A stretch of DNA of 37,975 bases, taken from Gammaproteobacteria bacterium (GTDB taxonomy: Bacteria; Pseudomonadota; Gammaproteobacteria; Steroidobacterales; Steroidobacteraceae). This document shows, piece after piece, positions 1 through 37,975 of the stretch. Under the pieces are notes generated by a model. The model ran no database searches and was not told the DNA's origin. It was given only the letters and a program-made list of their open reading frames with translations. The translations under genes and the position numbers were made by a program. Where the stretch lies: contig VEPJ01000075.1 of assembly GCA_012026925.1 (NCBI GenBank), positions 8,133-46,107 on the forward strand. Reading direction: 5' to 3'. Every line of letters starts with the position of its first letter. The stretch's first letter is position 1.

Positions 1-60
1 GTCGAACGCACCCGCGGCCGTCAGGTCGATGACGAGCGCAGGCGGGGGCGCGCGCGCCAC
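1..60 (-). CDS. Possible 5' end of an unidentified gene (partial, cut by window edge)
   Basis: On the minus strand a GTG at 60..58 opens a frame that stays open to the window edge for 20 codons, reading V-A-R-A-P-P-P-A-L-V-I-D-L-T-A-A-G-A-F-D. The start would lie just downstream of the CDGSH gene on the same strand, beyond a small hairpin. There is no good ribosome binding site, and 20 codons in GC-rich DNA is weak support, so this is a guess from position and the protein-like composition (the L-V-I-D-L stretch could be a beta strand). No function can be assigned. Confidence 0.2.
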   Translation of the reverse strand, partial: MARAPPPALVIDLTAAGAFD

Positions 61-63
61 GGC

Positions 64-80
64 CCGGGATGTGATCCCGG
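64..80. terminator. Small perfect hairpin after the CDGSH gene
   Basis: CCGGGAT-GTG-ATCCCGG forms a 7-bp perfect stem with a 3-nt loop, six bases beyond the stop codon of the CDGSH gene on the minus strand. There is no T-tract, so it could be a weak or Rho-assisted terminator, an mRNA 3' stabiliser, or chance. Confidence 0.3.
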
Positions 81-85
81 CGGCC

Positions 86-325
86 TCAGGGCTTCTTGTG
101 CGATCCGTCGCACAGCGGCGGGCCGGCCGTTCGCTTGCAGGCGCAGAACCAGGCCGTCTTCGATTCCGTCGCCACGTACTGGACGGGCGCCAGGCCCGAT
201 CCCTTGTGCGAACCGTCGCAGAACGGCTGCTTCGAGCTCCTGCCGCAGGCACACCACCAGTAAGTCCTGCCCGCCTCGACGTCCACCGGCATCGGTGCAC
301 GGCCAGCCAACACCGCCTCCGTCAT
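86..325 (-). CDS. Double CDGSH iron-sulfur domain protein
   Basis: Small soluble protein of 79 residues with two complete CDGSH iron-sulfur motifs, CACGRSSKQPFCDGSH and CACKRTAGPPLCDGSH, each giving the 3-Cys/1-His ligand set (C-x-C-x2-S/T-x3-P-x-C-D-G-S-H) for a [2Fe-2S] cluster. Tandem CDGSH proteins of this size are known in bacteria and are thought to act in electron transfer or iron/redox handling; the substrate here is unknown. The ORF track starts at 409, but the ATG at 325 (M-T-E-A-V) has AGGAG eight bases upstream and starts right before the family-like sequence, so I use it. It is transcribed divergently from the Kef-type antiporter gene with 73 bp between starts. Confidence 0.88.
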   Translation of the reverse strand: MTEAVLAGRAPMPVDVEAGRTYWWCACGRSSKQPFCDGSHKGSGLAPVQYVATESKTAWFCACKRTAGPPLCDGSHKKP

Positions 326-398
326 GTCACGCGCTCCTAGACAGCCCGTCGCCGGGTGAGGGAATGCTAGCATCGGGCAAGGTCGATAGTGAGCGGTG

Positions 399-2378
399 AT
401 GGCGGGCACGGTCCTTTCGCAAATCCTGATCCTGCTCGCGGGCTCGGTGCTGGTGCTGAGCCTGGTGCGGCGCTTCGCATTGCCGCCGATCCTCGGCTAC
501 CTCCTGGTGGGCATGCTGCTCGGGCCGCACGCGCTCGATCTCGCCTCCGATGCCGCGGCGGTCGCCCTCCTGGCCGAGATCGGCGTCGTGTTCCTCGTCT
601 TCACGCTCGGGCTCGAGTTTTCGCTCGCGCGGATGATCGCGATGAAGGCGGAGGTGCTGGGCGTGGGCGGCCTGCAGATGCTGCTAACGACGGCGCTGTT
701 CGCCGTCGCCGCATGGGCGGCCGGCATCGATCCCGCCGTGGCCATAGTCGTCGGCGGCGCACTGGCGATGTCGTCGACCGCCATCGTCCTGCGCCAGCTG
801 GGTGACCAGCTCGAGCTGAACCGCACGCACTCGCGGCTCGCGCTCGGCATCCTGCTCTTCCAGGACCTGGCGTTCGCCCCCCTGCTCGCCCTGGCGACGT
901 CGATCAGCGAGGCCGGCCAGGCGCTCGGCCCGGCCTGGGTCCTCGGCATGGCCGGGCGCGCGGTGGCTGCCCTGCTGGTCGTGCTCGTGCTCGGGCGATG
1001 GATCCTGCGGCCGCTGTTCCACGAGATCGCGCGGCACCAGAGCACCGAGACGTTCACGCTCACCGTGCTGTTCGTCGCGCTGGGCGGTGCCTGGGCCACC
1101 CACGGGCTCGGCCTCTCGATGGCGCTCGGCGCCTTCCTGGCCGGAATGCTGCTCGCGGAGACCGAGTTCAAGTACCAGACCGAGGCGGTCATCAAGCCGT
1201 TCCAGGACATCCTGCTCGGGCTGTTCTTCATCTCGGTCGGCATGCTGCTCGACCTGCGCCTGCTGCTCGCGCAGCTGCCGCTCGTGCTCGCGCTGCTGGC
1301 CGCGCTGCTCGTCGTGAAGGCGGCCGTGGTGCTCGCCGTCGTGCGCTGGTTCGTACCGAACACGCGCAAGGCGCTGCGCACGGGCATCGTCGTCTCGATG
1401 GGCGGCGAGTTCGGCTTCGCGCTGCTCACGCTGCTGCTCAAGGGACGCGTGGTGGACGCTGCGCTGGTCCAGCCACTGCTCACCGTCATCGCGCTCAGCC
1501 TGCTGCTCGGGCCCCTGCTCGTCCGCTACAACGGCCGCATCGCGGACCGTATCCAGCGGCGGCGCACCGTCGAGCCCTCCGAGGTCGCGCTGGAGACGGC
1601 CGCCACCCGGCAGCTTGCGGAGCGCGAGCACGTGATCATCTGCGGCTTCGGGCGCGTGGGACAGAACCTGGCGCGCGTCCTCGAACGCCGCGGCATCGAG
1701 TTCATCGCGCTCGACCTCGATCCTTTCCGGGTGCGCGACGCCCGGCAGGCCGGCGACCCCGTGGTCTACGGCGACGCCTCGGAACCGGAGGTACTGCGCG
1801 CGCTGGGGCTCGAGCACGCCAGCGCGCTGGTGGTCTCGTTCGACGACACCGCGACCGCGCTGCGCATCGTGCGGCGCGTGCGGCGGCTGCGGGCGGACCT
1901 GCCGGTGCTGGTACGGACCGAGGACGACTCGAGGCTCGACGCTCTGCAGGCAGCGGGCGCGACCGAGGTGATCCCGGAAACGTTCGAGACGAGCCTGTCG
2001 CTGGTCGCGCACGTGCTGCTCGTCCTCGACGTGCCGGCGCCCGAAGTGCTCGAGACGACCGAGGACATCCGGCACGACCGCTACGCGATACTGCGCAGCG
2101 TGTTCCGCAAGCGCGACGCGCGCCCCCTGGACGAAGCCCATGCGCTGCGCCAGCAGCTGCGCACGGTCGTGCTGCCCCCCGGGGCCTGGGCGGTGGGACA
2201 GTCGATCCGGGACCTCGGGCTGCACGAAGGCAAGGTCCTGGTGAACGCGATCCGCCGCGACGGCATCGTCGGTCGCAATCCCGACCCGGCGATGAAGCTG
2301 CGGGAGGGCGACGTGCTGATCCTCTGGGGCGTTCCCGAGGACCTCGAGCAGGAGGAGAGCAGGTTGCTGACGGGGTGA
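399..2378 (+). CDS. Kef-type monovalent cation:proton antiporter with TrkA-N and TrkA-C domains
   Basis: Inner-membrane CPA2-family antiporter of 659 residues. About the first 380 residues are a Na+/H+-exchanger-type membrane domain with many hydrophobic helices, beginning with the typical opening (FALPPILGYLLVGMLLGPHAL). From about residue 405 a Rossmann TrkA-N domain follows (HVIICGFGRVGQNLARVL, with the G-x-G-x-x-G NAD-binding loop), and the last ~85 residues are a TrkA-C domain ending in GDVLILWG. This order is that of KefB/KefC-like K+/H+ antiporters, where the RCK-like domain gates transport by nucleotide or glutathione adducts. GTG at 396 and ATG at 399 are both in frame; ATG is chosen and neither has a strong Shine-Dalgarno sequence. 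No KefF/KefG partner is adjacent. Substrate (K+ versus Na+) is inferred from the family. Confidence 0.9.
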   Translation: MAGTVLSQILILLAGSVLVLSLVRRFALPPILGYLLVGMLLGPHALDLASDAAAVALLAEIGVVFLVFTLGLEFSLARMIAMKAEVLGVGGLQMLLTTALFAVAAWAAGIDPAVAIVVGGALAMSSTAIVLRQLGDQLELNRTHSRLALGILLFQDLAFAPLLALATSISEAGQALGPAWVLGMAGRAVAALLVVLVLGRWILRPLFHEIARHQSTETFTLTVLFVALGGAWATHGLGLSMALGAFLAGMLLAETEFKYQTEAVIKPFQDILLGLFFISVGMLLDLRLLLAQLPLVLALLAALLVVKAAVVLAVVRWFVPNTRKALRTGIVVSMGGEFGFALLTLLLKGRVVDAALVQPLLTVIALSLLLGPLLVRYNGRIADRIQRRRTVEPSEVALETAATRQLAEREHVIICGFGRVGQNLARVLERRGIEFIALDLDPFRVRDARQAGDPVVYGDASEPEVLRALGLEHASALVVSFDDTATALRIVRRVRRLRADLPVLVRTEDDSRLDALQAAGATEVIPETFETSLSLVAHVLLVLDVPAPEVLETTEDIRHDRYAILRSVFRKRDARPLDEAHALRQQLRTVVLPPGAWAVGQSIRDLGLHEGKVLVNAIRRDGIVGRNPDPAMKLREGDVLILWGVPEDLEQEESRLLTG

Positions 2379-2395
2379 GGAGGGGAGCGGAGGGT

Positions 2396-2493
2396 GGTTA
2401 ACGGTTAGCGGCTAGCGGTTAGTAAGAGGCCGGCAATGCCGACCGGTGGACCTGCTTACCTTACTATCCGCTATCCGCTGATCACTGATCACC
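2396..2493. repeat. Heptad-repeat inverted repeat, copy 1 (between kef-type gene and purT)
   Basis: The left arm is four consecutive 7-bp units, GGTTAAC GGTTAGC GGCTAGC GGTTAGT, followed by AAG. The right arm, read on the opposite strand, is again heptads: GGTGATC AGTGATC AGCGGAT AGCGGAT AGTAAGG. The arms are imperfectly complementary and flank a central ~28 bp segment. The same architecture and nearly the same units recur at 10786-10875. The element starts 17 bp after the antiporter stop and ends 17 bp before the purT ATG, so its RNA would sit in the 3' end of one transcript or the leader of the next. Function unknown: REP-like repeat, MITE remnant or structured terminator are possible. Confidence 0.8.
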
Positions 2494-2510
2494 AATTCCG
2501 TTTCCCTCCC

Positions 2511-3701
2511 ATGTCCACCATCGGCACACCGCTTTCTCCCTCCGGCACGCGCCTGCTGATGCTCGGCGCCGGCGAACTCGGCAAGGAAGTCGTCATCGAG
2601 GCGCAACGCCTCGGCGTCGAGGTGGTCGCCGCAGATCGCTATCCCAACGCGCCGGCGATGCAGGTCGCGCACCGCTCGCACGTGCTCGACATGCTGGATC
2701 CGCAGGCACTGCGGGACCTCGTACTGCGCGAGCGGCCGTCGCTGGTCGTGCCGGAGATCGAGGCGATCGCGACGACCGCGCTGCTCGAACTCGAGCGCGA
2801 GGGATTCAGGGTGATCCCGACGGCGCGAGCCGCGCGACTCACGATGGATCGCGAGGGCATTCGCCGGCTCGCCGCGGAGGAGCTGGGGCTACGTACCTCG
2901 CCGTATCGCTTCGCGGACGACGAGGCGACCTACCGCGAGGCCGTCGCGGCGCTCGGGATGCCGTGCGTCGTGAAACCCGTGATGAGCTCGTCCGGCAAGG
3001 GGCAGAGCGTCGTGAAGAGCGCGGCCGACGTGCAGCACGCATGGGATTACGCGCAGAGGGGCGGCCGCGCCGGCGCCGGGCGCGTCATCGTCGAGGGGTT
3101 CATCCGCTTCGACTACGAGATCACCCTGCTCACCGTCCGGCACGCGGGCGGCACGAGCTTCTGCGACCCGATCGGGCACCTGCAGATCGACGGCGACTAC
3201 CGGGAGTCGTGGCAGCCGCAGGTCATGAGCGCCGCGGCGCTCGCGGAATCGCAACTCATCGCGCGGGCCATCACCGACGCCCTGGGCGGCGCCGGAATCT
3301 TCGGCGTCGAGCTCTTCGTATGCGGCGACGAAGTCTGGTTCAGCGAGGTCTCGCCGCGGCCGCACGACACCGGCCTCGTCACGCTCGTGTCGCAGGATCT
3401 CTCGGAGTTCGCGCTGCATGCGCGCGCGATCCTCGGCCTGCCGGTTCCGGCGCTTCGCCAGCTCGGGCCGTCGGCTTCCTGCGCGATCCTGCTCGAAGGG
3501 GAATCGGCCGACGTCCGCTTCCACGACGTCGAGCGCGCGCTCACCGAGCCCGGCACCCAGCTCAGGCTCTTCGGCAAGCCCGAAGTGCGCGGCAAGCGAC
3601 GGATGGGCGTCGCGCTCGCCAGTGACGCGACGATCGGCGCGGCACGCGAAAAGGCGCGCCGGGCGGCGGCTGCGATCGTCGCCGGAGCCGAGCTGCGCTG
3701 A
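2511..3701 (+). CDS. purT: Formate-dependent phosphoribosylglycinamide formyltransferase (GAR transformylase 2)
   Basis: ATP-grasp enzyme of de novo purine synthesis: it formylates GAR to FGAR using formate and ATP, independent of folate. The 396-residue product matches the usual ~390. The N-terminal part ([21 protein letters not shown], then VPEIEAIAT) is the PurT biotin-carboxylase-like fold; the ATP-grasp part includes [34 protein letters not shown] and the strongly conserved [13 protein letters not shown]. The ORF track starts at 2436 inside the repeat, but homology begins with the ATG at 2511. There is no clear Shine-Dalgarno sequence (TTTCCCTCCC precedes the ATG). It converges on the dps gene with four bases between stop codons. 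Confidence 0.95.
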
Positions 3702-3711
3702 ACAGTCAGCG
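3696..3711. terminator. Hairpin spanning both stop codons of purT and dps
   Basis: CGCTGA-ACAG-TCAGCG is a perfect 6-bp stem with a 4-nt loop. The TGA stop of purT lies in one arm and the reverse-complement TGA of the dps-family gene lies in the other. It may act in both directions as an mRNA end or weak terminator; there is no U-tract on either side. Confidence 0.35.
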
Positions 3712-4188
3712 ATCGGCCTGCAGGTGCGCCTCGAGCAGCCAGAGGCTCTTGTCCGCGGCGCGTGAGATGCCGGTGAAGAGGTCGCTCGAGTCCGCGTCAC
3801 CCGCCTTCGCCGCTTCGTCGATCGCCTTGCGCACGCCCTTGCCGAAGCGGGACAACCCGGCTGCGAGCGCGTCGAGGTGCGCACGCCCGTCCGCGATCTC
3901 GATCGGATAGGGGTCGAGGCGCGAGCGACCGGCGATCGCCTGGAGGGTCCCCTCCGCGATTCCACCGAGTGCGGCGATTCGTTCCGCCATCTCGTCCGAG
4001 TGGCCGCCCATCTCGCCGGCGATCCTGTCGAACAACTCGTGCAGTGCGATGAACGACGGTCCCTTCACGTTCCAGTGGGCCTGCTTGGCCTGCAGTTGCA
4101 GGTCGAGCGCGTCCGCGAGGCGTGCGTTCAGCAGGGCAATCATCTTTGCCCGCGTCTTCGCGGCCAGGTCGATTCTCGTGCTGTGCAT
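3706..4188 (-). CDS. dps: Dps-family DNA-protection / ferritin-like protein
   Basis: Ferritin-like dodecamer-forming protein of 160 residues that oxidises Fe2+ with peroxide and stores it, protecting DNA in stress. All four E. coli Dps ferroxidase ligands can be matched by alignment: His38 (in QAHWNVKG), His50 (FIALHELFD), Asp65 and Glu69 (HSDEMAER). It has only a short N-terminal tail and no lysine-rich extension, so DNA binding is not assured. The track ORF begins at 4476, but the ATG at 4188 (M-H-S-T-R-I-D) has AGGAG five bases upstream and fits family length; the upstream part is low-quality sequence. It converges with purT and is divergent from the TetR regulator across ~300 bp. In that gap I see only a small hairpin (CTGCCC-GACG-GGGCAG at 4386-4401) and no OxyR-like site I could defend. 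Confidence 0.92.
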   Translation of the reverse strand: MHSTRIDLAAKTRAKMIALLNARLADALDLQLQAKQAHWNVKGPSFIALHELFDRIAGEMGGHSDEMAERIAALGGIAEGTLQAIAGRSRLDPYPIEIADGRAHLDALAAGLSRFGKGVRKAIDEAAKAGDADSSDLFTGISRAADKSLWLLEAHLQADR

Positions 4189-4451
4189 GGCGTCTCCTGA
4201 TGGTCCGGGGGCCTTTGAGGCTGGGATTGCATTGTTCCCCCCGGAGCCCGGGCGGCCAACAGGACCCTTCGATGGGGCCGATACCCGCGGTCGATCAACT
4301 GGCAGCGCCTCGGGCGTGGCCGGCTCCGGCACGCGGCGCCGGCCTGCAAAACGCTTTTGATACATGAGGTTAGCCTGGCATGCATCTGCCCGACGGGGCA
4401 GCGCGAACAGTATGCCAGACAAAGTTTCAGAATCTGCACTGCTGTGCATAG

Positions 4452-4476
4452 ATTGACATAGTGTCAATCCTGACAC
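4452..4476 (+). promoter_or_regulatory. Overlapping palindromes, probable TetR operator of the efflux operon
   Basis: ATTGACA-TAG-TGTCAAT (4452-4468) is a perfect inverted repeat and overlaps a second one, GTGTCA-ATCC-TGACAC (4461-4476). A TTGACA -35-like hexamer is embedded in the first. The site ends 11 bp before the ATG of the TetR-family gene that heads the efflux operon, the usual place for an autoregulatory TetR operator. Three TGTCA half-sites in alternating orientation could bind two dimers. Assignment to this regulator is inference from position and symmetry. Confidence 0.7.
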
Positions 4477-4487
4477 ACGATTTGCGC

Positions 4488-5132
4488 ATGTCGTACATCG
4501 CCGAACGCCGACAGGAAGAGCGCGACCGCCGCCGCGCCGAAATCGTGGACGCTGCCGAGGCCCTTTACGCCGAGGCCGGCTGGGACTCCGTCACCATGGA
4601 CCAGGTCGCCCGGCGGGCCCGGCTCAGCCGCGCACTGGTCTACGTCTATTTCAAGGACAAGGCCGACCTGCACCTGGCGCTGGTCGAACGCGCGCTCGCC
4701 ACCCTGCGCGAGCGCTTCGAGGCCGCCCGTGCAGGCAAGGCGCGCGGCATCGACGAGATCGAGGCGATCGGCCGCGAGTACCTCGTCTACGCCCGCGAGT
4801 TGCCGCACTACTTCGACGCCTGCGCGCGCTACCAGTCGCACGCGTGCAGCGGCGCCGACGCCGAAGTGCCGGCGAACGAACTCGCCTGCATGGCGGCCGG
4901 TCATCACGTCCACGAAGTGCTGGTCGACTCGCTCAACCGCGGCGTCGCCGATGGCTCCATTCGCGCCGACCTCGGCAATCCCTACGTCACCGCACTCTCG
5001 CTCTGGGCCTTCTCGCACGGGGTCATCCAGATCCTGTCGAGCAAGGGAGGCCAGATCGAGCACGAGGGCGTGCCGGTGCAGCAGCTCCTCGACCACTCGA
5101 TGGCGCTGATCCTCGGCGCGCTGCAGGCCTGA
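4488..5132 (+). CDS. TetR/AcrR-family transcriptional regulator of the adjacent RND efflux operon
   Basis: 214-residue one-component repressor. The N-terminal helix-turn-helix is clear (RAEIVDAAEALYAEAG, then TMDQVARRARLSRALVYVYF, the canonical TetR recognition region); the rest is an alpha-helical ligand-binding domain of typical size. I take the ATG at 4488 (M-S-Y-I-A-E-R-R) rather than the GTG at 4461, which lies inside the operator palindrome. No Shine-Dalgarno sequence is visible, so a very short or leaderless transcript is possible. It is the first gene of the efflux operon (15 bp before the channel gene start), and the operator directly upstream implies autoregulation together with the pump. 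The inducer cannot be told from sequence. Confidence 0.92.
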   Translation: MSYIAERRQEERDRRRAEIVDAAEALYAEAGWDSVTMDQVARRARLSRALVYVYFKDKADLHLALVERALATLRERFEAARAGKARGIDEIEAIGREYLVYARELPHYFDACARYQSHACSGADAEVPANELACMAAGHHVHEVLVDSLNRGVADGSIRADLGNPYVTALSLWAFSHGVIQILSSKGGQIEHEGVPVQQLLDHSMALILGALQA

Positions 5133-5147
5133 TTGGAAGGGTTCGCC

Positions 5148-6647
5148 GTGGCCGCGCTTGCCTCACGTCGTCTTGCCCGCCGCGTCGGCTGCCTGGCCGT
5201 GATAACGGGCTCGCTGCTGGCCGTCTCCCCGCCCGCCGTGACGGCGGCCGCACCGGAGCCGACGATCGAGCCGGCCGGCACGGTCGAGGATGGCCTGCGA
5301 CAGGTGCTCGACGACGCACTCGTTGCGAATCTCGAGCTCAAGGCGGGCGCCGCGAGCGTGCAGCAGCGCGTCGCGGCGCTCGATCGCGCGCGCGCGCGTT
5401 ACCGGCCGGTGCTCGACTTCGACGCCCGCTACTCCGTGGCCGACGGCGGGCGCACGATCGACTTTCCGGTCGGCGACCTGCTGAATCCCGTCTATGCGAC
5501 GCTCGACGAACTGCTGGTGCAGTCGGGACAGCCGCCGCAGTTCCCGCGAGTCAAGAACGAGCAGATCCGGCTGCTTCTCCCGCAGGAGCAGAACACGCGC
5601 CTGGTCATGGCGCAGCCGCTCTACGAGCCCCGCATCGGTCCCGCCGTCGAGGCATCGCGCCAGGACCTGAACCGCGCGGCGGCCGACCTGTCGGGACTCC
5701 GCGCGCGCGTGGTCCGCGACACGAAGCAGGCCTACTACGAATGGCTCGCCGCGCAGCAGCAGTCGCTCGTGCTCGACGCCACGCTCGAGGTCGCGAGGTC
5801 GAACGTAGCTGCCACCGACAGCCTCTATCGCAACGGCAAGGTGACGCGCGACCTCGTGTACCGCGCCGAGGCCGACCTGCTCGAAGTCGAGCAGCAGCGC
5901 CTGGCCGTGTCGAGCCGCGTGAACATCGCGCGGAGCTACGTGAACCTGCTGCGCAACGTGCCACTGTCCTCGCCCGTGCCCGGCGCGACGATCGACGCCG
6001 CGACCGTCGAGCGTTTCCGCGTGCGTCTGCTGCAGCGGCTCGCGGGCCGCCGCCTGGAGGTGCCGCAGCTGCAGCAGGTGGCGACCGAACGGCGGGCGGA
6101 GCTCGAGAGCCTCGACGCCGCCATTGCCGCCAGCCTCGCGCAGCAGGATCTCGCGCGCGCGGCATTCAAGCCGACGCTCGGCGTCGGCGCCGAGGCCGGG
6201 ATCCAGGGCGAGGACTATGGGGTCGGCGCGGACGAGCGCTATGTCCTCGCCTCCGTCGTGCTGCGCTGGAACGCCTTCCGCGGCGGCGCCGACCAGGCCG
6301 CCCTCGCGGAGGCCAAGGCGGTGACCGACGAGCTGCGCGCGACGCGCGACCTCGCCGCGCAGCAGGTCCGCCTCGAAGTCCAGCGCGCCCTCGAGCTCTT
6401 CGCGGTCGCCGATGCCTCGCTCGAGACCGCCCAGAAGCGCTCCGACGCCGCCGAGGCGGCATTCCGAATCGCCACGAAGAAGCGCGACCTCGGGCAGATC
6501 AACCAGACCGACTTCATCGATGCGCGTCGCACGCTGACCGACGCGCAGCTGAACCTGAACCGCGTGCGGACCGAGTTCCTGGCGCGTCTCGCCGAGCTCG
6601 AGTTCGCGATCGGCGACTCCCGGACGACCGGGAAGGAGCTGTTGTGA
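5148..6647 (+). CDS. TolC-like outer-membrane efflux channel
   Basis: Outer-membrane factor of a tripartite efflux system, 499 residues, close to normal for TolC/OprM-like proteins. An Arg-rich N-terminus and hydrophobic stretch (CLAVITGSLLAVSPPAV) look like a Sec signal peptide. The mature part has the long coiled-coil helices expected for the periplasmic tunnel, in two similar halves, e.g. KQAYYEWLAAQQQSLVLDATLEVARSN and the late Q-I-N-Q-T-D-F-I-D-A-R-R-T-L-T-D segment near the C-terminus. There is no lipobox cysteine. The track uses TTG at 5133, but GTG at 5148 has GGAAGG seven bases upstream and is preferred. Its TGA overlaps the GTG of the next gene, indicating translational coupling. 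Confidence 0.9.
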   Translation: MAALASRRLARRVGCLAVITGSLLAVSPPAVTAAAPEPTIEPAGTVEDGLRQVLDDALVANLELKAGAASVQQRVAALDRARARYRPVLDFDARYSVADGGRTIDFPVGDLLNPVYATLDELLVQSGQPPQFPRVKNEQIRLLLPQEQNTRLVMAQPLYEPRIGPAVEASRQDLNRAAADLSGLRARVVRDTKQAYYEWLAAQQQSLVLDATLEVARSNVAATDSLYRNGKVTRDLVYRAEADLLEVEQQRLAVSSRVNIARSYVNLLRNVPLSSPVPGATIDAATVERFRVRLLQRLAGRRLEVPQLQQVATERRAELESLDAAIAASLAQQDLARAAFKPTLGVGAEAGIQGEDYGVGADERYVLASVVLRWNAFRGGADQAALAEAKAVTDELRATRDLAAQQVRLEVQRALELFAVADASLETAQKRSDAAEAAFRIATKKRDLGQINQTDFIDARRTLTDAQLNLNRVRTEFLARLAELEFAIGDSRTTGKELL

Positions 6648-7696
6648 ACCGCCTTGCGATTCTCCTCCTCGCGAGCTTTGCGCTCGCATCCTGCGGCAAG
6701 TCGCAGGCGCCCGGCCCCGCCCCGGCCGCGGCCACTCCCGTTCGCACGGCAATCGTCGAGAGCGTGGACGTGGGCAACGCGGTGCGCTCCGTCGGCGTGC
6801 TTGCGCCGCGCGACGAGTTCCGGCTGTCCTTCAAGGTCGGCGGCGTCATAGACAGCATCGCGGTGGATGCCGGCGACGCCGTCCGCAAGGGACAGGTGCT
6901 CGCGCTCATCAAGCGCGCGGAAGTGGATGCCGCGGTCGCGCAGGCGTCCGAAGCGACCGAGAAGGCACGCCGCGACCTCGAGCGCGGTCAACGGCTGCGC
7001 GCGGACGAGGTCGCCACGGAGGAGCAGGTACAGGACCTCACCACGGCCTACAACGTTGCGCGCGCAAACCTCGAGGCCGCGCGCTTCAACGCGCGCTTTG
7101 CACGCATCGAGGCGCCGGGGGACGGCGTCGTGCTGCAGAAGCTCGCCGAGGCAAACGAACTCGTGCAGGCTGGCCAGCCCGTCCTGGTCCTCGGCGGCAC
7201 GGGCGCGGGCTGGATCGTGCGCACGGCGCTTGCGGATCGCGACGCGGTGCGCGTCAACGTCGGCGACGTCGCGCGGGTTGCATTCGACGCCTTCCCCGGG
7301 CGCGAGTTCGCGGGCAAGGTGACTCGCGTCGGCTCGAGCGCCGACCCGTTGACGGGCACGTTCGAGGTCGAGATCGACGTGGCCCCGGATGGCGCGCGCT
7401 TCGTGCGGGGCCTCGTTGCCAAGGTGTCGCTCGACATCAGCGACGGCGACGCGGCTGGCATCCGCACCGTCGTGCCGGTAACCGCGATCGTCGAGGCAAA
7501 CGGCGCCGTCGCGACCGTGTACCTGCTGGATGCACAGGCCGGCGTCGCCCGGCGCAGGCAGGTCACCGTCGGGCCGCTCGTCGGCGATCGCGTGATCGTC
7601 ACCGCCGGCCTTGCGGCGGGGGACCGGGTGGTCACGGACGGCGCCGCCTGGCTCGCGGACGGCAAGCCCGTCCACGTCGTCGGGCAGCAGGGCTGA
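6644..7696 (+). CDS. RND efflux periplasmic adaptor (membrane fusion) lipoprotein
   Basis: 350-residue HlyD/AcrA-type adaptor joining the inner-membrane pump to the outer-membrane channel. The N-terminus is a lipoprotein signal (LAILLLASFALASC, lipidation at Cys17). Then follow a barrel-sandwich/lipoyl half-motif (FKVGGVIDSIAVDAGDAVRKGQVLA), a coiled-coil hairpin, the second lipoyl half (ARIEAPGDGVV), and beta-barrel and membrane-proximal domains ending in GDRVVTDGAAWLADGKPV. The GTG start overlaps the channel's TGA (GTGA) and has AAGGAG upstream; the track shows this gene only as the tail of a long spurious ORF starting at 4844. Part of the TetR-channel-adaptor-pump operon. Confidence 0.92.
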   Translation: MNRLAILLLASFALASCGKSQAPGPAPAAATPVRTAIVESVDVGNAVRSVGVLAPRDEFRLSFKVGGVIDSIAVDAGDAVRKGQVLALIKRAEVDAAVAQASEATEKARRDLERGQRLRADEVATEEQVQDLTTAYNVARANLEAARFNARFARIEAPGDGVVLQKLAEANELVQAGQPVLVLGGTGAGWIVRTALADRDAVRVNVGDVARVAFDAFPGREFAGKVTRVGSSADPLTGTFEVEIDVAPDGARFVRGLVAKVSLDISDGDAAGIRTVVPVTAIVEANGAVATVYLLDAQAGVARRRQVTVGPLVGDRVIVTAGLAAGDRVVTDGAAWLADGKPVHVVGQQG

Positions 7697-7706
7697 GGCC
7701 GCGGCC

Positions 7707-10700
7707 GTGCGCATCTGGGCCTTCAGCGTCCAGCGCTGGCAGTTCACGCTGGTGCTGTTCGGCCTGCTGATCGCGGTCGGCATCAACTCGCTGGTCAACA
7801 TTCCCCGCTCGGAGGACCCCGAGTTCCACGTGCCGATCCCGACCGTGGTGGCCGTGTACCCGGGCGCGGACCCGGTCGACATCGAGCGCCTCGTCGTGGA
7901 CCCGATCGAGGACGCGATCAACGAACTCGACGACATCAAGCGCATCGACAGCCGTTCGCTCGACGGCGTGGGCGTCATCCAGCCCGAGTTCCACTGGGAC
8001 ACGGACCCGGACGAGAAATACGACCAGGTCGTGCGGGAGGTCAACCGGATCCGCGCGCAGCTGCCAGCGGACCTCGCCTCGCTCGAGGTGCGCAAGGCCG
8101 GGTCCGGACTCGTCAACATCGTGCAGGTCGCGCTCGTGAGCGAGGACGCGAGCTATCACGATCTCAAGGAACTCGCCGAGGACCTGCGCGACTCGATCGA
8201 GACGGTGCCGGGCGTGCGGCGCGGAGCGTACTGGGCGGTGCCGGAACCGGAGGTGCGAGTCGCGATCGACCTCGAGCGCATGGGGCGCGCGGGCGTCACG
8301 CTCGGCCAGGTCGAGAACGCGATCCGCGGCGAGAACGCGACCGTGCCCGGCGGCTCCGTCGACGTCGGGCTGCGGAAGTACAACCTGAAGACGTCGGGCG
8401 GCTACGACTCGCTGGATGAAGTCGCCGAGACCGTCGTCGCCAGTCGCGAAGGCAAGCTCGTGAAGGTGCGCGACGTCGCCGACGTCGGCTGGGAGACCCA
8501 GGAGGAGCGCTATACCGGCCGGTTCAACGGCAGGCACGCGGTGTTCGTCACTGCGAACGCCAAGGACGGCAGCAACGTGTTCAAGGTGCGCAACGGCATC
8601 TACGCGAAGCTCGACGCGTTCGAGCGCAGCCTGCCGAAGGGGGTCACGCTCGAGCGCGGCTTCGACCAGAGCCGCAACGTGAGCCACCGCCTGACCCGTC
8701 TCGGCATCGACTTCATGATCGCGATCGCGCTCGTGGTGCTCACGCTGCTGCCGCTCGGCTTCCGCGCGTCGGCCGTCGTGATGATCTCGATCCCGCTGTC
8801 GCTCGCCATCGGGTTGTCGCTGCTCTACTTCACCGGCTTCTCGCTCAACCAGCTGTCGATCGCGGGCTTCGTGCTCGCGCTCGGCCTGCTCGTGGACGAC
8901 TCGATCGTGGTGGTGGAGAACATCGCGCGGTATCTGCGCGCCGGCTTCTCGCCGATCGAGGCCGCGATCGCCGCGACCGACCAGATCGCGCTCGCGGTGC
9001 TCGGCTGCACGGCCACGCTGCTGTTCGCGTTCCTGCCGCTGCTGTTCCTGCCGGAAGGCGCGGGGATCTTCGTGCGATCGTTGCCCGCGGCCGTGCTCTA
9101 CACGGTCCTGGCGTCGCTGCTGGTCGCGTTCACCGTGGTCCCCTTCCTGGCGAGCCGCATCCTGAAGCCCGAGGGCGAGGCCGGCGAGGGCAACAGGTTC
9201 CTGAAGGGCGTCATGGCCATCATCCACCGGGTGTACGGCCCCGCGCTGCGCGTTGCACTGGCGCGGCCGGCCCGGACGCTCCTGGCAGCCCTCGGCTTCG
9301 TGGCCGCCTCGGCGACGCTCGTGCCGCTGATCGGCTTCAGCCTCTTTCCGCCGGCCGACATCCCGCAGTTCCACGTCACGATCGAGACGCCCGACGGCGC
9401 CAGCCTCGCGGACACGGACCGCGCGCTGCGTTTCGTCGAGGACGAGCTGGCCCGCCACCCCGAGGTCAAGCACTACTTCGCCAACCTGGGCCACGGCAAC
9501 CCGCGCGTCTTCTACAACACGTTCCCCGAGGAGACCAATGCGAACGTCGCCGAGGTGTTCGCGGAGTTGCACGAGTTCGACCCGCGCCGCAGCCCGGAAC
9601 TCTACGAGGAGCTGCGCAGGAAGTTCGCGCAGTATCCCGGGGCACGCATCCTCGCGGAGCCGTACCAGAACGGGCCACCGATCGACGCGCCGATCGAGAT
9701 CGCGATCACGGGCCCCGATCTCGGGCAGCTCCGCGAGCTGGCCGCGAAGGCCGAGGCCATCATCGGGGGAACGCCCGGCACGCGCGACGTGGACAATCCG
9801 TTGCGACGGCTGCGCACGGACATCGACCTGCGCAGCGACTCGCAGAAGGCGGCGCTGCTCGGCGTCGCGCCCATCGAGGCCGATCGCACGGTCCGCGCGG
9901 CCGGCGCCGGCGTGAGCGCCGGCAAGTTCCGCGAACCGGACGGGGACGAGTACGACATCGCGCTCCGCCTGCCGATGCAGGGTCGCCAGACCCTGGACGC
10001 GCTGAACCTCATCGAAGTTGCCTCCGCCACCGGCAAGCCCGTGCCACTGCGCCAGATCTCGTCGCCGGAGTTCTCGGCCGGCGTGAGCGTGATCGAACGC
10101 CACGACCGGGAGCGCCAGGTCCTGCTGAGCGCGTACCCGGTGGACGGCTACAACACCGGCAAGGTCACGATGGACATCCTGAAGCGGCTCGATGCGATGG
10201 GGCTGCCGGCCGGCTACAGGCTGCGCGCCGGCGGCGAAGTCGAGGCGCGCCAGGAGAGTTTCGGCGGCATCGGCACGGCCGTCCTCGTGGCGGTGTTCGG
10301 CATCCTGGCCGTGCTGATCCTGGAGTTCGGCAGCTTCCGATCGATGCTGATCGTCGCGGGAGTCATCCCGCTTGGCGTCGCGGGCGGCCTCGTCGCGCTG
10401 CTCGTGACGGGCTACTCGCTCTCGTTCACGGCGATGATCGGGTTCGTCGCGCTCATCGGCATCGAGATCAAGAACTCGATCCTGCTGGTCGACTTCACGA
10501 ACCAGCTGCGCGAGCAGGGCGTGGCGCTCGACGAGGCCATCACGCGGGCGGGTGAGATCCGCTTCCTGCCGATCCTGCTCACGTCGGCCACCGCGATCGG
10601 CGGCCTGCTGCCGCTGGCCGTGCAGGGCTCGGGGCTCTACTCCCCGCTCTCGATCGTGATCATCGGCGGGTTGCTGTCCTCGACGCTGATCGGGCGGCTC

Positions 10701-10781
10701 GTCACGCCGGTGATGTACAAGATGCTGCCGCCGTCCATCACGCCCAAGGGGCCGGAGCAGCGCGATGCGGCGATGGCGTAG
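7707..10781 (+). CDS. RND-superfamily efflux pump, inner-membrane permease
   Basis: 1024-residue proton-driven drug exporter with the usual twelve-helix, two-repeat RND layout: one N-terminal helix, a large periplasmic loop (PRSEDPEFHVPIPTV and DPIEDAINELDDIKRI region), a helix bundle, a second loop, and a second bundle. The proton-relay aspartates are present in helix 4 (GLLVDDSIVVVEN, Asp397/Asp398). It resembles the proteobacterial efflux RND permeases that pair with AcrA-like adaptors rather than the heavy-metal CusA type, because no Met-rich sites are seen. GTG at 7707 is the start (V-R-I-W-A-F-S); the track start at 7611 lies inside the adaptor gene. Substrate unknown. Last gene of the operon, followed at once by the second heptad-repeat element. 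Confidence 0.94.
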   Translation: MRIWAFSVQRWQFTLVLFGLLIAVGINSLVNIPRSEDPEFHVPIPTVVAVYPGADPVDIERLVVDPIEDAINELDDIKRIDSRSLDGVGVIQPEFHWDTDPDEKYDQVVREVNRIRAQLPADLASLEVRKAGSGLVNIVQVALVSEDASYHDLKELAEDLRDSIETVPGVRRGAYWAVPEPEVRVAIDLERMGRAGVTLGQVENAIRGENATVPGGSVDVGLRKYNLKTSGGYDSLDEVAETVVASREGKLVKVRDVADVGWETQEERYTGRFNGRHAVFVTANAKDGSNVFKVRNGIYAKLDAFERSLPKGVTLERGFDQSRNVSHRLTRLGIDFMIAIALVVLTLLPLGFRASAVVMISIPLSLAIGLSLLYFTGFSLNQLSIAGFVLALGLLVDDSIVVVENIARYLRAGFSPIEAAIAATDQIALAVLGCTATLLFAFLPLLFLPEGAGIFVRSLPAAVLYTVLASLLVAFTVVPFLASRILKPEGEAGEGNRFLKGVMAIIHRVYGPALRVALARPARTLLAALGFVAASATLVPLIGFSLFPPADIPQFHVTIETPDGASLADTDRALRFVEDELARHPEVKHYFANLGHGNPRVFYNTFPEETNANVAEVFAELHEFDPRRSPELYEELRRKFAQYPGARILAEPYQNGPPIDAPIEIAITGPDLGQLRELAAKAEAIIGGTPGTRDVDNPLRRLRTDIDLRSDSQKAALLGVAPIEADRTVRAAGAGVSAGKFREPDGDEYDIALRLPMQGRQTLDALNLIEVASATGKPVPLRQISSPEFSAGVSVIERHDRERQVLLSAYPVDGYNTGKVTMDILKRLDAMGLPAGYRLRAGGEVEARQESFGGIGTAVLVAVFGILAVLILEFGSFRSMLIVAGVIPLGVAGGLVALLVTGYSLSFTAMIGFVALIGIEIKNSILLVDFTNQLREQGVALDEAITRAGEIRFLPILLTSATAIGGLLPLAVQGSGLYSPLSIVIIGGLLSSTLIGRLVTPVMYKMLPPSITPKGPEQRDAAMA

Positions 10782-10785
10782 GGGA

Positions 10786-10875
10786 AGCGGTTAGTGATCA
10801 GCGGTTAGCGGTCAGTGGTCAAGCGCCCGCCGCGGCGCTTCTTCACTTACCGCTAACCGCTAGTCACGAACCGCT
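10786..10875. repeat. Heptad-repeat inverted repeat, copy 2 (between RND pump and gntR, overlapping gntR 3' end)
   Basis: The left arm is five heptads, AGCGGTT AGTGATC AGCGGTT AGCGGTC AGTGGTC. The right arm on the minus strand reads AGCGGTT CGTGACT AGCGGTT AGCGGTA AGTG. The centre is an exact stem, AAGCGCC-CGCCGC-GGCGCTT (10821-10840), so the whole element can fold as one long hairpin of roughly 40 bp with few mismatches. It starts four bases after the RND stop, and its right end contains the gntR stop codon and last four sense codons. It is clearly related to the element at 2396-2493. Confidence 0.85.
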
Positions 10876-11225
10876 TTCGTGCTGCGCAGCAGCTCGTCGG
10901 CGTCGAGCCCGAGTCGTTCGATCGTCGCCGCGACGCGCGGCCATTCCTGCTCGAGGAAGCGCTGCCGCTCGCCCTTGAGCAGCTGCGTGCGAGCCCCGGC
11001 CGACACGAACATCCCGCGGCCGCGTCGCTTCTCGACCAGCCCCTCGTCCACCAGCTGCTGGTAACCCTTGAGGACCGTGAGTGGATTCAGCGAGAAGTCC
11101 GCGGCGACGCTGCGCACCGACGGCAGCGCATCACCGTCCGCCAGCACGCCCTCCAGGATCATCGCCACGACCTTGTCGCGGAGCTGGCGATAGATCGGCT
11201 GGGTGTCGTTCCAGTGTGAGTCCAT
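10860..11225 (-). CDS. GntR-family regulator, YtrA subfamily
   Basis: 121-residue transcription factor: a winged helix typical of GntR (PIYRQLRDKVVAMILEG, LPSVRSVAADFSLNPLTVLKGYQQL, EGLVEKRRGRGMFV) followed by only ~45 residues. The short C-terminal dimerisation segment places it in the YtrA subfamily, whose members often control neighbouring ABC transporters; none is found here. ATG at 11225 (M-D-S-H-W-N-D) is preferred to TTG at 11240. The last residues A-V-R-D and the TAG stop are encoded by the arm of the heptad-repeat hairpin, so the native C-terminus may have been altered. The perfect 20-bp palindrome 255 bp upstream and the TACAGT-containing inverted repeat are possible control sites. 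Confidence 0.88.
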   Translation of the reverse strand: MDSHWNDTQPIYRQLRDKVVAMILEGVLADGDALPSVRSVAADFSLNPLTVLKGYQQLVDEGLVEKRRGRGMFVSAGARTQLLKGERQRFLEQEWPRVAATIERLGLDADELLRSTKAVRD

Positions 11226-11249
11226 GCGACCGGACGGCAAGGTGATTGG

Positions 11250-11266
11250 CTGCTTTACTGTAGCAG
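11250..11266 (-). promoter_or_regulatory. Inverted repeat with -10-like element before gntR
   Basis: Minus strand reads CTGCT-ACAGTAA-AGCAG, a 5-bp inverted repeat containing TACAGT, a 4/6 match to a -10 box, which would put transcription initiation about 25 nt before the gntR ATG. I do not see a convincing -35 box at the right distance. It may be a promoter with an overlapping operator. Confidence 0.35.
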
Positions 11267-11288
11267 AACACCCGGTATCGACCCGGGG

Positions 11289-11444
11289 TCAGTGACCGAG
11301 CTCAACGGCGCACTTCACAGCCGCATCCAGGAACGCTGGCGTCATGGCAGTTTGTGCGAGCGGACCCGGCGCGACCGAGAAGCCCGCATAGATCCAGACG
11401 ACCCCCGCGAGGACCGTGGCCGCAATCCTGCTCGCCGCGCGCAT
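11289..11444 (-). CDS. Possible small membrane/secreted protein (51 aa), below ORF-track cutoff
   Basis: On the minus strand an ATG at 11444, preceded by GGGGGTAAAAGG, opens a 51-residue frame beginning M-R-A-A-S-R-I-A-A-T-V-L-A-G-V-V-W-I-Y-A-G-F and ending V-E-L-G-H with a TGA, 63 bp before the gntR start. The first 25 residues have the R-then-hydrophobic pattern of a signal anchor or signal peptide. It lies between the 20-bp palindrome and gntR on the same strand, so it could be the first cistron of a gntR operon. I do not recognise a family; it may be non-coding. The remainder of the 410-bp gap between gntR and mdh holds the palindrome and no other convincing gene. Confidence 0.3.
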   Translation of the reverse strand: MRAASRIAATVLAGVVWIYAGFSVAPGPLAQTAMTPAFLDAAVKCAVELGH

Positions 11445-11480
11445 CGCCTTTTACCCCCTCGGTCTATCGTTAAGAACTAC

Positions 11481-11500
11481 TGTTGTAGTTAACTACAACA
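11481..11500. promoter_or_regulatory. Perfect 20-bp palindrome, candidate GntR/YtrA operator
   Basis: TGTTGTAGTTAACTACAACA is self-complementary over all 20 bases and AT-rich in an otherwise GC-rich region. It has the GT...TA...AC arrangement described for YtrA-type GntR operators. It lies 37 bp upstream of the possible small ORF on the minus strand and 151 bp upstream of mdh on the plus strand. Binding by the neighbouring GntR protein is inference. Confidence 0.65.
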
Positions 11501-11650
11501 CCAAACCAATGTCAACGCTGACCGTGGCGGACATCGGGAGACCCTTACCGGCCGCGGCGAACGACCGCTGTAATATCGCCATTCGACCGGGTCTGGCCCT
11601 CCCCAGGGTCGACGCCGGGCACGCAACCAGGCACACAGCGGAGAGACTCC

Positions 11651-12628
11651 ATGAAGACCCCTGTCAACGTCGCGATCACGGGCGCGGCGGGCCAGATCGG
11701 CTACGCCCTCGCCTTCCGGGTGGCCTCGGGCCAGATGCTCGGCCCGGACACGCCCGTCAACCTGCACCTGCTCGAGATCACGCCGGCGCTCGCGGCGCTG
11801 CAGGGCGTCGTGATGGAACTGAACGACTGCGCGTTCCCGACGTTGAACAGGATCGTTGCGACCGACGATGCGCGGGTCGCCTTCAAGGACTGCAACGTCG
11901 CGCTGCTCGTCGGCGCGCGCCCGCGCGGCCCGGGCATGGAGCGCAAGGACCTGCTGCTCGCCAACGCGCAGATCTTCTCGGCGCAGGGCAAGGCGCTCGA
12001 CGCCGTGGCCGACCGCAACGTACGCGTGCTCGTCGTGGGCAACCCGGCCAACACGAATTCGCTGATCGCGATGAAGAATGCGCCGAGCCTCAACCCGCGC
12101 AACTTCACCGCGATGGTGCGCCTCGACCACAATCGCGCGCTGTCCCAGCTTGCCGAGAAGACCGGCGCCCACACCACGGACCTGCGCAAGGTCATCATCT
12201 GGGGCAACCACTCGGCGACGCAGTATCCCGACCTGCACCACGCGACGGTCAAGGGCAAGCCGGCCCTCTCGCTCGTGGACGACGCCTGGTACAAGGAACA
12301 GTTCATCCCGATCGTGCAGCAGCGCGGCGCCGCCATCATCAAGGCACGCGGCGCTTCGTCGGCGGCATCGGCGGCGTCGGCGGCGATCGACCACTTCCAC
12401 ACGTGGCTGCACGGCACGCCGGAAGGCGACTGGGTCAGCATGGCCGTTCCCTCCGACGGAAGTTACGGCATACCGGCGGGCGTGATCTACGGCTACCCGG
12501 TCACCTGCAAGGGCGGCGACTACCAGATCGTGCAGGGCCTCGCGATCAACGATTTCAGCCGCGGCAAGATGGATGCCACGCACAAGGAGCTCCTCGAGGA
12601 GCGCGACGGCGTGAAGGACCTGCTCTGA
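11651..12628 (+). CDS. mdh: Malate dehydrogenase (NAD-dependent, cytosolic MDH type)
   Basis: 325-residue TCA-cycle enzyme interconverting malate and oxaloacetate with NAD. The N-terminal nucleotide loop GAAGQIG (residues 11-17), the substrate-binding arginine region [13 protein letters not shown], the VVGNPANTN segment and the catalytic histidine in [11 protein letters not shown] (His187) are all present. The GAAGQIGY start and overall length fit the MDH subgroup shared by cytosolic eukaryotic enzymes and many beta/gammaproteobacteria such as Burkholderia and Xanthomonas, rather than the E. coli type. GGAGAG seven bases before the ATG serves as ribosome binding site. A strong hairpin follows the stop, so it is probably monocistronic. 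Confidence 0.96.
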
Positions 12629-12642
12629 CCTGAGCGAGCGGA

Positions 12643-12670
12643 CGGGCGGCGGTCGGGGAACCGCCGCCCG
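12643..12670 (+). terminator. Strong GC hairpin downstream of mdh
   Basis: CGGGCGGCGGT-CGGGGA-ACCGCCGCCCG forms an 11-bp perfect stem with a 6-nt loop, 15 bp after the mdh stop and 18 bp before the permease ATG. There is no T-run after it, which is common in GC-rich genomes; it may act as a terminator or as a 3' mRNA barrier. Confidence 0.6.
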
Positions 12671-12688
12671 GTCCCAAACCACAAGACC

Positions 12689-14701
12689 ATGACCGGTGAG
12701 CAGAAGCGTCGCCTGAGCGACGTCGTGTTCGGTCCGCCGCGCGACCCGATGTCGCCGGAGACGCGCAAGCACATCGCCCTCGCCGCCTTCCTCGCGTGGA
12801 TCGGCATCGGCGCCGACGGCCTCTCCTCGTCCGCGTACGGCCCCGCCGAGGCCTACATTGCGCTGGGCGCCCACAGCCAGCTCGCGCTCTACCTCGCGTT
12901 CGCGACGGCATTCACCGTGTTCGTGATCTCGCTCGCCTACAACCAGGTGATCGAGCTGTTCCCGAACGGGGGCGGGGGCTACAAGGTCGCGACGCGCCTC
13001 GTGGGCCCCTACGCCGGGCTCGTGGCGGGCTCCGCACTGATCGTGGACTACGTGCTCACGATCGCGATCTCGGTCGCGGCCGGCGTGGACGCCCTGTTCA
13101 GCCTCGTGCCACCGGTCCACCAGTCGGTGAAGCTCGAGGTCGAGGTGGCCGTCATCTGCGTGCTCATCTACCTCAACCTCCGCGGCATGCGGGAATCGAT
13201 CAAGGTCCTCGCGCCGATCTTCATCGGCTTCGTGATGACGCACTTCGCGCTCATCGCCTACGGCATCGTGAGTCACGAGGCAGGCATCGGGACCGAGGTG
13301 CAGCAGACGTTCCAGGAGACGGCGCAGCTCGCCGGCCAGGCCGGCTGGTTCTTCGTCGTCGCGATCTTCCTCAAGGCCTACTCGCTGGGTGGCGGCACCT
13401 ACACCGGCATCGAGGCCGTCTCGAACAACGTCAACATGCTCAAGGAGCCGCGCGTCCGTACCGGCAAGTGGACCATGCTGCTCATGGCGCTCTCGCTGAG
13501 CATCACGGCGGCCGGCATCATACTGCTCTACCTGCTGTGGGACGTCGTGCCCTCGCACACGGGCGAGACGCTCAATGCCGTGGTGTTCGGCAGCATCATC
13601 GACAGCCTCGGCTTCCACGGCACCGCGAGCCACGCGCTGCTGACGGTCGTGCTCTTCTTCGAAGGCGCGCTGCTCTTCGTCGCGGCGAACACGGGCTTCC
13701 TCGGCGGGCCGGCGGTGCTCGCGAACATGGCGGTGGACCGCTGGGTGCCGAACCAGTTCAGCGCGCTGTCCTCGCGCCTCGTGACCCGCAACGGCGTGCT
13801 GCTGATGGGCCTCGCGGCGCTCGCGATCCTGGTCTGGACCGGGGGTTACGTGAGCCTGCTGGTGGTGCTCTACACGGTGAACGTGTTCATCACCTTCACG
13901 CTCTCCCTGCTCGGCCTCACTTTCTACTGGTGGCGTCAGCGGCGCGACGTGGACGGCGCGCCGCGCAGGCTGCTGCTGTCGGGCCTCGCGCTCCTGATCA
14001 CCGCCGGCATCCTCGTCGTGATCATCATCGAGCGCTTCCTGCAGGGCGGCAGCGTGACGCTGGTGATCACGTCGGTGGTGGTCGGGATCGGCCTCATGAT
14101 CCGCCACCACTACGCGCGGGTGCGCAAGCTCACCGAGAAATTCGAGCGCGAGCACCGCTGGCGCATGCGTGACCTGCCTTCTCCGCCGGCGCCGCCCGAC
14201 CCGTCGCAACCGACGGCCGTGTTCCTGGTGAGCGCCAACCGCGGCATCGGCCAGCACATGGCCGAGCGCGTGGAGGCGCTCTTCCCCGGGCACTTCCGCG
14301 CGTTCGTCTTCCTCAGCGTCGGCACCGTCGACAGCGAGTCCTACGGCAGCGAGCAGGCCCTGCGCACGATGCAATACGAGACGCGAGCCACGCTGGACGC
14401 GCTCGTGAACTACGCGCAGTACTGCGGCAAGTCGTCGGTGTGGCGGGACGCGTACGGCAGCGACCGCCTGGCCGAGCTCGAGCAGCTCGCGCTGGCGGTG
14501 CGCGAGGAGTTTCCGCAGAGCGTGTTCTTCGCGAGCCGGCTCGTGTTCGAGAAGGACTATCCCTGGAACCGCTGGCTGCACAGCCAGACGCCGCTCGCGA
14601 TCCAGCGCCTGCTGAACGAGCGGGGCGTCGAACTCGTCATCCTGCCCGTTGCGCTCGAGGAGACGCCCAAACCCGGTGGCGCCGCGCCGGCCCCGGCCTG
14701 A
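12689..14701 (+). CDS. APC-superfamily permease, KUP/KimA-like, with cytosolic C-terminal domain
   Basis: 670-residue inner-membrane transporter with about twelve hydrophobic helices between residues ~25 and 465 and a soluble tail of ~200 residues. The first helix carries the APC unwound-helix signature G-A-D-G-L-S-S-S-A-Y-G-P-A-E, which matches KimA-type K+ importers and related APC permeases better than amino-acid carriers; GGGTYTGIEAVSNN is another conserved stretch. The tail (from RHHYARVRKLTEKFEREH; later TAVFLVSANRGIGQHMAERV) looks like an alpha/beta, universal-stress-protein-like regulatory domain. K+ uptake is thus the most likely role, but amino-acid transport cannot be excluded. It stands 58 bp before the ribonuclease gene. 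Confidence 0.82.
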   Translation: MTGEQKRRLSDVVFGPPRDPMSPETRKHIALAAFLAWIGIGADGLSSSAYGPAEAYIALGAHSQLALYLAFATAFTVFVISLAYNQVIELFPNGGGGYKVATRLVGPYAGLVAGSALIVDYVLTIAISVAAGVDALFSLVPPVHQSVKLEVEVAVICVLIYLNLRGMRESIKVLAPIFIGFVMTHFALIAYGIVSHEAGIGTEVQQTFQETAQLAGQAGWFFVVAIFLKAYSLGGGTYTGIEAVSNNVNMLKEPRVRTGKWTMLLMALSLSITAAGIILLYLLWDVVPSHTGETLNAVVFGSIIDSLGFHGTASHALLTVVLFFEGALLFVAANTGFLGGPAVLANMAVDRWVPNQFSALSSRLVTRNGVLLMGLAALAILVWTGGYVSLLVVLYTVNVFITFTLSLLGLTFYWWRQRRDVDGAPRRLLLSGLALLITAGILVVIIIERFLQGGSVTLVITSVVVGIGLMIRHHYARVRKLTEKFEREHRWRMRDLPSPPAPPDPSQPTAVFLVSANRGIGQHMAERVEALFPGHFRAFVFLSVGTVDSESYGSEQALRTMQYETRATLDALVNYAQYCGKSSVWRDAYGSDRLAELEQLALAVREEFPQSVFFASRLVFEKDYPWNRWLHSQTPLAIQRLLNERGVELVILPVALEETPKPGGAAPAPA

Positions 14702-14759
14702 AGCCGTGCCTCGCTTCCGGTGGTCTCCGCCGGCGGCACGGAGACGTTAAGATCGGCGC

Positions 14760-15164
14760 GTGTCCCGGGCCCTTCGCATCGTTCTCATCGCGCTCGCGGC
14801 GTTCGCGCTGTTCGAGTGGTGGTCCACGACGAACAGGCCGGCGCCGGCTACGGCCGCAGCACGCGCAACGGACGCCAGGGCAGGCCGTTATCCGACATTC
14901 CTCCCGCCCGAGGCGATCGGGACGCTGCACGCGATCGAGCGCGGCGGGCCTTACCCGTATGCGCGTGACGGCGTCGTCTTCCAGAACCGCGAGCGACGAC
15001 TGCCCGGGCGACCGCGCGGCTATTATCGCGAGTACACGGTGGAGACGCCGGGCGCGGGCGACCGGGGTGCGCGGCGCATCGTCGCCGGCGGCGACCCGCC
15101 GGAGGTGTTCTACTACACCGACGATCACTACCGGACGTTCCGGCGCGTGGAGATCGAACGATGA
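14760..15164 (+). CDS. Secreted/anchored ribonuclease of the RNase Sa/N1 (barnase-like) family
   Basis: 134-residue guanyl-specific-type endoribonuclease. Residues 45-134 align from memory with Streptomyces RNase Sa along its whole length: LPPEA, GGPYPYARDGVVFQNRE, GYYREYTV, RGARRIV and YYTDDHYRTF. The catalytic base Glu91, Arg105/Arg106 and catalytic His123 are present. The first ~22 residues are a hydrophobic signal or signal anchor (ALRIVLIALAAFALFEWW) with no clear cleavage site. Unlike RNase Sa there are no cysteines, so no disulfide. GTG start at 14760 lacks a ribosome binding site; TTAAGAT six bases upstream resembles a -10, hinting at a near-leaderless mRNA. It overlaps the barstar gene by four bases (ATGA). 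Role may be nutrient RNA degradation or a toxin. Confidence 0.92.
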   Translation: MSRALRIVLIALAAFALFEWWSTTNRPAPATAAARATDARAGRYPTFLPPEAIGTLHAIERGGPYPYARDGVVFQNRERRLPGRPRGYYREYTVETPGAGDRGARRIVAGGDPPEVFYYTDDHYRTFRRVEIER

Positions 15165-15586
15165 GCGGCGTGCCGACTGACGGCGCAGGCGCCAGCGACG
15201 CCGTCGTGCGCGTCTCGAGTCTCACCGACGAGGCGACGGACGCGATCTGCATGCTGGCGGATTCGCTCGGCCTCGACTGCGTGCGCATCGACCTCGCGGG
15301 CTGCACGAGCAAGGGCGACCTGCTCGAGCGCGTGTCGCGCGCCCTCGGATTTCCGTCCTGGTTCGGCGGCAACTGGGACGCGCTCTTCGACTGCCTCGCC
15401 GACCTGGGCTGGCGCGCGGCGCCGGGTTACGTTCTCATCCTCGAGCATGCCGGGGAACTCCGGGCGACCGCGCCCGAGGTGTTCGACACGGCGGTGGCCA
15501 TCCTCGAGGACGCGGCCCGGGCGTGGCACGACCGCGGAGTCGCGTTTCGCGCTTTCGTGAGCGCGCCGTCCGGCCCGACTCCTTGA
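15161..15586 (+). CDS. Barstar-family ribonuclease inhibitor
   Basis: 141-residue cytosolic inhibitor that protects the cell from the ribonuclease encoded just upstream. The barstar core is at residues ~50-90: KGDLLERVSRALGFPSWFGGNWDALFDCLADLGW. Lining up with Bacillus barstar, the two key interface acids Asp35 and Asp39 correspond to Asp73 and Asp77, with Trp67 in place of Tyr29 and Phe76 in place of Trp38. An extra ~20-residue N-terminus and a Pro-rich C-terminus extend beyond classical barstar (~90 residues). ATGA overlap with the RNase gene couples their translation, as expected for a toxin-inhibitor pair. Confidence 0.93.
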   Translation: MSGVPTDGAGASDAVVRVSSLTDEATDAICMLADSLGLDCVRIDLAGCTSKGDLLERVSRALGFPSWFGGNWDALFDCLADLGWRAAPGYVLILEHAGELRATAPEVFDTAVAILEDAARAWHDRGVAFRAFVSAPSGPTP

Positions 15587-15599
15587 TACCCTTGCGTGC

Positions 15600-17063
15600 G
15601 TGAGCGAGATCCTGCCGAGCGACGGCCACGTGATCTACGAGGTGGACCTCGAGGCAGAAGCCGCCATCGAGGGCCCCTTCGACACGTGGCTGCGCGACCA
15701 CATCGCCGACCTGCTGCAGTTCCCGGGGTTCCTCTCCGCGGAAGTGCTCGCGGACGCGGGCAGCGTGCCCGGCAGGATCCGGCGCACCGTGCAGTACCGC
15801 CTGCGCGACCAGGCCGCGCTCGACGACTATCTGAAGAACCACGCCCCGCGCATGCGGGAGACCGGGGTTCGCCTGTTCGGCGACCGCTTCACGGCCGAGC
15901 GCCGGGTGCTCCTGCACCGCGAGGTGTTCATCCGTGGCAAGGTCTCCACCGAGAACTGCCTGAACTGCGGCGAAGTGCTCACCGGCCAGCACTGCTCTCA
16001 CTGCGGACAGCGTGCGAAGGTGCGCGTGCTCTCGCTGTGGGGCATGACGAAAGACGTCGTCGGCGACGTGCTGAACTGGGACTCGCGCCTCTGGCGCACG
16101 CTGTTCCCGCTCGCGTTCCGTCCCGGGCTCCTCACGCAGGAATACCTGCGCGGCCGCCGGGCGAGCTACACGCCGCCGTTCCGCATGTACCTGCTGCTGA
16201 GCGTCGCGTTCTTCCTGCTCGCGTCGGTCGGCAACGACGTCGGCAGCGCCTTCAAGTTCGAGATCGACAAGGACGGCGGCGCGAGCCTCGGCATCAAGGT
16301 CGATGACGGAAGCTCCACGGCGACGCCCCCGGCCGCTGGTACCGGGCCCTCGGCACCCGCGGCACCGGCGAAGCCGCCCGTCGCACGCAAGCTCGATGCG
16401 GAGACGGAGCGCATGATCGACTCGGTCGTGAAGCGCGTCGACCAGAAGGATCGCGAGCGGGTGCGGCAGGAACTGCGGACGAAGCTCGCCACCATGCCGG
16501 AGGCCGACCTCGCCCCGGTCAAGCAGCTGATGAACGACCCGTGCAGCTCGCAGAACTTCAAGGTGCAGATCGGTGCCTTCGGCAAGGACTTCGAGCCGCG
16601 CCTGCGCCAGGCCTGCCGGAAGATCTGGGCCGACACGCCGAGCTTCGGCCGCGCACTGTTCGAGAACACGCCGAAGATGATGTTCATCTTCCTGCCGCTC
16701 ATCGCCGCGGTCATGTACCTGCTCTACATCGGCTCCGGCCGCTACTACGTCGAGCACCTGCTCTTCGTGGTGCACTACCACGCGTTCTTCTTCCTCGGCG
16801 GGCTCGTCATCCTCATCGTCGAGCGCGGCGGAGGGCTCGCACCGGGCACGGCCTTCGAGAAGGGCGCGACGGCGGCCGGCGGGCTTCTCACCGCCGCCTT
16901 CGTCATCTACGCGCCCATCTACCTCTACCTCGCAATGCGGCGCGTCTACGGCCAGGGGTGGTTCGTCACGCTCCTCAAGTACTCGACGCTCGGCGTCGCC
17001 TACCTCTTCTGCATGACCATCACCGCCGTCGGACTCCTGTTCTACACGGCGCTGACCCTCTGA
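15600..17063 (+). CDS. DUF4286-DUF3667 fusion, zinc-ribbon membrane protein
   Basis: 487-residue protein of unknown function. Residues ~10-105 look like the DUF4286 ferredoxin-like domain (VIYEVDLEAEAAI...WLRDHIADLL). A zinc ribbon follows with Cys120, Cys123, Cys132 and Cys135 (NCLNCGEVLTGQHCSHCGQ), then the DUF3667 membrane part: DVLNWDSRLWRTLFPLAFRPG, YLRGRRASYTPPFRMYLLLS, a helix, a ~140-residue hydrophilic periplasmic-type insert, and three or four C-terminal helices. These families are widespread but uncharacterised. GTG at 15600, 13 bp after the barstar stop, no good Shine-Dalgarno sequence. The dinB start is 16 bp downstream, so it lies in the middle of an apparent operon. Confidence 0.85.
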   Translation: MSEILPSDGHVIYEVDLEAEAAIEGPFDTWLRDHIADLLQFPGFLSAEVLADAGSVPGRIRRTVQYRLRDQAALDDYLKNHAPRMRETGVRLFGDRFTAERRVLLHREVFIRGKVSTENCLNCGEVLTGQHCSHCGQRAKVRVLSLWGMTKDVVGDVLNWDSRLWRTLFPLAFRPGLLTQEYLRGRRASYTPPFRMYLLLSVAFFLLASVGNDVGSAFKFEIDKDGGASLGIKVDDGSSTATPPAAGTGPSAPAAPAKPPVARKLDAETERMIDSVVKRVDQKDRERVRQELRTKLATMPEADLAPVKQLMNDPCSSQNFKVQIGAFGKDFEPRLRQACRKIWADTPSFGRALFENTPKMMFIFLPLIAAVMYLLYIGSGRYYVEHLLFVVHYHAFFFLGGLVILIVERGGGLAPGTAFEKGATAAGGLLTAAFVIYAPIYLYLAMRRVYGQGWFVTLLKYSTLGVAYLFCMTITAVGLLFYTALTL

Positions 17064-17079
17064 CGGCGCGGGCACGCCC

Positions 17080-18273
17080 TTGGCCGCAACCGAGCGCTGG
17101 ATCCTGCACGTGGACATGGATGCGTTCTACGCGTCCGTCGAGCAGCGCGACGATCCGGCGCTGCGCGGCCGGCCGGTGATCGTGGGCGGCACCGGCGGGC
17201 GCGGGGTCGTCGCCGCCGCGAGCTACGAGGTGCGGAAGTTCGGCGTCCACTCGGCGATGCCGATGCGCGAGGCGCTCCGCCGCTGTCCCGACGCCGTGTG
17301 CGTGCAGCCGCGCATTTCGCATTATGCCGGGGAGTCGCGCCGCATCTTCGACGTCTTCCACGAGTTCACGCCGCTCGTGCAGGGACTGTCGCTCGACGAG
17401 GCCTTTCTCGACGTCACCGGCAGCATCGGCGCACTCGGTCCGGCCGAGGAGATCGCCGTCGAGATCAAGCACCGCATCCGCGAGCGTACGCAACTCACCG
17501 CTTCGGTGGGCGTCGCGCCGAACAAGCTCGTCGCGAAAATCGCATCCGACCTCCGCAAGCCCGACGGAATCGTGGTCGTGCGGCCCGGCGAGGTGCGCGC
17601 GCTGCTCGATCCGCTGCCGATCCGCCGGCTCTTCGGTCTGGGCGCGAAGACGGCACCGAAGGTCGAGGCGCTCGGCATCCGGACGCTCGGCGAATTGAGT
17701 CGGGCGAACCCCGCGAGCCTGCGACCGATCTTCGGCCGCTACACCGAGCGCGTGCAGCAGCGCGCCGCGGGCATCGACGACCGGCCGGTCGTGCCCGACC
17801 GCGACGAGAAGCAGGTCAGCGCCGAGGAGACCTTCGACACGGACATCGCGGACCACGCACGCCTGCGTGCCGAGATCGTGCGCCTGGCGGACAAGGCGTG
17901 TGCACGCCTGCGCGCCCGCGAGCTCACGGCCGGATGCGTCACCGTCAAGATCCGTCGCAGGGACTTCACGACCTACACGCGACAACGGCATTTCGAGCCG
18001 CCCTCGCAGGAGACGCGCGTCGTGACCGCGATCGCGCTCGAGCTCCTCGACGCGTGGCTCGCGGCGCAGCCGCGCGCTGCACTGCGCCTGCTCGGCGTCG
18101 GCGTGAGCGAACTGTCGCCGGCCGCGCAGCTCGACCTGTTCACCGCGCCGCAGACCGTCCGCAACCGGGAGCTGGACGCGACGGTGGACCGCATCCGCGA
18201 GAAGTTCGGCAAGGTCGCCCTGAAGCCGGCGAGCGCGCTGGAACCGCGGCCCAAGAGAGGTACGGGGCCGTGA
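17080..18273 (+). CDS. dinB: DNA polymerase IV (Y-family translesion polymerase)
   Basis: 397-residue error-prone polymerase for bypass of damaged bases. Catalytic acidic motifs are intact: HVDMDAFYASVEQ at the N-terminus and SLDEAFLDVTGS. The steric-gate position that is Phe13 in E. coli is Tyr here, as in several other Pol IV/Dpo4 proteins. The thumb helix-hairpin-helix region (IRRLFGLGAKTAPKVEALGI) and little-finger domain are complete, and the C-terminus holds a likely beta-clamp motif, QLDLF. Translation begins at TTG 17080, 16 bp after the previous stop. No LexA box is seen directly upstream because the gene is embedded in an operon. Its TGA overlaps the next gene's GTG. Confidence 0.94.
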   Translation: MAATERWILHVDMDAFYASVEQRDDPALRGRPVIVGGTGGRGVVAAASYEVRKFGVHSAMPMREALRRCPDAVCVQPRISHYAGESRRIFDVFHEFTPLVQGLSLDEAFLDVTGSIGALGPAEEIAVEIKHRIRERTQLTASVGVAPNKLVAKIASDLRKPDGIVVVRPGEVRALLDPLPIRRLFGLGAKTAPKVEALGIRTLGELSRANPASLRPIFGRYTERVQQRAAGIDDRPVVPDRDEKQVSAEETFDTDIADHARLRAEIVRLADKACARLRARELTAGCVTVKIRRRDFTTYTRQRHFEPPSQETRVVTAIALELLDAWLAAQPRAALRLLGVGVSELSPAAQLDLFTAPQTVRNRELDATVDRIREKFGKVALKPASALEPRPKRGTGP

Positions 18274-19121
18274 GCGCACGGCCCGATACGGGCGCGCTGC
18301 TGCGCCCTCGCAGGGATGCGGCAGGTGTCGCGCTCATGGGCGTGCCGCTCGACCACAACAGTTCGCACCTGCGCGGGGCGCGCAAGGCACCCGCAGCGAT
18401 CCGGCAGTACCTCAATGCCGGCAGCATGAACTGGACGAGCGAGTCGGGCGTGGACCTCGGGACGCACGCCGGCTGGAGCGACTGGGGCAACGTCGATTGT
18501 CGTGGCGACGCCGGCGACATGGGCCGCGTCGAGGCCTTCGCGGCGGACGCGTGGCGCTGCGGCCGAATCCTCGCGCTCGGCGGCGATCACTCGATCACGG
18601 CGCCGCTGCTGCGCGCCCGGCCGGCCCAGGGGCGCGCCCTGACCGTCGTGCACTTCGACGCGCATCCGGACCTGTACCCGGAGTTCGAGGGCAACCGCGA
18701 CTCGCACGCGAGTCCCTTCCACCGGGTCATGCAAGAAGGGCTCGCCGGGCGACTGATACAGCTCGGCATCCGGACGCTTAACGCGGCCCAGGCGGACGCA
18801 GCGCAGCGTTTCGGCGTGGAGATCGTTCGCCCGGAGGCGGTGGCGGACTGGCCCGGTCTGTCCGGCCCGGACCCGGTGTACGTCTCGTTCGACATGGACG
18901 CCCTGGACCCCGCCTTCGCGCCCGGCGTCTCGCATCACGAGCCCGGGGGTCTCACGGTCCGCGAGGTGCTGCAGGCGCTGCGCCGGGTTCGGACCCCGAT
19001 CATCGGAGCCGACATCGTCGAACTGAACCCGGACCGCGACGCGGACGGCCGCACCGCCGCCGTGGGCGCGAAGCTCGTGAAGGAACTGCTTGCCCGCCTC
19101 GTCGCGAACGATCCCGGCTAG
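18270..19121 (+). CDS. Arginase/agmatinase/formiminoglutamase-family metallohydrolase
   Basis: 283-residue ureohydrolase-fold enzyme with the binuclear Mn site intact: GGDHSIT, HFDAHPDLYPEF and SFDMDALDPAFAPG, plus GADIVELNP. These enzymes split guanidino compounds such as agmatine or arginine to give urea. The region around the substrate loop is closer to agmatinase-like proteins than to true arginase, but this cannot be decided by eye. GTG at 18270 overlaps the dinB stop (GTGA), so the two are translationally coupled. The track shows it only as the tail of a spurious ORF from 17298. The coupling to dinB has no obvious metabolic reason. Confidence 0.88.
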   Translation: MSARPDTGALLRPRRDAAGVALMGVPLDHNSSHLRGARKAPAAIRQYLNAGSMNWTSESGVDLGTHAGWSDWGNVDCRGDAGDMGRVEAFAADAWRCGRILALGGDHSITAPLLRARPAQGRALTVVHFDAHPDLYPEFEGNRDSHASPFHRVMQEGLAGRLIQLGIRTLNAAQADAAQRFGVEIVRPEAVADWPGLSGPDPVYVSFDMDALDPAFAPGVSHHEPGGLTVREVLQALRRVRTPIIGADIVELNPDRDADGRTAAVGAKLVKELLARLVANDPG

Positions 19122-19187
19122 CCACCCGGCGCCCGGGCTGCCATCATTGACGGCCCAGCCAGCCCACCTGGAACCGCCTAACTCCGC

Positions 19188-20855
19188 ATGTACACGAGCT
19201 TTTTCGGACTCCAGGAAAAGCCGTTCGCGATCACGCCGGACCCCCGCTACCTGTACCTCAGTGAGCGGCACGCGGAGGCGCTCGCGCACCTGCTGTACGG
19301 CATCAACGAGGCGGGCGGCTTCATCCAGCTCACGGGCGAGGTGGGCACCGGCAAGACGACCGTGATTCGCAGCCTGCTCGAGCAACTGCCCGGGCACGCG
19401 GACGTCGCCCTGATACTGAACCCGCGCGTCACGCCGGCCGAGTTCCTGCTCACCATCTGCGAGGAGCTGCACATCCCGGTGCCCGAGGCCGGCCGTGGCA
19501 GCACGAAGACGCTGATGGACCTGCTCGGCCGCCACCTGCTCGACACGCACGCGCGCGGGCGGCGCGTCGTGCTGATCGTCGACGAGGCGCAGAACCTGAG
19601 CACGCAGACGCTCGAGCAGGTGCGGCTCCTCACGAACCTCGAGACCGCCACGACCAAGCTGCTGCAGATCATCCTGATCGGGCAGCCGGAACTGCGCGAC
19701 CTGCTCGACAAGCCGGAGCTGCGGCAGCTCGCGCAGCGCATCACCGGGCGCTATCACCTGAACCCGCTCTCGGCCGAGGAAAGCGCGGGATACGTGAAGC
19801 ACCGCATGCGGGTCGCGGGTTCGACGGCCGAGGTGTTCACGCCGGCCGCACTGCGCGAGATCCATCGCCTGAGCGGCGGCGTGCCCCGCGTCATCAACGT
19901 GATCTGCGACCGCGCGCTGCTCGGCGCTTTCACCCAGGAAGATCATCGCGCCGGCGGGGCGCTCGTCCGGCAGGCCGCCTCCGAGGTTTACGGCCGGCCG
20001 GTCCCGGCGCCGTGGCTCAAGTGGGCGACGGCCGGCTCGGTCGCCGCTGCGGTCGCGCTCGTCGCGGTCGGCATCGCGAGCCTCATCTCGGCGAGACAGG
20101 GTGACAAACCTGCGCCCGTGGCCGCAGCCCCTGCATCCGCGCCGCCAGTTGCAGCCAGTGCGCCGGCAACCTCACCGCCGCCTGCAGGAACGCCCGCGTC
20201 GGCGCCGGCACCCGAGCCCGTCGTGCCGATCGACGAACTGCTGGCCCGGCACGCAAACGACACCACGACCGAGGCCGCGCTCGCACGGCTCTTCACGCTC
20301 TGGGGCGTGACCTACGACCCGACGAAGGGCAAGGGCTGCGACCAGGCCGCGCGGCAGGGCCTCGAGTGCCTCTTCCAGAAGGGGTCGTGGGCGCAGCTCC
20401 GCACGTTGAACCGGCCGGCGATCCTGACCCTGACCGACGACCTCGGCCGCACCCACCAGGTCCTGCTCACCGCGCTTTCCGACGACTCGGCGACGTTCGA
20501 GTTGGGCGGCGAGTCGCGCAAGGTCCCGATCGCCACCGCGTCGCGGTACTGGTTCGGCGACTTCCTGCTGCTCTGGCGGCCACCGATGGCCGTCGCCAAG
20601 TCGCTCGCGCCCGGCATGCGCGGTGACGACGTGCGCTGGTTGCGGGACAGCCTGCGCACCGCCCAGGGCCTGCCTGCCGTCAAAGGCGGCAGCGACGCTT
20701 ACGACGAAGACCTCACGCGTCTCGTGCAGGACTTCCAGCGCCAGCACCGCCTCACCGTGGACGGCGTCGCCGGCGTGCAGACGCAGATCGTGCTCGACAC
20801 CGCAATCGGCGCGACGGGTTCACCGACGATCGTGTCGCAGGTCGCGGGAGGCTGA
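19188..20855 (+). CDS. gspA: ExeA/GspA-like type II secretion ATPase with C39-like and peptidoglycan-binding domains
   Basis: 555-residue inner-membrane protein that with GspB helps insert or assemble the secretin of type II secretion through peptidoglycan. Domains: AAA+ ATPase (residues ~1-270; start MYTSFFGLQEKPFAITPDP, Walker A GEVGTGKTT, Walker B VVLIVDEAQNL), one membrane helix (~279-300), a Pro/Ala-rich linker, a C39-peptidase-like domain without clear catalytic residues (~330-450), and a C-terminal PG_binding_1 domain (MRGDDVRWLRDSL...LVQDFQRQHRLTVDGVAG). ATG at 19188. Followed after three bases by gspB. No other gsp genes are in the window. Confidence 0.92.
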   Translation: MYTSFFGLQEKPFAITPDPRYLYLSERHAEALAHLLYGINEAGGFIQLTGEVGTGKTTVIRSLLEQLPGHADVALILNPRVTPAEFLLTICEELHIPVPEAGRGSTKTLMDLLGRHLLDTHARGRRVVLIVDEAQNLSTQTLEQVRLLTNLETATTKLLQIILIGQPELRDLLDKPELRQLAQRITGRYHLNPLSAEESAGYVKHRMRVAGSTAEVFTPAALREIHRLSGGVPRVINVICDRALLGAFTQEDHRAGGALVRQAASEVYGRPVPAPWLKWATAGSVAAAVALVAVGIASLISARQGDKPAPVAAAPASAPPVAASAPATSPPPAGTPASAPAPEPVVPIDELLARHANDTTTEAALARLFTLWGVTYDPTKGKGCDQAARQGLECLFQKGSWAQLRTLNRPAILTLTDDLGRTHQVLLTALSDDSATFELGGESRKVPIATASRYWFGDFLLLWRPPMAVAKSLAPGMRGDDVRWLRDSLRTAQGLPAVKGGSDAYDEDLTRLVQDFQRQHRLTVDGVAGVQTQIVLDTAIGATGSPTIVSQVAGG

Positions 20856-20858
20856 ACC

Positions 20859-21671
20859 ATGTCGTTCATCCTCGATGCCCTGCGCAAGTCCGAGCACGAA
20901 CGCCAGCGACAGACGGGTCCGGCACTCGCGGAAGTCGCCGTCGCACCGCCGAAGCCGCGCAGCAACGTGTGGGCGACCGCGGCGATCGCGCTGCTGCTGG
21001 TGAATCTCGTGGCGGTCGGGGTGCTCCTGATCCGCAAGGCCACGCGCGAACCAGCAGCTGCGTCAGCGGTCGCGACCGAGCCCGCGCCGGCGGCGCCGGC
21101 ACCTGCGGCTGTGCCCCCGGCACAGGTTTCGATGACCCGGACTGCGCCCGCGACGAGTTCGGCACCCAGTCCGCCGCCCATGCTGCAGCCTGCGCGCGAG
21201 GCCGAGCCAGCCGGGGCTGCGAACAATCGCAATCCGCTCGAAGACGAGGTTTCGGGCGGCCAGCCCTCCCTCGACCCGCGGATGGCCGCGCAGGCGTCGG
21301 CCGTGCCGCCGGGGCCGCCCGCCGTCACCCGTGCGCCGAGTGGAAGAGGCACGGTGGTCTACGAGTCGTTGCCGGACTCGTCGGCCGTCGGGTCGCCGCG
21401 GTACGAGGCGGAGCCGCGTTCGAACCCCGCACCGTCAGCGGGCCCGAAGCTGCCGACCGCCGACGAGGTGTCCGCGGCCGGGGGCGTGCCGGCGCTCAAG
21501 CTCGAGCTGCACGTCTATTCGAACAAGCCCGCGGACCGGATGGTCTTCATCAATGCACACAAGTACCGCGAGGGCGACACGATGGTCGAGGGACCCGTCG
21601 TGCGCCAGATCACGCCGGACGGCGCGATCCTCGAGTACCGGGGCCGGCAGTTCGTCCTGACGCGGGACTGA
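20859..21671 (+). CDS. gspB: GspB/ExeB-like general secretion pathway protein B
   Basis: 270-residue partner of GspA. It opens with the diagnostic MSFILDALRKSEHERQR, has one membrane helix (~residues 39-58, WATAAIALLLVNLVAVGVLLI), a long Pro/Ala-rich periplasmic linker, and ends in the T2SSB domain (LKLELHVYSNKPADRMVFINAHKYREGD...GAILEYRGRQFVL). The ATG lies three bases after the gspA stop. GspA-GspB form a complex in Aeromonas-type systems; the long linker is suited to span the cell wall. Confidence 0.92.
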   Translation: MSFILDALRKSEHERQRQTGPALAEVAVAPPKPRSNVWATAAIALLLVNLVAVGVLLIRKATREPAAASAVATEPAPAAPAPAAVPPAQVSMTRTAPATSSAPSPPPMLQPAREAEPAGAANNRNPLEDEVSGGQPSLDPRMAAQASAVPPGPPAVTRAPSGRGTVVYESLPDSSAVGSPRYEAEPRSNPAPSAGPKLPTADEVSAAGGVPALKLELHVYSNKPADRMVFINAHKYREGDTMVEGPVVRQITPDGAILEYRGRQFVLTRD

Positions 21672-21687
21672 CCAGGGAGCAGCAGCG

Positions 21688-23502
21688 GTGAACTCGGCAG
21701 TCGTGGTCGCGGACAGCCTCGACGGATTGCGCCTCAATCGCGCGTTCAAGGCCGGCATCCTGCGGCTGCTCTCCCGCCAGGAGCACCTGAACAAGATCAA
21801 CGTATTCCCGGTGCCCGACGGCGACACCGGCACCAACCTGGCACTCACGATGAGCGCCGTGCTCGGCTCGCTGCAACGCTGGCCCGACAGCCACGCGGGC
21901 AAGACCCTCACGCGCGTGGCGGACGCCGCGCTCGACGGCGCGCGCGGCAATTCCGGCGCGATCCTCGCGCAGTTCTTCCTCGGCGTGTGCGACCGCCTCG
22001 GCCACCTGCGCCACCTGAGCGCCGACGATTTCGTGGAAGGCGTCCACGGCGGCGCGGCCTACGCGCGCGAGAGCCTGAGCGAGCCACGCGAGGGCACGAT
22101 ACTCACCGTGCTCACCGACTTCGCGCACGAAGTCCAGCGCGTGCGGCGCGAGGGGGTGCGGGACTTCCGCGCGCTGCTGCGCCGGGGCGTGGACGCGGCG
22201 CAGCGATCGCTCGAGCGCACGCCGCTGCAGCTCGAGGCACTGCGCAGGGCGAACGTGGTGGACGCCGGGGGACAGGGTTTCGTCGAATTCATCGCCGGCG
22301 TCACCGACTACATCGAGAGTGGCGCCGAGGAGGAACCGGTCACGCCGGTGCCCGCGGTCATCGACTCGGCGAGCGAGGTCACGGCCGGCGGCGAGGAGGA
22401 CCTCGCGTACCGCTACTGCACCGAGTGCGTCGTGACGGGCGATCGCATCGACCGGCGCCACCTGCGCGAGGAACTCTCCGCCGTGGGCGGCAGCCTCGTC
22501 GTGGCGGGACTGCAGAACAAGGTCCGCGTCCACATCCACGTCAACGATCCCGCCGAGGTCTTCCGCATCGCAGGGCGCTACGGCGAGGTCTCGGGCGAGA
22601 AGGCGGACGACATGCAGCGGCAGCAGCACGCGGCACACGTCGTCGGCCGCAAGGTCGCCGTGGTGGCCGACTCCGGCGCCGACATCCCCGAGGACGAGAT
22701 GGACCGGCTCGACATCCACATGGTGCCGATCCGCGTCCACTTCGGCGAGCAGAGCTACCTCGACAAGGTGGGCATGACGCCCGAGGAGTTCTACGAGGAA
22801 CTGCAGCGCAACCCGCACCACCCCAAGACCTCGCAGCCGCCGCCCGGCGACTTCCGCCGCACCTTCGAGTTCCTGGCCTCGCACTATCCGTCCGTCGTGT
22901 CCGTGAACATCTCGCGGCTGGTGAGCGGCACCTGCGGCGCCGCGGAGAGCGCTGCAGCGCGAATCACGGCGCACGGCAAGGTGACGGTGCTCGATTCCGA
23001 GAACGCCTCGCTCGGCGAAGGGCTGGTCGCGATGTACGCGGCGGAATGCGCGCAGGCGGGCTACGACGCCGAGCGCGTGGTCGAAGCGACCCGCGCGATC
23101 CTGCCGAAGACGCGGACGTTCGCACTCGTGGGTTCGCTCGAGTGGGCCGTGCGCGGCGGACGCGTCCCACGCTGGGTGAAGAACTTCGCGGACGCGATCG
23201 GCATCATGCCGATCCTGCATGCCCACAAGGGGCGCGTGACCGTGGGCGGCGCGCTGTTCGGGCGCCGCAACCTGAAGGAGAAATTCGCCCGCTTCCTGCG
23301 GCGACGGATGCACTCGGGCTGCAGGTACCGGCTGCTCGTCGGCCACGCGAACTGCGAGGCCGACGCGAAGTGGCTGCTCGGGCGCCTGCGTTCCGACAAC
23401 GTCGTCTACGACCGCGTGCTGCCGGTCGGCAGCGCGTTCGGCGTCCACGGGGGGCCCGGGCTGATCGTGGTCGCGATGCAGGAGTACGAGGGTCCACCGT
23501 GA
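21688..23502 (+). CDS. Fatty acid kinase fusion: FakA-like (DAK2) kinase plus DegV/FakB lipid-binding domain
   Basis: 604-residue fusion. Residues ~15-210 are a DhaL/DAK2 ATP-binding kinase domain with the metal-binding INVFPVPDGDTGTN (Asp44, Asp46, Asp-rich) and DGARGNSGA loops; ~215-310 is the FakA middle/C-terminal region (YCTECVVTG...VAGLQNKVRVHIHVNDP); ~320-600 is a DegV domain (KVAVVADSGADIP, KTSQPPPGDFRRTF, NISRLVSGTCGAAESA, IMPILHAHKGRV). In Firmicutes these are separate proteins: FakB binds a fatty acid and FakA phosphorylates it. Here one chain can do both, so it likely makes acyl-phosphate for phospholipid synthesis from exogenous or recycled fatty acid. GTG 21688 follows GGGAG. 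Its TGA overlaps the next GTG. Confidence 0.9.
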   Translation: MNSAVVVADSLDGLRLNRAFKAGILRLLSRQEHLNKINVFPVPDGDTGTNLALTMSAVLGSLQRWPDSHAGKTLTRVADAALDGARGNSGAILAQFFLGVCDRLGHLRHLSADDFVEGVHGGAAYARESLSEPREGTILTVLTDFAHEVQRVRREGVRDFRALLRRGVDAAQRSLERTPLQLEALRRANVVDAGGQGFVEFIAGVTDYIESGAEEEPVTPVPAVIDSASEVTAGGEEDLAYRYCTECVVTGDRIDRRHLREELSAVGGSLVVAGLQNKVRVHIHVNDPAEVFRIAGRYGEVSGEKADDMQRQQHAAHVVGRKVAVVADSGADIPEDEMDRLDIHMVPIRVHFGEQSYLDKVGMTPEEFYEELQRNPHHPKTSQPPPGDFRRTFEFLASHYPSVVSVNISRLVSGTCGAAESAAARITAHGKVTVLDSENASLGEGLVAMYAAECAQAGYDAERVVEATRAILPKTRTFALVGSLEWAVRGGRVPRWVKNFADAIGIMPILHAHKGRVTVGGALFGRRNLKEKFARFLRRRMHSGCRYRLLVGHANCEADAKWLLGRLRSDNVVYDRVLPVGSAFGVHGGPGLIVVAMQEYEGPP

Positions 23503-24623
23503 AGATCGAGACACTGGCCGTGCACGCCGGCCGCGAGCCCGACCCGGCGACGGGCGCTCTGCGCGAGCCGATCCATCTATCGACGACGTTCGAGCGCAAC
23601 GCGGACGGCTCCTATCCGCACGGCCACTACTACACGCGGGCCGGCAATCCGAATCGAAGCTCGCTCGAGCGCGCGATCGCTGCGCTGGAAGGAGGCGCCG
23701 ACGCGGTCGCGTTCGCGTCGGGCTCCGCCGCCACGCTCGCGGCCTTTTCGCTCGCGGCCCCCGGCGGGCGGGTCGTGTGTTCCTCCGACTGCTATCACGG
23801 CACGGCAAAGCAGCTGCGCGAGCTGCTGCCGAAGTGGGGCCTCGGGGCCGAGTTCGTGGACACGACGGACCCGGGCGCGGTGGCGCGGGCGCTCGAGTCG
23901 CCGACCGCGATGCTCTGGATCGAGACGCCGTCGAACCCGCTGCTCCGCGTGAGCGACATTGCCGCCCTGGCCGCGCTCGCGCTCGCGCGCGGCGCGCTCG
24001 TGGCCTGCGACAACACGTTCGCGAGCCCGATCCTGCAGCAGCCGTTCACTCTCGGCGCGGACCTCGTCATGCACAGCACGACCAAGTACCTCGGCGGGCA
24101 CAGCGACGTGCTCGGCGGTGTGCTCGTCGTCCGCGAGCGCGGGTCGATGCTCGACCGGCTGCGGGAATTCCAGGCGACGGCGGGCGGCGTGCCGTCACCG
24201 TTCGACTGCTGGCTCGTGCTGCGCAGCCTCGCGACGCTGCCGCTGCGCGTGCGCGCGCAGTCCGCGAACGCGGCCGCCGTCGCGCAGTTCCTGAGCCAGG
24301 ACCGCCGCGTCGAGCGTGTCTACTACCCCGGTCTCGTCGATCACACGGGACACGCACTGGCGGCGCGGCAGATGAGCGGGGGCTTCGGCGCCGTCCTGTC
24401 GTTCCAGGTGCCGGGAGGCGCGAACGAAGCGATGCTGGTCGCAGCGCGGGCGAAGATTTTCACGCGTGCCACCAGCCTCGGGGGCGTGGAGAGCCTGGTC
24501 GAGCACCGTGCGTCCATGGAGGGGCCGCTGAGCCGTACACCGCAGAACCTGCTGCGGGTCGCGATCGGCCTCGAGGCTGCCTCCGACCTGATCGCGGACC
24601 TCGACGTGGCGCTCGGCGCCTGA
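23499..24623 (+). CDS. Cys/Met-metabolism PLP-dependent enzyme (cystathionine gamma-synthase/beta-lyase family)
   Basis: 374-residue fold-type I PLP enzyme. Family markers: ETLAVHAGREPDPATGALREPI at the start, YYTRAGNPNRSSLE, FASGSAA, IETPSNPLLRVSDI, DNTFASPILQQP, the PLP lysine Lys196 in STTKYLGGHSDVLGG, and SLGGVESLVEHRASM near the end. It may be cystathionine gamma-synthase, gamma-lyase, beta-lyase or an O-acyl-homoserine sulfhydrylase; motifs alone do not separate these. GTG at 23499 overlaps the TGA of the FakA-DegV gene. It converges on the rhodanese gene, seven bases away. Confidence 0.9.
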   Translation: MKIETLAVHAGREPDPATGALREPIHLSTTFERNADGSYPHGHYYTRAGNPNRSSLERAIAALEGGADAVAFASGSAATLAAFSLAAPGGRVVCSSDCYHGTAKQLRELLPKWGLGAEFVDTTDPGAVARALESPTAMLWIETPSNPLLRVSDIAALAALALARGALVACDNTFASPILQQPFTLGADLVMHSTTKYLGGHSDVLGGVLVVRERGSMLDRLREFQATAGGVPSPFDCWLVLRSLATLPLRVRAQSANAAAVAQFLSQDRRVERVYYPGLVDHTGHALAARQMSGGFGAVLSFQVPGGANEAMLVAARAKIFTRATSLGGVESLVEHRASMEGPLSRTPQNLLRVAIGLEAASDLIADLDVALGA

Positions 24624-24630
24624 GCCCGCC

Positions 24631-25095
24631 TCAGCCGCCGGGCTTGGTCTCCGCAGCCGCCTCGACCGGCCGACCGTCCTTCTGCCAGGCCTGCATGTCG
24701 CCCTGCAGGTGCAGGAGCCGCTTGTAGCCCGCCTTCTCCAGCGTCTCGGCCGCGAGACCGGCGCGACGCCCGGAGTGGCAATAGACCACGACGTCCTTGT
24801 CCTTCGGAATCTCGCCCAGGTGCGCGGCGACCTGGTCGTAGGGAATGTTCACGGCCCCCGGCACGTGGCCGGCGGCGTACTCCTGCGGCGTGCGTGCATC
24901 GATCAGGAAGAGCGTCGGATCGTGCTTCGCCTGCCGCTCGAGCAACTGGTCCTGGGTGATCGGCGGGGGCATCGACTTCGCGGCGGCCGGCGGGGCAGCG
25001 GCCGGGGCCGCGGGCGCCGTGGTGGACCACTGCGCCGCAGCGAAACCGGGGAAGGCGAGCAGCCCGAGCAAGCAGACGAAGGCCTTGTGGTTCAT
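24631..25095 (-). CDS. Periplasmic rhodanese-like sulfurtransferase
   Basis: 154 residues with a Sec signal peptide (KAFVCLLGLLAFPGFAAA), an Ala/Pro linker to ~residue 45, and one rhodanese domain: FLIDARTPQEYAAGHVPGAVNIPYDQV and active-site VVYCHSGRRAG with Cys106. It would transfer sulfane sulfur or sense thiols in the periplasm. ATG at 25095 with AGGAG eight bases before it. Last gene of the minus-strand set GNAT-Rid-lipocalin-rhodanese (49 bp after the lipocalin stop). Confidence 0.92.
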   Translation of the reverse strand: MNHKAFVCLLGLLAFPGFAAAQWSTTAPAAPAAAPPAAAKSMPPPITQDQLLERQAKHDPTLFLIDARTPQEYAAGHVPGAVNIPYDQVAAHLGEIPKDKDVVVYCHSGRRAGLAAETLEKAGYKRLLHLQGDMQAWQKDGRPVEAAAETKPGG

Positions 25096-25144
25096 GACCG
25101 ATCTCCTCGAGAGTCGATGGGGAGGCCCGGCCGCAGCGCCCGGC

Positions 25145-25669
25145 TCACCAGCGCTGCGGGACCTTCTGCAGCCTGCTCGTATCGTACCCCAGCTCGGCCG
25201 CGATCCTGACGAGCCGTGCGTAGTCCGCCTCCGGCAGCACCGGCTTGCGCGCCATGATCCAGACGTAGTCGCGCTTGCTGCGGGCGATGATCGTCTCCGT
25301 GTAGTCGGGATCCACGTGCGCGATCACGTACTCCGCCTTGATCGGCCAGACGAACTGCATGCCCCACACGGCATTCGACTCGTGGTCGCGCACGAAGCCG
25401 CGCGGGTGCATCACCCGCTCCGGCCCGTCGAAGCCGCCCTGGCGGAACGTGAACGTGGTCGCGATGGAGCCGTCCTTGTCGAGGCGGTAGGACTCGACGG
25501 CGTTGTACGCGTCCTTCTCGGCGAAGGTCGGGATGTTGGCGATCACGTACCAGTCGCCCATGAAGCGCGGGAGGTCCACGCTCTTCGCGGTCGGGATGGT
25601 CGGGGCGGACGAGCAGGCTGACAGCATGGCGGCGACGGCGATCACGCCAGCGGATCGGGCGATGACCAT
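25145..25669 (-). CDS. blc: Bacterial lipocalin (Blc-type) lipoprotein
   Basis: 174-residue lipoprotein, lipobox at V-A-A-M-L-S-A-C (Cys19). The lipocalin signature is FMGDWYVIANIPTF, followed by YRLDKDGSIATTFTFR and the C-terminal YVWIMARKP strand typical of Blc/apolipoprotein-D-like lipocalins. These bind fatty acids or lysophospholipids and are usually outer-membrane anchored, with induction in envelope stress. The ATG has GGAGG seven bases upstream. It starts 48 bp after the Rid-family stop. Confidence 0.94.
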   Translation of the reverse strand: MVIARSAGVIAVAAMLSACSSAPTIPTAKSVDLPRFMGDWYVIANIPTFAEKDAYNAVESYRLDKDGSIATTFTFRQGGFDGPERVMHPRGFVRDHESNAVWGMQFVWPIKAEYVIAHVDPDYTETIIARSKRDYVWIMARKPVLPEADYARLVRIAAELGYDTSRLQKVPQRW

Positions 25670-25717
25670 GGAAGTTCCTCCGGGCCCACCACATTCGCGG
25701 CGCCGGAGCCGCTGGTT

Positions 25718-26110
25718 TCAGTCCGGCACGCAGGCGTCGGCCTCGATCTCCACCAGCATCGCCGGATCCACGAGACCGCTCACCTCCACCATCGCGGTCG
25801 CGGGGCGGATGTCCCCGAAGAACTCGCCGTGTACGCGCCCGATCGCTTCCCAGTCGCGGATGTCACGCACGTAGATGCGCGTGCGCACCACGTGCTCGAG
25901 CTTCGCCCCGGCGCGCTCGAGGGCGGAGCGGACGTTCGCCAGGACCTGCCGGGTCTGCGCCGCGGCATCGCCTGGCGCGACGATCCGGCCATCGGGGCCG
26001 GTCGCGGTCGTGCCCGCCACCCACACGAAGGACCCGACGCGCACCGCCCTCGAATAACCGACGATCGGTTCCCAGGGCGTCCCGGTCGAGATGTTCCGTC
26101 GCTCGCTCAT
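25718..26110 (-). CDS. Rid-family (YjgF/YER057c/UK114) protein without the RidA arginine
   Basis: 130-residue trimeric Rid-fold protein: [52 protein letters not shown] and [11 protein letters not shown]. In RidA the catalytic Arg lies in P-A-R-S near the C-terminal third; here the matching stretch reads P-A-T-A, so the classical 2-aminoacrylate deaminase residue is missing and it belongs to another Rid subgroup with unknown substrate. The ATG at 26110 overlaps the stop of the acetyltransferase gene (ATGA) and has AGGGGG upstream; the track start at 26674 is spurious. Confidence 0.88.
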
Positions 26111-26610
26111 GTCATGGCCCCCTTGCTCGCGAGTCTTTCGAGTGCATCGCCGGCGACCCGGTAGACCGTCCAGTCGTCCATCGCAACGGCACCGAGCTTG
26201 CGGTAGAACGCGATCGCCTTCTCGTTCCAGTCGAGCACGGACCACTCGAGACGCCCGCAGCGTCGCTCCACTGCGAGTGCGGCGAGGTACCGCAACAGTT
26301 CCTCGCCGTAGCCGTGACCGCGATACTCGGGCCGGACGTAGAGATCCTCGAGGTACAGGCCCGGGCGGCCGACGAACGTCGAGTAGTTGTGGAAGAAGAG
26401 CGCGAAGCCGACGGTCTCCGCGCCTACCCGCGCCATGATCGCCTCGGCATAGGGGCGCGCGCCGAACAGGTGCTCGTTGAGCGGACCAGGCTCGATCTGC
26501 ACCTCGTGCGCGAGGCGCTCGAACTCGGCGAGCTCGCGGATCAGCCCGATGATGGAGGGCACATCCTCCGGCCGGGCGGGCTCGATTCTCAGGTCGCCGG
26601 GCTGCGCCAT
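26107..26610 (-). CDS. GNAT acetyltransferase resembling spermidine/spermine (or thialysine) N-acetyltransferase
   Basis: 167-residue GNAT enzyme. The block [39 protein letters not shown] contains the acetyl-CoA pyrophosphate loop (R-G-H-G-Y-G) and is very similar to the SSAT/SAT family, as is [21 protein letters not shown]. Known members acetylate polyamines, thialysine or other amines. ATG at 26610 follows AAGGAG by six bases; the longer track ORF from 26667 runs into the promoter region. First gene of the four-gene minus operon, divergent from the LysR gene. Confidence 0.92.
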
Positions 26611-26680
26611 GGCGGCTCCTTTTTTCAGATTCCCTCGAAAGATCGGATGCACGAGCCTTGCACACAAGGCCCACGATCCG

Positions 26681-26695
26681 TATTGTTAATCAATA
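26681..26695. promoter_or_regulatory. LysR-type T-N11-A inverted repeat in the divergent promoter region
   Basis: TATTG-TTAAT-CAATA is a 5-bp inverted repeat with 5-bp spacer, AT-rich in GC-rich DNA, and fits the T-N11-A LysR box. It lies 21 bp before the lysR ATG and 71 bp before the acetyltransferase ATG, the standard place for control of both. Binding by this regulator is inferred. Confidence 0.5.
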
Positions 26696-26715
26696 GTTTA
26701 CTCGAGGCGGAGCTG

Positions 26716-27639
26716 ATGTCAGCGGAATCCGGTCGCCTGCCCCTGAACGCGCTGCGCGTCTTCGAGGCCGTCGCGACCCACCTCAGCTTCACGGCTGCGG
26801 CCAAGGAGCTCGGGGTCACGACCGCTGCCGTGAGCGCGCAGATCAAGTCGCTAGAGGCCGACATCGGCGTGCCCCTGTTCCGTCGTCACACGCGCGCCGT
26901 CGCGCTGACCCAGGAAGGCGCCGAGCTGCTGCCGGGCGTCCGGCGCGGCCTCGACGAGTTGCGCCGCGCGGTGGATCGACTGCGACGCGAGCGCGTCGGC
27001 GGCATGCTGAACCTGAGCGTGCCGAGCGAGTTCCTGCAGCGCTGGCTCCTGCCGCGGCTCGGCGAGTTCACGCGCCGCCATCCCGAGATCGAGGTCCGCT
27101 TCGGACCGGCGCGCGCGGGCCTCGACTTCAGCCGCGACGACTTTCACGCCGCCATCCTCTACGGCTCCGGCAACTGGGCAGGCCTCAAGTCCGAGCGCCT
27201 GCTCGACGAGTGGGTCTTCCCCGTCTGCAGCCCGGCGTTGCTCGCGAAGCTCGGGCCGATCGAGACGCTGAACGATTTCTCGCGCTACCCGCTGATCCAC
27301 AGCCGCGCCGAGCCCTGGGTGGACTGGCTGCGTCGCGTCGGTGGCGACACGACGCGGGCCGAGACCGTCCCGATGGCCGAGGACTCGGCCGCAACGCTGG
27401 CCGCCGTCGAGCAGGGCAAGGGCGTTGCGCTCGCCCGCTGGTCGCTGGTCGCGGCCGACCTCGCCGCAGGCCGGCTCGTGCGCCCGATGATGCCGAGCGT
27501 GCAGCAGCGCAATGCGTGGTATCTCGTCGCGCCGCCCGAGCACTTCTCGCTGCCCAAGGTCGTGCGCTTCCGCGGGTGGCTCATCGAGTGCTGCCGCGAG
27601 TTTCCGCCGCCGACGGGGGAGACGCTGGCGGCGGAGTGA
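26716..27639 (+). CDS. LysR-family transcriptional regulator, GcvA-like
   Basis: 307 residues. The N-terminal winged helix is GcvA-like (LPLNALRVFEAVATHLSFTAAAKELGVTTAAVSAQIKSLEADIGVPLFRR), followed by a substrate-binding-protein-like effector domain (LNLSVPSEFLQRWLLPRLGEF, FHAAILYGSGNW, EDSAATLAAVEQGKGVALARWSL). ATG at 26716 with GGAG close by and GAGG further upstream; the track ORF extends artificially to 26314. Divergent from the acetyltransferase operon, which it probably controls through the shared 105-bp intergenic region. The effector is unknown. Confidence 0.92.
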   Translation: MSAESGRLPLNALRVFEAVATHLSFTAAAKELGVTTAAVSAQIKSLEADIGVPLFRRHTRAVALTQEGAELLPGVRRGLDELRRAVDRLRRERVGGMLNLSVPSEFLQRWLLPRLGEFTRRHPEIEVRFGPARAGLDFSRDDFHAAILYGSGNWAGLKSERLLDEWVFPVCSPALLAKLGPIETLNDFSRYPLIHSRAEPWVDWLRRVGGDTTRAETVPMAEDSAATLAAVEQGKGVALARWSLVAADLAAGRLVRPMMPSVQQRNAWYLVAPPEHFSLPKVVRFRGWLIECCREFPPPTGETLAAE

Positions 27640-27663
27640 GCGCACACGTCGGCTCCGTCGTCT

Positions 27664-27972
27664 TCAGGCGGAGAGGACGTCCCGCCATTCCGCGTGATGC
27701 TCGAACTGCGCCTTGGCGAATGGACAGAGTGGAATGATCCTGAAGCCTTCGCGCCGCGCGTCCTCGACCGCGCGCCGGACCAGCGCCTGTCCGACGCCAC
27801 GGCCACGAAGCGCGTCCGGCACTCCCGTGTGGTCGACGATGATGAGCGCCGCCGACGCCCGCGAATAGGTCATTTCGGCTTCGTGTCCCTCCACGACCGC
27901 GACCCACCGCCCGCCGGATGCGCCGTGCTCCTCGCGTCGCACGTCCTCTGTCGAGATCCTGTCGTCACCCAC
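27664..27972 (-). CDS. Small GNAT-like N-acetyltransferase (COG2388/YjdJ type)
   Basis: 102-residue minimal acetyltransferase: AEMTYSRASAALIIVDHTGVPDALRGRGVGQALVRRAVEDARREG contains the acetyl-CoA loop R-G-R-G-V-G, and IIPLCPFAKAQFEHHAEWRDVL is the characteristic C-terminal stretch of this small family (conserved CPFA/CPYV and F-x-x-H-x-E/P). GTG at 27972 with AGGAG six bases upstream. It follows the EEP gene by 49 bp on the same strand and converges on lysR with 24 bp between stops. The substrate is unknown. Confidence 0.88.
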   Translation of the reverse strand: MGDDRISTEDVRREEHGASGGRWVAVVEGHEAEMTYSRASAALIIVDHTGVPDALRGRGVGQALVRRAVEDARREGFRIIPLCPFAKAQFEHHAEWRDVLSA

Positions 27973-28021
27973 GGGGCGCTCCTCTGTTCGTCGAGCGTGG
28001 TCGGAAGGAATTGGCCTGCGA

Positions 28022-28975
28022 TCAGCTCGTCACGGGCGCAGCGAGCCGCAGCCGCGCAATCACCGGCCGGTGATCCGACCCGATCGACGGCCCGACCTCC
28101 GTACTCTCGACGCACACGGCGGGTGACACGAGCACGTGATCGATCCGGAGCGCCAGCGGCCAGAAACCCGCCATCCACGTAGGCCGCCACCACGCGCCGT
28201 GCATCGAGTCCCGCAACCCGCTTGCGGTCAGGAGGCGTGCGAATTCCGGCGAGTACACCGTCAGGTTCAGGTCGCCCAGCGCGACTGCCGGACCCTGTCC
28301 GGACCGCAACAACTCCGCCGCGGCCCCGAGCGACTCGTCGCGGGCCCTCGCGAGGCTCGGCACGATCGGCCAGTGAGTGTGGAGCGCGAGGAAGCGGAGC
28401 GGCGCCCCGCCGATGGCGACGCGACCAGAGAGCGATGGCAGGCCGTCGCCGGCAAAGTCCTCCGGCTCGATGGCTTCCAATGGCCAGCGGCTCAGGACGC
28501 CGATGCCGTAGGGATCCTCGCGAACGAGGAGCTCCTGGTGCGGATAGGTTGCGACGCGCGACAGCTCCCCGGCCCAGGCCGTAGTGACCTCCTGCACGAC
28601 GACCAGGTCGGCCGGATGCGCCGCGAGCCAGGCCAGGAAAGGCCGTGTGTCGTGGTTGCTGAACTGCAGGTTCGCGGTGATGACCGTGAACTCCGGCCCC
28701 GAACAGGCAGCGACCGGTTCGTCCGCGACGGTCCGCTGCATCGCCGGCAGCGCGTGGAAAACCGCGAGCAGGCCCGCCAGTACTGCAGGCCAGGGCCTGC
28801 GCAGCAGCACCAGGAGCAGCGCAAGAATCAACGCCGCAGCCGCGTACTGCGGCCGGAAGTGGCTGAAGAGCTCGAACGGCCAGCCGAGGGGAGCCGCCAG
28901 CGCGAACAGCGTCGCCAGGCACAGTCCACCCAGGGCGATCCGGACCCACTCGCGAACATCGAGACGGCGGATCAT
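28022..28975 (-). CDS. Membrane-anchored endonuclease/exonuclease/phosphatase (EEP) family protein
   Basis: 317 residues. The first ~95 hold three hydrophobic helices (IALGGLCLATLFALAAP, YAAAALILALLLVLL, WPAVLAGLLAVFHAL). The rest is a DNase I-like EEP domain with the metal/catalytic motifs in order: ITANLQFSN, VVVQEV, LHTHWP, ALGDLN, RIDHVLVSP and GSDHRPVIARL. Substrates in this membrane-linked group include phosphodiesters and lipid phosphates; none can be assigned. ATG at 28975 has no Shine-Dalgarno sequence, but CATAAT six bases upstream looks like a -10 box, which would give a leaderless mRNA. It sits 59 bp after the hydrolase stop. Confidence 0.9.
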   Translation of the reverse strand: MIRRLDVREWVRIALGGLCLATLFALAAPLGWPFELFSHFRPQYAAAALILALLLVLLRRPWPAVLAGLLAVFHALPAMQRTVADEPVAACSGPEFTVITANLQFSNHDTRPFLAWLAAHPADLVVVQEVTTAWAGELSRVATYPHQELLVREDPYGIGVLSRWPLEAIEPEDFAGDGLPSLSGRVAIGGAPLRFLALHTHWPIVPSLARARDESLGAAAELLRSGQGPAVALGDLNLTVYSPEFARLLTASGLRDSMHGAWWRPTWMAGFWPLALRIDHVLVSPAVCVESTEVGPSIGSDHRPVIARLRLAAPVTS

Positions 28976-29034
28976 TCGTGCATTATGGGCCGCAAATCGC
29001 CGCGCGGCGCCGATGGCGATCGCCCAACGGACGA

Positions 29035-29916
29035 TCAGTCGAGTCGCGCGAGGAATTGCTCGATCGCCTGCACGCTCTCCGGCTCGTCCAGCATCGGCGG
29101 ATGCCCGCGGCGCGGTACGGTGACGCGCACGAGGTCCGGCTTCTCGCGGGCCATGCGATCGAACGTCTCCCGCGAGAGGACGTCCGACAGCTCACCCCGC
29201 AGCGCGAGCGTCGGAATCGGCCTGAGCGCCGCGAAGACGGGCCACAGGTCCGGCGCGGCACCGGCCGGCGCGGCACGCACGGCCTCTCCGATCATGGGAT
29301 CCATCGCGAGCCGCGGCACGCCGTCCACTTCCTCGTAGCTGCGTCGGGCGAAGCTCATCCAGTCCTCGTCGGTCGCATCGGGCCAGGCCAGGCCGTACGT
29401 CGCGCGCGCCTGCGCGGCGGCCTCCTCCCAGGTTCGGACCGCCGGGCTCTTGCCGACGTAGGTCGAGATTCGCTCGAGCCCTTCCGGCGCGACCTCGGGC
29501 CCGACGTCGTTCAGGATCACGCCCGCGAGCAGCTGCGGTGCGGTGGCCGCGACGATCATGGCCAGGATGCCGCCGAGCGACGTGCCGAGGACGATCACTC
29601 GTGGCACGACCGCATCCGCAAGCAGCCGTGCGACATCGGCGACGTACGTGCCCGGATGGTAGTTCCGCCAGTTCGGGTCGTGCTGCGAGCGGCCGCGACC
29701 GCGCAGGTCGGCGCTCAGGACGCGGCGGCTGCGCTGGATGCGGAGCGCAATGGCCTCGAAGTCGCGGCTGTTCCGGGTCAGTCCGGGCAGGCACAGCACC
29801 GGCACGGGGCCGGATTCCGCGGCCGGATAGTCGCGGTAGTAGAGCCGCAGCCCGTCGGCCGACGCAAAGTAACGATCCTGCCAGGCGTTCGCACTCAAGG
29901 GGTCCCCGTCCCGCAC
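29035..29916 (-). CDS. Alpha/beta-fold hydrolase
   Basis: 293-residue cytosolic esterase/lipase/lactonase-like hydrolase. Key features: oxyanion region VLCLPGLTRNSRDFE, S-A-D-L-R-G-R-G-R-S, nucleophile elbow VLGTSLGGILAM (Ser), acid in LALRGELSDVL, and catalytic His in RRGHPPMLDEPESV. GTG at 29916 (V-R-D-G-D-P-L-S) is chosen; TTG at 29898 is an alternative, and neither has an ideal ribosome binding site. The track extension to 30102 has non-protein-like composition. Divergent from the PHB-depolymerase-like gene; the 218 bp between them show nothing I can identify. Confidence 0.9.
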   Translation of the reverse strand: MRDGDPLSANAWQDRYFASADGLRLYYRDYPAAESGPVPVLCLPGLTRNSRDFEAIALRIQRSRRVLSADLRGRGRSQHDPNWRNYHPGTYVADVARLLADAVVPRVIVLGTSLGGILAMIVAATAPQLLAGVILNDVGPEVAPEGLERISTYVGKSPAVRTWEEAAAQARATYGLAWPDATDEDWMSFARRSYEEVDGVPRLAMDPMIGEAVRAAPAGAAPDLWPVFAALRPIPTLALRGELSDVLSRETFDRMAREKPDLVRVTVPRRGHPPMLDEPESVQAIEQFLARLD

Positions 29917-30134
29917 CTCTTGGGTGCGCGTGTATTGCGCGCGGAATCGGCGCTCCGGGATCTTGCCATCCGCGCCACGCGTCTGCGAGCAGCCCGACTT
30001 GCGACTGCGTCGGTCTCTCCCGCGGTCGCGTTGCAGCCAACGCCCTGCGTGCCCAGAATCGCTGCCGATCGATCCCGTCCGAAGAGCTGCACGATGGTCC
30101 ACTCGAGAACCCTTTTCGCATCGAGGACGGTGCG

Positions 30135-31154
30135 ATGAGCCGCCGGCTCGCAGCCGTGGCTGCCCTCCTGCTGCTCGCTGGCTGCAGCAGGCCCTCGCAG
30201 GACGACGGTCGGCTGGCGGCCCTGCCGATCGACCCCGCTTCGGTGACGGTGTCGGGCCTCTCTGCGGGCGCGAACATGGCCGTGCAGTTCCACGTCGCGT
30301 ATTCCGCCCTCGTCCAGGGCGCGGGCCTGGTCGCGGGCGCGCCGTACTACTGCGCAGCCAATTCGATGGCCGACGCGCTCGGCCGTTGCATGAAGGGCGA
30401 CGAGGAGATCCCGGTCGGCGACCTGGTCGGGCTCACGAGCCAGCTCGCGCTCGACGACGCCGTCGATCCGATCGCGGAGCTGGCGCAGGACCGCGTCTGG
30501 ATCTTCCACGGCGCCAACGATCCATACGTCGCGCCGCCGGTGGCCGACGCGCTCGAAGCGTATTACCAGGCACTGGTCAACCCGGCGAATGTGGCGAGAG
30601 TCGAGCACCCCAGGGCCGGGCACAACTTCCCGAGTGCGAACACCGCCGCGAAGGCCTGCGAGGGAAGCGAGCCGCCGTTCGTCGGCAACTGCGGGTTCGA
30701 CGGCGCCGCGGCCCTGCTCGGCCACCTGTACGGAAAACTGCGGCCCGGGCGTGCGCCCGAGCGCGGCGAGCTGACGGAGTTCGACCAGGGACCGTACGCC
30801 CGGGCCTCCGGCAGCGCGGCGCTTTCGAAGCGCGGCTGGATCTTCGTGCCGAAGACCTGCAGGGGCGGGGGGAAGCCGCACTGCCGGCTGCACGTCGTGT
30901 TCCACGGCTGCAAGCAGGGAGCCTCCCTGGTCGGCAGGGAGTTCATCCTGGAGTCGGGCTTCCTGGAGGCCGCCGCGGGCAACGACACCGTGCTGTTGTT
31001 CCCGCAGATCGAGGCGAGCTACCAGCCGCTGAACCCGATGGGCTGCTGGGACTGGTGGGGCTACGAGGGCGAGAGCTACGCGGTGAAGGCCGGGCCGCAG
31101 ATGGCGGCCGTGCGGCTGATGATCGGGGACCTGCTCGGCGAACCGCGCGGCTGA
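30135..31154 (+). CDS. PHB-depolymerase-like esterase lipoprotein
   Basis: 339-residue secreted lipoprotein (lipobox LLLLAGC, Cys17) of the extracellular poly(3-hydroxybutyrate) depolymerase-like esterase group. The catalytic triad is readable: Ser43 in the lipase box GLSAGANMAV, Asp129 in FHGANDPYVAP, His163 in RAGHNFPSANTAA. Several cysteines (e.g. YYCAANS, NCGFDGA, CRGGGKPHCRLHVVFHGCKQG) suggest disulfides, fitting an exported enzyme. The C-terminal part repeats an alpha/beta-hydrolase-like segment (HVVFHGCKQG...GCWDWWGY). No separate starch-type polymer-binding domain is seen, so the natural substrate may be oligomers or another polyester. ATG at 30135 with GAGGA seven bases upstream. Confidence 0.88.
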   Translation: MSRRLAAVAALLLLAGCSRPSQDDGRLAALPIDPASVTVSGLSAGANMAVQFHVAYSALVQGAGLVAGAPYYCAANSMADALGRCMKGDEEIPVGDLVGLTSQLALDDAVDPIAELAQDRVWIFHGANDPYVAPPVADALEAYYQALVNPANVARVEHPRAGHNFPSANTAAKACEGSEPPFVGNCGFDGAAALLGHLYGKLRPGRAPERGELTEFDQGPYARASGSAALSKRGWIFVPKTCRGGGKPHCRLHVVFHGCKQGASLVGREFILESGFLEAAAGNDTVLLFPQIEASYQPLNPMGCWDWWGYEGESYAVKAGPQMAAVRLMIGDLLGEPRG

Positions 31155-31601
31155 TCAGGCCTGGGCGCGGACGCGCTGCGTGCCGTAGTGCACGCTCAGG
31201 CGCCGGACGCCCTTCATGCGCTTCGACGAGCGCCGGATCTCCTTCATGAGCCGGAGCAGGAGGTTGAGACTCTCGCGCTCACCTCCCGCGCAGAACTCCT
31301 CGGCCAGGCCGACGTGCAGGACCGTGATGTGCTCCAGGTCCGCGCGGGTATAGACCGCCACGCCGATCGGCAGGCCGGTGGCATTGTCCACGACGAAGAG
31401 CGACTGCACCTCGGGCAAGCCGGCGACCTTGACCCGGAGCCACCCATTGTCGTCGTGGATCTCCGGCGGCCCGTACTTGTCGATCGCGTCCACGATGCCG
31501 CTCGCAACGCGGCTCTGGCAGGCGTTGAAGAACAACAGCTGCTCGAGCGTGACGCGATGCTCGACGGCGATCCGCGAGGTGAAACTGACCGGTGTCCTCA
31601 T
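31155..31601 (-). CDS. Uncharacterised protein, possibly GNAT-fold
   Basis: 148-residue protein I do not recognise. It opens M-R-T-P-V-S-F-T-S-R-I-A-V-E-H-R-V and contains GIVDAIDKYGPPEIHDDNGWLRV, a strand pair SLFVVDNATGLPIGVAVY, then ITVLHVGLAEEFCAGGERESLNLLLRLMKEIRR. The strand-helix order (central strands, then a long helix after 'V-L-H-V-G-L') resembles a GNAT acetyltransferase, but the usual R/Q-x-x-G-x-G/A acetyl-CoA loop is replaced by AGGERES. ATG at 31601 is the first plausible start; its GGAG lies only one base away. Its stop abuts the stop of the depolymerase gene (TGATCA). Divergent from the receiver-TonB gene. Confidence 0.65.
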   Translation of the reverse strand: MRTPVSFTSRIAVEHRVTLEQLLFFNACQSRVASGIVDAIDKYGPPEIHDDNGWLRVKVAGLPEVQSLFVVDNATGLPIGVAVYTRADLEHITVLHVGLAEEFCAGGERESLNLLLRLMKEIRRSSKRMKGVRRLSVHYGTQRVRAQA

Positions 31602-31783
31602 GCTCCGTCGGGGCCGGTGGACCGGCCTTCTGCGGGACTGCCGGCGATCATGCTCGCGGGCACGGGTTATGTCGAGCCCGGCCGTCCGGGGCCGCCTGCT
31701 GCGAAGCCTCATTGGACCCGGTCCAGAACGACGACCGTTCGTTCTCTGAACTTTGAATTGCTTCAGGTTTTTGATCGCTGCTC

Positions 31784-33367
31784 GTGGACCTTGACGCGCG
31801 ACTGGTGCGCAATCACGCCGTGGCCAGCCCAGCACTGCAGCGACGACCCTCCCCCGTTCCCGAAGACCGCGATGCCGCGGTGCTCGTGGACGTGGTCGTG
31901 CTGTCGTCTGACATGGTCCTGTTCGACGCCATCAAGGCCGCCATCGGTGAGCGCAACCCCGTGTGGCGAGCGCGCTCGGCCGAGGAATCCGTCGATCTGC
32001 TGCTGACCGGCCGCTGCGGCGTCCTCCTGATGGACCTGGCCGCTGTCTCGACGCGTCCCGCGACGCTCGTGCAGCAGATCGCGGAGCAGTTCCCGGACGT
32101 CGTGGTGGTGGTCGCCGGCCGGCGCGAGGACGAGGCCCTGCTCGCCCAGCTGATCAGCGAGGGGCTCGTCTACCGGTTCATGCACAAGCCGCTGACGGCG
32201 AAGCGCGCGGGCATGTTCCTGAGCGCGGCGACCCGTTGTCATGTGGAACGCCGCGAGTCCCGCACTTCCCAGCCGCTGCTGCCGCTCTCGAGCGTGTTGC
32301 CCACGCGCGCCGACCCGCGGAAATGGCTGTTCGTCGCGGGCGGCCTCGCGATCTTCCTGGGGCTGGGCTGGCTGCTTGCAGGGGGCCCGTCGCGGAATGC
32401 GCATACGGTTTCCCCGGAAACCGGGTCGCGTACGCCGACCCCGGCCGTCGTGGCCGACACGGCTCGAGCCGACCCCGTGCTTGCTCGCGCCCGCGCTGCG
32501 TTGGCCGCCGGGCGCTATGAAGCACCGGCCGGCAACAACGCGCTCGACCTGTACGCTGCGGTGCTGCTCGCGCAGCCGTCGCAGGCAGAGGCGCGTGCCG
32601 GCCTCGACAAGACCGTCGCGCACCTCGTGACCGCCGCGGAGAGGGCGGCGGGCACCGGTGACCGGACGGAAGCCGAACGGCTGCTGAAGCGCATCCGCGC
32701 CGCGGATCCATCGAGCGCCGCGGCGGATCACCTGGCCGCCATGCTCGCCCCGCACGCGCCACCGGCGGCCGCGCCTGCCGCTGTCACGGCGAATGCGGAA
32801 GCGTCACGCGCGACCGCGGCCCCTGCTGCGGCGCCGACCGGGCAGGCGCCCGTCGCCAAGGTAACGGTCCGGCCGGCTGTCGCTCCCGATCCTCTGAGCC
32901 CCCACTACAGCAACGCCGCTGATCTGCATGCAACGAGCCGTCACGGGGCCGGCCGTGTGCGGAGCTACGGCGCGCCGATTTCCACGGGCCTGCCCATCGC
33001 GGGCTACGTGAAGAATGCAGCCCCGGAACCGGCGCCCGCTCCAGCCACCGCGCCTGCCACGGACGCCGGCGCCGTCGCCGCCCTCGCGCTGCCCGCGGAC
33101 GCGAACGACCGCATCTTCGCCACCGACCCGGTGTACCCGCCCGCTGCCCTGGTGAACCGCATCGAGGGCTGGGTCGAGCTGATGTTCACGATCACCGAGA
33201 CGGGCGCCGTGCGCGACATCGAAGTCGTGGATGCGCAGCCGCGCGGCGTGTTCGAATCGGCGGCGACACAGGCGCTGGGCAACTGGCGCTTCAGGCCGCG
33301 GCTCGCGAACGGCCAGCCGGTCCCGCGCCGTTCCGTCGTCACGCTCCGCTTCAACGTCGACGGCTGA
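31784..33367 (+). CDS. Receiver-like domain fused to a membrane helix and TonB C-terminal domain
   Basis: 527 residues. Residues ~32-150 resemble a response-regulator receiver: VVVLSSDMVLFDAIKAAI, a phospho-acceptor-like Asp84 in VLLMDLAAV, and Lys135 in YRFMHKPLT, though the acidic pair before helix 1 is only partly kept. One membrane helix (KWLFVAGGLAIFLGLGWLLAGG, ~183-204) follows, then an Ala-rich helical, TPR-like region, an Ala/Pro linker, and a TonB_C domain (~443-527: FATDPVYPPAALVNRIEGWVELMFTITETG ... RFRPRLANGQPVPRRSVVTLRFNVDG). The N-terminus would be cytosolic and TonB_C periplasmic. GTG at 31784 lacks a Shine-Dalgarno sequence, so the start is uncertain. No ExbB/ExbD nearby. Its 3' end overlaps the convergent MFS gene by 17 bp. 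Confidence 0.85.
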   Translation: MDLDARLVRNHAVASPALQRRPSPVPEDRDAAVLVDVVVLSSDMVLFDAIKAAIGERNPVWRARSAEESVDLLLTGRCGVLLMDLAAVSTRPATLVQQIAEQFPDVVVVVAGRREDEALLAQLISEGLVYRFMHKPLTAKRAGMFLSAATRCHVERRESRTSQPLLPLSSVLPTRADPRKWLFVAGGLAIFLGLGWLLAGGPSRNAHTVSPETGSRTPTPAVVADTARADPVLARARAALAAGRYEAPAGNNALDLYAAVLLAQPSQAEARAGLDKTVAHLVTAAERAAGTGDRTEAERLLKRIRAADPSSAAADHLAAMLAPHAPPAAAPAAVTANAEASRATAAPAAAPTGQAPVAKVTVRPAVAPDPLSPHYSNAADLHATSRHGAGRVRSYGAPISTGLPIAGYVKNAAPEPAPAPATAPATDAGAVAALALPADANDRIFATDPVYPPAALVNRIEGWVELMFTITETGAVRDIEVVDAQPRGVFESAATQALGNWRFRPRLANGQPVPRRSVVTLRFNVDG

Positions 33368-34622
33368 GCCCGACGTGCTGCCCGCCGAGGGCCCAGGCGA
33401 CGACCGCCCAGGCGGCCGCGATCACGGCCCCGCACCAGGCGATCCCGCTGACGCCGAGGTCGAACGTGGACTTCACCAGGGCGTGCACGGACGCCGCCGT
33501 CGCGTCGCCGCCCCGATACACGAACGTGTCGATCAGGCTCTTCGCCTTGTACCGCTCCTCGCGGCTTACGACCGTGTAGAGCGCGTCGCGTGAGGGCCGC
33601 GTGATCGAGTATTCGCCGATGCGCCGGATCATCATCACGCCGACCAGCACGACGAAGGTGGGGGCGCTCGCCAGCACGCCGTAGCCCAGGGTCATGAGCA
33701 GGGGAATGCTCACGATCAGCGCGCGGAAGCCGAACCAGCGGTAGAGCCTGCCGAACAGGAAGAGCTGCATCACGAGCGAGCCGGCCTGGGTCCAGAAGTC
33801 GATCGTGCTGAAGAAGGCGGTGCGGGCGTCACGGTCCTTGAACACTTCCGCCACCATCGCCTGCTGCTCGAGGTACAGGAACGTCGAGACCCACGTGAGC
33901 AGGAAGACGAAGAGGGCGATGAGCGCGAGGTAGCGCGACTGCAGCACCTGGCGGAAGGCGGCAAGTGCCGTTCCTCCGAGCTTCGCATCACGATCGGCGC
34001 CCTCGGCGGTGTTCTCGCCATGGTGCCGGTGCCAGTGCAGCACACGCAGCATGAAACCGAGCGCGATCGCGAGCAACGCGGCCGAGACGAGCAGCAGGTT
34101 GATGGTGCCGAGCGGCCTCGCGAGTCGTTGCGCCAGGAAAGGACCGTTCAGCCCGCCGAGGCTGAGCCCCGCGGCGATGAATCCGAACAGCCGGCCGGCC
34201 TGCTCGCGCGTGAACACGTCGGCCATCAGGCTCCAGAACACGGCCACGACGAACAGCACGAACACGCTCACCCAGACGAAGTACGCGCGCGCGATCCAGG
34301 CGTGGTCCTGCTGCAGGTTGAACCAGGCGTGGAAGCCGACGATGTTCAGGATGAAGAACAGGTACACCCAGGGCAGGAACGCCGAGCGCCGGTAGCGCGA
34401 CGTGAGCCAGCCGTACAGGGGTTGCACGAGCAGCATCCCGGCAAACGTGCCCCAGAAGAGCGCGGGCAGCGTCTCGACGCCCGAGGTAAGGCCCATCGTC
34501 TCCCGGATCGGGCGCAGGATGGCGTACGCCGAGAACATGAAGAAGGCGCAGCAGAATGCAGCGAGTGCGCCGCCAAGCTCGTGCGGCCTGGCGTTGATCG
34601 CTCCCGCGAGAGCGCGCCTCAC
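33351..34622 (-). CDS. MFS-type carrier, ATP/ADP-translocase-like family
   Basis: 423-residue polytopic membrane protein with about twelve helices. The stretches FFMFSAYAILRPIRETMGL near the start and RRIGEYSITRPSRDALYTVVSREERYKAKSLIDTFVYRGGD near the end are typical of the bacterial MFS/AAA (nucleotide-translocase-like) proteins found in non-parasitic proteobacteria, whose substrate is not known. GTG at 34622 overlaps the stop of the metallo-beta-lactamase gene (GTGA), so the track start at 34991, within that gene, is wrong. Transport of nucleotides is only a family-based guess. Confidence 0.85.
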   Translation of the reverse strand: MRRALAGAINARPHELGGALAAFCCAFFMFSAYAILRPIRETMGLTSGVETLPALFWGTFAGMLLVQPLYGWLTSRYRRSAFLPWVYLFFILNIVGFHAWFNLQQDHAWIARAYFVWVSVFVLFVVAVFWSLMADVFTREQAGRLFGFIAAGLSLGGLNGPFLAQRLARPLGTINLLLVSAALLAIALGFMLRVLHWHRHHGENTAEGADRDAKLGGTALAAFRQVLQSRYLALIALFVFLLTWVSTFLYLEQQAMVAEVFKDRDARTAFFSTIDFWTQAGSLVMQLFLFGRLYRWFGFRALIVSIPLLMTLGYGVLASAPTFVVLVGVMMIRRIGEYSITRPSRDALYTVVSREERYKAKSLIDTFVYRGGDATAASVHALVKSTFDLGVSGIAWCGAVIAAAWAVVAWALGGQHVGLSRRR

Positions 34623-36019
34623 GCCACCGTTCCCAGGTCGACTCGCGCCCCGCGCTGGGCGATCTCCGCGCGGACACCCTGCTGCTGCAGCTTGTCCCGC
34701 AGCCCTTCGGACGCCTCGCGCTCGCCGTGCACCAGCCACACCGGGGGCTTGCCCTGCACTCCCGCGTACCAGCGCAGGAGATCCGCCTGGTCGCCGTGCG
34801 CGGAAAAGCCGCCGAGCGTGTGGACCTGCGCCCGCACCGGGATCGGCGCCCCGTTGACGCGGACCTGCTCGCGGCCGTCCACGATCGCGCGCCCGAGCGT
34901 GCCCTGGGCCTGGAACCCCGAGAACACCACGTGGCATTGCGGGCGCGACAGGTTGTGCTTCAGGTGGTGCACGATGCGACCGCCCGTGCACATGCCGCTG
35001 CCCGCGATCACGATCGCGCCGCCCGCCATCCGGTTGATCGTCATCGACTCATCGACCGTCCGGCAGAGCGTGAGGTTCGGCAGCAGCGGCATGCGCTCGG
35101 AACGGGTGCGCCACTCGCGAGCTTCCTCGTCGAAGAGCTCGGCGTGGCGCCAGTACACGCCCGTCGCCTCGATCGCCATCGGGCTGTCGAGGAATATCCG
35201 CCAGTCGGCAAGACGCCACGCGTCGAAGTGCGCGCCGAGCTCGTAGAGCAATTCCTGGCTGCGCCCGACGGCGAACGCGGGAATGAGTACGTTGCCGCCG
35301 TCCGCGCGCGCGGCGCGCAGGATCTCGCCGAACTCGACCAGCGTCGCCTCGCGATCGCGGTGCAGGCGATTGCCGTAGGTGCTCTCCATGACGACGGCGT
35401 CGGCTGCGAGCCCGGCCTCCGGATCACGCAGGATCGGGGTGTCGTACTGGCCGAGGTCGCCACTGAACACGAGCCGCCGCTCGATCCCGCCTTCGCCGAG
35501 GCGAAGGCAGACGCACGCCGAGCCGAGGATGTGCCCGGCATCGCGGAACGTGAGCTCGACGCCCGGCACCACTTCGAAGGCCCTGCCGTACTGGACCGCG
35601 CGGATCGTGCGCAGCGTCGCCTCCGCGTCCTCCGGCGTATAGAGCGGCTCGACGCGGCCCTTCATCCCGTCGCGCTGGCGGTGGCGGCTTTCGCGCTCGG
35701 CGTCCCGCGCGGCCATCGTCGCGCTGTCCATGAGCAGGATGCGGGCCAGCTCCCGGCAGGCAGTCGTCGCGTACACCGGCCCGCGGAAGCCGCGCTTGCG
35801 CAGCAGCGGCAGGCGGCCGCAATGATCGATGTGCGCGTGGCTCAGGATGACCGCGTCGATCGCGGCGGCATCGAAGGGAAACGGCGCGCGATTGCGCTCG
35901 TCGGGCGCGGCGCCGCCCTGTATCAGGCCGCAATCGAGCAGCAGGCGCCGCCCGCCAACGTCGAGTATGTGGCAAGAGCCGGTGACTTCACCGGCCGCGC
36001 CGAAGAACTCCAGGTGCAT
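34619..36019 (-). CDS. Metallo-beta-lactamase/beta-CASP ribonuclease (CPSF73/YSH1-like)
   Basis: 466-residue RNA-processing exo/endonuclease-type protein. The metallo-beta-lactamase core begins at residue 1 (LEFFGAAGEVTGSCH, LLLDCGLIQGG), with the zinc motif HAHIDHCGRLP, the ligand region AGHILGSACV and GDLGQYDTP. The beta-CASP insert contains MESTYGNRLH, IPAFAVGRSQELLYEL and SGMCTGGRIVHHLKHN; the last motif GGFSAHGDQADLL completes the metal site. Such proteins occur widely in bacteria and archaea; most act on RNA. The gene is ten bases after the HD-GYP stop and is translationally coupled to the MFS gene. Confidence 0.93.
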   Translation of the reverse strand: MHLEFFGAAGEVTGSCHILDVGGRRLLLDCGLIQGGAAPDERNRAPFPFDAAAIDAVILSHAHIDHCGRLPLLRKRGFRGPVYATTACRELARILLMDSATMAARDAERESRHRQRDGMKGRVEPLYTPEDAEATLRTIRAVQYGRAFEVVPGVELTFRDAGHILGSACVCLRLGEGGIERRLVFSGDLGQYDTPILRDPEAGLAADAVVMESTYGNRLHRDREATLVEFGEILRAARADGGNVLIPAFAVGRSQELLYELGAHFDAWRLADWRIFLDSPMAIEATGVYWRHAELFDEEAREWRTRSERMPLLPNLTLCRTVDESMTINRMAGGAIVIAGSGMCTGGRIVHHLKHNLSRPQCHVVFSGFQAQGTLGRAIVDGREQVRVNGAPIPVRAQVHTLGGFSAHGDQADLLRWYAGVQGKPPVWLVHGEREASEGLRDKLQQQGVRAEIAQRGARVDLGTVA

Positions 36020-36028
36020 CCGCTCGCC

Positions 36029-37975
36029 TCAGGCGATTCGCTGGCCGGCCGGAGCTTCTGGCTCCGGCTGCGTCTGCCGGTCCCGAAGGACCCGGACGCA
36101 GGCCTTGACCACCCTCGCATCGTAACGGCGACCGGCCTGCGATTGCAGTTCCTCGAGGCAGGCGGCGAGCGACAGGGCCGCGCGCTGCGGCCGGGGGGAG
36201 AGCATCGCCTCGACCGCGTCCGCGACCGCGACGATGCGCGCTTCGAGCAGGATCTCTTCGCCCTTCATTCCGCGCGGATAACCCGAGCCATCGAGGCGCT
36301 CGTGGTGCTGCCGTACGGCCTCGGCGACCGGCCATGGGAATTCGATGCGTCGCAGCGTCTCGTAGCCGCGCTCGGCGTGCGACTTCACCAGCTCGAACTC
36401 GGCCGGCGTCAGCGTGCCGGGCCGCCACAGGATCTCCCGCGGGATCTGCAGCATGCCGACATCGATCAGCTGGCCGGTGACACGCAGGCCGCGCACCGAG
36501 TGCCCGGGCAGGCCCATCGCCGTCGCGCTGCCGGCGGCGCGTTCGCCCACTCGCTTCGCACGCCCCGTCGTGCAGGTGTCCTGTGCATCCGACAGCGCGC
36601 CGATCGCGTCCACCGCGCCCAGCATGACGCGCTCCATGTGATCCATGGCGCTCACGACCTCGGCGTCCGAGCGCCGGCGGCGCAGCACCCTGGCCAGCGT
36701 GTCCGTGACCTGCGTCGCGTGGCGGTGATCGTCGTCGTCGAAGGGCTCCTTCTTGTTCGCGAGCACCAGCGCACCCGCGAGGCGCCCGCCATCGAGCATC
36801 GGCACCGCCAGCTGGCGCCGCAGTGCGCCGGGAAGCCCCGCCTGCCGCAGGCTGCCGGTGCCCTCTTCGCCCTCGCGGACGATCGGGCGCTGCGAGCTCA
36901 GGCACTCGTAGAGCGCGGTGTCGGCGGGGGGCAACCCACGCCAGCGCGTGAGCGGGGAAGATTCCCTGGCGGTGGATTCGCCGTCGCGCCGCGCAGCGAG
37001 CTCGATCTGCCCGGCCTCGTGCGTCGCGATGAACAGGTAGCCGGAGTCGCTGCCGGTGAGCTGCTGCAGCAGGTCGAGCGCGTGCATCAGCGTCTCGGAT
37101 TCCGTGTACGAATGCGCGTGCTGGGCGAGGTCTAGCAATCCGAGTGCGCGCCGCAGGTCGCGATCGGCCCGCTCCTGCGCCCGGCGCCGAGCCGAGGCAT
37201 CGCGGACCGCGAGCATGCGATTTCCGCCCGGGCCGCCGACGAAGGAGCTCGCGACTTCGACGTCGAACACCGAGCCGTCGGGCCTGCGCCAGCGCGTTTC
37301 CTGCAGGACCTGGCCTGCGCTGCCGAGCGCGACGCTGCGGATCGTCGATTCGCCGGCGGCGCCCTGCTCGAACTGCTGGACCGGGAGCCCCTCCACCTTG
37401 CCGGCCTCGAGTCCGAGCAGCGCGTGGAACGCCGCGTTTGCGTACTGGATGTGGCCCGAGGGGTCGACGATGCAGGCCGGAATCGGCGCATCCTCGAGCG
37501 CCGACGCGTGCGCGACCGCGATCTGTTGCGCCGCGCGCTCCGATCGCTCGGCCGTGACGTCGCGCCCCGTCGTGAGCCAGCAGGCGCGGCCGGCGTATGA
37601 CACCGAGACGCGGCGCAACTCGAGGATCGCCGGCGTGCCGTCCGGTCGGGCAAACGCGAGGTCCACGGCGCGGGCGGGGTCCTCGCCGGGCGCGTAACCC
37701 GGCAGCAGTTCGACGATCGAGCGGCCCTGCAGCTTCCCGGGTGCGATCCCGAGCAGCGCCGCCGCCGAGTCGCTGACCGCGCGCAGCTCGTGCGTCTCCA
37801 TGTCCGAAAGCAGCGTCGGCAGCGGGTGCGCGCGCAATGCCCGCTCGGCGTCCGTCGCCGCAGCCTGCGCCTGCGCGCGGCTCGCCTGCAGCTCCGCGAG
37901 GCGCGACTCAAGCACGCCGCCCCGCGCCAGTTCTGCGCGCGATTCCTCGGCCGCGCCACGCGCCTGGGGCTCGGC
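36029..37975 (-). CDS. PAS-PAS-GAF sensor with degenerate HD-GYP domain (partial, N-terminus beyond window)
   Basis: The frame is open from the window edge, so the 648 residues seen lack the true start; the track's 37915 GTG is internal to a coiled coil. Order: coiled coil, PAS (~50-145; e.g. ELRAVSDSAAALLGI), PAS (~160-265; IPACIVDPSGHIQYANAAFHALLG), GAF (~285-430), then HD-GYP. The GYP part is intact (HHERLDGSGYPRGMKGEEI, ARIVAVADAVEAML) and VKSHAERG retains a ligand His, but the canonical H-D-I-G-K is I-D-V-G-M and the earlier metal His is also absent. Canonical HD-GYP proteins hydrolyse cyclic di-GMP; this one probably does not, and may bind ligand or partners. First of a likely operon with the beta-CASP RNase and MFS genes. 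Confidence 0.88.
   Translation of the reverse strand, partial: AEPQARGAAEESRAELARGGVLESRLAELQASRAQAQAAATDAERALRAHPLPTLLSDMETHELRAVSDSAAALLGIAPGKLQGRSIVELLPGYAPGEDPARAVDLAFARPDGTPAILELRRVSVSYAGRACWLTTGRDVTAERSERAAQQIAVAHASALEDAPIPACIVDPSGHIQYANAAFHALLGLEAGKVEGLPVQQFEQGAAGESTIRSVALGSAGQVLQETRWRRPDGSVFDVEVASSFVGGPGGNRMLAVRDASARRRAQERADRDLRRALGLLDLAQHAHSYTESETLMHALDLLQQLTGSDSGYLFIATHEAGQIELAARRDGESTARESSPLTRWRGLPPADTALYECLSSQRPIVREGEEGTGSLRQAGLPGALRRQLAVPMLDGGRLAGALVLANKKEPFDDDDHRHATQVTDTLARVLRRRRSDAEVVSAMDHMERVMLGAVDAIGALSDAQDTCTTGRAKRVGERAAGSATAMGLPGHSVRGLRVTGQLIDVGMLQIPREILWRPGTLTPAEFELVKSHAERGYETLRRIEFPWPVAEAVRQHHERLDGSGYPRGMKGEEILLEARIVAVADAVEAMLSPRPQRAALSLAACLEELQSQAGRRYDARVVKACVRVLRDRQTQPEPEAPAGQRIA

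What the first reader, a model, noticed from the sequence alone, without database searches (positions are those of the whole stretch)
10786..10875. Second heptad hairpin invades the 3' end of gntR and supplies its stop codon
The right arm of the element encodes the last residues A-V-R-D and the TAG stop of the GntR protein, while the left arm begins four bases after the RND stop. The repeat therefore seems to have inserted at, or grown into, a convergent gene boundary and rewritten a protein C-terminus. As a long hairpin it could also terminate both transcripts.
Basis: partly seen in the sequence, partly recalled or inferred. Interest (0 to 1): 0.6.

Follow-up and report, generated by a model that had tools for sequence, protein, structure and literature searches.

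The report
Seven-base repeat hairpin ends a gene
A hairpin built from seven-base repeats sits between two genes that face each other and supplies the last five amino acids and the stop codon of one of them; related bacteria carry similar repeats at the same gene ends, but each species uses its own version of the repeat.

Summary
Window 10785-10876 is a 43+43 nt inverted repeat (84% complementary, 6-nt loop, RNA fold z -9.4) made of degenerate heptads (GCGGTTA/GTGATCA type). Its right arm encodes the end of GntR, (K)AVRD-TAG, and its left arm starts four bases after the RND stop. It belongs to a dispersed family: at least 20 heptad elements in this genome (a MAG whose named GntR relatives are mostly Steroidobacteraceae), at gene 3' ends wherever the flanks could be read. 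Heptads supply stop codons repeatedly (gntR, rpe, folE2, trpD and others). Seven congeners with an intact gntR end differently: conserved GntR ends at residue ~114 and only a variable tail is rewritten. Repeat-free congeners have equal or shorter tails, not longer ones. At seven orthologous boundaries congeners carry heptads far more often than at control stops (10/44 versus 1/283), but the unit follows the genome, not the site (p<0.0005 versus 0.69). Hairpins are stronger between convergent genes than in tandem ones (p=0.008). No canonical intrinsic terminator was found at this site. Closest known: the function-unknown GGGAATC heptads of Xanthomonas. New variant of a known kind.

The parts
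10786..10827 (+). left arm: A + heptads GCGGTTA(10787-10793) GTGATCA(10794-10800) GCGGTTA(10801-10807) GCGGTCA(10808-10814) GTGGTCA(10815-10821), then core stem AGCGCC
   Evidence: sequence; the repeat finder arm 10785-10827; tandem-repeat finder period 7/14 at 10786-10821
10828..10833 (.). 6-nt loop CGCCGC
10834..10876 (-). right arm: core stem GGCGCT, then (reading the - strand from outside in) heptads GCGGTTC(10874-10868) GTGACTA(10867-10861) GCGGTTA(10860-10854) GCGGTAA(10853-10847) GTGAAGA(10846-10840)
10860..10862 (-). TAG stop of gntR, formed at the junction of two heptads (GTGAC-TA|G-CGGTTA)
   Evidence: the array starts at -5 relative to the stop here, in rpe (G000, G019) and in folE2 (G000, G092, G103)
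10863..10877 (-). codons K-A-V-R-D of GntR, encoded by the outer end of the right arm (K only partly)
10860..11225 (-). gntR: 121-aa YtrA-like GntR regulator; conserved part ends near residue 114, tail 115-121 variable
   Evidence: Pfam PF00392, PDB 3tqn alignment, congener alignment, AF2 tail confidence 69 then 43
7611..10781 (+). RND (AcrB/D/F family) pump gene, convergent with gntR; stop at 10779-10781
   Evidence: Pfam ACR_tran 1.5e-199; same convergent pair in G055, G070, G092, G103, G112
2396..2492 (.). first heptad hairpin of the window, between a KefC-like antiporter gene and a PurT-like gene in tandem; same family

Best explanation
The feature is one copy of a dispersed family of heptad arrays that settle at gene 3' ends in this genus. 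Shown: facing arrays of about 4-5 degenerate heptads (consensus GNGRNYA on the strand that is sense for the gene just ended), often around a short G+C-rich core hairpin, lie at or next to stop codons. Because 7 is not a multiple of 3 and most units form TA|G at their junction, any reading frame that runs into such an array meets a stop within about three units; so an array that overlaps a gene end replaces the final few residues and supplies the stop. At gntR it replaced a dispensable tail beyond the conserved fold. Inferred: arrays are gained and rewritten at gene ends (copying from other arrays plus slippage), are tolerated up to the point where the C-terminus matters, and where two gene ends face each other the opposed arrays make a strong 3'-end hairpin in both transcripts that protects the mRNA end or helps end transcription.
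For: Family: 37 heptad-array hits at 19 places in the own genome plus one more found through its core (C96/L287). Location: the 15 elements whose flanks could be read all lie at a 3' end (5 convergent, 10 tandem, 0 divergent; one of them follows a tRNA-like 3' end); flanking genes confirmed by Pfam for ten pairs. Stops inside the array: gntR, both stops at folE2><kinase, rpe, trpD, trmH, glnA-like and others, about 9 of 19 coding 3' ends. Strand: 10 of 10 two-armed elements have the same arm order (binomial p 0.002). Empty sites: trpD-trpC has the element only in G000; atpD-atpC has a ~73-nt insert right after the stop in G019 but not in G039/G081, which are 97-98% identical in protein. Site sharing: 10/44 orthologous boundaries in congeners against 1/283 control stops, Fisher p 7e-9. 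Dialect: units are more alike within a genome than at the same site in different genomes (0.705 versus 0.640; permutation p<1/2000 for genome, 0.69 for site). Tolerance: at the conserved C-termini of atpD, purH and pnp the array starts 2-8 nt after the stop in G000 and most carriers (up to +32 in one congener); at variable ones (gntR, rpe, folE2, trpD) it mostly starts before the stop. Structure: hairpin z -9.4 to -10.8 for five convergent elements, -3.0 to -8.4 for five tandem ones, exact p 0.008.
Against: The two arms of an element do not match each other significantly better than arms of different elements (0.697 versus 0.680, p 0.15), so the pairing may be a by-product of sharing a unit rather than selected. 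Elements also sit inside housekeeping operons (atpD-atpC, trpD-trpC, purH-purD), where termination would be harmful. No U-tract terminator is recognised at this site or at rpe, only at pnp. No expression data. The genome is an incomplete MAG (71.6%). Gene orientations come from a simple ORF scorer. The control for site sharing uses sampled contigs of two congeners, and the convergent/tandem comparison was made after seeing the data on ten elements.
Confidence: 0.62

Rival explanations
1. Neutral slippage product: heptad arrays are ordinary long simple-sequence repeats that expand by polymerase slippage and survive only between genes; the stop codon and C-terminal residues are a side effect and the hairpin has no function.
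For: Arms are not matched to each other beyond chance; elements occur inside atp, trp and pur operons; arrays vary in unit and length and are absent from close relatives; period-9 arrays appear at the same rpe boundary in G039/G081; Rehm et al. (PMC4692102) found no function for Xanthomonas heptads.
Against: Slippage alone does not explain one dialect shared by many places of a genome, the constant arm order in 10 of 10 elements, the repeated use of the same boundaries, or stronger hairpins between convergent genes.
Confidence: 0.25
2. Miniature mobile element: a preformed hairpin (MITE- or REP-like) moved by a transposase inserts at gene ends, like the Coxiella QMITEs that overlap gene 3' ends.
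For: Dispersed family with a recurring outer boundary (G)GAAAGCGG in many G000 copies; clean empty sites at trpD-trpC and atpD-atpC; Coxiella QMITEs overlap C-termini and in one case supply 33 residues (PMC5896051).
Against: Arms differ in sequence, unit number and even unit type between copies; at atpD-atpC in G019 the two arms use different units; many copies have one arm only; no target-site duplication is evident by eye.
Confidence: 0.1

Closest known systems
GGGAATC / GGGGA(C/T)T heptameric repeats of Xanthomonas and Nostoc (Rehm et al. 2015, PMC4692102)
   Same: 7-nt unit, about four units per array, mostly intergenic, close to the 3' end of the preceding gene, G-rich strand preferred downstream on the coding strand, rare between divergent genes, sometimes as facing inverted pairs, same gene boundaries with changed sequence in related species, function unknown
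   Different: unit here is GNGRNYA (GCGGTTA/GTGATCA) without the GGG runs needed for a quadruplex and carries stop codons in all sense frames; each congener has its own dialect; G+C core hairpin in many copies; documented rewriting of C-termini
TAACTGA repeats of marine Beggiatoaceae (MacGregor 2015, PMC4679880)
   Same: 7-nt intergenic direct repeats that contain stop codons, dispersed in the genome
   Different: one fixed unit, mostly just upstream of start codons, almost never inverted (one indirect repeat beside 169 sets of direct repeats)
QMITE1/QMITE2 of Coxiella burnetii (PMC5896051)
   Same: palindromic dispersed elements overlapping gene 3' ends and supplying C-terminal residues
   Different: not built of heptads; mobile-element hallmarks (direct repeats, terminal inverted repeats) described there
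REP/BIME palindromes (GTAG- and CGTC-tagged; PMC3733652)
   Same: dispersed extragenic palindromes, proposed roles in 3'-end stability or termination
   Different: no GTAG or CGTC tag at the foot; arms are heptad arrays of variable length

Membership tests
Heptameric intergenic repeats (Xanthomonas/Nostoc type, Rehm et al.) | tandem unit of 7 nt | tested here: met
   period-7 arrays in the own genome and in G092 samples
Heptameric intergenic repeats (Xanthomonas/Nostoc type, Rehm et al.) | unit GGGAATC or GGGGA(C/T)T with G-tracts for a quadruplex | tested here: not met
   units in this element are GCGGTTA/GTGATCA type with no GGG run; congener G092 does have GGGGATA units
Heptameric intergenic repeats (Xanthomonas/Nostoc type, Rehm et al.) | located near the 3' end of the preceding gene, rare between divergent genes | tested here: met
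   15 of 15 readable elements at a 3' end, none divergent
TAACTGA repeats | unit TAACTGA upstream of start codons | tested here: not met
   unit and position differ (definition)
REP elements | GTAG or CGTC tag at one end of the palindrome | tested here: not met
   ends are (G)GAAGCGG / CCGCTTTC; definition from the abstract of PMC3733652
REP elements | REP-associated tyrosine transposase in the genome | not tested
MITE | terminal inverted repeats of constant sequence plus target-site duplication | tested here: inconclusive
   inverted arms present but variable; no duplication evident by eye at the atpD-atpC insert of G019 against G039/G081
Intrinsic (Rho-independent) terminator | G+C-rich stem followed by a run of T/U on the transcript strand | tested here: not met
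   no site reported at 10786-10876 on either strand; met for another copy, at pnp

The most novel reading that the evidence does not exclude
A genus-wide gene-end cassette in which only the period (7) and the site at the stop codon are kept, while the unit sequence is rewritten across the whole genome of each species. That would mean an active copying or homogenising process acts on these arrays, and that selection keeps them as combined all-frame translation stops and 3'-end hairpins.
Probability: 0.2. Interest if true: 0.7.

Novelty: new variant of a known kind. Interest (0 to 1): 0.45.

Why it matters
Heptad repeats in bacterial genomes have been described for years without a settled function or mechanism of spread. 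This genus offers a natural series: the same gene ends with and without arrays, and with different units, including a near-identical trio in which only one genome has the atpD-atpC insert. That makes gain, unit turnover and effect on transcript ends directly testable. It also shows a route by which repeats repeatedly rewrite protein C-termini without breaking the proteins.

Tried and rejected
Rfam: no match anywhere in the window, so no described RNA family. Precise inverted duplication or arm-to-arm covariation: not supported, own arms match no better than those of other elements (p 0.15). Truncation of a longer GntR: rejected within the genus, where repeat-free congeners are 115 or 121 aa; longer tails occur in many other relatives, where gntR is mostly followed directly by another gene on the same strand. 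Canonical bidirectional terminator at this site: not supported. Sampling of G103 and G055 for array density was largely lost to withheld contigs (N runs). Pattern controls are uninformative for GTGATTA because its reversed pattern matches itself in another register.

Full report
Observation. The element at 10785-10876 is real and far from chance: two 43-nt arms, 84% complementary, with a 6-nt loop, folding at -76.6 kcal/mol against -43.2 +/- 3.6 for shuffles. The arms are five degenerate heptads each, with a short G+C core at the loop. The left arm starts four bases after the RND stop (10779-10781). The right arm, read on the - strand, is (K)-A-V-R-D-TAG, the end of a 121-aa GntR regulator.

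The family. A degenerate heptad pattern finds 37 hits at 19 places of the own genome, a 71.6%-complete MAG; one further element turned up through its core. The named GntR relatives of highest identity are mostly Steroidobacteraceae MAGs. Ten of the elements are two-armed, always with the G-rich strand first, so that it is the sense strand for a gene that ends there (10 of 10, p 0.002). Several carry a central G+C hairpin such as AGGCCGGC-ATC-GCCGGCCT. Fifteen elements have readable flanks: five convergent, ten tandem, none divergent, all at a 3' end (flanking genes of ten pairs named by Pfam: folE2><protein kinase, pnp><phaR, crp><rpe, sulfotransferase-like><EF-G, trmH-rpsF, atpD-atpC, trpD-trpC, purH-purD, glnA-like-aminotransferase, metG-like-rnfA).

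Stops in the array. In about nine of nineteen coding 3' ends the stop codon lies inside the array. This follows from the geometry: a 7-nt period shifts the frame at every unit, and units such as GCGGTTA, GTGATTA or GGGGATA put TAG or TGA into all three sense frames within about three units. GntR is therefore a typical case, not an oddity.

What happened to GntR. Seven congeners with an intact gntR were aligned. Conservation stops near residue 113. The best structural relative, Coxiella 3tqn, ends at the position of residue 114. Tails differ between lineages: LLKK in G112, G039 and G019; DGRKEKSK in G055; GDARAGKG in G070; heptad-encoded GGDGGEGIGDSERR in G092 and SGQGKGDRGQ in G103. The AF2 model has low confidence in the tail. 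In many relatives outside the genus gntR is instead followed directly by another gene and has longer variable tails.

Same places, different words. At seven boundaries chosen because G000 has an element there, congeners carry three or more heptads in 10 of 44 cases against 1 of 283 control stops. Yet the units follow the genome and not the place: similarity 0.705 within a genome across places, 0.640 at the same place across genomes, 0.634 otherwise (permutation p<1/2000 and 0.69). Examples at rpe: GCGGATA/GTGGTTA in G000, GGGAATA in G092, GTGAATA/GGGGATA in G103, GGGGTTA in G019, period-9 arrays in G039 and G081, nothing in G070 and G112. Clean presence/absence pairs: trpD-trpC, filled only in G000, and atpD-atpC, filled in G019 but empty in its near relatives G039 and G081. 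Genes with conserved ends (atpD, purH, pnp) have arrays starting after the stop (7-8 nt in G000; 2 to 32 nt in congeners); genes with loose ends mostly have arrays that start before it. I read this as arrays being free to move in until the protein end matters (inference).

Function. Hairpins of the five convergent elements are all stronger (z -9.4 to -10.8) than those of the five tandem ones (-3.0 to -8.4; exact p 0.008). This fits a role at shared transcript ends. Against it, arms of one element are not matched better than arms of different elements, some elements lie inside housekeeping operons, and no U-tract terminator is recognised here, though one is at pnp. I put 0.62 on the account as a whole, most of it on the descriptive part, with neutral slippage as the main rival.

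Known relatives. The closest described thing is the GGGAATC heptad family of Xanthomonas (PMC4692102), which shares period, copy number per array, 3'-end bias, strand bias and occasional inversion, and has no known function. It differs in unit and in quadruplex potential. TAACTGA repeats (PMC4679880) share the period and the stops but sit before start codons. Coxiella QMITEs (PMC5896051) show that dispersed palindromes can supply C-termini. This case is filed as a new variant of the heptad-repeat kind.

Limits. Gene calls are from a simple codon scorer, the genomes are incomplete MAGs, some congener contigs are withheld, the control stops come from two congeners, the structure comparison rests on ten elements, and there are no expression data.

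Noticed in passing
window 11481-11500: Perfect 20-nt palindrome TGTTGTAGTTAACTACAACA about 255-275 bp upstream of gntR. The full 20 nt recur about 277-294 bp upstream of gntR in congeners G070, G092 and G112, and its centre (GTAGTTAACTA) in G019, G039 and G055. Probable operator, possibly of this GntR itself.
   Followed up: partly
window 2396-2492: Another heptad hairpin, between a KefC-like antiporter gene and a PurT-like gene in tandem; weaker fold (z -6.6) than the convergent elements.
   Followed up: yes
L240 and L242 (rpe 3' ends of G039 and G081): Arrays of period 9 (AGGAAGGGC) instead of 7 at the same boundary where relatives have heptads.
   Followed up: no
L266 and L271 (G055): G055 has no heptad arrays at the boundaries tested but shows a different palindrome (GGGGACATTCTCCTTTT...AAAAGGAGAATGTCCCC type) at the ends of pnp and purH, perhaps another repeat family filling the same niche.
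   Followed up: no
G000 contigs C13, C43, C167: Heptad arrays lie within about 200 bases or less of contig ends, so they may break assemblies and be under-counted in MAGs.
   Followed up: no
L150 (G081:C94): gntR of G081 appears frame-disrupted (two tblastn pieces, 1-53 and 73-121) with GTGATTA-type heptads at its 3' end.
   Followed up: no
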